Shown here: one piece after another, positions 1 through 64,000 of the stretch
How the letters are laid out: every line of letters starts with the position of its first letter
Numbering within the stretch: position 1 is the first letter of the stretch
From: Buchnera aphidicola (Tetraneura ulmi)
GTDB lineage: Bacteria; Pseudomonadota; Gammaproteobacteria; Enterobacterales; Enterobacteriaceae
Assembly: GCF_964058925.1 (NCBI RefSeq)
Contig: NZ_OZ060366.1
Coordinates: 286,308-350,307, forward strand
Length of the DNA stretch: 64,000 bases
Direction of reading: 5' to 3'
Made by a program: the position numbers and the translations under genes
The notes under the pieces: model-generated
Database searches by the model: none
What the model was told of the DNA's origin: nothing
The model's input: the letters and a program-made list of their open reading frames with translations, nothing else

Positions 1-1
1 A

Positions 2-289
2 TTAACTTTGGATGATTTATCCAATGGAACTTTTACTATTAGCAATGGTGGAATATTTGGTTCTCTTATTTCAACTCCTATCATCAATTACCCGCAATCT
101 GCTATATTAGGTATTAATAATATTAAAGATCGTCCAATCGTTGATAATGGAACAATAAAAATTTTTCCAATGGTTTACTTATCTCTTTCTTATGATCATA
201 GATTAATAGATGGAAAACTAGCAATATGTTTTTTAAATTCAATCAAAGACATACTAGAAGATTTTTCTAGAATTGTATTAAAAATATAA
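2..289 (+). CDS. sucB: 2-oxoglutarate dehydrogenase E2 (dihydrolipoyllysine succinyltransferase), C-terminal fragment
   Basis: The reading frame is open from the left edge, so only the last ~95 residues are present. They match the end of the E2 catalytic domain: [11 protein letters not shown], then [14 protein letters not shown], then the active-site stretch [10 protein letters not shown], whose His and Asp belong to the acyltransferase signature. E2 transfers succinyl groups from lipoamide to CoA and forms the core of the 2-oxoglutarate dehydrogenase complex of the TCA cycle. The IKDRP and [10 protein letters not shown] segments fit SucB better than AceF. The TTG at 8-10 is an internal Leu codon, not a start. 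gpmA follows 111 bp downstream on the same strand. Confidence 0.93.
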
Positions 290-400
290 TGATTTTTTAT
301 ATAAAAATTCTTTCTAAATTAGTAGTTTTTTATTGTTATTATTTTTATAAATTTTAAAAATTAATGTTCTATTTTTATTTTATAAGTTATGGAGTTTAAA

Positions 401-1090
401 ATGTTAGTAAAAAAATTAGTTTTAGTCAGACATGGAGAAAGTGAATGGAATCAAAAAAATAAATTTACAGGATGGTATGATGTCAAATTATCTAAAAATG
501 GAATTAATGAAGCAATAAAAGCTGGTAAATTATTAAAAGATAAAAAATTTAATTTTGATTATTCATATACTTCTTTTTTAAAAAGAGCTATAAATACTTT
601 AAATATTATCTTAGACGAATTGGAATTATCTTGGATCCCATGTAAAAAAACATGGTTTTTGAATGAAAGACATTACGGTTCCTTACAAGGATTAAATAAA
701 ACAGATACAGAAAAAAAGTATGGATCAGAACAATTATATTTATGGCGTAGAAGTTATAAGAGTTTTCCACCTAAAATAAAAGAAAATTTTTCATTTTCAG
801 GATTTGACAATCGTTATTTAAAGATTAAAAAAAATGATTTACCTAAATCTGAAAGTTTAGAAAAAACTTTTGAAAGAGTAGTTTTATATTGGAATAAGAA
901 AATTTTACCAAATTTAAAAAATGGAAAAAAAATATTAATTGTAGCTCATGGAAATTCTTTAAGAGCACTAATAAAATATTTAAGTAAAATAAATGATTCT
1001 GATATTGCTGATGTAAATGTTCCTACTGGAAAACCATTAATATACGAATTTGATAAACAAATTCATGTTATAAAAAAATATTTTTTATAA
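401..1090 (+). CDS. gpmA: 2,3-bisphosphoglycerate-dependent phosphoglycerate mutase
   Basis: Interconverts 3- and 2-phosphoglycerate in glycolysis. The N-terminus carries LVLVRHGESEWN with the phosphohistidine at about residue 11. NERHYGSLQG (catalytic Glu near 89) and the C-terminal VAHGNSLRAL with the second catalytic His also fit. An ATG at 389 is in frame, but GGAG at 391-394 is well placed as a Shine-Dalgarno site for the ATG at 401. Starting there gives 229 residues, aligned with the enterobacterial N-terminus. The C-terminus is a little shorter than the 250 residues of E. coli. The gene sits between sucB and pfkA on the same strand. Confidence 0.95.
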   Translation: MLVKKLVLVRHGESEWNQKNKFTGWYDVKLSKNGINEAIKAGKLLKDKKFNFDYSYTSFLKRAINTLNIILDELELSWIPCKKTWFLNERHYGSLQGLNKTDTEKKYGSEQLYLWRRSYKSFPPKIKENFSFSGFDNRYLKIKKNDLPKSESLEKTFERVVLYWNKKILPNLKNGKKILIVAHGNSLRALIKYLSKINDSDIADVNVPTGKPLIYEFDKQIHVIKKYFL

Positions 1091-1207
1091 AAATTAAATT
1101 TTAAAAACAACTTATTTTTTTATTTTATTAAAATTGTGAATAAACATAAAAAATGTTTCTTAAAAAAGAATTTAATCGTATTAATTCAAATATTGAGAGA
1201 TAAAAAA

Positions 1208-2170
1208 ATGATAAAAAAAATTGGAGTTTTGACAAGTGGAGGTGATTCTCCTGGTATGAATGCAGCAATAAGAGGTGTTGTTAGACGAGCAATTTCAGAA
1301 GGTTTAGAAGTATATGGAATATATGATGGATACCTTGGATTATATCAAGATAGAATGAAAAAACTTGATAGATACAGTGTATCAGATATAATTAATAAAG
1401 GTGGTACATTTCTTGGTTCAGCTAGATTTCCAGAATTTTGTAAAAAAAAAATACAAATTTTATCTATTAAAAATTTAAAAAATAGAAAAATTGATGTATT
1501 AATAGTAATTGGAGGAGATGGTTCTTATATTGGTGCAAATTCGTTAACCAAACTAGGCATTCCATGCATTGGTATACCTGGAACTATCGATAATGATGTT
1601 GCTGGGACAGATTACACAATTGGATATTTTACAGCATTAGAAACTGTAGTAGAAGCTATTGATAGACTTAGAGATACTTCATCCTCTCATCAAAGAATTT
1701 CTATTGTGGAAGTAATGGGTAGATTTTGTGGTGACTTAACATTAGCTGCTGCTATTGCTGGTGGATGTGAATTTATTGTAATACCGGAAATTTCTTCAAC
1801 AAAAGAAGAATTATTAAAAGAAATAAAAATAGGAATTGAAAAAGGAAAAAAACACGCTATTGTGGCAATAACAGAATACATTTGTGATGTAAATAAATTA
1901 GCCAAATATATTGAAAAAAACACAAAAAGAGAAACAAGGGCAACAATACTAGGGCATATCCAAAGAGGAGGAGCTCCAGTAGTATTTGATCGTATTTTAG
2001 CCTCTAGAATGGGATCTTATTCTATTGATTTATTATTAGATGGATATGGTGGAAGATGTGTTGGTGTACAAAATGAAAAAATGGTTAATCATGACATAAC
2101 TGATGCTTTAAATAATATGAAAAAACCATTTAAGAAAGATTGGTTAGAAACAGCAAAAAAACTATATTAA
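1208..2170 (+). CDS. pfkA: 6-phosphofructokinase I
   Basis: ATP-dependent phosphorylation of fructose 6-phosphate, the committed step of glycolysis. The protein is 320 residues from the ATG at 1208, the same length as E. coli PfkA. Visible motifs are the nucleotide-binding [13 protein letters not shown] at the N-terminus, GGDGS near residue 103, and [12 protein letters not shown] near 124-135 with the catalytic Asp. The frame is open back to a GTG at 1136, but that would add 24 residues absent from the family. GAGAG at about 1195-1200 precedes the chosen ATG. It converges with tpiA. Confidence 0.96.
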
Positions 2171-2217
2171 ATCTATTTTTTTAATATCTATTTTTTGTAT
2201 ATAAAAAATTCTATTTT

Positions 2218-2241
2218 TTTATTTAATTTTAATTAAATAAA
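2218..2241. terminator. A/T-only hairpin between convergent pfkA and tpiA
   Basis: Positions 2218-2228 pair perfectly with 2231-2241 (11 bp on paper, effectively a shorter stem with a small loop). It lies in the 99-bp gap between the ends of pfkA (+) and tpiA (-). The stem is all A and T, so it may be weak. Its place at a convergent junction suggests transcription termination, but in such an A/T-rich background it could be chance. Confidence 0.3.
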
Positions 2242-2269
2242 TTTCAAATAAGAAAATATTTTTTATCGA

Positions 2270-3073
2270 TTAAATATTTTCTTTTTTATTTGTATAGTAT
2301 GAATTATAAATAATTTTTGAAAAATCTTTATGAGATAAAGATGCTGCTCCAACTAAAAGACCATCTGAACCTCCTTTTTTAAATATTCTTTGAACATTAT
2401 TTGAATTTACTGATCCACCATAAATAACAAAAAAATTTTTCACCTTTTTTGGAAATATTTTTTTTTTGATGTAATTTTTAATAAATGAAATAATTTCATT
2501 TATTTCTTTTAATTCAGGGATTTGACCAGTTCCAATTGACCAAATTGGTTCGTATGCAATAATCGAATTATTAAACGTTTCATCTTTGTGTTCTAGTAAA
2601 TTAAATATCTCGTCAATTTGTTTCTTACAAATAATTTCTGTTTGTCCTAATTGTTTCTCTTTTTTTGTTTCTCCAATACATAAAATAGGAATTAAATTAC
2701 ATGATTTTACTATTTTAAATTTTTCTGAAATAGATTTTTCACTTTCTAAGTGATATTTTTTTCTTTCAGAATGTCCTATTAAAACATATTTAACTCCGAT
2801 ATCTTGTAACATTAATACGGATGTTTCTCCGGTATACGCTCCAAAAAAATGTTTATCTATATTTTGAGCTCCTATGTATATTTCATCTTTTTTAAATAAA
2901 TTTCTTTTTACTTCTAATAGATAAACATGAGGTGGTAATAATATTAAATCGATACTTTTTAAAATATATCCAGGTATCAAAGAAATTTTTTCTAATAGAT
3001 TTTTAATCAAAATTAAATTTCCATTTAATTTCCAGTTAGCAATTATTATTTTTTTTTTAGTTAAAATAGTCAT
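2270..3073 (-). CDS. tpiA: Triosephosphate isomerase
   Basis: Interconverts dihydroxyacetone phosphate and glyceraldehyde 3-phosphate. The TIM-barrel signatures are present: IIANWKLNG with the substrate-binding Lys near residue 15, GHSERKK with the electrophilic His near 100, AYEPIWSIGTG with the catalytic Glu near 170, and the phosphate loops IYGGSV and GLLVGAASL. At 267 residues it is slightly longer than E. coli TpiA (255), mostly through a Lys/Asn-rich C-terminal tail. It converges with pfkA and is followed upstream by the broken ihfB. Confidence 0.95.
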   Translation of the reverse strand: MTILTKKKIIIANWKLNGNLILIKNLLEKISLIPGYILKSIDLILLPPHVYLLEVKRNLFKKDEIYIGAQNIDKHFFGAYTGETSVLMLQDIGVKYVLIGHSERKKYHLESEKSISEKFKIVKSCNLIPILCIGETKKEKQLGQTEIICKKQIDEIFNLLEHKDETFNNSIIAYEPIWSIGTGQIPELKEINEIISFIKNYIKKKIFPKKVKNFFVIYGGSVNSNNVQRIFKKGGSDGLLVGAASLSHKDFSKIIYNSYYTNKKENI

Positions 3074-3180
3074 TTTTTTTAATTTTATGTTGAATGTATA
3101 TTATATGAATGAAAAATAAGCTATGATTTAAATCAATAAAAGCTTATTTTCCAATTTCTTAAATTATTTTTTTTTTACAA

Positions 3181-3497
3181 TTAAAAGAATTTATTATTAT
3201 TTTTTTTTAAATTTTTATTAAAAATATTTATTCTATCTCTAAGTTGTTTCCCAGGCTTAAAATACGGAATATATTTTTCTTCTAGTTGTAGTAAATTTCC
3301 ATTTTTTGGATTCCTTCCAATTCTAGGTTTTCTATATCTTAATGTAAAACTTCCAAAACCTCTAATTTCTATTCTTTTACCATTAGACAAAGATTTTAAA
3401 ATATAGTTAATTATCCTTTTGATCATTTTTTCAACAATCTTTCTAGAAATATTAGTTTTTTTTTAGCTATTTTTTTTAATAATTCTGATTTATTCAT
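3181..3497 (-). CDS. ihfB: Integration host factor beta subunit, frameshifted in a poly(A) tract
   Basis: The IHF beta subunit is a DNA-bending nucleoid protein. The C-terminal part (start codon-like ATG at 3426) carries the hallmark [10 protein letters not shown] arm and GRNPK...FKPGK. The expected start is ATG at 3497 ([11 protein letters not shown]), but that frame ends in TGA about 23 codons on. The two frames meet at a 9-A run (3456-3464 read as T on the plus strand). One extra A (10 A) would give [18 protein letters not shown] and then the [11 protein letters not shown] segment. That product aligns without gaps to the first 46 residues of E. coli IhfB. It would be about 105 residues, with a Lys/Asn tail beyond the 94 of E. 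coli. It may be a recent pseudogene, a slippage-rescued gene, or a sequencing undercall. Confidence 0.8.
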
Positions 3498-3594
3498 AGA
3501 ATCCTTTTTTATATTTTTAAAATATTTTTTTTTAATTTAGAAACTAAAAAAACAATTTTTTTATGAATTATCAAATCTATAAAAATTTAAGAAT

Positions 3595-5286
3595 TTATAA
3601 ATTTTTATCTTTATTAGAAAATTTCAATAATTCTAAAGTTGTAGACAACATTTGTTGTTTTTCTAATTTTTGATTATTATCTTCTTTATTTAAAGAAATA
3701 ATATTTTCCATATTTATTGGATACAATTTATTCAATATTAAAATATTTAAAATTCTTTTTTTTCTATTAATACTAATTATTTTTAATTTAATAATATCAT
3801 TAACTTTTAATTCATTTATTTTTTTTATTTGAATTAATATATTTTTTAAATTTATTTTTCCTATTAATTCTTCATTAATTTTTGTTAATATTGTTTCCTT
3901 TTCTACAGATATTATTTCTAAAGATATCATTGAACCTATTTTTTTATTTTTTAAATAACGATTGAATATATCTTCTTTTATTTGTTTTATACCTAAAGAA
4001 ATTCTTTCTCTTTCAGAATCTACTTGTAGTACTACAGCTACAATAGAGTCTCCTTTTTTATATTTTTTTACTGCTTCTTCTCCTGTAGAATTCCAAGATA
4101 TATCTGATAAATGTACTAATCCATCTATATTTCCATCTAAACCAATAAAAATTCCAAAATCAGTTATAGATTTAATTTTTCCATTTACTTTATCACCTTT
4201 TTTATATGATTTTTCAAATAATTTCCATGGGTTTTCTAAACATTGTTTAATTCCTAAAGAAATTCTTCTTCTTTCTTCATCAATATCTAAAATCATAACA
4301 TCAACTTTTTTATTAACTTGAACTACTTTTGATGGATGCACATTTTTATTCGTCCAATCCATTTCAGATACATGAACTAATCCTTCAACTCCTTCTTGAA
4401 TTTCAACAAAACATCCATATTCAGTTAAATTAGTTACCCTTCCAGTTATTTTAGAACCTTCTGGGTATTTTTTAGATATTTCTATCCATGGGTCTAAACC
4501 TAATTGTTTCAATCCTAAAGAAACTCTAGTTTTTTCACGATCAAATTTCAATATTTGAACAACTATTTCTTCTCCTACACTAACAATTTCACTTGGATGT
4601 TTTACTCTTTTCCAAGCCATATCAGTTATGTGTAATAATCCATCTACTCCTCCTAAATCAATAAAAGCTCCATAATCAGTTAAATTTTTTACAATTCCTT
4701 TTATATTTATTCCTTCTTTTAAACTTTCCAATAAAGCACTTCTTTCCACACTATTTTCTAATTCTATTACAGCTCTTCTAGATACAACTACATTATTCCT
4801 CTTTTTATCTAATTTTATCACTTTGAAATCTAATTCTTTTCCTTCGAGATGAATTGTATCTCGTATTGGTCTTACATCTACTAAAGAACCAGGTAGAAAT
4901 GCTCGTATATCGTTTAATTCAACAGTAAAACCACCTTTAACTTTTCCGTTGATAACTCCTACTACAGTACTTGAATTAAAAAAAGAATTTTCTAATTTTA
5001 TCCAAGCAGCATGTCTTTTAGCCTTTTCTCTTGATAAAATAGTTTCTCCAAAACCATCTTCTATTGCGTCTAATGCAACTTCTACTAAATCTCCTATTTT
5101 TACATCTGTTTTTCCTTTATTGTTTTTAAATTGTTCTATTGGAATAGACGATTCAGATTTTAATCCTGCATCTACTACTACTGTCTCTTTATCTATAGAT
5201 ACGACAATTCCATTAATTATAGAACCAGGTTGTGTTTTTATTTTTTGTAAAGATTCTTCAAAAAGTTGATGGAAAGATTCTTTCAT
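3595..5286 (-). CDS. rpsA: 30S ribosomal protein S1
   Basis: S1 binds mRNA upstream of the start codon and is needed for initiation on leaders with weak Shine-Dalgarno sites. The 563-residue protein keeps six S1 (OB-fold) repeats, roughly residues 20-87, 105-171, 192-260, 277-347, 364-434 and 450-520. Repeats 3-5 are very similar to E. coli ([45 protein letters not shown]). The sixth repeat is strongly degraded and Ile/Lys-rich. The start [13 protein letters not shown] matches E. coli MTESFAQLFEESL. No Shine-Dalgarno sequence precedes the ATG, as is also true of E. coli rpsA, whose structured leader recruits ribosomes. In E. coli cmk lies upstream; it is not here. Confidence 0.96.
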
Positions 5287-5388
5287 ATTAATATTTTTAT
5301 TTACATATCGTATTAATTTCTAATTAACTTCTTGTTAATTGAAATTATGATTTATCCCAGTTCAAATCCATATTATGGAGTGATTATA
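5287..5388 (-). promoter_or_regulatory. Candidate rpsA promoter and structured ~90-nt leader
   Basis: On the minus strand a perfect TATAAT (5388 to 5383) would start transcription near 5376, giving a leader of about 90 nt. No good -35 box is visible. Inside the leader region are two inverted repeats: TCCAT-AAT-ATGGA (5379-5367) and AATTAAC-AAGAA-GTTAATT (5340-5322, 7-bp stem, 5-nt loop). E. coli rpsA has a leader of similar length with stacked hairpins and no Shine-Dalgarno site, used for S1 autoregulation. The parallel is inference from position and structure. Confidence 0.42.
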
Positions 5389-5740
5389 TATTGGTAAAAT
5401 TTTATTTTTTATTTTATTTTTTAAAAAAAATATGTTTAAATAATTTTTATTTAAAAAAAATATAAATAAATTTAAAAAGTTCTTAAAAAAAAAGATTATT
5501 GATTTTAAAAAATTTTAAATTTTTTAAAATTCTTAATAAAATTTATTAAAATTAACATTAAAGAAACATTCTTGCAACAATTAGATTATTTTAAAAAATT
5601 TATTTTTTATAGATTTTAATTGTTAACTAAATTTAAGATTAAAAATTTTTAAATAAAGTTTTCAACTTTAATTATTTATAATCTTTAATCAAATTATTTT
5701 TAAAAAAATAAAAATGTTAACAAAATAATATATTTATTTT
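5389..5740. other. Gene-free spacer between aroA and rpsA; cmk absent
   Basis: About 350 bp of almost pure A/T without a supportable reading frame. Enterobacteria carry cmk (cytidylate kinase) between aroA and rpsA. I looked on the minus strand for its GPSGAGKGT P-loop or its DGRDMGT and LDAS segments and found nothing. Apart from the palindrome listed separately I see no structure. Confidence 0.6.
5502..5530 (-). terminator. Candidate terminator hairpin downstream of aroA
   Basis: Positions 5502-5515 are perfectly complementary to 5517-5530 (A/T only; realistically a ~12-bp stem with a 5-nt loop). On the minus strand a run of nine T follows about ten bases further on. It is well placed to end the serC-aroA transcript before rpsA. 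The all-A/T stem keeps confidence low. Confidence 0.35.
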
Positions 5741-7027
5741 TTAATAATGACTTATAGAACTTAGTTCTTTAAAATAATTTGGAAAAGTTTTGTTAACACA
5801 ATTAGGATTAATAATCTTAGTAGAAACATTAGATAATGCAATTAAAGAAAAACACATAGCTATTCTATGATCATTGTATGTCTCAATAGCACTATATAAA
5901 AATTTTTTAGGGGGGGTAATAATCAAATAATCATTACCTTGTTTTACTGTTGCACCAATTTTTCTTAATTCGTTTGCCATAGCTTTTAATCGATTTGTTT
6001 CCTTAACTTTCCAATTATAAATATTTTTAATACATGTAGTTCCAGAACAAAAAAGAGAAATAATAGCTACAGTCATAGCTGCATCTGGTATATTATTCAA
6101 GTCTAAGTTAACACTTTTTAGCTCTCCCTTACTACAAGAAATAAAATTTTCACCAAAAGAAACAACTGCTCCAATTTTTTTAAGTACTTTTGCAAAATAT
6201 ATATCTCCCTGTATACTATTTTTACCTACTCCATGTACTGTAACTGTCCCACCCTTTATAGCACCAGCAGCTAAAAAATAAGAAGCAGAACTCGCATCTC
6301 CTTCAATTTCATACACCCCAGGAGTTTTATATTCACTATTTCCTTTAATGAAAAAAGATTTATAATTATTGTTAATTATGTTAACCCCAAAAATTTTCAT
6401 TAATTTAATCGTCATTTCAACATATGGTTTAGATACTAAGTTTCCTATTATTTCAATTTTTGTATTTAAAATAGCTAATGGAGCCATTATTAAAATAGAA
6501 GTCAAGAATTGACTAGAAACATTTCCCTTTAATTCTATTTTTCCTCCAATAAAACCTCCTTTAACTAATACAGGAGGATAATTTTTTTTTCTTTCGTAAG
6601 AAATTTCAGCTCCTCCTTGTCTTAAAGCATCCACTAAATGTTCTATTGGTCGATTTTTCATACTATTATCTCCAGTTATAAAAATTTCGTTTTTATACAA
6701 AGAAAATAATGAAATTAAAGGTCTGATTGCAGTTCCAGCATTACCTAAAAATAAATTTATAGTTTTTTTTTGTTTTAAAAAATTAGTTCCATTTCCATAT
6801 ATTTGACACGATTTTTTATCCTTTGATAAAAAATATGATACACCTACTATTTTTAGTGCATTCAACATATGTTGTGTGTCTTCACTATTTAATAAATTTT
6901 TAATATTTGTGATACCTTTTGATAAAGAAGATAATAATATGACTCTATTAGAAATACTTTTAGAACCAGGAAGAACAACATTACCATTTACAAATTTAAT
7001 TGGATTTAAAACTAAACTATCAGACAT
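5741..7027 (-). CDS. aroA: 3-phosphoshikimate 1-carboxyvinyltransferase (EPSP synthase)
   Basis: Joins shikimate 3-phosphate and phosphoenolpyruvate in chorismate synthesis, a route needed for the essential aromatic amino acids supplied to the host. It is a class I enzyme of 428 residues. Motifs include LPGSKSISNR (Lys near 22), LGNAGTAIRP near 92-101, the DAAMT Asp near 313, KVKETNRL (Glu near 341) and YNDHRIAM. The frame extends upstream to 7081, but GGAGG at 7036-7040 (read on the minus strand) precedes the ATG at 7027, whose product MSDSLVLNPI aligns with the family start. It follows serC, as in E. coli serC-aroA. Confidence 0.96.
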   Translation of the reverse strand: MSDSLVLNPIKFVNGNVVLPGSKSISNRVILLSSLSKGITNIKNLLNSEDTQHMLNALKIVGVSYFLSKDKKSCQIYGNGTNFLKQKKTINLFLGNAGTAIRPLISLFSLYKNEIFITGDNSMKNRPIEHLVDALRQGGAEISYERKKNYPPVLVKGGFIGGKIELKGNVSSQFLTSILIMAPLAILNTKIEIIGNLVSKPYVEMTIKLMKIFGVNIINNNYKSFFIKGNSEYKTPGVYEIEGDASSASYFLAAGAIKGGTVTVHGVGKNSIQGDIYFAKVLKKIGAVVSFGENFISCSKGELKSVNLDLNNIPDAAMTVAIISLFCSGTTCIKNIYNWKVKETNRLKAMANELRKIGATVKQGNDYLIITPPKKFLYSAIETYNDHRIAMCFSLIALSNVSTKIINPNCVNKTFPNYFKELSSISHY

Positions 7028-7089
7028 TACAATAATCCTCCGTAAATTGATTTGAAAAAGAATATTTTTAATATTGAACAAATTTTAAA

Positions 7090-8175
7090 TCAACCGTATC
7101 GTTTTTCAAAAAAAACCATGAATTCAGCTAAAGATTTAACAGATTTAACACTCATTGAATTATAAATAGAAGCTCTAATACCTCCTTCTATATAGTGATT
7201 TTTTAAAAAAAGAAATCCTTCTTTTTCAGATTCTATTAAAAATTTTTTTTCTAAATTTATTCCTTGTAATTTAAATACTACATTAGTTATAGATCGATTT
7301 TTTGGATGAATATCATTTATATATATGTTACTAGAATCTATTACTGAATATAAATATTTAGCTTTTTTTTGATTTAATAGTTCTATATTTTTTACTCCTC
7401 CTCTTTTTTTAATCCATTTGAAAACTAATCCCGACAAATACCAAGAAAATGTGACTGGAGTATTAAACATAGAACGATTTTTTAACAAAATTTTATAATT
7501 TAAAATTGAAGGAGTGATTTTTTGAGCTTTTTTAATTAAATCATCTATTATGATAACAATAGTCATACCTGCAGGACCAATATTCTTTTGAGAACTAGCA
7601 TAAATTAAAGAATATTTTTTAATATCAATTACTTTTGAAAAAATAAAAGAAGAAAAATCACATATAATTGTTTTTCCATAAAAATTGGGTTGTTCATAAA
7701 TAGCTATTCCACTAATAGTTTCATTAGGACAGTAATGTATGTAAACTGAATTATCTGAGATGCCCCAATTTTTCATAGATAAAATACTTCTTTTTTCTTC
7801 TTTTTTTTTAACATCAATTATATTAGAATAACAATATTTAGAAGATTCTATTGCAGCTAAATGTGACCAATATCCACTATCAATATAGTCTGCTTTATCA
7901 TTTTTATTTAGCAAATTCATAGGAATAGCAGAAAATTGACCTCTAGCACCTCCAGGACAAAATAATACTTGATAATTATTTGGAATATTTAATAATTCTC
8001 TAATATTTATTTCTATTTCTTCAACAACTTTTAAAAAAAAATGACTTCTATGACTAATTTCCATTATAGAAAAACCATTTTTTTCCCAATTACAAAAATT
8101 ATTTTTTGCTTCCATTAATACTTCTTTAGGTAACATTGCTGGTCCAGCACTAAAATTATGAATTTTTTTCATCAT
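7090..8175 (-). CDS. serC: Phosphoserine aminotransferase
   Basis: A PLP enzyme converting 3-phosphohydroxypyruvate to phosphoserine; the same enzyme acts in pyridoxal phosphate synthesis. It has 361 residues against 362 in E. coli. It begins HNFSAGPAMLP and carries FCPGGARGQF. The PLP lysine sits in ASSQKNIGPAGMT near residue 197. It also has SMFNTPVTFSWYLSGLVFKW, and ends GGIRASIYNSM. Two adjacent ATG codons (8175, 8172) follow GGGAG; either may be used. It lies 62 bp upstream of the aroA start. Confidence 0.95.
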   Translation of the reverse strand: MMKKIHNFSAGPAMLPKEVLMEAKNNFCNWEKNGFSIMEISHRSHFFLKVVEEIEINIRELLNIPNNYQVLFCPGGARGQFSAIPMNLLNKNDKADYIDSGYWSHLAAIESSKYCYSNIIDVKKKEEKRSILSMKNWGISDNSVYIHYCPNETISGIAIYEQPNFYGKTIICDFSSFIFSKVIDIKKYSLIYASSQKNIGPAGMTIVIIIDDLIKKAQKITPSILNYKILLKNRSMFNTPVTFSWYLSGLVFKWIKKRGGVKNIELLNQKKAKYLYSVIDSSNIYINDIHPKNRSITNVVFKLQGINLEKKFLIESEKEGFLFLKNHYIEGGIRASIYNSMSVKSVKSLAEFMVFFEKRYG

Positions 8176-8222
8176 TATTCTCCCAAGATAAAAAGTTAAA
8201 TTATTTTTTTTACGATCAATGA

Positions 8223-9509
8223 TTATATGTATTTAATTCCATTCATATATCTTTTTTGAAGAACAGTTGGAATTAGAATTTTTCCATTTTCTAACTGATT
8301 GTTTTCTAATATAGCTGCTAATGTTCTTCCTATTGCTAATCCAGAACCATTTAGTGTATGTAAAAAAAATATTTTTTTATTTGAATTTCTATATCTAGAC
8401 CTCATTCTTCTAGATTGAAAATCTAACATATTTGAACAAGATGATACTTCTCTATAAGTATTTTGTGCTGGAAACCATACTTCTAAATCATAAGTTTTAG
8501 AAGCACTAAAACTTAAATCACCACAACATAATATTTTTTTCTGATATGGTAATTCTAATAATTTTAATACTTTTTCAGCATTTAGTGTTAGTTGTTCTAA
8601 CATATGCATCGATGTTTCGGGTTTTACAATTTGTACTAATTCAACTTTTTCAAATTGATGCAGACGAATTAATCCTTTTACATCTTTTCCATAAGAAGCA
8701 GATTCTAGTCTAAAACAAGGAGTTTTTGCCACTAATTTAATTGGTAATTCATGTTCTTCTAGAATTTTATTTTGTACAATATTAGTCAATGGTACTTCTG
8801 CAGTAGGAATTAAAATATATTTAGAATGTTTTTGATCAGTTTTTTTTTCTATATGAAATAAATCTTTAGAAAATTTTGGTAACTGTCCAGTTCCATATAA
8901 ACAATGTCTGTTTACTAAATAAGGCACATAAGTTTCTAAATAGCCATGTTTTTCAGTATGTAAATCTATCATAAATTGACCTAATGCTCGATGAAGTTTT
9001 GCAATATTTCCTTTCATTATAGAAAAACGAGATCCAGAAATAAGAGCAGCAGCATTCCAATCAAATCCATTTCTTTCTTTCCCTAGTTTAATATGATCTT
9101 TAACCAAAAATTTAAATTTTGGTATTTCACCCCAATTTAATATTTTTTTATTATTATTTTCATTTTCTCCATTTGGAATTGAATCATCAGGAATGTTTGG
9201 AAATTCTAAAAAAATTTTTTTTATTTTTTGTTTTATTTCAGCTAATTTTTTTTTAAAATTATTTAATTTTTTTTGTAACGTAATACTTTTACTATAAAGT
9301 AAAGTTGTATCCTGTTTTAAAACTTTGGAATTACCAATCAATTTTGAAAGTAAATTTCGTTTAGCTTGTAGATTCTCTGTTTTTAATTGTATCTTTTTTC
9401 TTTCTTTTTCTAATGAAATTATTTTTTCAGAGTCTAAAAAAAAATTTCTTCGTAATAATTTTTTTTTTACTTCTTCTAATTTAAATTTTAGTAATTTATT
9501 ATCCAACAT
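8223..9509 (-). CDS. serS: Seryl-tRNA synthetase
   Basis: Class II synthetase charging tRNA-Ser (a target tRNA lies at 25.4 kb). The 428 residues comprise the N-terminal coiled-coil arm (about 1-110, Lys/Leu-rich) and the catalytic core with LIPTAEVPLTN, motif 2 around TPCFRLESASYG, YREVSSCSNMLDFQSRRM and motif 3 LNGSGLAIGRTLAAILEN. The frame continues to a TTG at 9515, but the ATG at 9509 gives MLDNKLLKF, matching E. coli MLDPNLLR. It is divergent from trxB. Confidence 0.95.
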   Translation of the reverse strand: MLDNKLLKFKLEEVKKKLLRRNFFLDSEKIISLEKERKKIQLKTENLQAKRNLLSKLIGNSKVLKQDTTLLYSKSITLQKKLNNFKKKLAEIKQKIKKIFLEFPNIPDDSIPNGENENNNKKILNWGEIPKFKFLVKDHIKLGKERNGFDWNAAALISGSRFSIMKGNIAKLHRALGQFMIDLHTEKHGYLETYVPYLVNRHCLYGTGQLPKFSKDLFHIEKKTDQKHSKYILIPTAEVPLTNIVQNKILEEHELPIKLVAKTPCFRLESASYGKDVKGLIRLHQFEKVELVQIVKPETSMHMLEQLTLNAEKVLKLLELPYQKKILCCGDLSFSASKTYDLEVWFPAQNTYREVSSCSNMLDFQSRRMRSRYRNSNKKIFFLHTLNGSGLAIGRTLAAILENNQLENGKILIPTVLQKRYMNGIKYI

Positions 9510-9755
9510 AGTCAAAGATTAGTCTTTTTAGTATTTTAATACTAAAATTATACAAATATTTTTAAATTTTCTCTAATAATTTAATTATTATTTTTATTTA
9601 TAAAAAAATATTTTGAATAGTTCTATATTTTTTTTTGTAAAAATGTTATATTTTAATTTTTTTAGATAATATTTTTTTTAAGGATTTATCATTTAGAAAT
9701 TCATATACTACTCAACCATTAAATCATCTAAGAAAATTATATAATTTTAAAAAAT

Positions 9756-10715
9756 ATGAAAAAAAAAAAAATAGTTAGAAGTAATTTACTAATATTAGGA
9801 TCAGGTCCTTCAGGATATACTGCTGCTATTTATGCAGCTAGATCCAATTTAAATCCAATTTTAGTTACTGGTCCTACTCCAGGAGGACAGCTAATTACTA
9901 CAAATACAATTGAAAATTGGCCAGGAGATTACAAAAATATTACTGGTATTCAATTAATGGACAGAATGAATAAACACAGTAAAAAACTAAAAACTAAAAT
10001 TGTTTTTGATATTATAAAAAAAGTAAATTTTATGCATAAACCTTTTTTTCTATTTGGAGAAGAAAATATTTACATTTCTAATTCAGTTATTATTGCTACT
10101 GGTTCTTATGCAAAATATTTAGGACTTAAATCAGAAAAAGAATATATGGGAAAAGGTGTTTCATCCTGCGCAACTTGTGATGGAATATTTTATAAAAATA
10201 AAGATATAGCAATAGTAGGTGGTGGAAATACAGCTATTGAAGAAGTTTTATATCTTTCTAATATTGTGTCAAAAATACATTTAATACATCGAAAAGAAAA
10301 TTTTAAAGCAGAGAAAATTTTAATAAATAGATTAAAGAAAAAAATAGAATCTAAAAAAGTCATTTTTCATAAAAATAGCATCGTATATGAAATTTTTGGA
10401 AAAGAAAATTGTGTTTCTGGAATAAAAATTAAAAACCATAAAAATATTTATTCAGAAATAAAAATTTCAGGGCTTTTTATTGCTATTGGTCATATTCCAA
10501 ATACAAAGATTTTTTCAAATCAATTAAAAACTAAAAAAGGATATATTTCAGTACAAAAAATTTTGATAAAAAACTCAACTCAAACCAATATACCTGGAAT
10601 ATTCGCAGCAGGAGACGTTATTGATAATTGTTATAAACAAGCTATTACAGCCGCTGCAACAGGATGTATGGCAGCTTTAGATGCTAAAGAATATTTAGAA
10701 AAAGAAAATAAATAA
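9756..10715 (+). CDS. trxB: Thioredoxin reductase
   Basis: NADPH-dependent FAD flavoprotein that reduces thioredoxin. It has 319 residues (E. coli 321). It carries the FAD site GSGPSGYTAAIYAAR, the redox-active CATC (SCATCDGIF, near residue 137), the NADPH-binding GGGNTAIEEV and the C-terminal FAD motif IFAAGDVIDN. The second codon opens a run of 13 A (9759-9771) that stays in frame as MKKKKI and is a likely slippage site. No Shine-Dalgarno site is visible. It is followed by infA and aspS. Confidence 0.96.
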   Translation: MKKKKIVRSNLLILGSGPSGYTAAIYAARSNLNPILVTGPTPGGQLITTNTIENWPGDYKNITGIQLMDRMNKHSKKLKTKIVFDIIKKVNFMHKPFFLFGEENIYISNSVIIATGSYAKYLGLKSEKEYMGKGVSSCATCDGIFYKNKDIAIVGGGNTAIEEVLYLSNIVSKIHLIHRKENFKAEKILINRLKKKIESKKVIFHKNSIVYEIFGKENCVSGIKIKNHKNIYSEIKISGLFIAIGHIPNTKIFSNQLKTKKGYISVQKILIKNSTQTNIPGIFAAGDVIDNCYKQAITAAATGCMAALDAKEYLEKENK

Positions 10716-10772
10716 TATTAATAAAAAAATTCTTTTAATTTTTAATATAAATCATATTTAAATGAGAAAAAT

Positions 10773-10991
10773 ATGCCTAAAGAAAAAAATATAGAAATGC
10801 AAGGTGTAATAACAGATACATTACCAAATACCATGTTTAAAGTTAAATTGGAAAATGGACATAATGTAATTGCTCATATTTCTGGAAAAATGAGAAAAAA
10901 TTACATTAGAATTTTAACTGGAGATAAGGTTACTGTAGAATTAACTACTTATGATTTAAATAAAGGTAGAATTATATTTCGTAGTAGATAA
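10773..10991 (+). CDS. infA: Translation initiation factor IF-1
   Basis: A 72-residue OB-fold protein, the same length as E. coli IF-1. It blocks the ribosomal A site during initiation. The protein reads [18 protein letters not shown], then [21 protein letters not shown] and [20 protein letters not shown]. Initial residues after the start are close to E. coli. It sits in a trxB-infA-aspS run; IF-2 (infB) is at the right edge of the window. Confidence 0.97.
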
Positions 10992-11065
10992 AAAAACGCA
11001 AATAAATAAAAAATTCGATAAATAAATTTTAATTTTTTAGTAATTATTAATAGGTATTAATATTT

Positions 11066-12823
11066 ATGCGAACTCATTATTGTGGTGAATTGAAAGAAAT
11101 TAATATAGACAAATTTGTAACTTTATGTGGATGGGTTCATAGTTATAGAAATTTAAGCAAAATTATCTTTTTAAATATGAGAGATTGGAGTGGAATAATT
11201 CAAATAACTTTTTTAGAAGAAAATAAAAAATTATTTAAAGTAGCAAAAAAACTAAAAAACGAATTTTGTATCCAAGTGTTTGGAATAGTGAAAAGAAGAA
11301 ATTTAAAAAATATAAACAAATCAATAAAAACAGGATTTATCGAAGTATTAGTAAAAAAATTAACTATAATTAATGCATCTCAACCAATTCCAATAGATAA
11401 TTCTAAAATTAATTCAGAAGATATTTCTTTAAAATACAGATATTTAGAATTAAGAAAATTAGAATTATTAAAGAAATTAAAAATACGTAGTAAAACAATT
11501 CTTCTTATTCACAAATACATGCAATCAAAAAAATTCATGCAAATTGAAACTCCTATTCTTACAAAAATTACTCCAGAAGGAGCTAGAAATTATTTAATAC
11601 CTAGCAGAATACATAAAAAAAAGTTTTATGCACTACCTCAGTCACCTCAGTTGTTTAAACAACTTCTGATGATTTCTGGAATTGATAAATATTATCAAAT
11701 AACAAAATGTTTTAGAGATGAAGATTTACGTTCTGATAGACAACCAGAATTTTCTCAAATTGACATTGAAGCAGCTTTTATAAGTGAACAAAAAATACAA
11801 AAAATTGTAGAAAATCTTATATCTTTTATATGGTTAAAAATAAAAAATATTACTTTTGAAAAAATAAAAAAAATAACTTTTACTCAATCTATAAAAGATT
11901 ATGGAACAGATAAACCAGATTTACGCAATCCAATGAAATTATTTGATTTAAAAGATTTGCTACAAGAAGTTGAAAATTTAGATTTTATAAAAAAAAATAT
12001 TGAATCTACAAAAAAAACACGTATCGCTGCTATTTGTGTTCCAAATGGAATTGTTTTAAAAGAAAAAAAAATAAAAGTTCTAAAAGAAGAATTAAAAAAA
12101 AAATATGGATTTTATGAATTAATAACAATATTAGTCAAAGAAAAAAAATTATCAGAAAATTATGATTTTGATTGTTCAATATTAAAAAATTATACAAAAA
12201 AAAAAATAATTTTAAAAATAATTAAAAAAATTAATGCAAAATCCAAAGATTTAATAATAATCGTAATTGGTATTTCAAAAACAGTAAATAATGTACTAAA
12301 TAAGTTGAGAATGGAAATAGGAATAAAATTAAATTTAGTAAATCCAAATGAATTTAAACCTGTTTGGATAACTGATTTTCCAATGTTTAAAAAAGAAAAA
12401 GATGGAAAATTATGTTGTTTACATCATCCATTTACTCAACCTAAAAATTCCAATATAGAAACAATGAAAAGAAAACCAGAAACAATAATATCAAAATCTT
12501 ATGATTTAGTAATTAATGGATATGAAATTGCAGGTGGGTCAGTTAGAAACCATAATTTTGAAGTACAAAAAACTATTTTTAAATTAATTGGAATTTCAGA
12601 GAAAGAACAACTAGAAAAATTTGGTTTTTTTTTAGAATCACTAACATATGGTGCACCTATACATGCAGGAATTGCATTAGGATTGGATAGAATAATTATG
12701 TTACTTACTAATTCTAATAGTATTAGAGATACTATTGCTTTTCCAAAAACTACTTCTGCTATTTGTCCGATGACTAATTCTCCTGATTATATTAGCAATG
12801 ATATGCTAAAAGAAATTTTATAA
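11066..12823 (+). CDS. aspS: Aspartyl-tRNA synthetase
   Basis: Class IIb synthetase of 585 residues. The N-terminal OB anticodon-binding domain begins MRTHYCGEL...TLCGWVHSYRN. The core has ETPILTKITPEGARN, ALPQSPQLFKQLLM, motif 2 KCFRDEDLRSDRQPEFSQ, the end-of-core NGYEIAGGSVRNH and motif 3 GIALGLDRIIMLL. The bacterial insertion domain (about 285-410) is present but highly diverged and Lys/Ile-rich. It ends near the E. coli C-terminus with a slightly shorter tail, and converges with znuB. Confidence 0.95.
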   Translation: MRTHYCGELKEINIDKFVTLCGWVHSYRNLSKIIFLNMRDWSGIIQITFLEENKKLFKVAKKLKNEFCIQVFGIVKRRNLKNINKSIKTGFIEVLVKKLTIINASQPIPIDNSKINSEDISLKYRYLELRKLELLKKLKIRSKTILLIHKYMQSKKFMQIETPILTKITPEGARNYLIPSRIHKKKFYALPQSPQLFKQLLMISGIDKYYQITKCFRDEDLRSDRQPEFSQIDIEAAFISEQKIQKIVENLISFIWLKIKNITFEKIKKITFTQSIKDYGTDKPDLRNPMKLFDLKDLLQEVENLDFIKKNIESTKKTRIAAICVPNGIVLKEKKIKVLKEELKKKYGFYELITILVKEKKLSENYDFDCSILKNYTKKKIILKIIKKINAKSKDLIIIVIGISKTVNNVLNKLRMEIGIKLNLVNPNEFKPVWITDFPMFKKEKDGKLCCLHHPFTQPKNSNIETMKRKPETIISKSYDLVINGYEIAGGSVRNHNFEVQKTIFKLIGISEKEQLEKFGFFLESLTYGAPIHAGIALGLDRIIMLLTNSNSIRDTIAFPKTTSAICPMTNSPDYISNDMLKEIL

Positions 12824-12870
12824 TTTTTTATTATTTTGAAATTTGAATAAATTTCAAAATAATAAAAAAT
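12823..12870. terminator. 22-bp perfect palindrome at the aspS/znuB convergent junction
   Basis: Positions 12823-12844 are perfectly complementary to 12849-12870 around a 4-nt loop (GAAT); only one pair is G-C. The arm begins at the last base of the aspS stop codon, and the znuB stop lies 26 bp beyond. Position and symmetry suggest a bidirectional terminator. A U-tract does not follow the stem on either strand (the T6 and A6 runs are inside the stem). Confidence 0.5.
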
Positions 12871-12895
12871 ATAAATAATAATTTATAAAATTTAT

Positions 12896-13702
12896 TTAAT
12901 ATAGAAAATTATTTTGATTTTTTGTTTTTATAAATTGACTAAAAAAAAATATAAAAGATTCACAAAGAACTATAGTTGGACTAGTTGGAATATCATAATA
13001 AATTGAAATAAACAATCCCATAGTAGTTGAAAGAATACTAATTAATATAGAAATGAAAATCATTTTTTCTGGAGATCTAGAAAATCTTTGAGAAGTAGAA
13101 GCTGGAATTACTAATAATGAAGTTATAATTAATACTCCTACAAACTTAATTGATATAGCTATTGTCATTCCTGTTATAAATATTAAAATAAATTGATTTT
13201 TAAATATATTTATTCCATCTATTTTAGCTAATTCGGGATTTATAGTTACTGCTAACATTGATTTCCAATTATAAATTAATATCATTAGTAAAAAAAAAAC
13301 GTTTAATAATAAAAAAAATAAATCATAAAAAGATACAAATAAAATATTTCCAAAAAAATAATCATTAATATCAATTTTTTTTTCATTTGGTATAATACTA
13401 ATTATTATTAATCCCAAAGAAAGAAAAGTATATGAAATTATAGAAAAAATAACATCTAAAGAAAGATTTGAATTATGTTCTAATAAAGCTGAAATAATAG
13501 ATAAAAAAAATATAAATATCAATAACACCAATAATGGATTTATATGGAATAAAATACTTATTGAAAACCCTAAAAGAGAAGAATGAGATAAAGTATCTCC
13601 AAAACAAGACATTCTTCTCCAGATTATAAAAGAACCTATTGGTGCTGTTAAAAAAGATAAAAATAAACCTGCTAACCAGCTAGGGAAAAATGAAAATATC
13701 AT
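12896..13702 (-). CDS. znuB: Zinc ABC transporter membrane subunit
   Basis: The permease of the ZnuABC high-affinity zinc importer (metal ABC-3 family), in the inner membrane. It has 268 residues with about eight hydrophobic helices. It has the family features FLTAPIGSFIIWRRMSCFGDTLSHSSLLG near the N-terminus, and KFVGVLIITSLLVIPASTSQ, ending with TSPTIVLCESFIFF. It lies 47 bp downstream of znuC, in one transcription unit. No periplasmic binding-protein gene (znuA) is adjacent. Confidence 0.93.
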   Translation of the reverse strand: MIFSFFPSWLAGLFLSFLTAPIGSFIIWRRMSCFGDTLSHSSLLGFSISILFHINPLLVLLIFIFFLSIISALLEHNSNLSLDVIFSIISYTFLSLGLIIISIIPNEKKIDINDYFFGNILFVSFYDLFFLLLNVFFLLMILIYNWKSMLAVTINPELAKIDGINIFKNQFILIFITGMTIAISIKFVGVLIITSLLVIPASTSQRFSRSPEKMIFISILISILSTTMGLFISIYYDIPTSPTIVLCESFIFFFSQFIKTKNQNNFLY

Positions 13703-13749
13703 TATTAAAACTTTCCTTTTTAACTTTACTTTTAAAAAACACTTTATTA

Positions 13750-14463
13750 CTACGAATGAATATGATGATGTTCATGTTTATACAAAGCTATTTCTTTACT
13801 ATGTATTTTTCCAAACATAGAAATAAAATGTTTATTTTTAGAAACTACATCTGGAGTTCCTGAACAACAAATGTGATTATTTAAACAAATTACTTCATCA
13901 GTTCTGGCCATAACTAAATTTAAATCATGAGAAATCATTAAAATTGAACATTTAAGTTTTTTTTTTATTTTATTAATTATATGATACAAAAAAATTTGTC
14001 CATTTATATCTAAACCTTGAGTAGGTTCATCCAATATTAAAAAATTAGGATTATTTAACAACGATCTAGCTAATAATACTTTTTGTAATTCTCCGCCAGA
14101 TAATTCTTGTATTAAATGGTTTTTTAAATGACTTATTTTTAATTTTTCTATAATAAAATTGGAATATGAATAATTTAAAGATTTAAATAGTTTCATAAAA
14201 CGATTGACTGTAATTGGAAAAGGAACTCTAAAATATAACTTTTGAGGTACATATCCTATACGTACTGGTTTTAAGAACTTTATAGTTCCAACACTAGGTT
14301 TTACTAAACCTAAAATTGTTCGTACAAGAGTAGATTTTCCAGCCCCATTTGACCCAATTACAGTAACTATTTTATTAGATTTTATTAAAAAAGAAATATT
14401 CGATAATATTGATTTATTTCTAATTTCAACGGAAACATTTTTTATGTTAACTAAAGTTTTCAT
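13750..14463 (-). CDS. znuC: Zinc ABC transporter ATP-binding subunit
   Basis: ATPase of the zinc importer, partner of ZnuB. In 237 residues it has Walker A GSNGAGKSTL near 37-46, the Q-loop GYVPQKL, the ABC signature LSGGELQKVLLARSL, Walker B FLILDEPTQG and the switch His in ISHDLNLVM. The C-terminus HEHHHIHS is His-rich, as in other ZnuC proteins. In E. coli znuA and mepM lie next to znuC; here pykA follows after only 68 bp, so both are missing from this locus. Confidence 0.94.
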   Translation of the reverse strand: MKTLVNIKNVSVEIRNKSILSNISFLIKSNKIVTVIGSNGAGKSTLVRTILGLVKPSVGTIKFLKPVRIGYVPQKLYFRVPFPITVNRFMKLFKSLNYSYSNFIIEKLKISHLKNHLIQELSGGELQKVLLARSLLNNPNFLILDEPTQGLDINGQIFLYHIINKIKKKLKCSILMISHDLNLVMARTDEVICLNNHICCSGTPDVVSKNKHFISMFGKIHSKEIALYKHEHHHIHS

Positions 14464-14531
14464 TTTATATATGATTTTTTGGTAAAAATATTTTTTTTAT
14501 TTTAAAAAATATTTTTTTAAAATTTTAAATT

Positions 14532-15974
14532 TTATTCAACTACTAAAATTCTAATTGTATTAGTTTTACCTATAGCACTCATAATATCTCCCTGAGTAAT
14601 TATAACCACTTCTCCTTTTGTTAAAAATTTTTTTTCTTTCAGTAATAATACAGCTTCTGTAGCTGCAGAAACTCCTTCTTTATTACTATCAAAATATATT
14701 GGTGTAACACCTCTATACAAAGTTGATAATTTTAATGTATTTTGATGACGAGACATCGCAAAAATCGGTAGACCAGAAGTGATTCTAGACGTCATTAATG
14801 CTGTTCTACCCGATTCAGTCATGGTAATTATTGCTGAAACTCCTTTTAAATGATTTGCAGAATACATTGCTGACATAGAAATAGCTTCCTCTATACTACT
14901 AAATTGAATGTCTAAACGATGTCTAGAAACATTTATACTAGGAATAGTTTCCGCTCCTTTACATACTCTAGACATTGCAGTTACTGTTTCAACAGGGTAT
15001 TTTCCAGTTGCTGTTTCAGCAGATAACATAACAGCATCAGTTCCATCTAGAACAGCGTTAGCCACGTCCATTACTTCTGCTCTTGTTGGTAATGGTTTAA
15101 AAATCATAGATTCCATCATTTGCGTAGCTGTAATTACAACTCTGTTTAACTGTCTTGCTCTTCTAATGAGAGTTTTCTGAATTCCAACTAATTCAGGATC
15201 TCCTATTTCAACTCCGAGATCTCCTCTTGCAACCATAATTGCATCTGATGCTAATATTATCTCTTCAATGTCTTTTTCTGTAGCTACTGCTTCCGCACGT
15301 TCTATCTTTGCTATAATTTTTGCAAAACTACCAGTTTCTTCAACTATTTTTCTAGCTATTCGAATATCTTTTGCAGATCTTGGAAAGGATATAGCTAAAT
15401 AATCAACTCCAATATTTGTAGCTAAACAAATATCTTTTTTATCTTTATTAGTTAGGGATTTGGCAGATAACCCCCCACCTAATTTGTTTATTCCTTTATT
15501 TTTAGATAAAATACCTCCAATTATTACTTTAGTATAAATTTTTCTTCTTGTTGATTTTAACACTTTTAATTGTATTCGACCATCATCTAATAAAAGTATA
15601 TCTTCACAATTAACATCCAATGGCAATCTTTTATAATCGACACCAACTTTATTTTTATCACCTTCACTAAAATTTAAATCAGTATCCAATACAAATTGTT
15701 CTCCAGAATTTAAACAAACTTTTTCTGATACAAAACCTAAAATTCTAATCTTAGGACCTTGTAAATCTCCTAATAAAGCTACATGACATTTCAATTTATT
15801 CATAATTTCAAAAACTTTTTTAGCACGAAATATATGTTCTTCACTAGTTCCATGAGAAAAATTTAATCTTAATACATTAGCTCCTGATTTAATAACTTTT
15901 TCTAAATTATTATCTTTATCTGTAGAAGGACCTAGTGTTACAACTATTTTAGTTCTTCTAAGGCGTTTTAACAC
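14532..15974 (-). CDS. pykA: Pyruvate kinase (PykA type)
   Basis: Final glycolytic step, phosphoenolpyruvate to pyruvate with ATP formation. The protein has 480 residues, as E. coli PykA, which it resembles more than PykF. Motifs are [35 protein letters not shown], the active-site [27 protein letters not shown] and the C-terminal [12 protein letters not shown]. The start is GTG at 15974, preceded by GGAG eight bases upstream. It is divergent from zwf. Confidence 0.96.
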
Positions 15975-16433
15975 GATTTTCTCCTATTTTAAAATTTATA
16001 TTTTAAAAATTATTTTATTAAAAATAATTATTTAAACATTATTAGTCAAGGGTTTATGGTATTTTCTAAAACATAATAAAAGTATTATACAAATTTTTTC
16101 GATTATTAGATATTTATTAAATAAATACACATATTATTATTAAACAAATTACTAAAAAATTTAAAAATTAAGTTATTTTTTCTAATTTTAACAAATAATT
16201 ATAAAAAGAAAGAATTTTGATTCCTTTTCTTAATAATATAAAATTAAATAGTTTATAAAAATAAACAATTTCTTTAATAATTATTTTTAGATTTGACTAA
16301 TAGTTTTTTTTATAAAAGAATTAATAGTAATGTTTACTTAATTTAAAATTAGAAAAATATTATTTTAAAAATTTATTAAATATTCAATTTTAAACATTTT
16401 TTTATTTGAAATATAATGGAAGGTTATTAAAAA
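15975..16433. other. Divergent intergenic region between pykA and zwf
   Basis: About 460 bp without a gene. Enterobacteria have hexR here; I see no remnant. On the plus strand TATAAT at 16412-16417 is a plausible -10 for zwf, with only a poor -35 (TTTAAA at 16389-16394). GGAAGG at 16418-16423 serves as the zwf Shine-Dalgarno site, so that box may be too close. Otherwise nearly pure A/T. Confidence 0.45.
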
Positions 16434-17900
16434 ATGTCAAAGAACTTAAGAAAGGGATGTGATATAATTATTTTTGGGGCAAAAGGAGATTTAGCAAAAA
16501 GAAAATTAATGCCTTCTCTTTATCATTTAGAAAAAAATAAAAAACTAGATTTAAATACAAAAATAATAGGTGTAGGTAGAGCTAATTGGAATGAATTAGA
16601 ATATAAAAAAATAGTTCGAAAATCACTTGAAATTTTTATGAAAGAAAAAATAAATGAAACAATTTGGAACAAATTATGTAATAGACTTAAATTTTGTAAT
16701 TTAGATGTTAATAAAACAGAAGAATTTTCTAAATTACAATTTCTTATAGATCAAAAAAATAGAGTAACAATAAATTATTTTGCAGTTCCTCCAAATATTT
16801 ATGGAATTATTTGTCAAGGATTAGGTTTAGCTAAATTAAATAAACCAAATTCGAGAATAATTATAGAAAAACCAATTGGAACTTCACTAAAAACTTCAAA
16901 AGAAATAAATAATCAAATTGGAAAATATTTTAATGAATCTCAAATTTTTAGAATAGATCACTATCTTGGAAAAGAAACAATATTAAATTTATTGTATCTT
17001 CGATTTGCAAATTCTATTTTTTATAATAATTGGAGTAATAAAACAATTGATCATATTCAAATTACAGTTGCTGAAGAGATAGGAATTGAAGGAAGATGGG
17101 ATTATTTTGATAAAACTGGACAAATGAGAGATATGGTACAAAATCACTTATTACAAATATTAAGCATTATTGCAATGTCTCCTCCTATGAATTTTTGTAC
17201 TGACAGCATAAGAGATGAAAAAGTAAAAGTGCTAAAATCCTTACGTCCAATAAACTCCAAAAATATTAAAAAAAAAACAATTCGAGGACAATATTCATCA
17301 GGATTTATTAAAGGAGTATATGTTCCGTCTTATATAAACGAAAAAGGGTCTAACCAAAATAGTAATACAGAAACTTTTATAGCAATTAAAGTTAATGTAG
17401 ATAATTGGAGATGGTTTGGAGTACCATTTTATTTACGAACAGGTAAAAGAATGAAAAAAAAATATTCTGAAATATCAATTTTTTTCAAAAAGTTACCTAT
17501 AAATATTTTTAAAAAATCTATTCCTAATTTAAATCAAAATAAGTTAACAATTAGATTGCAACCAAACGAAGGAATTGATATTCATATTTTAAATAAATTT
17601 CCTGGTTTTAATAAATCTACTAATCATTTAGTTGATTCAAAACTACAATTTAATTATTTAGAAAATTTTAAAAAAAATCATATAATAGACGCATACGAAA
17701 GATTATTACTTGAAAGTATGAAAGGTATTCAATCTTTATTTGTTCGAAGAGACGAAGTAGAAGAAGCTTGGAAATGGGTTGATTCAATTATTAAAATTTG
17801 GGAAAAAAACAAAATTAAGCCCGAATTATATTCAGCAGGTACTTGGGGGCCAACTTCATCAAAACAAATGATGAATCAAGATGGTCGATCTTGGAATTAA
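16434..17900 (+). CDS. zwf: Glucose-6-phosphate 1-dehydrogenase
   Basis: First step of the oxidative pentose phosphate pathway and a source of NADPH. It has 488 residues (E. coli 491). The N-terminal nucleotide fold has IIFGAKGDLAKRKLMPSLY; the active site RIDHYLGKE (near 178-186) holds the catalytic His and Lys. Other family segments include IEKPIGTSL, GRWDYFDKTGQMRDMVQNHL and YLRTGKRM. The C-terminus reads YSAGTWGPTSS. A GGAAGG Shine-Dalgarno site lies about ten bases upstream of the ATG. Confidence 0.96.
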   Translation: MSKNLRKGCDIIIFGAKGDLAKRKLMPSLYHLEKNKKLDLNTKIIGVGRANWNELEYKKIVRKSLEIFMKEKINETIWNKLCNRLKFCNLDVNKTEEFSKLQFLIDQKNRVTINYFAVPPNIYGIICQGLGLAKLNKPNSRIIIEKPIGTSLKTSKEINNQIGKYFNESQIFRIDHYLGKETILNLLYLRFANSIFYNNWSNKTIDHIQITVAEEIGIEGRWDYFDKTGQMRDMVQNHLLQILSIIAMSPPMNFCTDSIRDEKVKVLKSLRPINSKNIKKKTIRGQYSSGFIKGVYVPSYINEKGSNQNSNTETFIAIKVNVDNWRWFGVPFYLRTGKRMKKKYSEISIFFKKLPINIFKKSIPNLNQNKLTIRLQPNEGIDIHILNKFPGFNKSTNHLVDSKLQFNYLENFKKNHIIDAYERLLLESMKGIQSLFVRRDEVEEAWKWVDSIIKIWEKNKIKPELYSAGTWGPTSSKQMMNQDGRSWN

Positions 17901-17994
17901 AAAATAAATAATTAATTAAAAATTAAATTACAAAAATCATTAATATTTTAAAAAAATATTATTTAAGGTAAAATATCCAAATAAAAAATTTTAA

Positions 17995-18025
17995 ATTGAT
18001 CAAGCATCAATTTTGTTTGATCAAT
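17995..18025 (+). terminator. Hairpin downstream of zwf
   Basis: A 12-bp stem (17995-18006 with 18014-18025, containing one G-U pair) around a 7-nt loop, about 95 bp after the zwf stop. Each arm contains the self-complementary TTGATCAA. No T-run follows directly, so it is either an imperfect terminator or another structured element. It is one of the few G/C-containing structures in this gap. Confidence 0.4.
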
Positions 18026-18190
18026 AGTTGTTTAAATTAATATTCGAATGTTTATTCAAAAAAATAATAATAATAAAAAAATAACAACTAAAAAATTAAT
18101 CCATTTACTAAAAATTCTATTAATAAAATTAAAATTAATAAAAAAAGATCGATTTTTTAATATAAAAAAATATTTTTAGGAAATTATAAT

Positions 18191-19069
18191 ATGAAAAGAA
18201 TTATTCTTTTTTTACTAACTAATCTATCAGTAATGTTATTTTTTGCTGTAATTTTAAGTTTTACTCCAATTCATTCAAAAAATTTATATAATTTAATTCT
18301 TTTTTCAGGGATTTTTGGATTTTCAGGTGCAATTGTTTCATTATTAATGTCTAAATGGATTGCATTAAGTTTAGTTGGAGGGAGAATCATTAAATATCCA
18401 AAAAATGATATTGAAAATTGGTTAATAAACAAACTTTTTTATCTATCTAAAAAAGTTAAAATAACAACTCCTGAACTTGCTATTTACGAATCTATAGAAA
18501 TAAATGCTTTTGCCACAGGATACAGGAAAAATTCTTCGCTAGTAGCAGTTTCTACTGGTTTGTTAAAAAGTATGAACTTTAAAGAAATAGAAGCAGTTTT
18601 AGCACATGAGATTAGTCATATAAAAAGTGGTGATATGGTCACAATGACTTTAATTCAAGGAGTAATAAATACTTTTATATTTTTTATCTCTCGTATAATT
18701 GCAGGATTTTTTTTAAATAATTCGTATAAAAAAGAAAATAATTCAGAAGGAGAAAATCAACATCCAATTTTATATTTTTTACTTACAAATGTTTTAGAAA
18801 TTTTATTTAGCATATTAGCTAGTATAATAGTATTTAGTTTTTCTAGATATCGAGAATTCCGTGCAGATGCTGGATCTGCTAATATAGTCGGAAAAGAAAA
18901 TATGATATCTGCTTTAAAAAGTATGAAAAATTCTCAAATATTAAATACATCTGATTGTATTTCTACATCTTATATTAATGGAAAGTCAAATAATTTTTCT
19001 TTTTTATTTCAATCTCATCCTCCATTAGAAATTAGAATAAAAGCTTTATCTCAAGAAAAATATATGTAA
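18191..19069 (+). CDS. htpX: Membrane zinc metalloprotease HtpX
   Basis: M48-family inner-membrane protease for quality control of membrane proteins, acting alongside FtsH in E. coli. In 292 residues (E. coli 293) it has two N-terminal transmembrane helices (about 4-24 and 33-55), and the zinc site LAHEISHIKSGD (HExxH) near residue 139. Two more hydrophobic segments and the third ligand region FSRYREFRADAGSA follow, then the C-terminal SHPPLEIRIKAL. An AGGA motif sits before the ATG. It lies alone between zwf and cspC. Confidence 0.95.
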   Translation: MKRIILFLLTNLSVMLFFAVILSFTPIHSKNLYNLILFSGIFGFSGAIVSLLMSKWIALSLVGGRIIKYPKNDIENWLINKLFYLSKKVKITTPELAIYESIEINAFATGYRKNSSLVAVSTGLLKSMNFKEIEAVLAHEISHIKSGDMVTMTLIQGVINTFIFFISRIIAGFFLNNSYKKENNSEGENQHPILYFLLTNVLEILFSILASIIVFSFSRYREFRADAGSANIVGKENMISALKSMKNSQILNTSDCISTSYINGKSNNFSFLFQSHPPLEIRIKALSQEKYM

Positions 19070-19122
19070 AAAAAAATTTTTTTTTATTATAATAAAAAAA
19101 AAAATCAAAAAATTTTATTATC

Positions 19123-19343
19123 TTGTATTTTTTTTTCAAATCGATATAATAAGGATGTAATAAAAACTAATTAAGAATTAAAATTTTAGAAGTTTATTGT
19201 TTTTTGTATGAAAGGCTTAAATAAAGTTAAAAATTCAAAGTAAAGAAGTTAATACAGCTTTCCTTGCTGAATCTAAAATAAATGCCTCATGCAATAACAT
19301 TCATAATTTTAATTATTATAAAACTAAGTGAGGAAATTTTTAA
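19123..19343 (+). promoter_or_regulatory. Candidate cspC promoter and long 5' leader
   Basis: TATAAT at 19145-19150 lies 16 bp after a weak TTGTAT at 19123-19128, placing the transcript start near 19157 and giving a leader of about 185 nt. Positions 19200-19300 are clearly less A/T-rich than surrounding spacer (GAAAGGCTT, CAGCTTTCCTTGCTG, GCCTCATGC), suggesting conserved RNA structure. Long leaders are typical of cold-shock protein genes in E. coli. GAGG precedes the ATG. No reading frame of note lies inside. Confidence 0.42.
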
Positions 19344-19553
19344 ATGGAAAAGATAAAAGGACAAGTTAAGTGGTTTAATGAATCCAAAGGATTTGGTTTT
19401 ATAACTCCTTCTGATGGTAGCAAAGATGTTTTTGTACATTTTTCTTCTATTCAAGGTAATGGTTTTAAAACTTTATCTGAAGGACAAAACGTTGAATTTG
19501 AAATACAGGATGGTCAAAAAGGTCCAGCTGCAATTAATGTTCTTTCAATATAA
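19344..19553 (+). CDS. cspC: Cold-shock-family protein CspC
   Basis: A 69-residue cold-shock-domain RNA chaperone. RNP1 reads KGFGFITP and RNP2 VFVHFSSI. The protein differs from E. coli CspC at only a few positions ([33 protein letters not shown]). The QDGQKGPAA segment separates it from CspE. In E. coli CspC is constitutively expressed and stabilises stress mRNAs. It is monocistronic here, with its own leader and terminator. Confidence 0.96.
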
Positions 19554-19618
19554 TCTTTTAAAAATATTATAGATTATATAGATAATGTATCTTTGAAAAT
19601 AAATATTAAATTTTAGAA

Positions 19619-19660
19619 AAAAGCCTAGCACAAAATAAGCTGTGGCTTTTGTTTTTTTTA
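19619..19660 (+). terminator. Rho-independent terminator of cspC
   Basis: AAAAGCCTAGC (19619-19629) pairs with GCTGTGGCTTTT (19639-19650) with a single bulged T, closing a 9-nt loop. It is followed by G and then eight T. This is the most canonical terminator in the window, 66 bp after the cspC stop. Confidence 0.8.
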
Positions 19661-19824
19661 TTTTTTTTATTTTTGATTTTTTTAAAATAGTTTAGTCTTC
19701 ATGAAATAATTATCAATTAAATAGTATTTTTAAATTTTTTTTATTTTTTAAAACTATACTAGTTTAGTAAAATTTCAATAATAAACTATTAATATTAATT
19801 AAATTATATATAACAGAGAGTTCA

Positions 19825-21384
19825 ATGGATTTTTTTTTTAAAACATCTACTTGGATACCCCTATTTACATTAATTATTTTAGAAATAGTTTTAAGTATTG
19901 ATAATTTAGTATTTATCTCTTTTTTAATAGATAAACTTTCACCGAATAGTAGAGACAAAGCTAGAATTATTGGATTAAGTTTTGCATTGGTAATGCGATT
20001 AATTCTATTAGCTTCAATTTCTTGGATAATTACTTTAACTCATCCAATCATCCAAAATAAATATTTTAATTTATCAGGAAGAGATTTAATTTTATTATTT
20101 GGAGGTTCTTTTTTATTATTTAAATCTACTATTGAACTACATGAAAGATTAGAATATCAAAAAAATGAATCTTTTAATGAAAAAAATTATTCAAATTTTT
20201 GGACTATAGTACTACAAATAGTAGTATTAGATGCTATATTTTCATTAGATTCTGTAATTACAGCTGTAGGAATGGTTAATTCATTACCAATAATGATGTC
20301 AGCAGTTATAGTAGCAATGATTTTTATGTTATTAGCTTCAAAACAATTAACTAAATTTATAAATCTTCATCCTTCAGTAGTGGTATTATGCTTAAGTTTT
20401 TTATTAATGATTGGTGTATCATTAATTGCAGAATCAATTGGTTTTTTTATACCAAAGGGATATTTATACACAGCTATCAGTTTTTCAGTTTTAATCGAAT
20501 TATTTAATCAAATTTCTAAACAAAAAATCATTAAATATCAATCTAAACGTCCAATTAGACAAAGAGTTACAGAATCTATTCTTAAATTAATGTTAGGAGA
20601 AAAAAATAAAAATGGTAAAAAGATTATGGAATTACCTAATACTATAGGTAATCAGAAAAAAAAATATTCTAAATCTATTTATAAAGCTTTCAAAGATGAA
20701 GAAAAATATATGATAAATGGAGTTTTAACATTAGCTTTTCGTTCTATTCGTAGTATTATGACTCCAAGATCTGAAATTTCTTGGGTAAATCTAGAAAATA
20801 GTAATAAAGAAATTAGAAATCAATTATTAGATACTCCTCATAGTCTATTTCCAATTTGTAGAGGTGAATTAGATGAAATAGTTGGAATTGTACGAGCTAA
20901 AGAATTATTAATGATTTTAGAAAAAAAAGATGACATAAATATTTTCTCTTCTAAAACACCTCCAATAATTATTCCTGATACATTAGATACTATAAAACTT
21001 TTAGGTGTTTTAAAAAATTCTAGAGGTAGCTTGGTAATTGTAAGTAATGAATTCGGAGTAATACAAGGTTTAATAACTCCATTAGATGTATTAGAAGCAA
21101 TTGCTGGAGAGTTTCCTGATGCTGATGAAACTCCAGAAATAATTTTTGAAAAAGACGGTAGTTGGTTGGTTAAGGGTGGAACAGATTTACATTCTTTACA
21201 ACAACTATTAAACACAGAAAATCTAATTCAAGAAGAAAATTATGCATCTTTAAACGGTTTTTTAATATCTCATAAAGGACAATTACCTGTTCCTGGTGAA
21301 ATCATCGAAATTCCACCATTACAATTTCATATTTTAGAAGTTACAGAATATAGAATAAATTTAGTAAGAATAAAAAAAATTTAA
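19825..21384 (+). CDS. yoaE: TerC-family membrane protein with CBS and CorC/HlyC domains (YoaE)
   Basis: The 519-residue protein has an N-terminal TerC-type region of several transmembrane helices (about 1-235) containing LSIDNLVFISFL and VVLDAIFSLDSVITAVGM. A cytosolic linker follows, then a CBS pair (about 300-420, IMTPRSEISWV, GIVRAKELL, IQGLITPLDVLEAIAGEFPD). It ends with a CorC/HlyC domain (about 430-515). TerC proteins are proposed to load manganese during protein export; the exact job of YoaE is not established. GAGAG precedes the ATG. tsaB starts 4 bp after the stop, suggesting co-transcription. Confidence 0.93.
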   Translation: MDFFFKTSTWIPLFTLIILEIVLSIDNLVFISFLIDKLSPNSRDKARIIGLSFALVMRLILLASISWIITLTHPIIQNKYFNLSGRDLILLFGGSFLLFKSTIELHERLEYQKNESFNEKNYSNFWTIVLQIVVLDAIFSLDSVITAVGMVNSLPIMMSAVIVAMIFMLLASKQLTKFINLHPSVVVLCLSFLLMIGVSLIAESIGFFIPKGYLYTAISFSVLIELFNQISKQKIIKYQSKRPIRQRVTESILKLMLGEKNKNGKKIMELPNTIGNQKKKYSKSIYKAFKDEEKYMINGVLTLAFRSIRSIMTPRSEISWVNLENSNKEIRNQLLDTPHSLFPICRGELDEIVGIVRAKELLMILEKKDDINIFSSKTPPIIIPDTLDTIKLLGVLKNSRGSLVIVSNEFGVIQGLITPLDVLEAIAGEFPDADETPEIIFEKDGSWLVKGGTDLHSLQQLLNTENLIQEENYASLNGFLISHKGQLPVPGEIIEIPPLQFHILEVTEYRINLVRIKKI

Positions 21385-21387
21385 TTT

Positions 21388-22062
21388 ATGTATAAAAAAA
21401 TGACAAAAATAATTTTATCTTTGGATACTTCAATAAATTGTTGTTCAGTAGCATTATTAATTAACGATTATATTGATTCTTTATTTGAAAAATGTAATCG
21501 AAATCAAACGAAAAAAATTCTACCTATGATTCAAAAAATATTAAAAAGAAATTCAATTAATTTAAATGAAATTAGCTTAATAGGAGTGACTCATGGTCCA
21601 GGTGAATTAACAGGGATAAGAACAGCTATCTGTGTATCTAAAAGTATTTCTATAATAAAAAAAATTCCATTAATCAGTGTTTCTACACTATCCGTTTTAG
21701 CAGAGCAGTCAAAAAGATTATATTTAATCGATAAAGTATTAGTATTTATGAATTTTAATAAAAATAAAACGTTTTTAGGAAAATATTTTATAAATAATAA
21801 AAATGGGGTTTTTGAATTAGAAGGTGAAGAACGGTTATTGAATAAAAATGATATTAATATAAAAAATTTAAATTTAAATGATGAATGGACTGCGATAGGA
21901 AATAGTTTTAAAAAAAAAGATTTTGAAAAACATAAAAAAATAAAATTTATGAAAATTACAATTCCTAACGCAGTTGATATTCTTCCATTTGCTAATTTAT
22001 TTTATCAAAATAAAGAAAACTTTAAAAATGTCAAAAATATAAAAGTAAATTACTTATATTAA
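21388..22062 (+). CDS. tsaB: tRNA threonylcarbamoyladenosine synthesis protein TsaB
   Basis: TsaB (YeaZ) is the scaffold partner of TsaD in making t6A37 on ANN-decoding tRNAs. The ASKHA fold is recognisable from ILSLDTSINCCSVALL and ILPMIQKIL, and from VTHGPGELTGIRTAICVSKSI, close to the family YGRGPGSFTGVRIG, followed by LISVSTLSVLAEQ. It has 224 residues, near the E. coli 231. The C-terminal half is poorly conserved. The start could also be ATG at 21403. It converges with minE. Confidence 0.9.
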   Translation: MYKKMTKIILSLDTSINCCSVALLINDYIDSLFEKCNRNQTKKILPMIQKILKRNSINLNEISLIGVTHGPGELTGIRTAICVSKSISIIKKIPLISVSTLSVLAEQSKRLYLIDKVLVFMNFNKNKTFLGKYFINNKNGVFELEGEERLLNKNDINIKNLNLNDEWTAIGNSFKKKDFEKHKKIKFMKITIPNAVDILPFANLFYQNKENFKNVKNIKVNYLY

Positions 22063-22142
22063 AAATATTTATTTTTTGATATTTAAAAAAAATAATAAAT
22101 GGTGTTTTTATATAAATTTAATAAATTTAAATAAATATAAAT

Positions 22143-22409
22143 TTATTTATCAGAAATAATTATATTTAATTTAATAACAATAGGAGTAATAGATTTTTTT
22201 TCTTTTTTATATTTTATAGAAATTATCTTTGGATTATTAATTTTTATATATTTTGAAATTACCAATAAAATTTCTTTTTTTAAATTAGGCAAATAGTCTG
22301 GTTCAAAAATAATATTTTTTCTGTTGTTTGAAACGATTATTTGCAATCTTTTTTTTGCTATAAATGCACTATTTTTTTTTAAAGACAAAAATAAATTTAA
22401 TACAGACAT
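22143..22409 (-). CDS. minE: Cell division topological specificity factor MinE
   Basis: MinE stimulates MinD ATPase and drives pole-to-pole oscillation, so that septa form mid-cell. It has 88 residues, as in E. coli. The N-terminal anti-MinCD region LFLSLKKNSAFIAKKRLQIIVSN is well kept. The following topological domain keeps EPDYLPNLKKEILLVISKYI. The C-terminal third is diverged and Lys/Ile-rich. It starts 6 bp after minD; the minCDE order matches E. coli. Confidence 0.95.
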   Translation of the reverse strand: MSVLNLFLSLKKNSAFIAKKRLQIIVSNNRKNIIFEPDYLPNLKKEILLVISKYIKINNPKIISIKYKKEKKSITPIVIKLNIIISDK

Positions 22410-22415
22410 TTTGAA

Positions 22416-23228
22416 CTATCTCCCAAATAAACGTTGAAAAAAACTTTTTTTTTCCTCTTTAATAAAACGAAATGGTATGTTTTTCCCAATTATTCTATTT
22501 ACAACATCAAAATATGCATTTCCTGCTTTAGAATTAGAATTTAAAATAACTGAAATTCCTTGATTAGAAGAATTTAAAACATTGAAGTCTTCAGGAACCA
22601 CTCCTATAAGTGGAACTCTTAATATTTCTGAAATATCTGTAACACTTAACATTTCACCTGTTTTAACTCTAGTAGGTTCGTATCTGGTTATTAATAGGTA
22701 TTCTTTAATTGGTTTTAAATTTTTTTCTGATCGATACGATTTAGAAGATAAAATTCCTAGCACTCGATCAGAGTCACGAACAGAAGATATTTCTGGATTA
22801 GTAACTAAAATCGCTATATCAGAAAAATACATAGATAAAATCGCTCCTTTATCTATTCCAGCAGGAGAATCACAAATAATAAAACTAAAATCCATCTCAA
22901 TTAATTCATAAATTATTTTTTTTACTCCTTCTTTAGTTAAAGAATTTTTAGATTTAGTTTGAGAAGCTGGTAGAATAAACAGATTCTCATAATTTTTGTC
23001 CCGTATCAATGCTTGATTTAATTTAGCATCCCCTTGAATGACATTAATAAAATCATAAACAACTCTTCTTTCACATCCCATTATCAAATCTAAATTTCTC
23101 AATCCAATATCAAAATCTATAACAACTGTTTTTTTACCTTCTAAAGCTAATCCAGTGGATATCGCTGCACTAGTCGTTGTTTTGCCAACCCCACCTTTTC
23201 CTGAAGTAACAACAATAATTTTACTCAT
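22416..23228 (-). CDS. minD: Septum-site-determining ATPase MinD
   Basis: Membrane-associated ATPase that recruits MinC. It has 270 residues, as in E. coli. The deviant Walker A is GKGGVGKTTTSAA near 10-19; switch I/II regions include VIDFDIGLRNLDLIMG and IICDSPAGID. The C-terminal amphipathic membrane-targeting helix FFQRLFGR is intact. It is translated between minC (19 bp upstream) and minE. Confidence 0.97.
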   Translation of the reverse strand: MSKIIVVTSGKGGVGKTTTSAAISTGLALEGKKTVVIDFDIGLRNLDLIMGCERRVVYDFINVIQGDAKLNQALIRDKNYENLFILPASQTKSKNSLTKEGVKKIIYELIEMDFSFIICDSPAGIDKGAILSMYFSDIAILVTNPEISSVRDSDRVLGILSSKSYRSEKNLKPIKEYLLITRYEPTRVKTGEMLSVTDISEILRVPLIGVVPEDFNVLNSSNQGISVILNSNSKAGNAYFDVVNRIIGKNIPFRFIKEEKKSFFQRLFGR

Positions 23229-23247
23229 TTTTTATCCTAATAAATTT

Positions 23248-23946
23248 TTAATCTAAAAGATTAATTTTTAATTTATCATTTTTTAAAAAAATTCTAACAG
23301 TTTTTCCCAATATTTTTTTTTTAATTTCATCTAATAAAACGTATTCTCCAGAAATTGACACTAACTCTGAAAACAACTTTGTGCAAAAAATTTGACTATT
23401 CCTATTTCCATTAGCTCCTGCTAAAACTCTTCCTTTCATAAAACCATATATATGAACGTTTCCATCTGCTATTAGTTCAGCACCAGGATTAACATTGTTA
23501 GTTACAATTAAATCAGCAGATCTTGCATATATAGTTTGACCCGATCTAACAGGAGTATCAATTATATAGTTCTTTTTTAGTTTAACTAATTTAGAAGAAA
23601 ATATCTTTGGAGAAGATAATTGATTATCATAAAAAATTTTATTCTTGTCTGAAAAAATAGGATAACCTAATTTTTTTATAATTTTTTTTAAAAATAAATC
23701 TTTGCATCCTGTAAAACCTATAACATTCAAATTTGAAGAAACAATTTCTTTTATCATTTCTTTTAAATTCACTTTTCTTGATAAATTAGAAATGTTTATA
23801 GCAATAGGAGCTTCTTTAAAAAAAGAAGGAAATAATTTTATTTTTTTTTGTAATGCATTTTTTACAATTTCTATATTATCATTGAGTAAATAAAGAACCA
23901 TGAAAGTAAAAACATTTCCTTGAATTTTAATTGGAATATTTTTCAT
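23248..23946 (-). CDS. minC: Septum-site-determining protein MinC
   Basis: Inhibitor of FtsZ polymerisation. It has 232 residues (E. coli 231). The N-terminal FtsZ-binding domain (about 1-105) is strongly diverged. The C-terminal beta-helix domain is well kept: PVRSGQTIYARSADLIV, NPGAELIADGNVHIYG, and GRVLAGANGNRNSQIFCTKL. This domain binds MinD. It is first gene of minCDE on the minus strand and divergent from rsmC. Confidence 0.94.
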   Translation of the reverse strand: MKNIPIKIQGNVFTFMVLYLLNDNIEIVKNALQKKIKLFPSFFKEAPIAINISNLSRKVNLKEMIKEIVSSNLNVIGFTGCKDLFLKKIIKKLGYPIFSDKNKIFYDNQLSSPKIFSSKLVKLKKNYIIDTPVRSGQTIYARSADLIVTNNVNPGAELIADGNVHIYGFMKGRVLAGANGNRNSQIFCTKLFSELVSISGEYVLLDEIKKKILGKTVRIFLKNDKLKINLLD

Positions 23947-24036
23947 TTTTTTTTGCCATATTACAAAATAATACTATTTTTTTTTAAAATACTAAAATAT
24001 TTTAAAATAAACATTCTTTTTTAAAAAAAATAAACA

Positions 24037-25071
24037 ATGAAATTCAAAAATAAAGAAAATAAAGAAAAAAAAATTTTTTTAAGACAAATTAATAAATTTT
24101 TATACAAAAATATAATTTTATCCGGAAACGTTCAACCTAGTATTATTGATGGTTTTAATTTTAAAAAAATTAATATATTTACTACAAAATATCATTTTTT
24201 TGAAAAATTAAATTTTATAGGAAAAACCCATTTTGGTTTAGTTTCTAATGAAAAAATTTTTTTAAAAAGTAATTTTTTTATATATTTCTGGACTAGAAAT
24301 AAAAAAGAAGCATTATTCCAATTACATTTCTTTTTTAATCATTTAAAAAATAATACAAAAGTTTTAATTCTTGGAAAAAATTCATTTGGAGTAAGAAGTT
24401 GTGTCCACTTATTAAAAAAATGGATAAATTTAAAAAAAATTGATTCAGTTCAAAGTTGTTCTTGTTTTAGTGGTTATACTAAAAAATTATTAAACCATCC
24501 ATTTTTTTTTAAAAAATTTTTTAATACATATTACATAAAAGATTTAAAAATAAAAAGTTTACCAGGAGTTTTCGATTATTCTGGAATAGATAAGGGAACA
24601 ATTTTATTAGCATCTACATTTTCTAAAAAAATAAAAGGAAAAGTATTGGATTTAGGATGCGGATCAGGAATTTTAAGTTTATTTTTATCTAAAATTTGTA
24701 AAGATAAAATTTCACTTACTCTAATAGATTCAGATTATTATTCAATAATATCTAGTATAGAAAATTTTAAAATAAAAAATGTTAAAGTAAAAATCTTAAC
24801 AAGTAATTTATTTTCAAATATTAAAGAAAAATTTGACTTCATTATATCCAATCCTCCAATTCATGAAGGAAATAAAATAACAACAAAAATAGTAGAACAG
24901 ATAATAAAAAAATCTATAAATTATTTGAATAAAGAAGGTGAACTCCGATTTGTTTCTTTATCTTGCTTATCTTATAAAAAATTTTCAAAAAAATATTTTA
25001 AATTTGTAAAAATTTTCAAAAAAAATAAATCGTATACAGTTTATAAATTAACAAAACCTATTAAGAAATAA
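24037..25071 (+). CDS. rsmC: 16S rRNA (guanine-1207-N2)-methyltransferase
   Basis: It has 344 residues (E. coli RsmC 343). The C-terminal catalytic half has the SAM motif VLDLGCGSGILSLFL near 204-218 and the base-flipping FIISNPPIHEG (family NPPFHDG). The N-terminal half is a diverged, catalytically dead methyltransferase copy used for substrate binding. The gene is very Lys/Phe/Asn-rich. It ends 4 bp before the 3' end of the oppositely oriented tRNA-Leu gene. Confidence 0.9.
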   Translation: MKFKNKENKEKKIFLRQINKFLYKNIILSGNVQPSIIDGFNFKKINIFTTKYHFFEKLNFIGKTHFGLVSNEKIFLKSNFFIYFWTRNKKEALFQLHFFFNHLKNNTKVLILGKNSFGVRSCVHLLKKWINLKKIDSVQSCSCFSGYTKKLLNHPFFFKKFFNTYYIKDLKIKSLPGVFDYSGIDKGTILLASTFSKKIKGKVLDLGCGSGILSLFLSKICKDKISLTLIDSDYYSIISSIENFKIKNVKVKILTSNLFSNIKEKFDFIISNPPIHEGNKITTKIVEQIIKKSINYLNKEGELRFVSLSCLSYKKFSKKYFKFVKIFKKNKSYTVYKLTKPIKK

Positions 25072-25075
25072 AAAT

Positions 25076-25159
25076 TACCCGGAGCGGGACTTGAACCCGC
25101 AAAGCTAAAAAGCCGAGGGATTTTAAGTCCCTTGTGTCTACCGATTTCACCACCCGGGC
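25076..25159 (-). tRNA. tRNA-Leu(UAA)
   Basis: An 84-nt gene with a long variable arm. The acceptor arm GCCCGGG pairs with UCCGGGU; the anticodon loop reads CUUAAAA (anticodon UAA). The T arm is GCGGGTTCAAGTCCCGC. It is very close to E. coli tRNA-Leu(UAA). The 3' CCA is not encoded. It lies 25 bp downstream of tRNA-Cys on the same strand, probably one transcript. Confidence 0.97.
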
Positions 25160-25184
25160 TTTCTTTTTTATAGATTTTTTATTT

Positions 25185-25255
25185 AGACGCATCCCGGAAT
25201 CGAACCGAGTTATTCGGATTTGCAATCCGATGCATAACCAATCTGCCAACGCGTC
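25185..25255 (-). tRNA. tRNA-Cys(GCA)
   Basis: A 71-nt gene. The acceptor GACGCGU pairs with AUGCGUC (one G-U); the anticodon arm CGGATTGCAAATCCG gives GCA; the T arm is CTCGGTTCGATTCCGGG with a mismatch. The discriminator is U73, the cysteine identity base. No CCA is encoded. Confidence 0.96.
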
Positions 25256-25266
25256 CTACTTAAGTT

Positions 25267-25295
25267 ATTCTAAATAAAAATAAATTATTTATCAA
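25267..25295 (-). promoter_or_regulatory. Promoter of the tRNA-Cys/tRNA-Leu transcript
   Basis: On the minus strand TTGATA (25295-25290) is separated by exactly 17 bp from TAGAAT (25272-25267). Each differs from the sigma-70 consensus by one base. The predicted start, near 25260, is about five bases before the tRNA-Cys 5' end. Confidence 0.72.
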
Positions 25296-25363
25296 GATAA
25301 ACATCTTATATATTTAAAAAAATGAAAAAATAATTTTTTTTTCTTTTTTTTTAAACTGTTAAA

Positions 25364-25372
25364 TGATATAAT
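25364..25372 (+). promoter_or_regulatory. Extended -10 promoter for tRNA-Ser
   Basis: TGATATAAT is a perfect extended -10 (TGnTATAAT) about 50 bp before the tRNA-Ser 5' end. No -35 hexamer is recognisable at the expected distance, only T-rich sequence. Confidence 0.45.
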
Positions 25373-25421
25373 TTTTTAGATAATATAATTATTTTTTAAA
25401 ATATGATTTTTAAAATGTTAA

Positions 25422-25506
25422 GGAGGGGTGGCTGAGTGGTTTAAAGCAGCGGTCTTGAAAACCGCCGATGAGAAATCATCCGAGAGTTCGAATCCCTCCC
25501 TCTCCA
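25422..25506 (+). tRNA. tRNA-Ser(UGA)
   Basis: An 85-nt gene with a long variable arm (GCCGATGAGAAATCATC). The acceptor GGAGGGG pairs with CCUCUCC (one G-U). The anticodon loop CUUGAAA gives UGA, and the D arm reads GCTGAGTGG. The T stem contains one A-C mismatch as written. The discriminator is A, not the G usual for bacterial tRNA-Ser. CCA is not encoded. It would be charged by SerS encoded at 8.2 kb. Confidence 0.95.
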
Positions 25507-25558
25507 AAATTAATTTTTATTTTTGTAAAAAATTTAATATTTTAAAAGAAAATTTTAA

Positions 25559-26287
25559 TTAGTAAATGTTTCTTAAATAAATAATTTCCCCGTTATTATT
25601 TACTATACCTTCTATTATAGTATTGTTATTACCATCTATGGCTACATTAATAATATCTTTTTCAAAAGCATTTTTTAATGCTTTACCTTGATTAATAATT
25701 ATAAAATCTTGCCCTATAAAAATTACTGAAACAGTTTGGTTTACATGAACTTTCCATGGTTCTCGAAACATTGATAATGTAATTGGTTCACCTATAGAAA
25801 TATTTTTAGAACTAATTTTTTTTAATATTTGATCTTTCTTAAAACAAACATCTGATGGTAATTCTTCTAATTTTCCAATTTTTGTAATTAAATCTGATTC
25901 AGAAATTACACTACCCAAATTTATTTTTGAATTTGAAGCAATATATTTTCCTTTCGAAGTAACTTTAACAAAAATATTTTGATAAACACCATTGCAAAAA
26001 ACTTTTGCAATTATATCACCCCAAATTGGAGAATTAGGGTATACAACTACTTTAGGAAAATTACAAAAATTTTTAATTCTAGATAAATTTTTAATTTTTA
26101 CCGAAATAAATTTATGATGAAAAATGTCTCTTTTCTTAAAAAAAGAAATTATTTTTTTTGAAAAATTATTTTTTTTATTTAAAAAATTTATATTACTATC
26201 ACTTTTTTTATTATCTATTTTAGCTTGTACATCACATACAAAACAAGAAATTAAGATAATAAAAAAAATTTTTAAGATATTTTTCAT
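25559..26287 (-). CDS. flgA: Flagellar P-ring assembly chaperone FlgA
   Basis: Periplasmic chaperone for P-ring protein FlgI. The N-terminus MKNILKIFFIILISCFV looks like a signal peptide (cleavage likely after VQA, near residue 22). The central SAF-like domain includes SKINLGSVISESDLI, and the C-terminal segment FIIINQGKALKNAFEKDI ends with a typical DGNNNTIIEGIV. It has 242 residues, slightly longer than E. coli (219). As in enterobacteria it is divergent from flgB. flgN and flgM, normally next to it, are absent: tRNA-Ser lies only 52 bp from its end. Confidence 0.88.
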   Translation of the reverse strand: MKNILKIFFIILISCFVCDVQAKIDNKKSDSNINFLNKKNNFSKKIISFFKKRDIFHHKFISVKIKNLSRIKNFCNFPKVVVYPNSPIWGDIIAKVFCNGVYQNIFVKVTSKGKYIASNSKINLGSVISESDLITKIGKLEELPSDVCFKKDQILKKISSKNISIGEPITLSMFREPWKVHVNQTVSVIFIGQDFIIINQGKALKNAFEKDIINVAIDGNNNTIIEGIVNNNGEIIYLRNIY

Positions 26288-26427
26288 TTTTATGTTCCTA
26301 ATATCTCAATATAAAATATTTTTTAAAAAATAATATTTATTCTATTGATAGATACTATCTATTCATATTAATATATTGATATTTAATTTTCTATTAATAC
26401 TTATTTAATTCAAAAGGTTATAAAAAA

Positions 26428-26838
26428 ATGTTTTCTGGAATACAAAATTTTTTACAAATGAGTGAAACAGCATTAACAATAAGAGCATTAAGACAAGAAT
26501 TGCTAGCAACAAATATTGCTAATTCAGAAACTCCTAATTATAAAGCAAAGGATATTGATTTTTACAAAACTATGAAAAGTTTAATTAAAAATCGTAAAAA
26601 GAACCTTAATTTTTTAAAATTAACAAAAAAATCTAATAAAAATTTTTACAGAAATTTAATTCCATATATTAAAATACATACTATAAGTAAAAATAGAAAT
26701 CAATCAAATAATAATGTTAATACAGTTAATATGAATAAAGAGAGAACGAAATTTGCAGATAATTCTATTCAATATCAAGTATTGTTAACTATTCTAAATT
26801 CTCAAATTAAAGATATGTATACTGTTACACAAGGATAA
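26428..26838 (+). CDS. flgB: Flagellar proximal rod protein FlgB
   Basis: It has 136 residues (E. coli 138). It starts with the rod/hook signature region LTIRALRQELLATNIANSET PNYKAKDIDF and ends with a helical tail around SIQYQVLLTILNSQIKDM. The middle is Lys/Asn-rich and poorly conserved. It opens the flgBCDEFGHIJK series; AAAGG precedes the ATG. It is exported by the flagellar type III system to form the proximal rod. Confidence 0.92.
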   Translation: MFSGIQNFLQMSETALTIRALRQELLATNIANSETPNYKAKDIDFYKTMKSLIKNRKKNLNFLKLTKKSNKNFYRNLIPYIKIHTISKNRNQSNNNVNTVNMNKERTKFADNSIQYQVLLTILNSQIKDMYTVTQG

Positions 26839-26845
26839 GAAAACT

Positions 26846-27256
26846 ATGTCATTATCAAATATATTTTATATAGCTGGATCAGCTATGGAAGCACAAGAAA
26901 AAAAAATAAACGTTATTTCTACAAATATAGCAAATACAGATAGCATAACTAGAAAAAACGGAAAATCATATCCATATATTGCAAAAAAAGTATTGTTAAA
27001 ATTCAGCAGTGAAAATAAATATATTGGAGGGGTCAAAATAGACCGAATAGTAAATTCTTCAGAAAATTTTAAAAAAATATATGATCCTAATAATCCTTTA
27101 TCAGACAAAGATGGTTTTATACAAAAATCTAATGTTAACGTAGTTTCAGAAATTATAGAAAGTATTTCAGCATCAAGAAACTATCAAGCTAATGTAGAAG
27201 TAGTTAATACCGCTAAATCATTATTAATGAAAACAATTTCAATAGGTCAACATTAA
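26846..27256 (+). CDS. flgC: Flagellar proximal rod protein FlgC
   Basis: It has 136 residues (E. coli 134). The signature SAMEAQEKKINVISTNIANTDS lies at the N-terminus, YDPNNPLSDKDGFIQKSNVNV in the middle, and the terminal helix EIIESISASRNYQANVEVVNT closely matches enterobacterial FlgC. It starts 7 bp after flgB. Confidence 0.95.
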   Translation: MSLSNIFYIAGSAMEAQEKKINVISTNIANTDSITRKNGKSYPYIAKKVLLKFSSENKYIGGVKIDRIVNSSENFKKIYDPNNPLSDKDGFIQKSNVNVVSEIIESISASRNYQANVEVVNTAKSLLMKTISIGQH

Positions 27257-27292
27257 TTTTTAAATTTAAAATTAAAACAAAGAGAAACAACA

Positions 27293-27955
27293 ATGATTAA
27301 TACAGATATTAATACAAAATTTAATTTAATTAGCAATCAAAATTCTTTAAAAAAAATAAATTTTAATGAAATGATGCAAAAAGATTTTATTAACTTGTTA
27401 ATTACACAAATAAAAAATCAAGATCCAATGAATCCAATAAAAAATTCGGAATTAATAAATCAATTAGCAGTAATTAAAACAAATAATAATCTTGAAAAAA
27501 TTAATAATCAAATAGAACAAATAAAAGAAAAAAATAAAATAAATAATATTTTTAATATGTCATCTTTAATTGGAAAAAAAATATTAATTCCTAGTTCAAA
27601 ATTCAAAAAAACTAAAAATATAAATTTATTTTGTGGAATTGAACTATTCAAAGATACAAAAAAACTAAATTTAAAAATTGTTGATATTAAAAATAGAAGT
27701 AATAAATTCATAAAACATTTAAAAAATATGAAATCAGGAATCCATTTTCTATCTATAGATGACAAAAATCTAAATTTACCAGTTGGAAACTATGAAATTA
27801 AAATAGATAAAGAAAATGATTTTAAAGACCCAAAAATAGGCACAATATTAAATTATTCTATAATACAAGGAATTACAAATCCTACAAAAAAACCTATTAT
27901 CGATTTAGGAAACATGAAAAATATAGAAATAAACGATATTAAAAAGATTTTCTAG
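27293..27955 (+). CDS. flgD: Flagellar hook capping protein FlgD
   Basis: It has 220 residues (E. coli 231). The N-terminal capping region is conserved: MMQKDFINLLITQIKNQDP then MNPIKNSELINQLAVIKT. The C-terminal Ig-like part is diverged. FlgD caps the growing hook during FlgE assembly and is then normally discarded. GAGAAAC lies upstream of the ATG. It precedes flgE. Confidence 0.9.
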   Translation: MINTDINTKFNLISNQNSLKKINFNEMMQKDFINLLITQIKNQDPMNPIKNSELINQLAVIKTNNNLEKINNQIEQIKEKNKINNIFNMSSLIGKKILIPSSKFKKTKNINLFCGIELFKDTKKLNLKIVDIKNRSNKFIKHLKNMKSGIHFLSIDDKNLNLPVGNYEIKIDKENDFKDPKIGTILNYSIIQGITNPTKKPIIDLGNMKNIEINDIKKIF

Positions 27956-28009
27956 AAAAAATTAATAAATTCATTTTTATAAAATTATTTTTTTTAAAGG
28001 TATTGAACT

Positions 28010-29251
28010 ATGATTTTTTCAAAATATATAAATACATTAAAAACATTTGAAGAAAAAATTAATTTAATTACAAAAAATATATCTAATGCTAGTTCAATAA
28101 ATGGATACAAGAAAGAAAAATTAGAATTTAACGATTCTTTTCCAAAAAAATTAGGATTAAATGAACTGAATATAGGATCAGGGGTTTTATTAAAAAAAAA
28201 TAATAAAATAGATTTTACTGTAGGTAAAATAAAAAAAACTGGAAAAAGTTTAGATTTTTCTATTAACGAAAAAAATGGTTTTTTTAAAGTTCAAGATTCT
28301 TCTAATTCTATTTTTTATACTAAAAATGGACATTTTTTTCTTGATAAAAATAAAAATATCGTTAACCATAATGGAATGTATTTAACTGGATATTTAAAGA
28401 AAAATAAAAATAATTTTTATAATTCTAAAATGGAACCAATTAGTTTTAAAAAAATAAATAAAATCATGGAAGCAAAAAAAACTAGTAAATTTAATTTAGT
28501 AATTACATTAAATAAAGAAGAAAAAACAAAAAAAAACGATTTTTATCCTAATAAAACAAATACCTATAATTTTAAAAAAACTGAATTTGTTTTTGATAAA
28601 AAGGGTAAAATTCATCAAATAGGTTTATATTTTAAAAAATTAACTCAAACTGTTTGGAACATATACCCAATTGATGAAACAGACGGTAAAAATGTTAGAT
28701 CAGAAAACATTTTATTAAGTTGTGATTTAGATGGAATTTCAATCAATTATAAAAATCCAGTAAATATAAAATTAGCTTCATTAGAAAACCAAAAAAGAAC
28801 AGAATATTTTAAAATGTATATAGATAATGTATCTTTTTTAGAAAATTTAAATAATAGAAAAAAAATTAATTTTTTGCAAGATGGCTACCCTTCTGGAAAT
28901 TTGTATAAATTTAATGTCGAAAATAATGGAACCATAATTGCTAATTATGATAATAAACAACAAAAAATAATTGGTAAAATACCAATAATTAATTTTTATA
29001 ACTTAAATGCATTGGAAAAAAAAGGAAATGATTTTTGGTCTATTAAAAAAAATTGGGATCAAAAAAAAATAAAAACTTCAATAGAAAATAATAATGATAC
29101 GTTGAATGTAGGATCATTGGAAACTTCTAATGTTAATGTAAAAAATGAACTTTCTAATATGATAGAAGCACAAAAAAACTATCAATCTGTTGTACAATCA
29201 ATGAAAACACAGGATAAAATGTTTGAAATATTACTCAGTAATTTTAAATAG
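28010..29251 (+). CDS. flgE: Flagellar hook protein FlgE
   Basis: It has 413 residues (E. coli 402). The N-terminal rod/hook region is degenerate (NLITKNISNASSINGYKKEK). Conserved parts are GFFKVQDSSNSIFYTKNGHF, NHNGMYLTGYL, and the C-terminal GSLETSNVNVKNELSNMI then EAQKNYQSVVQSMKTQDK. The central domain is Lys/Asn-rich. AAAGG precedes the ATG. It forms the hook outside the outer membrane. Confidence 0.92.
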   Translation: MIFSKYINTLKTFEEKINLITKNISNASSINGYKKEKLEFNDSFPKKLGLNELNIGSGVLLKKNNKIDFTVGKIKKTGKSLDFSINEKNGFFKVQDSSNSIFYTKNGHFFLDKNKNIVNHNGMYLTGYLKKNKNNFYNSKMEPISFKKINKIMEAKKTSKFNLVITLNKEEKTKKNDFYPNKTNTYNFKKTEFVFDKKGKIHQIGLYFKKLTQTVWNIYPIDETDGKNVRSENILLSCDLDGISINYKNPVNIKLASLENQKRTEYFKMYIDNVSFLENLNNRKKINFLQDGYPSGNLYKFNVENNGTIIANYDNKQQKIIGKIPIINFYNLNALEKKGNDFWSIKKNWDQKKIKTSIENNNDTLNVGSLETSNVNVKNELSNMIEAQKNYQSVVQSMKTQDKMFEILLSNFK

Positions 29252-29280
29252 AATAAAAAATTTTTAGAGAATATATAAAA

Positions 29281-30054
29281 ATGAATAATACAATTAATAC
29301 TTCTATATTAACAGCTAATAAGATATTAAAAAAATCAGAAATACTAGCTAACAATTTAGCTAATGTATCAACTTCTGGTTTCAAATCTCAATTAAGAACA
29401 ATTTTGAATTCTCCAATTAATGATGGTAAAATAACTAAATCCAATTCTTATTCTTTTTTATCAAACATCCCTAAATATGATTTTTCTAACGGATTTATAA
29501 GGGATACACACGATCCTTTAAATTTAGCAATAAAAAATGCAGGTTGGTTTGTAGTCAAGGATAATAAAAATAAAGAACTATACACTAGAAATGGTAAATT
29601 AGAAATTAATAATTTAGGACAACTTACTATTAATCAATGCAAGGTTATAGATAAAAACGGAAAATTTATTTATATTCCAATCAATTGTATTCCTACTTTC
29701 TCAACAGATGGTACTATTACAATAACCAGTTATAACAACAATAAAAAACATAAACAAAAAATAGGAAAAATAAAAATAATAAACATAAACGTATCAAAAA
29801 TAAAAAAAAATAAAAACGGATTCTTTCAATTGGAAGAAAAAATAAATAAAAATAAAAAAGATGTTTTTATAAAAAACAAGGATGCTAAAATAATTCAAGG
29901 AGCATTGGAGGATAGTAATGTGAATTTGACTGAAAATCTTGTAGAAATGATTGATAATACTAGACAATTTGAAATGCAGATGAAAATGATTAATTTATGC
30001 AATGAAAATGAACAAAAAGCTAACTCTATATTAAATACAACAAATAACTATTAA
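29281..30054 (+). CDS. flgF: Flagellar proximal rod protein FlgF
   Basis: It has 257 residues (E. coli 251). N-terminal [20 protein letters not shown] is the rod signature; GWFVVKDNKNKELYTRNGKL follows in the middle and GALEDSNVNLTENLVEMID near the C-terminus. It lies 29 bp after flgE and 23 bp before flgG. It is more diverged and Lys-rich than its paralogue FlgG. Confidence 0.92.
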   Translation: MNNTINTSILTANKILKKSEILANNLANVSTSGFKSQLRTILNSPINDGKITKSNSYSFLSNIPKYDFSNGFIRDTHDPLNLAIKNAGWFVVKDNKNKELYTRNGKLEINNLGQLTINQCKVIDKNGKFIYIPINCIPTFSTDGTITITSYNNNKKHKQKIGKIKIININVSKIKKNKNGFFQLEEKINKNKKDVFIKNKDAKIIQGALEDSNVNLTENLVEMIDNTRQFEMQMKMINLCNENEQKANSILNTTNNY

Positions 30055-30077
30055 AAAACAATAGAGAGAGATAAAAA

Positions 30078-30860
30078 ATGATTCCTTCTTTATGGATAGC
30101 AAAAACCGGTTTAGATGCACAACAAATAAACATGGATGTTATATCTAATAATTTAGCAAATGTTAGTACAAATGGGTTTAAACGATCAAGAGCTGTTTTT
30201 GAAGATCTTATGTATCAAACAATTCAACAACCTGGTTCTAAATTAGAAAAAGATGGAAACATTCCAAATAGTTTACAAATTGGAACAGGAGTAAGACCAG
30301 TCTCTACAAAAAAAATATATACTCAAGGAAATTTAGCTAAAACAGATTCAAATAAAGATCTATCTATCAGTGGAGTAGGTTTCTTTCAAATAAAACTTCC
30401 AGATGGTAGTACTGCTTATACAAGAGATGGTTCTTTTGAAATAAATGAAGATGGTTATCTTGTTAACAATTCTGGATTTATAATACAACCTTCAATAATA
30501 ATTGCACCAAATGCACTTTCTATAAATGTAAATAGAGATGGTGCTGTTTCTGTTAATACAGAACAAGAAATAAATAGTACTTCAGTTGGACAAATAAATC
30601 TAGTGAATTTTATAAATAACGGTGGACTGTCTAACATAGGAGAAAATATGTTTAAAGAAACAATATCTTCAGGACCACCTATACAAGGAATTCCAGGCCG
30701 TAATGGTTTAGGTACTATTAATCAAGGTTACATAGAAACTTCAAATGTTAATGTAGCAGAAGAATTAGTAAATATGATTCAAACTCAAAGAGCTTACGAA
30801 ATCAACAGTAAGTCGATAAATAGTTCTGATCAAATGCTACAAAAATTAACTCAATTATAA
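30078..30860 (+). CDS. flgG: Flagellar distal rod protein FlgG
   Basis: It has 260 residues, exactly the E. coli length, and is the best conserved flagellar protein here. It has [58 protein letters not shown], and [27 protein letters not shown] stands before the ATG. It forms the distal rod within the P and L rings. Confidence 0.97.
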
Positions 30861-30929
30861 ACAAAAATATAAGTTTTAATTATCAAAAAAAATATTATTT
30901 AAAATAAATTATTAAAAAGGTATTTAATT

Positions 30930-31616
30930 GTGCATAAATATTTTTTATTAAAAAGCTATAATTTTTTTTTTGTAGCAATAATTGCATTACTTCTAGGTGG
31001 ATGTTCTGTTGTTCCAAATAGTAAATTTTTAAAAAATTCAAAAAAATGTTCTATTTATGATAATAAAGAAAAAACAAATTTTACTACAAATGAAGAATTG
31101 TCTTTATTTGAAGATTATCAACCACATAACGTCGGCGACACCATGACTGTTGTATTAGAAGAAAACGTAAGTGCTAGCAATAGTTCTTCGGAAAACATTG
31201 CTAAAGAAGGAGATAGCTACATTGCCATGACTCCTTTTCCAAATCCTATAGGAATAATGCATAAAAAAAATATTAAAAAAAACGAATTTAATGGAGAAAC
31301 AAAAAATAATTATTCTGGTTTAGGTAACTCTACTTCTAAAAATATATTAGAAGGAGTAATTACAGTAACAATTAATGAAATATTATCTAATGGAAATTTA
31401 AAAGTTGAAGGAGAAAAAAGAATCACAATAAACAAAGGAACCGAATACATAAAATTTACTGGAATAGTAAATCCAAGAACTATTGATAAAGATAATTCCG
31501 TAATTTCAACACAAATTGCTAATGCTAATATAGAATACGTGAACAACAATTATACAAATTCAATAAATAAAATGGGTTGGTTGCAACGTTGGTTTTTCAA
31601 AATATGGCCTTTATAA
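30930..31616 (+). CDS. flgH: Flagellar L-ring lipoprotein FlgH
   Basis: Forms the outer-membrane ring around the rod. The start is GTG, with AAAAGG about ten bases upstream. The signal sequence ends in a lipobox, ALLLGGCS, with the lipidated Cys near residue 25. Conserved parts are DYQPHNVGDTMTVVLEENVS, NGNLKVEGEKRITINKGTEY and MGWLQRWFFKIWPL. It has 228 residues (E. coli 232). Confidence 0.95.
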   Translation: MHKYFLLKSYNFFFVAIIALLLGGCSVVPNSKFLKNSKKCSIYDNKEKTNFTTNEELSLFEDYQPHNVGDTMTVVLEENVSASNSSSENIAKEGDSYIAMTPFPNPIGIMHKKNIKKNEFNGETKNNYSGLGNSTSKNILEGVITVTINEILSNGNLKVEGEKRITINKGTEYIKFTGIVNPRTIDKDNSVISTQIANANIEYVNNNYTNSINKMGWLQRWFFKIWPL

Positions 31617-31677
31617 AAACGTTTTATAAAACAAAATCTACTAATTTTTTTAATAAATACTTTTAAAATAAAAATAC

Positions 31678-31712
31678 AACTAACATTAATTAAAAATTAA
31701 ATGTTAGTTTTT
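31678..31712 (+). terminator. Hairpin with T-tract between flgH and flgI
   Basis: AACTAACATT (31678-31687) pairs perfectly with AATGTTAGTT (31700-31709), followed by TTT. The flgH-flgI gap (154 bp) is the largest within the flg series. The hairpin may terminate or attenuate there, or stabilise the upstream mRNA 3' end. Confidence 0.45.
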
Positions 31713-31770
31713 AAAAAAATATTTTAAAAGAACTAAAAAATAATTAGATTTTTTTTTATTAGGAAAATTT

Positions 31771-32868
31771 ATGAAAAAAAATATATTTTTTAAAGTCTAT
31801 ATAATTTTATTATTTACTTTTATTTCTATTCCTGCATATTCTGATAAAATAAGAAATTTAACTACTATACAACAAAGTATACAAGAAAATAAACTTATAG
31901 GATATGGATTAGTAGTTGGATTAAATGGGTCTGGAGATGAAACTAAACAATCTCCTTTAACTAACCAAAGTTTATTTGGTATGCTATCTAGATTAGGAAT
32001 ATCTATTTCTTCTAATTCTAAAATTAATCCAAAGAATACAGCTTCTGTAATGGTAACAGCAACTTTACCTAAATTCAGCTATGTTGGACAAAAAATGAAT
32101 GTACATGTTTCTTCTATTGGAACAGCACAAAGTTTAGAAGGTGGAATCCTTATAATGACTCCTTTACGGGCAAGTAATAATAAAATTTATGCTACTGCAC
32201 AAGGACATGTATTAATTGAAGAAGCAAAAAGTAAAAAAAACAATTTTTTTTACTTTCAATTTCCAAATCCCCATTCTAATGTAGGTAAAATTATTCTAGG
32301 GGCTACTGTAAAAAAAACAATGAATAATAAAATTGAAACGAATGGTTTAATTTACTTACAATTAAATAAAGAAGATTTTTCTACATCCCAAATAATTAGT
32401 AATTACATTAATAAAAAATTCAATAATATTGCAACTCCAATTGATGCAAGAACTATAAAAATAGCTCTTCCAAAAAACCAAAATAAAAAAATTAAAATGA
32501 TATGTGAAATACAAAATATTAATGTTTTTCTTCCTAAAAAAGGTGAAAAAATAATTATAAATTCAAAAACTGGAACTGTGGTTTCTAACGGAAATATAAA
32601 AATAAATTCTTGTAATATATCACATAAAAAAATATCAATATTAATAAATCAAAAGATAATAAAAAATTATGAAAACAATATAAATTCTTTTATTAAAAAT
32701 AAAAATTATTCAATTAATAAAGAAAATAAATTTAATTCGTATAATAGTAACTTAATAAACATAATAAGAGCATTACAGTCTTTAGGAACTAAACCAGAAG
32801 AACTGATATTTATTTTAAAATCAATGAAAAATGCAGGTTGTATAACCGCTAAATTAGAGATTATATAA
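31771..32868 (+). CDS. flgI: Flagellar P-ring protein FlgI
   Basis: Periplasmic ring around the rod. It has 365 residues, as in E. coli. The signal peptide MKKNIFFKVYIILLFTFISI ends near AYS. Conserved parts are ENKLIGYGLVVGLNGSGDET, VMVTATLPKF and LEGGILIMTPLR. The C-terminus has the typical IIRALQSLGTKPEELIFILK and the final MKNAGCITAKLEII. Its chaperone FlgA is encoded at 25.6 kb. The stop TAA shares one base with the flgJ ATG. Confidence 0.95.
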   Translation: MKKNIFFKVYIILLFTFISIPAYSDKIRNLTTIQQSIQENKLIGYGLVVGLNGSGDETKQSPLTNQSLFGMLSRLGISISSNSKINPKNTASVMVTATLPKFSYVGQKMNVHVSSIGTAQSLEGGILIMTPLRASNNKIYATAQGHVLIEEAKSKKNNFFYFQFPNPHSNVGKIILGATVKKTMNNKIETNGLIYLQLNKEDFSTSQIISNYINKKFNNIATPIDARTIKIALPKNQNKKIKMICEIQNINVFLPKKGEKIIINSKTGTVVSNGNIKINSCNISHKKISILINQKIIKNYENNINSFIKNKNYSINKENKFNSYNSNLINIIRALQSLGTKPEELIFILKSMKNAGCITAKLEII

Positions 32869-33200
32869 TGACAAGAAATTTTTTACTACCAATTAAAAAC
32901 ACAACTGAATATAATAATTACACAAAAAATAGGCTAAATATTTTTGAAAAAAAAATTAATGTAGGTACTAACAAAAATTTAGAAATAGGAAAAATGATTG
33001 AAGGATTATTTATACAAATGATATTGAAAATATCATTTCCAGAAAAATCAAATGAAGAATCATTATTTAATAGTGATCAAGAAAGAATGTACACTGAAAT
33101 ATATCATGGAGCAATTTCACAAATTATTTCAAACAAAGGAATAGGATTAGCTTCAATGATTGAAAAACAATTAACAATGTCAAAAAAAATAAATGTTTAA
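32868..33200 (+). CDS. flgJ: Flagellar rod-assembly protein FlgJ, rod-cap domain only
   Basis: It has 110 residues and corresponds only to the N-terminal rod-binding domain of FlgJ: KMIEGLFIQMILKISFPEKS, then ERMYTEIYHGAISQIISNKG and LASMIEKQL. E. coli FlgJ (313 residues) has in addition a C-terminal peptidoglycan hydrolase domain, absent here. There is no remnant in the 70 bp before flgK. It overlaps flgI by one base (TAATG), implying translational coupling. Confidence 0.9.
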   Translation: MTRNFLLPIKNTTEYNNYTKNRLNIFEKKINVGTNKNLEIGKMIEGLFIQMILKISFPEKSNEESLFNSDQERMYTEIYHGAISQIISNKGIGLASMIEKQLTMSKKINV

Positions 33201-33270
33201 AAAAAATCAATTAAATATATTTAATAAAATATAATTAATAGTAGTTTTTCATTTTTTTTTTGGAATCATT

Positions 33271-34899
33271 ATGCAAAAAATAAAAAATCAAAAAGTAAAC
33301 TTTATCAATTTACTAAAAAAAACAAACAATGAAATAAAAAAAAATAAATACAACAAAAAAATAAATAAAAAAAAAATCGAATACAAAAATTTATTTCTTA
33401 AAAAACCCGAATATTTATTCAATATAGTTGATGAGTTAATTTCAAAAAAACAAAAAGAAAAACAGGAAATTTTTCTTTATAAAAAATTAGAAAAAATAAT
33501 TGAAGAAAATCAAACTATTTTTTCTAATTTAATTCCTTATTTTTTTAAAAATTTGAATAAAAGAACAACTAACGGTGATATTGGAAAAAATTTTTTCTTG
33601 ATTGTACATAAAATTTCTAAAAAATTAAAAGAATTTAAAGAATCTATCTCAAAACTAGAATTTTTTTTAAATATGGAAATCAAATCGGAAATAAAAAAAA
33701 TTAATAAAAATTTATTATTAATTAAAAATATAAATTCAAAAATAAATAACATAAAAAATGAATCTAATTCTACTATCTTTTATGAAAAAGATACAATTAA
33801 AAATTTAATAACAAATAGACAAATTTTAACAAATCAATTAAATAAAATTGCTGGAATTAAATCTTTAGAAGAAAAAAATAATTTTTTTTTATTCTTAAAT
33901 AAAAAAAATATTTTATTAAAAAACTCTAAAAAAACAGATATTTTTCCTACTAATGGACTATATGTTTCTAATAACATATCCATTGGTTGCCAATTTTATA
34001 AAAAAAAAACAATGAAGATTTTAGATCCAATTATTACTACAGGAACTTTAAGTGCTATTTTAAAATTTAAAAACAAACAATTAGAATTAACAAAAAATAA
34101 AATTGGACAATTAATTTATAATTTTAGTAGTATTTTTAATACTATTAACCAACTTGGTTACGATATTGATTGTAAACCTGGAAAAAGAATTTTTTCAAGA
34201 TTACATCCAAAAATTATTCCCAACAAAAATAATAAAAGTAAAATAAAACTATTTCCAAAATGGAATGTTTTAAATATTTCTAACCCAAAGAATTACGAAA
34301 TTAAATTTTTAGGAAATAATAAATGGAAAATAAAAAACTTATTTAATGATAAAGAATTCATTAATTTTAAAGTTGAGAAGAAAAAAGATTCTTCATCATT
34401 ATTAAAATTTGATGGAATAGTAATTAAATATTTAAATAAATTTCTTAATCAAAATGACAAATATTTAATTGAATCAACTGCTACAGTAATCGATCAATTT
34501 TCTATTTCATCTAATATTACTGAAAAAACAAAAATCGCCTTTTTCGAAACAAACAATAAAGATCTTGACGATTATTCAAATTTTAAAAAAATGATTGATT
34601 TAGAAAATTATAAATTAATAAATAATAAAGAAACAATAGAAGAATCTTATGAAAATTATAAAAATAAAATAAAAAAAAAAATAGAAGAACTTAAATTAAA
34701 TCAAAAATTAAAAGTTAAAAAAGAAAAAATGTTATTAGAAAAAAATAAATATGAATTAAATAATAATTTTTCTTTACAAAATTTAAATAAAGAAAAAATA
34801 AATTTAGAAAAATCAAATTTGTCTAATTACAAATCATATTTACAACCATCGATCAATGAAATGAACGAAATAATTAAAATATTTAATTCTGATATTTAA
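33271..34899 (+). CDS. flgK: Flagellar hook-filament junction protein FlgK (highly diverged)
   Basis: Assigned by position after flgJ, by length (542; E. coli 547) and by weak similarity. Conserved pieces are LITNRQILTNQLNKIAGI, GQLIYNFSSIFNTINQLGYD, NPKNYEIKFLGNNKWKIKN, the DKYLIESTATV segment and a terminal helix ending INEMNEIIKIFNSDI. The N-terminal rod/hook signature normally shared by FlgK and other axial proteins is not recognisable; the first 150 residues are Lys/Asn/Ile-rich. No flgL follows; rne lies in the opposite direction. Confidence 0.82.
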   Translation: MQKIKNQKVNFINLLKKTNNEIKKNKYNKKINKKKIEYKNLFLKKPEYLFNIVDELISKKQKEKQEIFLYKKLEKIIEENQTIFSNLIPYFFKNLNKRTTNGDIGKNFFLIVHKISKKLKEFKESISKLEFFLNMEIKSEIKKINKNLLLIKNINSKINNIKNESNSTIFYEKDTIKNLITNRQILTNQLNKIAGIKSLEEKNNFFLFLNKKNILLKNSKKTDIFPTNGLYVSNNISIGCQFYKKKTMKILDPIITTGTLSAILKFKNKQLELTKNKIGQLIYNFSSIFNTINQLGYDIDCKPGKRIFSRLHPKIIPNKNNKSKIKLFPKWNVLNISNPKNYEIKFLGNNKWKIKNLFNDKEFINFKVEKKKDSSSLLKFDGIVIKYLNKFLNQNDKYLIESTATVIDQFSISSNITEKTKIAFFETNNKDLDDYSNFKKMIDLENYKLINNKETIEESYENYKNKIKKKIEELKLNQKLKVKKEKMLLEKNKYELNNNFSLQNLNKEKINLEKSNLSNYKSYLQPSINEMNEIIKIFNSDI

Positions 34900-35050
34900 A
34901 AAATAAATTTTTTATAAAATTAATTATATTAGTATTTTTTTTAAAAGTTAAAAATTTTGAAAAAATAAAATTAATCAAAAAAGAATAAAAAATTTAATAA
35001 ATAATAAACTCACTTAAAAAAATGTTTTTTAGTAAATTCTAAATCTAATT

Positions 35051-35088
35051 AAAAAAATATTTTAAAGAAAAATATTTCTCTTTAAAAT
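35051..35088 (-). terminator. rne terminator overlapping the rne stop codon
   Basis: ATTTTAAAGA (minus strand 35088-35079) pairs perfectly with TCTTTAAAAT (35068-35059) across a 10-nt loop, and is followed by A and seven T (35057-35051). The rne stop codon (35064-35062) sits inside the second arm, so the last codons of rne are part of the hairpin. Confidence 0.7.
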
Positions 35089-36315
35089 ACCTGTTCCACT
35101 ACATCTAGAACAAATATAATCGTTAATTTTATTTATTGAATGTTTAACTTTTTGTCTAGACATCTCTAACAATCCAAAACGAGAAATTAAACCAACTTGA
35201 ATACGAGCTTTATCTTTCTTTACCTCTTTTTTTATTTTATTTTCAACTATTCGTTGATGATGAATTAATTTCATATCAATAAAATCTATTACAATTAAAC
35301 CTCCTAAATTACGTAATCTAATTTGTCTTGATATTTCATCAGCTGCTTCTAAATTAGTATTTAACGCTGTTTCTTTCATTCTTGTTCCTTTATTAGATTG
35401 AAAAGAATTAACATCTATTACAGTTAATGCTTCTGTGGAATCAATAACAATTTCTCCTCCTGAAAATAATCTTATTTTTCTTTGAAATATAGAGGTAATT
35501 TGTGATTCAATTTGAAAATAACTAAATAATGGAATTTTTTTATTGAAAACTTTAATTTTATTTAAAAAATCCATACGACCTAAAATATTCATATTATGAT
35601 AAACATCATCTAATATTTTAAAATTATCAATTATAATTTCTTCTATGTCTTGATCTAAATCATCTCTAAAAGACCTATTAATAATGTTACTTTCTTGATC
35701 CAATAAAATTGGAGACGAATAAGTATTAGCTGTTTTAGTAATTACTTTCCATTGTTTTAATTTTTTATCCAAATCATTTTGTAAAATTTTTAAAGATTTT
35801 CCTAAACCAGCTGTTCTAATTATTAACCCCATATTTTTAGGTCGAATTAAATATTTAAAAATTTCTTTTAATTTATTTCGATGAACTTTTGCAATTTTTT
35901 TAGAAATTCCTCTAACATTAGGATTATTTGGCATTAAAATTAAAAAACTTCCAACTAAACTAATATATGTTGTTAATAAAGCACCTTTATTCATTTCTTC
36001 TTCTTTTTCTATCTGTACAATTAAATCCATTCCTTTTTTTAAAAAAAAAATATGATTATTAGTAACATTTCTTTTATAAAAATAATTTTTAGAAATTTCT
36101 TTAACAGGTAAAAAACCATTCCTTTTACAACCATAATTTATAAATACAGCATCTAAACTAGGTTCTAGTCTATCTATAATTCCTTTATATATATTTAATT
36201 TTTTTTCATTAATACTATTAGGTTTGTCTACATCTAAATTATATAATTTTTTTCCATCTACTAAAGCTATTCTCCATTCTTTAGAATTAATAGCATTTAT
36301 TAACATTCTTTTCAT
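35062..36315 (-). CDS. rne: Ribonuclease E, truncated to the core catalytic region
   Basis: It has 417 residues; E. coli RNase E has 1061. Present are MKRMLINAINSKEWRIALVD, the S1 domain (about 35-125, FINYGCKRNGFLPVKEI), the 5' sensor region (GLIIRTAGLGKS), and the DNase-I-like catalytic part. That part has Asp in VIDVNSFQSNKG and Asp in LIVIDFIDM, the two metal ligands. FGLLEMSRQ follows, then the zinc-link CSRCSGTG near 404-411. It then ends after GILKRNIFL. The small domain (E. coli ~415-529) and the degradosome scaffold are missing. Location beside rluC identifies it as rne rather than rng. It is divergent from rluC. Confidence 0.93.
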   Translation of the reverse strand: MKRMLINAINSKEWRIALVDGKKLYNLDVDKPNSINEKKLNIYKGIIDRLEPSLDAVFINYGCKRNGFLPVKEISKNYFYKRNVTNNHIFFLKKGMDLIVQIEKEEEMNKGALLTTYISLVGSFLILMPNNPNVRGISKKIAKVHRNKLKEIFKYLIRPKNMGLIIRTAGLGKSLKILQNDLDKKLKQWKVITKTANTYSSPILLDQESNIINRSFRDDLDQDIEEIIIDNFKILDDVYHNMNILGRMDFLNKIKVFNKKIPLFSYFQIESQITSIFQRKIRLFSGGEIVIDSTEALTVIDVNSFQSNKGTRMKETALNTNLEAADEISRQIRLRNLGGLIVIDFIDMKLIHHQRIVENKIKKEVKKDKARIQVGLISRFGLLEMSRQKVKHSINKINDYICSRCSGTGILKRNIFL

Positions 36316-36646
36316 AAAAAAAAATGATCTCTTTTTTATTAATTTAATATATAAATATATAAAAATAAATAGTTTAAATATTTTTTATAAATAAAAAATA
36401 TAAAAAAATAAATTTGAAAGTAAAAGTTTTAATAAAAATCAAATTTATAAAATTTTTATATACGTAAAATTTATTATAAATAATTATATATTCAAAATAT
36501 AAATTAATTTATATTAAAAAAAAACTAAATAAATTAATATTTTTTTATTTTTTAATTTTTAAAAAATTTTTAATAAAATTATTAATTTATAAAACATTGA
36601 TTAGAACTATTATTCTAGATATAATATTGTCTTTTAGACATGTATT
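36316..36646. other. Divergent intergenic region between rne and rluC
   Basis: About 330 bp, nearly pure A/T apart from the rluC promoter listed separately. E. coli rne has a 361-nt leader that mediates autoregulation. A comparable span exists here on the rne side, but I see no recognisable structure in it. Confidence 0.5.
36597..36625 (+). promoter_or_regulatory. rluC promoter
   Basis: TTGATT (36597-36602) and TATAAT (36620-36625) are separated by exactly 17 bp, a near-consensus sigma-70 promoter. The predicted start near 36632 leaves about 15 nt before the rluC ATG at 36647. Confidence 0.65.
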
Positions 36647-37612
36647 ATGATAAAAACAACAAAAAAACCTCATTTTTTAAATGTAACTGAACAAATGATT
36701 CCACAAAGAATTGATAATTTTTTAATTTCTTATATGAAATTACTATCAAAAAATAAAATATATAAAATTTTAAGAAAGGGAAATGTTCGAGTAAATAAAA
36801 AAAGAGTTCTTCCAAAATACAAATTAAAAATTGGAGATAAAATTAGAATTCCTCCAATAAAAAAACAATATGTAAATACTATTAAAAAAAAAAATATACA
36901 AAAAAATACAGACAAAAAACTACTAAAAAAAATTTTATTTGAGGATGATGATTTAATTATTATAAATAAACCATCTGGAATAGCAGTACATGGAGGAAGC
37001 GGTATTTCAACAGGAATTATAGAAAAATTTCGTTTATTAAGACCATTATGCAAAAATTTAGAATTAGTACATCGATTAGATAAAGAAACTTCCGGTTTAC
37101 TAATTATGTCAAAAAAAAGATTTGCTCTAAACTTTTTGCATGAACAAATAAGAAATAAAAAAATTAAAAAAAAATATATAGCATTAGTTCATGGAAATTG
37201 GCCTAATTCAACAAATATAATTAATTTTCCACTATTAAAAAAAAAATTGAATATAAATAAAAACAAAAAAAAAGTATGCGTGCACAAACTTGGAAAACCA
37301 TCAGAAACACATTTTTTTGTAAAAAAAAGATTCAAAAATAACACTACTCTTGTTTATATATATCCTATAACTGGTAGAACACATCAAATTAGAGTCCATT
37401 CTGCACATTTAAATTCACCAATTGTTTTTGATAATCGTTATGGTTCTAAAACACTTGACAGAAAAATAAAAAAAACTAATGGTCCATTTCATTTACTATT
37501 ACATGCAAAAGAAATACAATTTATACATCCAAAAAATAAAAAAAAAATTATATTATCAGCTCCTTTAGATAAAAAATTTAAAAATTATTTGGAATACTTA
37601 TATAAAATTTAA
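36647..37612 (+). CDS. rluC: 23S rRNA pseudouridine synthase C
   Basis: Makes pseudouridines 955, 2504 and 2580 in 23S rRNA. It has 321 residues (E. coli 319). It has an N-terminal S4 domain (about 18-80, RIDNFLISYMKLLSKNKIYK), then the catalytic fold with NKPSGIAVHGGSG and VHRLDKETSGLLIMSK (catalytic Asp near 145). YPITGRTHQIRVHSAHLN also matches the RluA family. It heads rluC-rpmF-fabD-fabG-acpP, as in the E. coli neighbourhood. Confidence 0.95.
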   Translation: MIKTTKKPHFLNVTEQMIPQRIDNFLISYMKLLSKNKIYKILRKGNVRVNKKRVLPKYKLKIGDKIRIPPIKKQYVNTIKKKNIQKNTDKKLLKKILFEDDDLIIINKPSGIAVHGGSGISTGIIEKFRLLRPLCKNLELVHRLDKETSGLLIMSKKRFALNFLHEQIRNKKIKKKYIALVHGNWPNSTNIINFPLLKKKLNINKNKKKVCVHKLGKPSETHFFVKKRFKNNTTLVYIYPITGRTHQIRVHSAHLNSPIVFDNRYGSKTLDRKIKKTNGPFHLLLHAKEIQFIHPKNKKKIILSAPLDKKFKNYLEYLYKI

Positions 37613-37638
37613 ACTAAAATATAAAAATAGAGGTAAAA

Positions 37639-37803
37639 ATGGCAGTACAAAAAAATAAACCAACTCGTTCTAAACGAGGAATGAGAAGATCTCACGATAA
37701 AATAAAAACACCTACTTTATCTATAGATAAACATTCAAAAGAAATGCATATTAGACATCACATAACTAAAAAAGGATACTTTAAAGGAAAAAAAGTGATT
37801 TAA
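37639..37803 (+). CDS. rpmF: 50S ribosomal protein L32
   Basis: A small gene of 54 residues. It begins [20 protein letters not shown], nearly identical to E. coli L32, and ends [17 protein letters not shown]. It is three residues shorter than E. coli (57). GAGG at 37630-37633 is the Shine-Dalgarno site. It lies 26 bp after rluC. plsX and fabH, which follow rpmF in E. coli, are absent; 193 bp of A/T-rich spacer separates it from fabD. Confidence 0.96.
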
Positions 37804-37996
37804 CAATTATCGATTTAAAAAAAAAATAAATTTAAATTAATCTAATTCTTATATTTTAAAAAATTAATAATTTAAATAATAAAATTATTTTATTTATTAA
37901 AAACTAAAAATTAAAAAATAAAACTTTTTTTTAGTTCTAAAAAACGATAAAAAAATTAATTAAAAGTATTTATTTATTAAAATAACGGATAAAGAA

Positions 37997-38931
37997 ATGA
38001 AATTTGCAATGATATTTCCAGGTCAAGGTATTCAAAGAATAGATATATTATTTGAATTATCTAAAAGTTTTCCTATGATTAGGAATACTTTCGATGAAGC
38101 TTCCAACTATATTAATTATAATTTATGGGAATATATTAGTAAAAATCATAAAAATAATTTAACAAATAACAAATATACACCAGCATTGATATTAACAAGT
38201 TCAGTTTCTCTTTATTATATATGGAAAAAAAAAATAAAAAAAAACCTAATATGGTGGCAGGTCATAGTTTAGGAGAATATTCAGCATTAGTTTGTTCCAA
38301 TTCTATTTCTTTCAAAGATGGATTAAACATTGTTGTAAAAAGAAATAAATTTATGAAAGAAGCAGCAAAAAATAATCCAGGTTCTATGATGGCAATAATT
38401 GGAATAAAAGAAAATATAATAAAAAAAATTTGTAATATTTTTTTTAAAAATGAGCTTGTTGCTATTTCCAGTGTAAATTCTGAAACTGAAATTGTTGTAT
38501 CTGGAAATAAAAAAAAATTATATAAAATAGAAAAAATATGCAAATTATTAGGAGCTAAAGCTGTTTTTCATTTATCAATTAATATTCCATCTCATTGTTC
38601 TTTAATGAAAAGCGCATCAAAAAAATTTTCTAAATTTTTAAATAATTTTATTTTTAGAAAACCTGATTTTCCAATTATCAATAATGTTGATATAAAATAT
38701 GAAAAATCTGATAAAAAAATAAAAAAAGCTCTAATAAGACAATTAATAGAACCAATAAACTGGAAAAAAAGTATAAATTTTATTTTAAAAAATAAAATTT
38801 TTTTATTTCTAGAAGTTGGAACTAGTAGAGTGCTATCAAATTTAAATAAAAATATAAAAAATTCTATTTCTATTTCTTTAAATGACAAAAAAAATTTTTT
38901 TTTAAATAATAAGAAATTAATTAGGAAGTAA
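37997..38931 (+). CDS. fabD: Malonyl-CoA:ACP transacylase FabD, frameshifted in a poly(A) tract
   Basis: Loads malonate on ACP. The first frame (37997-38272) encodes MKFAMIFPGQGIQ through LTSSVSLYYIWKKK and then runs out of frame. The second frame resumes with PNMVAGHSLGEYSALVCS, containing the catalytic Ser of GHSLG, and continues to the end with the active-site His region IPSHCSLM and QLIEPINWKKSI. The shift falls in A10 (38225-38234)-T-A9 (38236-38244). One added A gives IWKKKNKKKPNMVAGHSLGE, aligned without gaps to E. coli FabD (about 310 residues in all). All catalytic residues survive. Slippage rescue, recent inactivation or an undercall are possible. Confidence 0.88.
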
Positions 38932-38935
38932 AAAA

Positions 38936-39670
38936 ATGTATCAAAATAAAGAAATAGCTTTAGTTACTGGAGCAACAGGTACAATAGGACAAAAAATAGC
39001 AAAAGAACTATCAAAAAATGGAAAACTAGTAATTGGTTCTAGTAGAACTAAAAATGGAGTTAAAAAAATTAAAAAAATACTAAATAAAAGTGGAGAGGGA
39101 ATAATAATTAATGTTAAAGACCCTAATGATATTAAAAAAAAAATAAATTTTATAAATACTAAATTTGGATCTATCGATATTCTAATAAATAACATAGGAA
39201 TTAATTACAATAATTTATTATCTAAAATTTCTAATTTTGAATGGGAAGAAACATTAAAAATTAATTTAACTTCAGTATTTTACCTTTCACAATCGGTAAT
39301 AAAAAAAATGATAAAAAAAAGAAAAGGTAGAATAATTACAATAGGGTCTATTATTGGATCTATAGGAAACAGTGGGCAAATCAGCTATTCAAGCTCAAAA
39401 TCTGCATTAATAGGTTTTCATAAATCACTCGCTTTAGAAGTTGCATCACGAAAAATAACCGTAAATATTGTATCTCCTGGGTTTATTATATCGAATATGA
39501 CTAAAAAACTAGACAAAAAACAATTGAATACATACTTGTTAAAAATACCAATGCAACGTTTTGGAAAAGCTTCTGATATCGCTAATGTTGTATTATTTTT
39601 ATCTTCAAATAAATCTTCATATATTACTGGACAAGTAATTCATGTTAATGGAGGAATGCAAACAACTTAA
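38936..39670 (+). CDS. fabG: 3-oxoacyl-[ACP] reductase
   Basis: NADPH-dependent reductase of fatty-acid elongation. It has 244 residues, as in E. coli. Rossmann motif is TGATGTIGQKIA; NNIGINYNN is the family NNAG. The catalytic Ser lies in IGSIIGSIGNSG and Tyr/Lys in ISYSSSKSALIGF. The C-terminus is YITGQVIHVNGGMQTT. It starts 4 bp after fabD, implying co-transcription with fabD and acpP. Confidence 0.96.
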   Translation: MYQNKEIALVTGATGTIGQKIAKELSKNGKLVIGSSRTKNGVKKIKKILNKSGEGIIINVKDPNDIKKKINFINTKFGSIDILINNIGINYNNLLSKISNFEWEETLKINLTSVFYLSQSVIKKMIKKRKGRIITIGSIIGSIGNSGQISYSSSKSALIGFHKSLALEVASRKITVNIVSPGFIISNMTKKLDKKQLNTYLLKIPMQRFGKASDIANVVLFLSSNKSSYITGQVIHVNGGMQTT

Positions 39671-39710
39671 TATTATTTAAAATGTATTTGAATATTTTTT
39701 AGGAGATAAT

Positions 39711-39950
39711 ATGATAGATATTGAAAAAAAAATAAAGAAAATTATTTCTGTACAACTAGGAAAAAAAATAGAAAAAATATCTAGAAAATCATCTTATGTC
39801 AAAGATTTAGAAGCAGACTCTTTAGACATGATAGAATTTGTTATGAATCTAGAAGAAAAATTTAAAATTAATATTCCTGATGAAGATATGCAATATATAA
39901 AAACAATAGAAGATACAATTAAATATATAAAAAGTAAAATTGTTAATTGA
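39711..39950 (+). CDS. acpP: Acyl carrier protein
   Basis: It has 79 residues (E. coli 78). The phosphopantetheine attachment Ser is in LEADSLDMIEFVM near residue 37. FKINIPDEDMQYIKTIEDTI follows. AGGAG precedes the ATG. It is the acceptor for FabD and substrate carrier for FabG. The protein is more Lys-rich than the strongly acidic E. coli ACP. fabF, normally next, is absent; 272 bp of spacer precede tmk. Confidence 0.96.
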   Translation: MIDIEKKIKKIISVQLGKKIEKISRKSSYVKDLEADSLDMIEFVMNLEEKFKINIPDEDMQYIKTIEDTIKYIKSKIVN

Positions 39951-40222
39951 ATTAATTTATTCAAAACTAAGTAATTTTAAAATAATAATAAAATATCTAA
40001 AAAATAATTTTTAAAATTAATTCTTTTTAAATATAAAATTTAAAAGATACAAAAAATTAAATTTAATTAAAGATTAAAAAATAATTCTAATGCAATAAAA
40101 TATTAGAAAACTTTTATAAAATATTTTATAAATTTTAAAAATAAAAAAATAAAAAAAATATAATTATATGTTAAAATTAACTAATTAATAATAAAGTTAT
40201 TTAAAAAAACAATAAAAATAAT

Positions 40223-40861
40223 ATGCAAAATAAATTTATTGTAATTGAAGGAATAGAAGGATCAGGAAAAACAAATGCTTGTAAACAAGTCGAAAAATCT
40301 TTAAAATTATTTGGAATTAATAATTCCGTATTAATAAGAGAACCAGGTAGTACAAAAATAGGAGAAAAAATCAGAAAAATAGTAAAAGAAAAAAATATCG
40401 ATGAAAAAATTACAAAGAAAACTGAACTTTTATTAATGTATGCAGCTAGAACACAATTAATTGAAACTGTAATAAAACCGGAATTAAAAAAAGGAAGTTG
40501 GATAATTAGTGATAGATTTGACATGTCTTCAATAGCTTATCAGGGAGCAGGGTCTAGAATAAATATAAATTTAATTAATAACCTAAAAAAATTTTTAGTA
40601 GAACCATTATATCCAGACTTGATTCTATATTTAGATATTGACCCAATAATAGGGTTAAAAAGAATAAAAAAAAATAGAAAATATTTAGATAGAATAGAAC
40701 AAAAAAAAATTAGTTTTTTTATTCGTGCAAGAAAAAAATATTTAGAATTAATAAATTTAAATCCAACAGCAATAAAAATAAATGCAAATCAAAAAATTTC
40801 TATTGTAAATGAATTAGTACATAAAACCGTTAAAAAATGGTTGAAAAAAGTAAAAAAATGA
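40223..40861 (+). CDS. tmk: Thymidylate kinase
   Basis: Phosphorylates dTMP to dTDP. It has 212 residues (E. coli 213). The P-loop is IEGIEGSGKTNA, near 7-18. The DR motif reads WIISDRFDMSSIAYQGAG and the LID region follows GLKRIKKN. It overlaps holB by four bases (ATGA), the same pair order as in E. coli (tmk-holB). Confidence 0.95.
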   Translation: MQNKFIVIEGIEGSGKTNACKQVEKSLKLFGINNSVLIREPGSTKIGEKIRKIVKEKNIDEKITKKTELLLMYAARTQLIETVIKPELKKGSWIISDRFDMSSIAYQGAGSRININLINNLKKFLVEPLYPDLILYLDIDPIIGLKRIKKNRKYLDRIEQKKISFFIRARKKYLELINLNPTAIKINANQKISIVNELVHKTVKKWLKKVKK

Positions 40862-41835
40862 ATTTATATTCTTGGCACAAAAAAGTTTATTTAGAAATAA
40901 TTAAACAATATAAATATAAAAAAAGTCATCATGCTAGAATGATAATATCTAATCAAAACTTGGATATTATTAAATTAGTTTGGAATATTGCAAAATGGAT
41001 TTTTTGTTCAAAAAAAAAAAAATGTTCAGTATGTACAAGTTGTTTATTAATGGAAGCCAATTCTCATCCAGATTGGTATCATATTAAAAAAGAAACTAAT
41101 GAAGAAAGTATTGGAATAGATTTTATTAATTCTTTAAAAAAAAAAATTCTTCTTACACCGCAACAAAAAAATGGAAAAGTTTTCTTTTTTCAAAACTCTG
41201 AAAATCTAACAACAGCATCTGTTAACTCTTTACTAAAAATAATTGAAGAACCACCAAAAAATACTTGGTTTTTTTTTGAATATAATAATAATTATTATAT
41301 TCCAGAAACTTTGAAGAGTAGATGTTTATTACATTTTTTACCACCTCCTACTGAAAAAGAAGGAATTATTTGGTTAAAGAATCAATTTATAATAACAAAA
41401 CAAAATAATTATTTAATTTTATTAAGAACTTGTAATAGTTCTCCTATCGAATCAAAAAAACTATTTCAAAGTATCTTTTGGACATTAAGACTTGAGTTTT
41501 TCTTTTTATTAAAAGAATTTATAAATAAAGGTACTATAAAACCATTAATTTCAATTATTTCTAAAAAAGATAATTTTTTATTGATTAATAGTATTTGTTG
41601 TATTTTATTAGATTCAATAAAATACAAAAATAATCTAAATAAAAATTTGATTAATTTAGATCAAATAGAACTAATAAAAATCTTTTCTAAAAAACATACA
41701 TTCAAATGTTTAAATAAATCATTTAAATCTTGGATAAAATGTTACAATAGAATTGTTTCTATTACAGGAATAAATCAAGAATTATTAATAATAGAACAAT
41801 TTTTTTACTGGAAAAAAATATTAAATACATCTTAA
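40858..41835 (+). CDS. holB: DNA polymerase III delta prime subunit
   Basis: Clamp-loader subunit. It has 325 residues from the ATG at 40858, which overlaps the tmk stop (ATGA). An in-frame ATG at 40837 lies well inside tmk and is less likely. Features are the zinc cluster CSVCTSC (near 59-65), the SHPDWYHIKKE segment, NSLLKIIEEPPKNTWFF and LKSRCLLHFLPPP. The C-terminal helix VSITGINQELLIIEQFF matches E. coli. A run of 13 A (41010-41022) is kept in frame just before the zinc cluster. Confidence 0.92.
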   Translation: MNLYSWHKKVYLEIIKQYKYKKSHHARMIISNQNLDIIKLVWNIAKWIFCSKKKKCSVCTSCLLMEANSHPDWYHIKKETNEESIGIDFINSLKKKILLTPQQKNGKVFFFQNSENLTTASVNSLLKIIEEPPKNTWFFFEYNNNYYIPETLKSRCLLHFLPPPTEKEGIIWLKNQFIITKQNNYLILLRTCNSSPIESKKLFQSIFWTLRLEFFFLLKEFINKGTIKPLISIISKKDNFLLINSICCILLDSIKYKNNLNKNLINLDQIELIKIFSKKHTFKCLNKSFKSWIKCYNRIVSITGINQELLIIEQFFYWKKILNTS

Positions 41836-41865
41836 AAAATATAAAAAACTTAAAGAGTAAAACTA

Positions 41866-42647
41866 ATGCATTTAATAGATAGTCATTGTCATCTAGATAG
41901 AATAAATTTAAAAAAAATAAAAATGAATCTTGATGAACTGCTACAAAACGCAATTTTAAATAAAGTTAATTTTTTCTTAACCGTTTCTACTTCTATTAAA
42001 AATTTCAAAAAAATATCAAATTCAATAAAAAAAAAAACGTTTTTCATTCTTGCGGAATTCACCCATTATATGTTAAGAAAGTTGAAACCGATTCTTTAAA
42101 TTTAGAAAAATTTTCAAAAAAAAAGAAAGTAATTGCAATAGGAGAAACTGGTTTAGATTATTTCTACAATAAAACAAATATAGAATTTCAAAAAAAATCA
42201 TTTAGAAATCATATTCAAATAGCTAAAAAAACAAAAAAACCAATAATTGTACATTCAAGATCATCTATTCAAGATACTATTAAAATACTAAAAGAAGAAA
42301 AAGCAAATGATTGTAGAGGAATACTTCATTCTTTTTCTGAAAAAAAAATAAAATATGCGAAACAATTGCTAGATTTAGGATTTTATATATCATTTTCAGG
42401 AATAATTACTTTTAATAAAACTGATGAAATAAAAAAAGTTTTAAACTATATACCTTTTGAATCAATTTTACTTGAAACTGATTCACCATATTTATCTCCA
42501 TTTCCAAATAGAGGAAAAGAAAACCAACCTGCATATTTACCTTATATAGCAAAACGTGTAGCTAAAATAAAAAAAATCAAGTTTGAAAATCTAATCAATA
42601 TTACTACAAAAAATTTTTATGAATTATTTCCGAAAATTAATTCATAA
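41866..42647 (+). CDS. ycfH: TatD-family metal-dependent hydrolase YcfH, frameshifted in a poly(A) tract
   Basis: The first frame (41866-42099) begins [15 protein letters not shown], the metal-binding HCHLD of TatD proteins, and runs out of frame after a run of 11 A (42027-42037). The second frame resumes directly with [15 protein letters not shown]. It continues [39 protein letters not shown] and [12 protein letters not shown], and stays open to the stop at 42647. One added A restores a 260-residue protein (E. coli YcfH 265). It is a DNase-like hydrolase of uncertain substrate. No other lesion is seen. Confidence 0.88.
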
Positions 42648-42768
42648 AATACTATTTTAAAAAAAAACATGATTTTTTTAATTAAAAAATAAATTTATTT
42701 ATATGTAATTTTTTATAAAATTCAAAAAAAAATTTTATATTTTTTATTTTAAAAAAGAGAAAAAATTA

Positions 42769-44202
42769 ATGTTAAAAAATTCATTTTCTAGTTTACAAAA
42801 AATAGGTAAATCATTAATGTTACCTGTTTCTGTATTACCTATTGCTGGAATTCTATTAGGAATAGGTTCAGTAAAATTTTCTTTTTTACCTATTATAATT
42901 TCAAATATCATGTATAAATCAGGGGCATCGGTGTTTTTTAACATGCCTTTAATATTTTCTATTGGAGTAGCTCTAGGATTTACTAAAAATGATGGAGTAT
43001 CCGCATTAGCAGCTGTTGTATCATATGGAATTATGACTAGTACTATATCAACTATATCTCCATTAATAATACAAATAAAAAATTCAAATTTTCAACAAGA
43101 AAATTTTTATGATACTGGAATTTTTGGTGGCATCCTTTCAGGAATTTTATCTGCATATTTATTTAATAAATTTTATAAAATTCGTTTACCAGAATATCTA
43201 GGATTTTTTTCAGGAAAAAGATTTGTACCAATTATTTCTGGTTTTTTTTCAATAATTTTAGGAATTATATTATCTTTAATATGGCCTCCAATTGGACATT
43301 TAATTCAATTATTTTCAGAATGGTCTGCTTATCAAAATCCGATGTTAGCATTTGGAATTTATGGGTTAATTGAAAGATCTTTAGTTCCATTTGGTTTACA
43401 TCATATCTGGAATGTACCATTTCAAATGCAAATTGGAAACTATACGAATTCAACAGGACAAATTTTTCATGGGGATATTGCAAGATATATGGCAGGAGAC
43501 CCAACAGCCGGGAAACTCTCTGGAGGATTTTTATTTAAAATGTATGGTTTACCAGGAGCAGCTTTAGCTATTTGGAAATCCTCTAAAAAGGAAAATCAAT
43601 CAAAAATTGCAGGAATGATGATTCCTAGTGCACTAACAGCATTTTTAACCGGGATTACTGAACCAATTGAATTTTCCTTTCTATTAATTTCTCCATTATT
43701 GTATATAATACATGCTATTTTATCTGGATTAGCTTTTACTATATGTATTTTTTTTGATATGAGAGCAGGTACTAGTTTTTCTCATGGTTTAATAGATTTT
43801 TTAATCTTAAGCGGAAACAGCCATCGAATTTGGCTATTTCCTATCTTTGGAATAATTTACTTATTTTTATACTATTATATATTTTACACGTTAATTAAGA
43901 AATTAAATTTAAAAACCCCAGGAAGAGAGAAAAATATTTTTTTTTCTAAAATTAATAACATAAATGAAATTTCAAAAAAATTAATTATAGCTTTAGGGGG
44001 GAGAAAAAATATTGAAAATTTAGATGCCTGTATTACTAGAATTAGAATAACAGTAATTGATATAAATCAAGTTAATGTAAAAAAAATAAAAGAAACAGGC
44101 TCTGCAGGAGTAATTATATCTGGAGTAGGAATACAGATAGTTTTTGGAACAAAATCTGATCAAATAAAAATTAAAATGGAAAAATATATGAAAAATCAAT
44201 AA
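42769..44202 (+). CDS. ptsG: Glucose-specific PTS enzyme IIBC
   Basis: Imports and phosphorylates glucose. It has 477 residues, as in E. coli. The N-terminal IIC domain (about 1-385) has some ten membrane segments and conserved stretches [58 protein letters not shown] and [11 protein letters not shown]. The C-terminal IIB domain carries the phosphorylated Cys in [12 protein letters not shown] near 422. GAGA precedes the ATG. It feeds the glycolytic genes in the window. Confidence 0.97.
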
Positions 44203-44287
44203 TAAAAATAAATTAAAAAAAATACTAATATAATTAATTTTTTAATTTTAAAAAAATTATTATTTTTCGTAATATTTGTATAAAAAA

Positions 44288-44644
44288 ATGAAAAAAAAAA
44301 CAAATAAATATAATATATTTCAAAAAATTATTAAAAAAGAAATTAAGTCAAAAATTATTTATCAGAACGATAATCTAACAGCATTTGAAGATATAAATCC
44401 AAAAGCACCAATACATATTTTAATAATTCCAAATAAAAAAATAAAAAACATTAATCAAATTAATATTGAAAATAAAAATATTATCATAGAAATGATATTT
44501 ATTGCTGTAAAAATTGCAAAAAAAAAAAAAATAGAAAAAAAAGGTTATCGGTTAGTAATAAATTGTAACAAAGATGGTGGTCAAGAAATACCTTACTTAC
44601 ATATTCATCTTTTAGGAGGTAGAAAATTAGGATCAATAGGATAA
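44288..44644 (+). CDS. hinT: HIT-family purine nucleoside phosphoramidase HinT, triad altered
   Basis: It has 118 residues from the ATG at 44288 (E. coli 119). A TTG at 44276 in frame is a weaker start. Family segments are [38 protein letters not shown], and [15 protein letters not shown]. The HIT signature HxHxH reads [10 protein letters not shown] here: the first His is Tyr, while the second (nucleophile) and third remain. A run of 14 A (44518-44531) is in frame. It follows ptsG; in E. coli hinT (ycfF) is also downstream of ptsG. Confidence 0.92.
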
Positions 44645-44727
44645 TAAATTAGAAAATAAAAAACATTTATAGAAATAAATATTTTCTATTTAATTAATTT
44701 AAAAAATAAAAAAACTTTAAAAAGTAT

Positions 44728-44822
44728 AAAATTCTCTTCTGAATAATTTTTCATAAAAAATATTTTTTAATTTTATTTATGACATTTATTTTTTGAAATT
44801 TTTAAAATCAGAAGAGAATTTT
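44728..44822. repeat. 15-bp perfect inverted repeat with 65-bp spacer, hinT/porin junction
   Basis: AAAATTCTCTTCTGA (44728-44742) is exactly complementary to TCAGAAGAGAATTTT (44808-44822). The arms contain five G-C pairs, unusual in this spacer sequence, and the interval between them is A/T-rich without a reading frame. It lies between the 3' ends of convergent hinT and the porin gene. It could be a bidirectional terminator with a long loop or a stable 3' RNA. Confidence 0.65.
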
Positions 44823-44872
44823 GTTTAAAATAACAAAAATAAAAGACAAGGATTTTTCTTAAAAAATAAATT

Positions 44873-46009
44873 TTAAAAATTATATTTTAAACCTAATCCT
44901 AAAAAATTATTTTTATAAATTTTTTGTTTAATTCCAAATAAGTCATTGTCTATTTTCAATAAATTTATTGTATAGTCAAGGTAAGCATCTAAATTTTTAT
45001 TAAAACTATAATCAGCTAAAATTCTAAACTTATTATTAGAACTAAATTTTTCTTTTTTTGGATGAATATTTTTATTTGAAACTAATAATTCATTTCCCTG
45101 TAAGTTAGAAAAAGAAACCAATGCACTAAAGTTTTTATCAAAATTATATCCTGATACTAATTGGATTAATCCATCATTTTTCAAAAATGTATTGTTATTT
45201 TTATTAATTACAATATTCTTATTTGTTCCAAGAATAAGTATTATATAAGATTTTTTAAAATCATATTTTGTAGACAACCCAAAAGAACTAGTTAATTTAC
45301 CTTTTTTATCTTCTATACTAAATTTAGGACGATCTTTTAAAAAATAAGATAAAACTGCAGAAAAACCTGAATTATTTTTTTTATTATTATAAACTATTGA
45401 ATAACCTATACCACTTAGTTCTTTTTCATGTTTTTTTGTAGAAAAACTAGAATATAAAGGATTACCTCGAAATTCTAAAGAAAAATTTAAAAATTTAGGA
45501 GAGAAATAAGAATTATTTGTTCGATACGTAAGGATATAGTTTTTTTTATCTAAAAAAATTTTATGATCTAAATTTATATTATTTTTATTAATATTATTTT
45601 TTTTTAATAAATATATTAAATCATGCATAACTCCATTATTACGACTATATTCAATTTCTCCAAAATTTCTAGAACGTATTCCAAAATAACCAAAATCATT
45701 TTTTTTAAATTTAGAATTAAAAAAGAAAGATTTTAATTCATTTAAATCAGAAATATAGTAAATATAACCATAACTAGATAAATCCTGAGTTATTTTTTTC
45801 TTAGCAAAAACAGAAACTGAAACATTTTCTTTATCTTTATTTAAATATATAAAACATTTTTTTTTTGAATAAGAAACATCTTGATTTTTTCTAATTTGAG
45901 TATTAATCTCTAGTTTATCACCTTTATTATTATATAACACTGAAGACTCTGAAAAATTAAAAGGTAACAATACAAAAAAAAATAATGTTAAAAAATTATA
46001 ATTCTTCAT
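44873..46009 (-). CDS. ompF: Outer-membrane porin of the OmpF/OmpC family (divergent)
   Basis: It has 378 residues (E. coli OmpF 362). A signal peptide MKNYNFLTLFFFVLLPFNFS is followed by SSVLYNNKGDKLEI, matching AEIYNKDGNKVDLY. Further matches are GYFGIRSRNFGEIEYSRNNG (family GLKYADVGSFDYGRNYG), a C-terminal FNKNLDAYLDYTINLL, and a final GLGLKYNF ending in Phe, the beta-barrel assembly signal. The constriction-loop motif PEFGG is absent; that stretch is Lys/Asn-rich. Porins let small metabolites cross the outer membrane. asnS lies upstream on the same strand, as ompF/asnS do in E. coli. Confidence 0.88.
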   Translation of the reverse strand: MKNYNFLTLFFFVLLPFNFSESSVLYNNKGDKLEINTQIRKNQDVSYSKKKCFIYLNKDKENVSVSVFAKKKITQDLSSYGYIYYISDLNELKSFFFNSKFKKNDFGYFGIRSRNFGEIEYSRNNGVMHDLIYLLKKNNINKNNINLDHKIFLDKKNYILTYRTNNSYFSPKFLNFSLEFRGNPLYSSFSTKKHEKELSGIGYSIVYNNKKNNSGFSAVLSYFLKDRPKFSIEDKKGKLTSSFGLSTKYDFKKSYIILILGTNKNIVINKNNNTFLKNDGLIQLVSGYNFDKNFSALVSFSNLQGNELLVSNKNIHPKKEKFSSNNKFRILADYSFNKNLDAYLDYTINLLKIDNDLFGIKQKIYKNNFLGLGLKYNF

Positions 46010-46235
46010 AAAAATTTATTATTTTACCATTTTGTTATATTAAAAAATACGAAAAATTCACTATTCATTTATTTTGTGTTTTAATAATTTTAAAAAAACA
46101 GTGATCTATTTTTAGATTAAAATAAATATAATTCTTTTTGATTAAAAAACAAATATTGTTTTCATAAAATTAAAAAAAATAAAAAATTAATTTATAATTT
46201 TTTCTATAAAAATTGTTATATCTACATTTTTTGTT

Positions 46236-47633
46236 TTAAAAAAGAGAATTCTTTGCAGTTCTAGGAAAAGGAATTAAATCTCTAACATTAGTAACGTTAG
46301 TAATATAAGATAACAATCGCTCAAAACCCATTCCAAATCCAGAATGAGGAACTGTACCATATTTTCTAAGATCTAAATACCAACTATAATCTTGAAGAGA
46401 CATACCCATCTCTTTTAATCTAGTTTCTAACTTATCAAATTTATCTTCTCTTTCTGATCCACCAATTACTTCTCCTACTCCAGGTAACAATAAATCAAAA
46501 GAAGAAACAGTTTTTTTATCGTCGTTTAACTTCATATAAAAAGCTTTTATTTTCTTTGGATGATTTTTAATAACTATTGGAATATTAGAATAATAATTTA
46601 AAATATATTTTTCATGTTCAGAAGATAAATCTGTTCCAAAATTAATTTTTTCTTTAAATTTTTTAGAAAAATTTAAAATATCAATAATTTCTGCATAATC
46701 CTTTTTAATAAAATCATTCTCTAAAAAAAAATTTAATTTACAAAAAATTTTATTTTTAGATTTTAATTCTAAAAATTTAATATCTTGATAACAATTTTTT
46801 AATACTAAATTAATTAGTTTTTTTAACATATTTTCAGAAAATTGAATTATTTCATCTAAACTTAAAAAAGACTCTTCTAACTCCAACATCCAAAATTCGG
46901 ATAAATGACGACTAGTGTTTGAATTTTCTGCTCTAAAAGTAGGTCCAAATGTATACACTTTAGATAAAGAACAAGCATAAGTTTCTAAAGTTAATTGTCC
47001 AGAAACAGTTAGAAAAGATTCTTTTCCAAAAAAATCTTTTCTAAAATCTATTTTTCCATCATTATCTTTTGGAAGATTATAAAAATCTAAAGTTGATACT
47101 CGGAACATTTTTCCCAAACCTTCTGAATCTATACTCGTAATAATAGGAGTTGGCACCCAAACATATTTTTTTTTATATAAAAAAGATTTTAAAGCATATG
47201 AAATAAAATCCCTTATTCTAGATATTGAACCTATAAAATTAGTTCTTGAACGTAAATGAACTACGTTTCTTAAATGTTCAACTGTATGATTTTTAGAGGA
47301 AATAGGATATCTTTCTGGATTGTCTACAAATCCTAATATATTAATATTGTTAATAACAATTTCATATTTTTGTTTTTTTCCAGAAGATAAAAATAAATTT
47401 CCTAAAATAGTTATTGAACAACCTACTGTTAATTTTAATACATCTTTATAATAATTTTTTAAATTATTATAAGCAATACATTGAATTGGGTTACAAGAAG
47501 ATCCATCATTAACATCTATAAAAGAAAAACCCAATTTGGAATCTCTCCTCGATCGAATCCATCCATTAATAGTAATTAATTCACCTATTTTAACTTTATC
47601 ATTTTGTATTTCTATTACAGAAACTATCGACAT
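46236..47633 (-). CDS. asnS: Asparaginyl-tRNA synthetase
   Basis: Class IIb synthetase. It has 465 residues (E. coli 466). The N-terminal OB domain has ITINGWIRSRRDSKLGFSF. The core has FFGKESFLTVSGQLTLETYA, YTFGPTFRAENSNTSRHLSE (motif 2), GVGEVIGGSEREDK and motif 3 GTVPHSGFGMGFERLLSYI, with a final NVRDLIPFPRTAKN. AGGA precedes the ATG. It stands upstream of the porin on the same strand. Confidence 0.96.
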   Translation of the reverse strand: MSIVSVIEIQNDKVKIGELITINGWIRSRRDSKLGFSFIDVNDGSSCNPIQCIAYNNLKNYYKDVLKLTVGCSITILGNLFLSSGKKQKYEIVINNINILGFVDNPERYPISSKNHTVEHLRNVVHLRSRTNFIGSISRIRDFISYALKSFLYKKKYVWVPTPIITSIDSEGLGKMFRVSTLDFYNLPKDNDGKIDFRKDFFGKESFLTVSGQLTLETYACSLSKVYTFGPTFRAENSNTSRHLSEFWMLELEESFLSLDEIIQFSENMLKKLINLVLKNCYQDIKFLELKSKNKIFCKLNFFLENDFIKKDYAEIIDILNFSKKFKEKINFGTDLSSEHEKYILNYYSNIPIVIKNHPKKIKAFYMKLNDDKKTVSSFDLLLPGVGEVIGGSEREDKFDKLETRLKEMGMSLQDYSWYLDLRKYGTVPHSGFGMGFERLLSYITNVTNVRDLIPFPRTAKNSLF

Positions 47634-48682
47634 AAATTTTCCTATATAGATATATTATCATACATTAAATAAATAAAAATAATTTTCTAAAACTTTTAAA
47701 ATATAAAATATTAAAAATATAATTTTTTAATTATAAAAATGTTAAAAAAAATGGAAATAAAATAAATATTTTTTAATAATAAAAAATATTTTAAAAAGTA
47801 ATGAAAATTAATTAATAAAATCTTTTATAAACAAAATAATTTAAATTTATTTAAAAAATAAATATAAATATTAATCGATAAAATCAACTTTTTTAAAAAT
47901 TTTTTATAAAAAATGAAATATTAAATATTGGAAAAATAATTTATAAAAAAAGAAAAAACCTCTTAATTTTAAAAAAAAATAAATCTTATGTTAAAAATAT
48001 TAATATTAATTATTTAATTAACAAAAATTAAATATTAATTAAAAAGTGAAAATTTATCTTTTAGAAAAAAGAATTAAATAATTTTGAAATAAAAAAAAAC
48101 TAAACAACCTTAATTAAAAGTAATAATGATAGAAAAAATTCTTTTTTAAAATAAATTTTAAAAAAATATTTCTATTTCTTTAAAAATTTATATGAATAAA
48201 AAAACAATTACTCTCTATCAAGAACATAAATAATTAAAATTAAATAAAAATTTTTAGAAAATTTATTATATGAAAGTTTGAAAACAAAAATAAAAAAATA
48301 TTTATTTTAAAATATTTAAAAAAATTTTATTTTTAATAAATAAAAAACTTTATTAATGTAAAAAGCTTATCTATTAAAAAAAATAAAACTAAATTAGTTA
48401 TTACAATAATATTTTTAAATTAAAGTAAATTAATTATTAATTAATAAACCAAAAAATAATTTAGAAATTTCAGAACTAAAATTACTAAAAAAATTATATT
48501 AGAACATTAAGGATATAATTTTATTAATTAGTTAAAAAAAATATTTAAAGAATACAAAAATAATTAGATTTTTAAAGATAAAAAATATTTTCTAAATTTT
48601 TTAAAAAATTAAAAATAAAATTTTTAAAAAATAAAAAAATTATTTTTAATTAAAAATTTAAAATAAAAATACATCTTTTCTT
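47634..48682. other. Gene-free A/T-rich region between asnS and trhO
   Basis: About 1050 bp with stops in all frames and no tRNA, terminator or recognisable protein remnant; G and C are rarer than in most spacers. The size equals one gene. From memory, better preserved Buchnera genomes carry pyrD near asnS. I searched for PyrD segments (GLAAGLDKD, NISSPNTPG, GVGGI) on both strands and saw none. I regard it as a decayed gene without provable identity. Confidence 0.55.
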
Positions 48683-49666
48683 TTAAAGAAATGATCTATT
48701 TTTAGATTTTTTTTCTAATTTAGAAAAACAAATTTGAGAACAACAACCATTCATTTTATCAAAACATTGAAAACATTGAATAAAAAGTAAATGACAACTT
48801 TCATAACTACAATTAACATAATCATTAGATGGTAACTTACAAATTTTACAATTTGTAAATAAATCATTTGTAATTTCTTCTCCCATTCTAGCATCAAAAA
48901 CAAAATTTTTTCCTTTGAAATACATAGGTATTTTTTTTTTCTTAGTTTCATTATAATACCCAATAATTCCATTTTTTAATTGATAAACGTATTTAAATCC
49001 ATGATATTTTATCCAAGAAGTAGCTTTTTCACATCTAATTCCACCTGTGCAATACATTACAATTTTTTTATTCTTATAAGGTTCTAAAAAATTAAGAATA
49101 TTTCTTATTTGATTTTTAAAAGTTTCTTCAGGAATATTTATTGAATTTTCAAATCGTCCTATTGCATATTCATAAGAATTCCTCATATCAAGAAAAACTG
49201 CATTATTTTTCTTTTTATTAATAAGATACATTTTGTTAAATTTTTCTGAATTTAAATATAAACCTCTATATTTAATAATATTTAAATATTTATTTGAAAT
49301 TCCATCAGAAACAATTTTTTTTTTTATTTTTACAACTAGTAACCAAAATGGTTCAACTAAATAATTTTCTTGATTTTTATTAAAAAATATTTTTCGTAAA
49401 GATAAATCAAAATTTTGGATTTTTTTTTTTAAAATTAAATACTTTTCTTTTGGAATACTAATTTGAGCATTGATTCCTTCTTCAGATACATATACTCTTC
49501 CTAAAACATTGAAAAATACTAATAATTTATACAAATTATTACGAAAACTAAAAATATCAGATATAAAAAAATATTTGTAAAATGAAACTATGACTCTTTT
49601 TTCTATTTTATTTATAATTTTTTTTTTAAGTATTTTTCTTTCAATCAAATTATGTAAATTTTTCAT
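48683..49666 (-). CDS. trhO: tRNA uridine(34) hydroxylase, rhodanese-like (YceA)
   Basis: TrhO makes 5-hydroxyuridine at wobble position 34. It has 327 residues (E. coli 350). The N-terminal acylphosphatase-like domain has GRVYVSEEGINAQISIP. The rhodanese domain (about 150-240) has FLDMRNSYEYAIGRFENSIN and the active Cys in VMYCTGGIRCEKATSWIKYH. The C-terminal Cys-rich segment (CKICKLPSNDYVNCSYESCH and more, about 270-315) is intact. AGGAAATTG lies before the ATG. It is transcribed after valS. Confidence 0.94.
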   Translation of the reverse strand: MKNLHNLIERKILKKKIINKIEKRVIVSFYKYFFISDIFSFRNNLYKLLVFFNVLGRVYVSEEGINAQISIPKEKYLILKKKIQNFDLSLRKIFFNKNQENYLVEPFWLLVVKIKKKIVSDGISNKYLNIIKYRGLYLNSEKFNKMYLINKKKNNAVFLDMRNSYEYAIGRFENSINIPEETFKNQIRNILNFLEPYKNKKIVMYCTGGIRCEKATSWIKYHGFKYVYQLKNGIIGYYNETKKKKIPMYFKGKNFVFDARMGEEITNDLFTNCKICKLPSNDYVNCSYESCHLLFIQCFQCFDKMNGCCSQICFSKLEKKSKNRSFL

Positions 49667-49788
49667 TTGTACAATTTCCTAAAAATAAAATTAAAAAAAA
49701 TAAAAATCAGTAAAAATTTAATAAAAAATTAATTAATTAAAACTAAAAAAAATAAAAATTTTAATTTACATATATTAAACGTTTCTAG

Positions 49789-52440
49789 TTACTTATTATT
49801 TTTTTTTAAAATAAAACATTCTGCACCGTCTATTTTTTGAAATTTATTATTAAATTCTATTTTTTTATCAGGAAAAAATAGAATTTCATCTAAATAAGAC
49901 ATTTTTTTAAAATAGTTTTCATATTTTTTAAAATATTTTTTATTTTTAGAATCGATATTTTTTAAAAATAAAGAAACCATAATTTTAGGATGAAAATTAT
50001 TTTTAATTCTAATATTTCTTATTTCAATAATTTTTTTTTGAAACCAAATCATTTCTTTTTGAATAATTTTATTATCAATTTCTAGAGGTATAAAAACAGG
50101 AAAAGATTCTTCTAAAATTGTTTCTTTTTCACTAAGATGATCTATCTTGTTTATTTCTCTCCAAATATATTCAGTAATATACGGAATAATTGGATGCAAT
50201 AGGATTAAAATAGTTATTAATACTTTTTTTAAAGAATATTTTGTTCCTTGTAATTCTATTTTATTTCCATTTGTTCTAATAACTTTAGCAAATTCTAAAT
50301 ACCAATCACAAAATTTGTTCCAGAAAAAATCATATAATTTTTGAGCTATTACATCGAAACGATAATTTTTCATTTCATATGAATATTCTCTTATCAATAT
50401 ATTTAATTCAATAAAAATCCAATAATCAGGAAAAGAGAAACTTATTTTTTTTATTTCTTTTTTTGCATTATCTTCTTCAAGATAAAGAAGTACAAATCTA
50501 CTTGCATTCCATAATTTAGTACAAAAATTTTTACAAAATTTTAATCTAGAATAATTCCAATGAATGTCTTGTTTAGGAGTAGATAAAAAAGAAAAATACA
50601 ATCTCAAAGAATCTGTACCGAAAGCTTCTATTCCATTAGGAAAATTAAATTTAGTAAAATCAGAAATTTTTTTTATTGATTTTTTATTGGAAATATATTT
50701 AATTCTTTTTTTTATTAAATTAGACAGAGAAATACCATTTATAACATCTAAAGGATCGATAACATTTCCTTTAGATTTTGACATCTTTTTACCAAATTCA
50801 TCTCTAATTAAACCAGTAACTAGAACTCTTTTAAATGGAATTTTATAATTTCCAAATTTATCTTTAATAAGATACGTACTTAAAAAAATCATTCTAGATA
50901 CCCAAAAAAAAATAATATCAAAACCAGTTACCAAAATATCAGTAGGATAAAAATTTTTAAATAAATCTGTTTTTTTAGGCCATCCCAATGAAGCAAAACA
51001 CCATAATCCGGAAGAAAACCAAGTATCTAAAACATCTTTTTCTTGATTCAAGACTGTTTCTTTAGAAATTCTGTATTTTTCTCTAACTTCCTTTTCATCA
51101 TTTCCAACGTAAACATTATTTTTTTCATCATACCAAACAGGTATTTGATGTCCCCACCATAATTGTCTAGAAATACACCAATCATTAATATTTTCCATCC
51201 AAGAAAAAAAAACATTCTTATATTTTTCTGGAATAAATTTTATATCTCCTTTTTTAACACATTCTATTGCTAATATAGATAATGGTTTAGTATTTAAGTA
51301 CCATTGATCTGTTAACATAGGTTCAATAATAGTTCCAGTACGATCTCCATATGGAACAGTATTTTTTATTTTTATTTCTTCTTTTAATAAACCTAATTTT
51401 TTAATTTCTAAAATAACTTTTTCTCTAAGTTTACATCGATCCAAATTTTTAAAAATTGAAGGGACGAAAAAATTAACATCGAATAACTGGTTTCCATTGG
51501 TATCAAAGAATTGTAATGAATTTCTTAGTTTCCCATCTTTTTTAAATATATTAATCATTGGTAAATTTTTTCTTTTAGCTATTTCATAATCTTTAAAATC
51601 ATGAGCTGGTGTTATCTTTACACAACCAGTACCTTTATTTAAATCTATTTTATAATCTGAAATAACTGGTATTATTCTATTTATTAAAGGAATAGAAACA
51701 AATTTACCTATATGTTTTTTATAACGAATATCACTTGGGTGTACGGAAATTGCTATATCTCCAAATAAAGTTTCAGGACGTGTAGTAGAAACTACTAAAT
51801 ATTCTGTTTTATCAGTTATATTTTGCTTAACAAAAGGGTAGCATATGTTCCACATTTTACTTGATACTTGTCGATATTCGACTTCTAAATCAGAAATTAC
51901 TGTTTTTAAAGATATATCCCAATTAGATAATTTTTTACTTTTATAAATTAATTTTTTTTCATATAATTTTATAAAAGCTTGTCTAACAGCTATTGACATT
52001 TCTTCATCTAAAGTAAATCTTTCTTTACTCCAATCTATTGAATTTCCTAAACGACGCATTTGATTATTTATTTTAAAATTTAGTTTTTCTTTCCATTTCC
52101 AAATTTTTTTGATGAAATTTTCTTTAGTATTTATTTTTCTATTTTCTTCTAATCTAAAAAATTCTTTTTCAATTAAAACTTGAGTGGCAATTCCAGCATG
52201 ATCAGTACCTGACTGCCAAAACGTATTTTTTCCTTTTATTCGTTGATACCTTATTATTATATCCATTAAAGTTTGTTGAAAAGCATGTCCCATATGTAAT
52301 TTTCCAGTAATATTTGGAGGAGGAATTACAATACAAAAATTCCCTTTTTTACTTTTATAATTTGGGGAAAAAAAATTTTTTTTCTCCCAAAAATCATATA
52401 AATTACTTTCTATTTCCTTTGATATAAATTTTTTTTTCAT
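49789..52440 (-). CDS. valS: Valyl-tRNA synthetase lacking the C-terminal coiled coil
   Basis: Class I synthetase. It has 883 residues (E. coli 951). HIGH motif is PPPNITGKLHMGHAF near 40-54; the editing domain has VVSTTRPETLFGDIA and GTGCVKITPAHDFKDYEIA; KMSKS is EFGKKMSKSKGNVIDP near 555. The anticodon-binding domain follows. The protein stops at KIDGAECFILKKNNK. In E. coli the equivalent KIIDGAELLIP is followed by ~65 residues of coiled-coil arm that contacts tRNA. The 122 bp to trhO cannot hold it. All three frames close within a few codons after the terminal A9 tract. Confidence 0.95.
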   Translation of the reverse strand: MKKKFISKEIESNLYDFWEKKNFFSPNYKSKKGNFCIVIPPPNITGKLHMGHAFQQTLMDIIIRYQRIKGKNTFWQSGTDHAGIATQVLIEKEFFRLEENRKINTKENFIKKIWKWKEKLNFKINNQMRRLGNSIDWSKERFTLDEEMSIAVRQAFIKLYEKKLIYKSKKLSNWDISLKTVISDLEVEYRQVSSKMWNICYPFVKQNITDKTEYLVVSTTRPETLFGDIAISVHPSDIRYKKHIGKFVSIPLINRIIPVISDYKIDLNKGTGCVKITPAHDFKDYEIAKRKNLPMINIFKKDGKLRNSLQFFDTNGNQLFDVNFFVPSIFKNLDRCKLREKVILEIKKLGLLKEEIKIKNTVPYGDRTGTIIEPMLTDQWYLNTKPLSILAIECVKKGDIKFIPEKYKNVFFSWMENINDWCISRQLWWGHQIPVWYDEKNNVYVGNDEKEVREKYRISKETVLNQEKDVLDTWFSSGLWCFASLGWPKKTDLFKNFYPTDILVTGFDIIFFWVSRMIFLSTYLIKDKFGNYKIPFKRVLVTGLIRDEFGKKMSKSKGNVIDPLDVINGISLSNLIKKRIKYISNKKSIKKISDFTKFNFPNGIEAFGTDSLRLYFSFLSTPKQDIHWNYSRLKFCKNFCTKLWNASRFVLLYLEEDNAKKEIKKISFSFPDYWIFIELNILIREYSYEMKNYRFDVIAQKLYDFFWNKFCDWYLEFAKVIRTNGNKIELQGTKYSLKKVLITILILLHPIIPYITEYIWREINKIDHLSEKETILEESFPVFIPLEIDNKIIQKEMIWFQKKIIEIRNIRIKNNFHPKIMVSLFLKNIDSKNKKYFKKYENYFKKMSYLDEILFFPDKKIEFNNKFQKIDGAECFILKKNNK

Positions 52441-52518
52441 ATTTTAAATCCATAAAAAACGTATTAAAAAAATTTTTAAAAAACTGATTTTTAATAAAAT
52501 TAAATAAAATATTTTTTT

Positions 52519-54042
52519 TTAAAATAATGAAATAAAATCAGTACATTTATTTAATAAAAATTGAACTAATAAATCAACCGGTCTTCCTGTAGAACTATCT
52601 TTTATTTCTGAATATGCTGTACCAGCAATATCTAAATGAGCCCATTTATATTTTTTACAAAATTGAGAAAGAAAATAAGCTGCAGTTATAGCTCCACCTG
52701 TTCCTTTTTTAGAAATATTTGCAATATCTGCAATACTAGAGTACAAATCCTTTTTTGATTCTATTAAAATAGGCAACTCCCATACTTTATCTCTAGATTG
52801 TTTGCCAGAAACTAATAATTGTTCTGATAAATTAGAATTATTACTCATTAAACCAGTAATTTCTGTTCCTAAAGCAACAATACAAGCTCCTGTTAAAGTT
52901 GCAATATCTATTACTAAATCTGGTTGAAATTTTTCTACATAAGTTAATACATCACATAATAATAATCTTCCTTCAGCATCAGTATTTAATACTTCTACTG
53001 TTTTTTTTGACATAGTAGTTAACACATCTCCAGGACGAAAAGAACAACCACTCAACATATTTTCACAACTAGCTATTACTCCTATAACATTAATTGGTAA
53101 AGATAGTTTCATAACTGAAAATAAAATTCCATATATTGAAGCAGCTCCAGCCATATCATATTTCATTCGATGCATATTGTTAGAAGGTTTTAAAGATATT
53201 CCTCCAGAATCAAATGTCACCCCTTTACCAACCAAAACAATTGGTTTTTTTTTATTTTCTTCACTGTTTTTATATTTAATAATAGTCATTAATGACTTGT
53301 TTTTAGAACCAGATCCAACTGCTAAATATGCATTCATACCATTCTTTTTTAAATCTGATTCAGTAAGAACTTCTATAGAAAATTTAGATTCATCAAATTC
53401 AAATAATTCTCTAGACTTATTAGATAAATAAATTGGAGTACATATGTTTGCAGGTAAATTACTAATATCTTTTGATATTTTTATACCTTCAGAAATTGCT
53501 ACTCCATGTTTTATAGCAAGTAATATTTTAGGAATATACTTTTTAGAAACACTATTAAATATTATTTTAGTAACAAAATTTTTCTTTTTTTTTAAAGATT
53601 TTTTGAAATATGAAAAAAAATATAATTCTTCTTCTATATATTTTATAGCTAATCGTATTTTCCAATACATATTTCTGTTTTTTACATTTAATTCATTTAA
53701 AAAAAATAATATACTTGAAGAACCAATAGAATTTAGTACTTTAATACTATTTTTTATAATTTTTTCATAACGAAAATCATCAAATTTTTCGACATTTCCA
53801 CAGCCTATTAATAATATTTTATTAAAAAAAAGGTCATGGAAATTGTTAATTAATAGTGTTTGATTAAAGTTTCCAAAAAAATTTTCTCTTTTAGATAAAA
53901 TTGTAATCTTTCCATTTAAAAAAATATCTAATTCAGATAAATGTTTATTTTTTAGTGATTCTTTTGAATTTTTAAATATTCCAAGTATAATACAATCAGT
54001 TTTAATTTTATTAAAATTTATATTTTTAACAAAATATTTCAT
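52519..54042 (-). CDS. pepA: Cytosol aminopeptidase (leucyl aminopeptidase) PepA
   Basis: M17 hexameric aminopeptidase with two metal ions. It has 507 residues (E. coli 503). Metal ligands and catalytic residues sit in VLVGKGVTFDSGGISLKPS (Lys, Asp), HRMKYDMAGAASIYG (Asp) and VLNTDAEGRLLLCDVLTY (Asp, Glu, Arg). The N-terminal macro-like domain is less conserved. E. coli PepA also acts as a DNA-binding regulator; whether this one does is unknown. It lies upstream of valS on the same strand and is divergent from argI. Confidence 0.96.
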   Translation of the reverse strand: MKYFVKNINFNKIKTDCIILGIFKNSKESLKNKHLSELDIFLNGKITILSKRENFFGNFNQTLLINNFHDLFFNKILLIGCGNVEKFDDFRYEKIIKNSIKVLNSIGSSSILFFLNELNVKNRNMYWKIRLAIKYIEEELYFFSYFKKSLKKKKNFVTKIIFNSVSKKYIPKILLAIKHGVAISEGIKISKDISNLPANICTPIYLSNKSRELFEFDESKFSIEVLTESDLKKNGMNAYLAVGSGSKNKSLMTIIKYKNSEENKKKPIVLVGKGVTFDSGGISLKPSNNMHRMKYDMAGAASIYGILFSVMKLSLPINVIGVIASCENMLSGCSFRPGDVLTTMSKKTVEVLNTDAEGRLLLCDVLTYVEKFQPDLVIDIATLTGACIVALGTEITGLMSNNSNLSEQLLVSGKQSRDKVWELPILIESKKDLYSSIADIANISKKGTGGAITAAYFLSQFCKKYKWAHLDIAGTAYSEIKDSSTGRPVDLLVQFLLNKCTDFISLF

Positions 54043-54195
54043 AAATTTCTCATTTTTTGTGTTTTAATTAAATAATTTTTATTAAAAAGATATAATCTAT
54101 AAATTATTTTTTAGTATAATAAAAAAATGTCTTTTAAAAAAGAAGAATTAACTAAAATAAAAAAATATTTAAATAATGAAAGGAGCAAGAATTTT

Positions 54196-55206
54196 TTGAA
54201 TACTTTATATAAAAAAAACTTTTTAAAATTATCCGACTACTCTGTTTCTGAAATTAAAAAAATAATTAATTTTTCTATTTTTCTAAAAAAAGAAAAAGAA
54301 AAAAAAAATAATAAAAAATTTTTAAAAAATAAAAAAATCGTATTAATTTTTGAAAAAGAATCTACTAGAACTAGATGTTCCTTTGAAGTTGCATCATTTG
54401 AACAAGGAGCAAATATTACATATTTAGGTCCAAAAGATACTCATTTAAACTATAAAGAATCAATAGAAGATACTACAGAAATATTAAGTAATTTATACGA
54501 TCTAATCGTATTTCGAGGAAATGAACAAAAATCAATAGAAACTTTTTCAAAATTTTCAAAAATACCTGTATTGAACGCACTTACAAATAAATTTCATCCT
54601 ACTCAATTATTAGCTGATTTACTTACAATACAAGAAAACCTACCTAAAAATAAAAAAATAGAAGAAATAATTTGTGCATATGTTGGAGATGCAAAAAATA
54701 ATATTAGTAATTCTCTAATTGAAGCTTCAATTTTAATAGGATTTAAATTAAGAATTGTTGCTCCAAAAAAATATTGGCCAAATCTCTCTTTTTTAAACAC
54801 CAACAATATTAAAAATAATATTTTTAATAAAAATATTATATGTACCGAAAATATATCAGATGGAGTTAATCAAGTAGATTTTATATATACAGATGTTTGG
54901 GTTTCTATGAATGAAAAGTTAGAAAAATGGGAAGAAAAAATATTATCACTAAAAAAATATCAAATAAATGATTCTATGTTAGAATTAACAAAAAATCCAA
55001 AAATAAGAGTTTTACATTGTTTACCTGCTTTACACGATCTAAAAACAAAATTAGGAAAAACAATTATGAAAAAATTTGGATTTAAAAATGGAATTGAAAT
55101 TACCGATAAAGTATTTCGAAAAAATAAAAAAATTATTCTTGAACAATCTGAAAATAAATTACATACAATAAAATCAATGTTAATTTTTATTTTAAATAAA
55201 AATTAA
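54196..55206 (+). CDS. argI: Ornithine carbamoyltransferase
   Basis: Forms citrulline from ornithine and carbamoyl phosphate in arginine synthesis. Motifs are the carbamoyl-phosphate site [43 protein letters not shown] and [11 protein letters not shown] place the start at TTG 54196: AGGAG at 54181-54185 lies ten bases upstream, the product [14 protein letters not shown] aligns with E. coli MSGFYHKHFLKLLD, and the length (336) fits 334. The ATG at 54127 in frame adds 23 residues and has no Shine-Dalgarno site. Confidence 0.95.
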
Positions 55207-55248
55207 CAAATTTGTACTTTTAATTTTTAGTAAATTAAATTTAATAAT

Positions 55249-55638
55249 ATGAAAAATAAAAATAAAGAAAAAAAAGTACCTGAACCAATAGGACCTTATT
55301 CACAATCAATTTTAATTGAAAAATTTTTATTAATATCTGGTCAAATTCCAAATCAAATCGATTCAAAAAAAATTCCAGAAGATATAAGTCAACAAACAAA
55401 AATAATATTAAAAAAAATTAAAATAATACTAAAAAAATCAAATTTTGATATAAAAGATATTATAAAAATAAATATTTACATTACTAATATAAAAGAAATA
55501 AATAAAGTAAATAAAATATATAAATCTTTTTTTACTAAAAATTTTGTAACTAATTTTCCAACAAGATCTTGTGTAGAAGTATCTGCATTACCACAAAATT
55601 CAAAAATAGAAATTGAAGCTATGGCTTATAAAAAATAG
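55249..55638 (+). CDS. ridA: Enamine/imine deaminase RidA (YjgF)
   Basis: Hydrolyses reactive 2-aminoacrylate-type enamines made by PLP enzymes such as threonine dehydratase. It has 129 residues (E. coli 128). It has EPIGPYSQSILIEKFLLISG, GQIPNQIDSK and, at the end, FPTRSCVEVSALPQNSKIEI with the conserved Arg and Cys. It follows argI by 42 bp; the pair is also close in E. coli (argI region, yjgF). It converges with deaD. Confidence 0.95.
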   Translation: MKNKNKEKKVPEPIGPYSQSILIEKFLLISGQIPNQIDSKKIPEDISQQTKIILKKIKIILKKSNFDIKDIIKINIYITNIKEINKVNKIYKSFFTKNFVTNFPTRSCVEVSALPQNSKIEIEAMAYKK

Positions 55639-55643
55639 AATCA

Positions 55644-55666
55644 GTGGTAGAAATATTTTCTACCAC
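55644..55666. terminator. Hairpin at the ridA/deaD convergent junction
   Basis: GTGGTAGAAA (55644-55653) pairs perfectly with TTTCTACCAC (55657-55666), loop TAT, just six bases after the ridA stop. Five G-C pairs make it stable for this genome. On the minus strand the stem is followed by TGATTCTATTTTTT, so it can end deaD transcripts too. Confidence 0.65.
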
Positions 55667-55759
55667 ATTAAATAAATACTAAAACAAAACGAAAATAGTT
55701 TATTTTTTTATTAACTTAAAAGAATTAAAAATAAATTATTTCATAATTACATTTATTTT

Positions 55760-57619
55760 TTATTCTTGATAAGAACGAATTCTATTTTTATTCTTTCCTA
55801 TAATCGATTTTTTAGAATTAATAAATTGTTTCGTTGATACTGAAAACCTACTATTATTAATAGAATTTTTTCTAGAATAAATCTGATTAGTATTAGATTT
55901 GTTTTTTAAATTATTAAAACTATATTTTTTTTTATTACTACGAAATTTAATATCATTTAACAATTTTAAATTTATTAACTTATTTAATATACGAGTATTA
56001 GAAAATAATTTTAAAAAATCTTGAGATAAAAATACTGGTAATTCAACCGTAGAAAATGAAGGAAAAATTTTAACACTACCTATCTTACGACTATTAATAT
56101 TACCTTCATTAGCAATTGTTCCAACAATATGACGAACTTCTATTCCATCATTTCTACCTACTTCTAATCTATAAAGATTCATGTTATTATTAATGCTTCT
56201 TTTTTCTTTTCCAAATTTTTTAGAATAAATAGAATTACTAAATTTATTCCTTAAAAATGTTTTTTTATTAGAAAAATTTTGAAAATTTTTAATAAAAAGA
56301 TCAGGTTTTACTATTAATGATCTTTCTCCCTGAGCCATTTTTAACAAAGCTGCTGCTAATTTTTCGATACTCAAATCCGTCTCTGGCTTTATTTTTTCTA
56401 ATAATTTACTATATTCTTCTAAATCTTTACTTTTTAATTGAAATTTTACTTTTTCAGAAAATTTTTTTAAACGACAAGAAGTTAATAATTCTACATTTGG
56501 TAATTTTACTTCTTTAATATTTAATTTTACAATCCTTTCAATATTACGTAATAAACGACGTTCTCTTTGTTCTACAAACAATAAAGCTCTTCCAGTTCTT
56601 CCTGCTCTTCCAGTACGACCAATTCTATGTACGTAAGATTCAGCATCCATAGGTATATCATAATTAATAACGAAACTGATTCTATCTACATCCAACCCTC
56701 TTGCTGCTACATCAGTTGCAATTAAAATATCTAATCTTCCATTTTTTAAACGTTCTAAGGTTTGTTCTCTTAATGTTTGATTCATATCACCATTTAAAGC
56801 AGCACTATTATATCCATTTTTTTCTAATGCTTCAGAAACTTCTAAAGTTGCATTTTTTGTACGAACAAAAATGATGACTGCTGAAAAATCTTCCACTTCT
56901 AAAAATCTAATTAAACCATCTGTCTTTCTTCCATATACAATCCAATAACTTTGTTTAATATCAGGTCTAGTCGTAATATTTGATTGTATTTTTATTTCTT
57001 TAGGATTTTTCATAAATCTTCTCGAAATACGACGAATTATTTCAGGCATGGTTGCAGAAAAAAGTGCTGTTTGATGATCTTTCGGTATATTAGACATAAT
57101 TGATTCTACGTCTTCAATAAAACCCATTCGTAGCATTTCGTCAGCTTCATCTAAAACTAATCCTTGTAATTTAGATAAGTTCAATGTACCTCTTTTTAAA
57201 TGATCTAATAATCTACCTGGTGTACCTACAACAATCTGAGAACCATTTCTTAAAGATTTTAGTTGCACTTCATATCTTTGACCTCCGTATAAAGCAGTAA
57301 CATTAATTCCGTTTATATATTTTGAAAATACCGAAAATGCTTCTGCAACTTGTATTGCTAATTCTCTTGTAGGAGTTAAAACCAAAATTTGGGGGAATTT
57401 TAAAGATAAATTAATATTTTGCAACAATGGCAAAGAAAAAGCAGCAGTTTTACCACTACCTGTTTGTGCCATTCCTAATACATCTTTCCCTTCTAAAAGA
57501 TAAGGTATACAAGCATTTTGAATCGGAGAAGGTTTTACATAACCAATTTCATTCAATGCTTTCATAATCGAAGGTTTAAAATTAAAAACAGAAAACGTAA
57601 TTTTTTCAGTACGAGTCAT
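55760..57619 (-). CDS. deaD: DEAD-box ATP-dependent RNA helicase DeaD (CsdA)
   Basis: RNA helicase for ribosome assembly and mRNA decay at low temperature. Motifs in order are the Q motif (GYVKPSPIQ), [22 protein letters not shown] (VLDEADEML), SAT, ARGLD and HRIGRTGR. The C-terminal RNA-binding domain ([19 protein letters not shown]) is kept. The tail is Asn/Lys/Ser-rich instead of Arg/Gly-rich. Two in-frame ATGs exist (57628, 57619). The second gives [12 protein letters not shown], closer to the family start; GAGG lies 3 and 12 bases upstream of them. It has about 619 residues (E. coli 629). Confidence 0.95.
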
Positions 57620-57628
57620 GTAGTACAT

Positions 57629-58031
57629 GTGCCTCTTAAGTTAATTCAGGCCAGTATACATAATTTATTATAAAAATATTTTTTTATTCTCATTAGAAAA
57701 TGTCAACTGGCTTAAATTTAAAGAATGTAAAAATAAAAAATCTATTTTAGGAAATATTTATAAAAATTATTTTTTTAACATAAAAATAATTCTAAAAATA
57801 TAAAATTTATTATTAAAAATAATCTACGCACTCAATTCACGTATCTTTATGCAATAAACAAAAAATTAAAAAACAAATTAAAAAATCAATACATAAAGAA
57901 ATTTTTTTCATAAATATAAAATATATTTATTCTAAAAAAGATTTTTTACGAAATATAAAAAAAATACATAAAAACATGTTTTAATATATAAATATAAATA
58001 TTTAAAAAAGAAAACAATTTTTTTTAAAAAA
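57629..58031. other. Spacer between pnp and deaD
   Basis: About 400 bp without a gene; enterobacteria have nlpI here. On the minus strand a perfect TTGACA (57706-57701) stands about 80 bp upstream of deaD, but the nearest TATAAT (57672-57667) is 28 bp away, too far for a normal promoter. The rest is A/T-rich. Confidence 0.45.
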
Positions 58032-60122
58032 TTATTTTTTTATTGTTTCTTTCATACTTAATCGCAACCTTCCTTGTCTATCTATTTCTAAAACCTTTAC
58101 AGATATTCTTTGATTAACCTTAAGATAATCAGAAATCTTACCTATTCTATTTTTTGAAATTTCAGATATGTGAACTAATCCTTCTTTCCCTATTCCAATA
58201 GAAACAAAAACTCCAAAATCAACAATTCTTGTTATTTTTCCTAAATAAATAGTACCAACTTCAATTTCTGCTGTAATTTCTTTTATTCTTCTAATAGCAT
58301 TTTTTGCTTTTTTTTCTATTATAGATGATATTCTTACTGTTCCATCATCTGAAATCTCAATCGTAGTTCCAGTTTCTTCAGTCAACATACGAATAACAGA
58401 ACCTCCCTTTCCTATCAAATCTTTTATCTTTTCTGGATTAATTTTTAATATATAAATTCTAGGAGCAAAAATTGAAATGTCTAATTTTGGATATTTTATT
58501 ACTTTTTCCATAATATCTAGTATATGCAAACGAGAAACTTTAGCTTGTAATAACGATAATCTAATTATTTTTATATTTATTCCTTCAATTTTCATGTCCA
58601 TTTGTAAAGAAGTTATTCCATCTCTTCCACCAGCAACTTTAAAATCCATGTCTCCTAAATGGTCTTCATCTCCTATAATATCAGAAAGTATTACAAATTT
58701 ATCATCTTCTTTAATTAACCCCATGGCTATTCCTGCAACAGAAGATTTGATAGGAACTCCTGCATCCATTAATGCTAAAGAAGCACCACATACTGATGCC
58801 ATTGAAGAAGAACCATTTGATTCAGTAATTTCAGAAACTATTCTTATAGTATATGGAAATTCTTCAATTCTAGGCATAACTGCAGATAAACTTTTTTTTG
58901 CAAGTTTTCCATGTCCTATTTCTCTTCTTTTAGGAGATCCTATAACTCCTATTTCACCTACAGCATAGGGAGGAAAATTATAATGAAAAAGAAAATTTTC
59001 TGTTCTATCTCCACCAAGAAGCTCATCTAAACTTTGAGCATCTCTAGCTGTCCCTAAAGTTGTAGTAACTAACGATTGTGTTTCTCCTCTAGTAAATAAA
59101 GCTGATCCATGAGTTCTTGGAAGAATACCAATTCTAGCATCTAATTTTCGTATTTCATTAAATTTTCTTCCATCTATTCTTGTACCTTTTTTTAAAATTT
59201 TATGTCTTACTATATTTTTTTCTAACTCTTGAAATAAATTTTCTATTTCTAATTCATTATTTATAATATTTTCATTACACAATGTTTCTATCAATTCTGA
59301 TTTGATTATATTTAATTTATCATGTCTACTCTTCTTTTCTAAAATTTTATAAGCATCACTAATTTTCCCTTCAACTAATGAAGATACTTTCAAATATAAA
59401 GAATAATTCATTTGAAAATCTTGCATATTCCAATTTTTTTTTTCTTTTTCATTAGATAGAGCACAAATGTTATCAATAACAATTTGTTGAGCTTTATGGC
59501 CGAATGAAATAGCATTTAAAATTTCTTCTTCACTCAACATATTTGATTCTGCTTCTACCATTAATATGGCCTTTTTAGTTCCTGATAATACTAAATCTAG
59601 TTTACTATTTTTCATTTCTTCCATAGTAGGATTCAAAACATATTCTTTATCTATATAAGCTACTCTAGAAGCTGCTATTGGACCCAAAAACGGTATTCCA
59701 GAAAAACTTAAAGCTGCTGAAGCTCCAATAATTGCTACGATATCTGGATTAACTTTAGGATTTACCGAAACTACAGTTGCTATAATTTGTATGTTATTAG
59801 AAAATCCCTTCGGAAACAAAGGACGAATAGGACGATCAATAAGCCTAGCAATCAATATTTCATTTTCACTAGGTCTTCCTTCTCTTCTAAAAAAACCACC
59901 TGGTATTTTTCCAGCTGCATATGTTCTTTCTTGATAACTGATAGTCAATGGCAAATAATTAGTTTTTATTTGTTGTTTTTTTTCTTCAACTACAGTTACC
60001 AAAACAGATGTATCATTCATATTTATCATGATAGCAGCAGTTGCCTGTCTAGCTAAAATTCCTGTTTCTATAGTAACAGTATGTTCTCCATACTTAAATT
60101 TACGTACAATAGGATTAAACAA
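58032..60122 (-). CDS. pnp: Polyribonucleotide nucleotidyltransferase (PNPase)
   Basis: 3'-5' phosphorolytic exoribonuclease. It has 696 residues (E. coli 711). Two RNase PH domains: the first with [20 protein letters not shown] and [18 protein letters not shown], the second with [20 protein letters not shown] and [20 protein letters not shown] (catalytic Asp). A KH domain ([20 protein letters not shown]) and S1 domain ([20 protein letters not shown]) follow. The Ala/Pro-rich C-terminal tail of E. coli is missing. rpsO lies upstream, the conserved rpsO-pnp order. Confidence 0.97.
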
Positions 60123-60258
60123 AATAACGTCCTTAAGATAAAGCGAACTTCTTCATTAAATAAAAAAAATAAAATTTTATTTTTATAATATAAAAAAATA
60201 CTTTAAAAAAATCTAAATATTTTTTTTAAAACCTCTAAATTATAAAAAAAATATAAAT

Positions 60259-60528
60259 TTATCGTCTTAACCCTAAATTTTCAATTAAAGAAATGTATTT
60301 AGATACATATTTTACCTTTAAATAATCTAATAATTTACGACGATGAGAAACCATTTTCAACAGTCCACGACGACTACAATGATCTTTTTTATGGTAATTA
60401 AAATGTTTTTGTAAATAATTTATTTTATTAGTCAATAACGCTATCTGTACTGATGTATCACCTGTATCTAATTCGTTTTTTCCAAATTTTTTAATTATCT
60501 TTTTTTTTTTTTTTAAATCGTAATTCAT
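60259..60528 (-). CDS. rpsO: 30S ribosomal protein S15
   Basis: A primary 16S rRNA-binding protein. It has 89 residues from ATG 60528 ([16 protein letters not shown]), with GAGGA nine bases upstream; in E. coli it is also 89. The frame continues to 60549 but those residues are not part of the family. It contains [40 protein letters not shown] and ends LIENLGLRR. Codons 5-10 lie in a run of 15 A (60500-60514), kept in frame. E. coli rpsO and pnp share a transcript cut by RNase III. Confidence 0.96.
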
Positions 60529-60573
60529 TGAATTCCTCATCAATATCAACTTATATAGTTTAATATATTATTT

Positions 60574-61515
60574 TTAAAAACTAGAAATTAATCTTATTGG
60601 AATAAGAAGATTATTTTCTTGAATTTTCCCAACTCCAAGAAATTTGTTATTACTTTTTTTTAAAACTCTAACTAATTTAGTTTTATTTTTTTTTTTAATA
60701 AAAATACTAATTTTTTTTCCACAACTAAAATCAAAAGAAAAACAATCGTTTAATTTAAATATAGGAAAATTAGATAATAGACTATCTGTAGGAAGAATTA
60801 TTTTTCTAAAAAAATTTAAATAACTCAAAGAATTACTTCTATAAAAGTAGTTTTTAATTCTATTTATTATATTTAAACTTACTAGTTGATTTTCTAAATA
60901 AAATGAAACTTCTAATCTACGCAAATAAACTATATGAGCACCACATCCTAATAATTTTCCTAAATCATCTATAAGAGTTCTAACATACGTTCCTGTAGAA
61001 CATAAAATTTTTAATTTAATAAAATTATTATTATGTATGATGTAGTCTAACTCATAGATTGTAATTTTTCTAGTCTTTCGAAATATTGTAATTCCTTTAC
61101 GGGCATATTTATATAAAGGAATACCTTTGTGTTTTAAAGCAGAATACATGGGAGGAATTTGCTCTATTTTACCTATAAATTTTTTTAAACATCTTTTTAA
61201 AAAATCTTTTTTAATATTTATAATTGAAGTTTTTTTTATGACTTCTCCTAACGAATCGAAAGTTGTAGTTTGCACACCTAATTTAGCTATTACTAAATAA
61301 CGTTTTTTCGCATTTGATAAATATTTTAAAAATTTTGTAGATTCACCAAAACATATAGGTAACATTCCTGTTGCTAACGGATCTAATGTTCCAATATAGC
61401 CAGCTTTTTTAATTTTGAATATTTTCTTTACGTATTGTAAAACAGAATTGGAAGAATGTAATTTTGGCTTATCCAATAATAACACTCCATTATTAACTAT
61501 TTTAGATAAATTCAT
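60574..61515 (-). CDS. truB: tRNA pseudouridine(55) synthase TruB
   Basis: Makes pseudouridine 55 in the T loop of tRNAs. It has 313 residues (E. coli 314). It has NNGVLLLDKPKLHSSN, then the catalytic Asp in AGYIGTLDPLATGMLPIC near 48, IPPMYSALKHKG and CSTGTYVRTLIDDLGKLLG. The C-terminal PUA domain is shorter in conserved residues but present. It lies between rbfA and rpsO, as in E. coli. Confidence 0.96.
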   Translation of the reverse strand: MNLSKIVNNGVLLLDKPKLHSSNSVLQYVKKIFKIKKAGYIGTLDPLATGMLPICFGESTKFLKYLSNAKKRYLVIAKLGVQTTTFDSLGEVIKKTSIINIKKDFLKRCLKKFIGKIEQIPPMYSALKHKGIPLYKYARKGITIFRKTRKITIYELDYIIHNNNFIKLKILCSTGTYVRTLIDDLGKLLGCGAHIVYLRRLEVSFYLENQLVSLNIINRIKNYFYRSNSLSYLNFFRKIILPTDSLLSNFPIFKLNDCFSFDFSCGKKISIFIKKKNKTKLVRVLKKSNNKFLGVGKIQENNLLIPIRLISSF

Positions 61516-61544
61516 ATAACAATGAAATCCTATTCAATTTCTAT

Positions 61545-61904
61545 TCATTTATTTTTTTTAATAACTTTATTTATTATTTTAGAAATTCTAATACCTTCTA
61601 TAAAAGAACTATCATATATAAATTTTATCTTCGGAACTATACGAAAAAGAAGATTTTTTCCTAATTTTTTTTTAATATAACTAGAAGAATTCTGTAATAT
61701 TTTTATTACCTCTTCCTTATTCGATACATTAAAAATAGTAAAAAACACTTTAGCAATAGAAAAATCTTTATTTATTAAAACTTCTACTATGCTAACATTT
61801 AATTTATTTATCCTAGAATCATTACAATATATTTGTAAAATTTTAGATATTTCTTTTCTCATCTCCTCTGATAATTGAAAATTTCTATATGGTTTCTTTT
61901 TCAA
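61545..61904 (-). CDS. rbfA: 30S ribosome-binding factor A
   Basis: KH-domain factor for maturation of the 30S subunit. It has 119 residues (E. coli 133). It begins MKKKPYRNFQLSEEMRKEIS and contains ISKILQIYCND, VEVLINKDFSIAKVFFTIF and LRIVPKIKFIYDSS-like RIVPKIKFIYDSSFIEGIRI. The C-terminal extension is shorter than in E. coli. It follows infB by 62 bp and precedes truB. Confidence 0.94.
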   Translation of the reverse strand: MKKKPYRNFQLSEEMRKEISKILQIYCNDSRINKLNVSIVEVLINKDFSIAKVFFTIFNVSNKEEVIKILQNSSSYIKKKLGKNLLFRIVPKIKFIYDSSFIEGIRISKIINKVIKKNK

Positions 61905-61966
61905 TATTATTTCCTATTTAAAATATTTTTTATTACTTAATTGTTAATGAATATAAATCTATATTT

Positions 61967-64000
61967 TTAAACTTCAATTAATTCATATACTTCAATTATA
62001 TCTTTAATACTAACATCGTAATAATTTTTAATTCCAATTCCACATTCCATATTATTACGTATTTCATTTACATCTTCTTTAAATCTACGCAAAGATTCCA
62101 ATTCTCCTGTATATATAACAATATTATTTCTTAATACTCTAATTGGAGAATTTTTTTTGATAATTCCATTAATTACCATACAACCAGCAATATTCCCATA
62201 TTTAGGAGATTTAAAAACACTTCTAACTTCTGCTGATCCAATTATTTTTTGCTTAATTTCAGGAGATAATTTTCCGATAAGAGAAGATTTAACTTCATTT
62301 AATAAATCATAAATAACTGAATAATATCGTACATCTAACTTTTCTAAATTAATAATTCTATTAGCAGAAGAATCTGCACGAACATTAAAACCTAAAATTA
62401 TTGCATTAGATGCAATCGATAATGAAGCATCAGTTTCAGTAATTCCTCCTACTCCAGAACTAATTATATTTAACTTTACACTATTTTCATTAATATATTT
62501 TTCTTTTAATAAACTATCATTAATAGCCTCTAACGAACCTTGACAATCGGTCTTTAAAATAATATTTAATTCTTTTGGTTTTTCTTTATTCATATTTTCG
62601 AATATATTTTCTAAATTTATTTTATTATTTATTTCAAATTTTTTAGAACGAATTTTTTCTTTTCTCTTTGTTGAAATTTCTCTAGCTATTTTTTCATTTT
62701 TAACAACTGTTAATAAATCTCCTGCAATAGGAACACCTGATAAACCTAATATTTCTACTGGAATAGAAGCATTGATATAATTAATAAATTTTTTATTTTC
62801 ATTCAAAATAGCTCTTATCTTCCCATATTCAAATCCACATAAAACTACATCTCCTTTTTTTAATTTTCCATTTTTAATTATTACTGTAGCTAATGGACCT
62901 CTACCTTTATCTAAATAAGATTCAATAACAACTCCAGTGGCCATTCCATCAATAAATGTATGTAATTCTAACATTTCAGCCTGTAGTGAAATTGCATCGA
63001 GTAATTCATTTATTCCTTTCCCTGTTTTTGCAGAAATATTAATAAATATGTTATCACCACCCCAATCTTCCGAAACTATCCCATAATTCGTTAATTGGTT
63101 TTTTATTTCTTCAACATTATTGGAATTTATTTTATCAATTTTATTAATTGCAACTATTACTGGAACTTTAGCTAATTTAGCATGATTTATCGCTTCTATT
63201 GTTTGTGGTTTAATACCATCATCTAATGCAACAACTAAAACTATAATATCAGTAATATTCGCACCTCTAGCTCGCATAGCTGTAAAAGCCGAATGTCCAG
63301 GAGTATCCAAAAAAGTAATTGAATTGTTATTTTTAGTACTTACATGATAAGCACCAATATGTTGAGTTATACCACCTGATTCTTGTTTAACTGTATTAGT
63401 TGATCGAATATAATCTAATAAAGTTGTTTTTCCATGATCTACATGGCCCATTACTGTTACTACTGGTGGTCTATTTTTTTTTAATTTATTTGAATTAAGA
63501 CAATTATTTATTAATTCTTCTTCAAAGTTATTCTTAAATTTAACAATAACTTTATGGCCCATTTCTTCAGCAATAATCTGTGACAGTTCTTTATTTAAAA
63601 ATTGCTCTTTACTAAAAAATTTACCTAATTTAGCCATAGCTTTAATTACTTCAGAAGTCTTTACCGCCATTTTTTTTGCTAATTCAGAAACAGTCATTTC
63701 ATTTCTTATAACTACATCTTTATTTACTGTATAAAGTGGTTTTTTAAATTTTTGTTGTAAAACAATAGTTTTTTTTTGATTAAAAATTCTATTTTTTTTC
63801 TTAGAAATAGAAAAATTTATTTTTTCATTTTTTTCTTTTCCATTTTTTTTAGGATTTAAAACACTATTTTTATTAATATTATTCATTTTTTGTTTTGAAT
63901 TATTTAATTCAATATTTTTATCCGAATTATTGTCTTTTTCTAAAAATGATTGTGAATTTATTTTCAAATCTTTTAAATTTTTATTTAAAATTTTTTTCTT
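61967..64000 (-). CDS. infB: Translation initiation factor IF-2, N-terminus beyond the window
   Basis: GTPase that places fMet-tRNA on the 30S subunit. The frame is open to the right edge; a TTG at 63967 is an internal Leu codon, so the 5' end is missing. About 677 residues are visible (E. coli IF-2 890). A Lys/Asn-rich segment is followed by the IF2-N domain ([20 protein letters not shown]). The G domain has [20 protein letters not shown] (G1), [20 protein letters not shown] (G3), NKID (G4) and SAKTG (G5). Domains II to IV end with [20 protein letters not shown]. Confidence 0.96.

What the first reader, a model, noticed from the sequence alone, without database searches (positions are those of the whole stretch)
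35051..36315. RNase E reduced to 417 residues, with its stop codon inside the transcription terminator
The protein ends nine residues after the zinc-link CSRCSGTG. It therefore lacks the small domain that helps build the tetramer, and all of the degradosome scaffold that binds PNPase, helicase and enolase. Metal-ligand Asp residues and the zinc cysteines remain. The stop codon lies in the second arm of a perfect 10-bp hairpin followed by seven T, so the gene appears to have adapted to its new end. DeaD and PNPase are encoded nearby but could not dock on such an RNase E.
Basis: partly seen in the sequence, partly recalled or inferred. Interest (0 to 1): 0.65.

Follow-up and report, generated by a model that had tools for sequence, protein, structure and literature searches.

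The report
Buchnera RNase E cut to its core
This aphid symbiont has lost about 60% of its main RNA-cutting enzyme and keeps only the catalytic core; several other insect symbionts have independently cut the same enzyme back to almost the same point, which suggests the core alone is enough for life inside an insect.

Summary
It is the only RNase E/G gene in the 535,734-bp Buchnera genome, and no small domain is encoded elsewhere. The stop codon lies in the second arm of an A-U hairpin (17 pairs, z = -5.5).

It is not unique. Among about 75 reduced genomes read, RNase E is cut back to E. coli positions 391-416 in at least four independent lineages, probably five, including Buchnera of Baizongia and Periphyllus and the ant symbiont Westeberhardia. 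No readable copy ends before 391, close to the 395-residue minimum known from E. coli. Some Buchnera have no rne at all.

Catalytic residues persist. E12, E13, R391 and E398, near-invariant in longer enzymes, change in truncated ones. The core evolves 3.7 times faster here than in long relatives, yet has no stops where neutral drift predicts about 19.

Best reading: a working but relaxed minimal RNase E, probably a dimer without degradosome docking or the structured-RNA groove. The terminator 'adaptation' is not supported.

The parts
35062..36315 (-). rne: RNase E core, 417 aa (RNase H, S1, 5'-sensor and DNase I subdomains plus zinc link); no small domain, no scaffold
   Evidence: ORF; PF10150; phmmer to E. 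coli RNase E 1e-147; AlphaFold2 mean pLDDT 85, residues 395-402 and 406-417 disordered; Foldseek to 2bx2 and 6g63
35089..35112 (-). zinc-link codons CSRCSGTG (residues 402-409)
   Evidence: sequence and alignment
35055..35092 (-). A-U hairpin of 17 pairs with a 4-nt loop; the rne stop codon 35064-35062 is in its second arm; T run reaches to 35051; possible intrinsic terminator
   Evidence: RNA fold z = -5.5, 0 of 200 shuffles as good; stem scan
34900..35061 (.). rne-flgK spacer; no trace of the small domain or scaffold
   Evidence: tblastn with eight small-domain queries finds nothing beyond the zinc link itself
33271..34899 (+). flgK, converging on rne; same gene order as E. coli flgK-flgL / rne / rluC
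   Evidence: PF22638; E. coli order
36647..37612 (+). rluC, divergent neighbour, used as an independent tree marker
   Evidence: PF00849 and PF01479; tree
58032..60122 (-). pnp (PNPase), a degradosome partner in E. coli
   Evidence: RNase_PH, KH and S1 domains
55760..57628 (-). deaD RNA helicase
   Evidence: DEAD, DeaD_dimer and DbpA domains

Best explanation
This is a genuine and still selected RNase E reduced to its minimal catalytic unit. SHOWN by sequence: the open frame, all catalytic and substrate-binding residues and both zinc cysteines are kept; the small domain and the scaffold are absent from the genome; the same cut has arisen repeatedly in insect symbionts. INFERRED: the enzyme is expressed and cuts single-stranded A/U-rich RNA at the D303/D346 metal site within a DNase I-domain dimer, which may still share a zinc through C402 and C405. 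It cannot form the tetramer, because the interface that joins two dimers is the missing small domain. It cannot use the composite RNase H/small-domain groove that captures structured RNA, nor recruit PNPase. It therefore should depend on 5'-monophosphate sensing and single-strand binding, leaving PNPase to act as a free exonuclease. It arose by loss of the scaffold and of the small domain under relaxed selection. Residues that tracked the small domain (E12, E13, R391, E398) then changed. In some lineages the core too is eventually lost.
For: Single copy, full core, no small domain elsewhere, with positive controls. Catalytic, 5'-sensor and S1 residues identical in all eight truncated enzymes tabulated, apart from V128I in three. 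No stops where neutral drift predicts 9 or more. Truncated forms are retained across a genus: in g127, 10 of 11 genomes have an rne match, all with frames of 393-409 codons; in g45, 10 of 11 genomes have a match, though G301 is broken and three others have a displaced start. dN/dS is below 1 in every truncated pair, 0.11-0.73. C-termini pile up at 391-393 and 402-416 and none is shorter; the model is well ordered to about residue 390 and disordered after. Truncations independent of this one by genus and by RluC tree: g93 (long sister G206), Westeberhardia G158 (long sisters G008, G245), plus g45 and g127. E12, E13 and R391 changed in truncated but not in equally diverged long enzymes: 3 columns at p<=0.01 against 0.17 in label permutations, 1% of permutations as many. 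Literature: Caruthers et al. 2006 (doi 10.1074/jbc.M602467200), whose title, as cited in PMC2948425, states that core functions are retained by a minimal peptide lacking the tetramer domain; domain map in PMC2631609.
Against: The core in this lineage evolves 3.7 times faster than in its genus-mates, against a median of about 1.1 for 14 nearby genes, so constraint is clearly relaxed. Several Buchnera lack rne altogether, so it may be only a stage of decay. The RNase H/small-domain groove is reported essential for E. coli growth (PMC9841416), and PMC2631609 says mutating or deleting the zinc motif substantially reduces activity. No expression or activity data exist here. Dimerisation is not tested, and the label permutations ignore phylogeny.
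Confidence: 0.7

Rival explanations
1. A decaying gene: the scaffold and small domain are lost and the core is drifting towards the complete loss already seen in other Buchnera, with little remaining function.
For: Accelerated core evolution; elevated dN/dS of 0.26-0.73 in most truncated pairs against 0.04-0.15 in long pairs; complete loss in nine of the surveyed genomes plus G310; a broken copy in G301 and a frameshift in Formosaphis.
Against: All active-site residues and the whole frame are kept despite about 40% amino-acid change; the minimal form persists across about ten genomes of g127; ends stop at the fold boundary.
Confidence: 0.24
2. Sequencing or assembly error (homopolymer frameshift or misjoin) hides a longer gene.
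For: AT-rich genome with a poly(A) frame break elsewhere in the window (fabD).
Against: No small-domain or scaffold sequence follows in any frame, nor elsewhere in a 99.99%-complete assembly; similar ends occur in independently sequenced genomes.
Confidence: 0.02
3. The missing function is supplied in trans, by a separate unrecognised small domain, another RNase of the symbiont, or a host protein.
For: Other Buchnera survive with no rne at all, so some replacement or dispensability must exist there.
Against: No small-domain match in the genome; no RNase G. Host import is untested.
Confidence: 0.04

Closest known systems
E. coli RNase E catalytic domain, residues 1-529 (PDB 2bx2, 2vmk, 6g63)
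   Same: 57% identity across residues 1-416; same subdomains, metal site, 5' sensor and zinc motif
   Different: No small domain (415-510 in E. coli), so no dimer-of-dimers interface and no K433/R488/R490 half of the duplex groove; no scaffold
Engineered minimal E. coli / H. influenzae RNase E (Caruthers et al. 2006)
   Same: Lacks the tetramer-forming region; boundary of about 395 residues
   Different: Natural rather than engineered; keeps the zinc link; separated by 43% amino-acid change and by altered E12, R391 and E398. The 395-residue figure is from my knowledge of the abstract; only its title was read here
Truncated RNase E of Buchnera of Baizongia pistaciae (G046), Periphyllus aceris (G229), and Westeberhardia cardiocondylae Cmi (G158)
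   Same: End at E. coli 402-413 with no small domain
   Different: Other end points; the Baizongia symbiont lacks the first zinc cysteine; several g127 relatives lack the zinc link entirely.
RNase G
   Same: Lacks the scaffold; lacks segments that stabilise the dimer-dimer interface; groove residues not conserved (PMC2948425, PMC9841416)
   Different: This gene is the rne orthologue by position (flgK-rne-rluC) and sequence; RNase G keeps a C-terminal part after the zinc motif (from my knowledge)

Membership tests
RNase E/G family (PF10150) | Match to the family profile over its full length | tested here: met
   1-270/270, 1.1e-84
RNase E/G family (PF10150) | Metal ligands D303 and D346 with N305 | tested here: met
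RNase E/G family (PF10150) | 5' sensor (R169, T170) and S1 pocket (F57, F67, K112) | tested here: met
RNase E (orthologue of E. coli rne) | Conserved gene position flgK/flgL-rne-rluC | tested here: met
RNase E (orthologue of E. coli rne) | Zinc link CPxCxGxG | tested here: met
   CSRCSGTG, both Cys; the Pro is Ser, as in the genus-mates
RNase E catalytic tetramer | Small domain (415-510) for the dimer-dimer interface | tested here: not met
   absent from gene and genome, positive controls found
RNase E catalytic tetramer | Composite duplex-binding groove | tested here: not met
   small-domain half absent; in the RNase H half R3 and Q270 kept, Q22K, H268Y, Y269F
RNA degradosome scaffold | C-terminal binding sites for PNPase, enolase and helicase | tested here: not met
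   protein ends at 417; PNPase-binding tail present in genus-mates
Minimal RNase E | Endonuclease activity without the tetramer | not testable with these tools
   needs purified protein

The most novel reading that the evidence does not exclude
Insect symbionts have repeatedly and independently eroded RNase E to the smallest unit that still works (ending at E. coli 391-416). Loss of the small domain released a specific set of core residues (E12, E13, R391, E398), marking an unrecognised interface. Tetramer formation, the structured-RNA groove and the degradosome are thus dispensable in nature, in some lineages as a step towards life with no RNase E at all.
Probability: 0.5. Interest if true: 0.68.

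Novelty: new variant of a known kind. Interest (0 to 1): 0.56.

Why it matters
RNase E is essential in E. coli, and both its tetramer and its structured-RNA groove are held to matter. A natural series running from full length, through core only, to no gene, across related genomes, shows which parts can be dispensed with and in what order. It gives natural minimal enzymes for testing whether catalysis needs the tetramer, and points to residues that may contact the small domain. It also raises the question of how Buchnera without any RNase E/G mature 5S rRNA and tRNA.

Tried and rejected
The first genome-contig scan with the window protein found nothing; a DNA-pattern scan gave names for some genomes but left out most Buchnera. 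The plasmid look-up identified Formosaphis and Cinara confinis hosts and only a close relative for our genome, pBTc2. I first misread a change in G128/G229 as loss of catalytic D346; it is D349N and D346 is intact (note). Considered and rejected: terminator hairpin as an adaptation shared by truncated genes; erosion of the remaining groove residues as specific to truncated forms, since fast-evolving long forms lose them too. No open-access paper on truncated or absent rne in Buchnera was found, but the key Buchnera gene-loss paper (Chong et al. 2019) is not held, so the novelty of the losses is unproven. Dimer or tetramer modelling was not possible with the tools.

Full report
WHAT IS THERE. 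The window belongs to a Buchnera genome of 535,734 bp in three contigs. Its 3,007-bp trpEG plasmid is 80% identical to Buchnera plasmid pBTc2; from memory pBTc2 is from the aphid Tetraneura caerulescens. The rne gene runs 36315-35062 on the minus strand and encodes 417 residues. It matches the whole RNase_E_G profile and E. coli RNase E 1-416 at 57% identity. It is the only RNase E/G gene in the genome. The zinc motif CSRCSGTG is residues 402-409, and eight residues follow. A small-domain query finds nothing in this genome but finds G001, G002 and G218, and nothing of it remains between rne and flgK.

THE HAIRPIN. The stop codon 35064-35062 lies in the second arm of a 17-pair hairpin (11 consecutive Watson-Crick pairs, all but one of them A-U) followed by a T run. 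It is the longest stem over a stop codon among 50 genes of the window, but 9 of 50 have stems of 10 or more pairs. Of 18 other truncated rne genes none has a comparable one. It may well terminate transcription; that it shows adaptation to a new end is not supported.

IT IS ONE OF MANY. Among 295 genomes of the family, short or missing rne is a matter of the reduced symbionts; the large genomes in the list printed have frames near 1000 codons. I read the gene in 61 reduced genomes plus fifteen more from two genera. The two genus-mates, which group with our genome on an RluC tree with strong support (100/98), have 974-residue enzymes. Truncated enzymes with no small domain occur in g45 (including G046, whose 615,980-bp chromosome and 2,399-bp plasmid are those I recall for Buchnera of Baizongia pistaciae), g127 (including Buchnera of Periphyllus aceris), g93 (with a long sister, G206), and the ant symbiont Westeberhardia Cmi (with long sisters). 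Buchnera of Formosaphis micheliae has a recent frameshift at 429 with the small domain still readable. With the window's gene, that is at least four and probably five independent clean truncations; g45 and g127 fall in one weakly supported group that also holds a long form. Expressed in E. coli positions, the ends lie at 391-393 (seven), 402-416 (twelve), 429-460 (five, mostly with other damage), then 490-508 and beyond. None lies before 391, although a broken copy (G301) and outright losses exist; a copy ending earlier would tend to be counted as broken, so the floor is partly a matter of definition.

COMPLETE LOSS. No RNase E/G was found in G012 (Buchnera of Cinara confinis), G160, G247, G061, G186, G263, G102, G179 or G188, nor in G310. 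In most of the first nine, rluC is present with flg genes or a bare spacer where rne should be.

IS THE CORE FUNCTIONAL? Against neutrality: simulated drift to the observed divergence gives 18.7 stops on average, minimum 9, and we see none. F57, F67, K112, R169, T170, D303, N305 and D346 are kept in all eight truncated enzymes tabulated. dN/dS stays below 1 in every truncated pair (the simple method overstates it in AT-rich DNA). Against full constraint: the branch to the window's gene is 3.7 times the mates' branch for the rne core, against a median near 1.1 and maximum 2.2 for 14 neighbouring genes. The AlphaFold2 model is ordered to about residue 390, with residues 395-402 and 406-417 below pLDDT 50, and matches the E. 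coli crystal structures.

A SIGNATURE OF THE MISSING DOMAIN. I took 173 columns conserved in slowly evolving long enzymes and compared eight truncated with twelve strongly diverged long enzymes (mean deviations 34 and 25 per sequence). Three columns stood out at p <= 0.01: E12, R391 and E13; permuted labels gave 0.17 on average and reached three in 1%. E398 behaves alike. The recently broken Formosaphis copy still has all four, as expected if they change only after the domain is lost. These residues may contact or position the small domain; I could not measure this on coordinates, and the permutation ignores relatedness. By contrast, the RNase H half of the duplex groove is lost as often in fast-evolving long enzymes.

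MECHANISM. In E. coli the large domain is 1-400 and the small domain 415-510, with the zinc motif between; DNase I subdomains form the active dimer and small domains join two dimers (PMC2631609). [quoted passage not shown] coli (PMC6202311, PMC9841416). The truncated enzyme should therefore be a dimer, perhaps zinc-linked, that cuts single-stranded and 5'-monophosphorylated RNA and handles structured precursors less well. Caruthers et al. 2006 report, by title, a minimal peptide without the tetramer domain that retains core functions. The genus-mates retain a PNPase-binding tail (AAGGHVAKNRSSS and a SSAPVTK motif) in an otherwise mostly unrecognisable scaffold, so the window's enzyme has lost PNPase docking that its relatives plausibly have; helicase docking is not recognisable even in them.

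VERDICT. Observation confirmed; interpretation partly supported. The finding is stronger as part of a recurrent series than as an isolated curiosity, and weaker in its terminator argument. It is a new variant of a known enzyme. Whether earlier annotation papers have already noted these truncations could not be checked.

Noticed in passing
37997-38931 (+): fabD is split into two overlapping frames (37997-38272 and 38221-38931) at neighbouring runs of A; fabD is normally essential, so polymerase slippage at poly(A) or a sequencing error is likely.
   Followed up: partly
L089-L097 (G012, G188, G186, G061, G102, G160, G247, G263, G179): rne is completely missing next to rluC in these Buchnera genomes, with no RNase E/G elsewhere; how they process 5S rRNA and tRNA is unexplained.
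   Followed up: partly
L214/L215 (G301), L208 (G300), L209 (G297), L206 (G295): Within g45 one rne copy is broken (G301) and others have their first ~30 codons out of the main frame (G295, G297, G300), possibly rescued by slippage at poly(A).
   Followed up: partly
L087 (G229), L088 (G128): g127 RNase E has D349N and in several members no zinc link at all, yet keeps D303 and D346.
   Followed up: partly
33271-34899 (+): The flgK-like protein lacks a recognisable FlgK N-terminus; only the FlgK_D1 helical domain matches.
   Followed up: no
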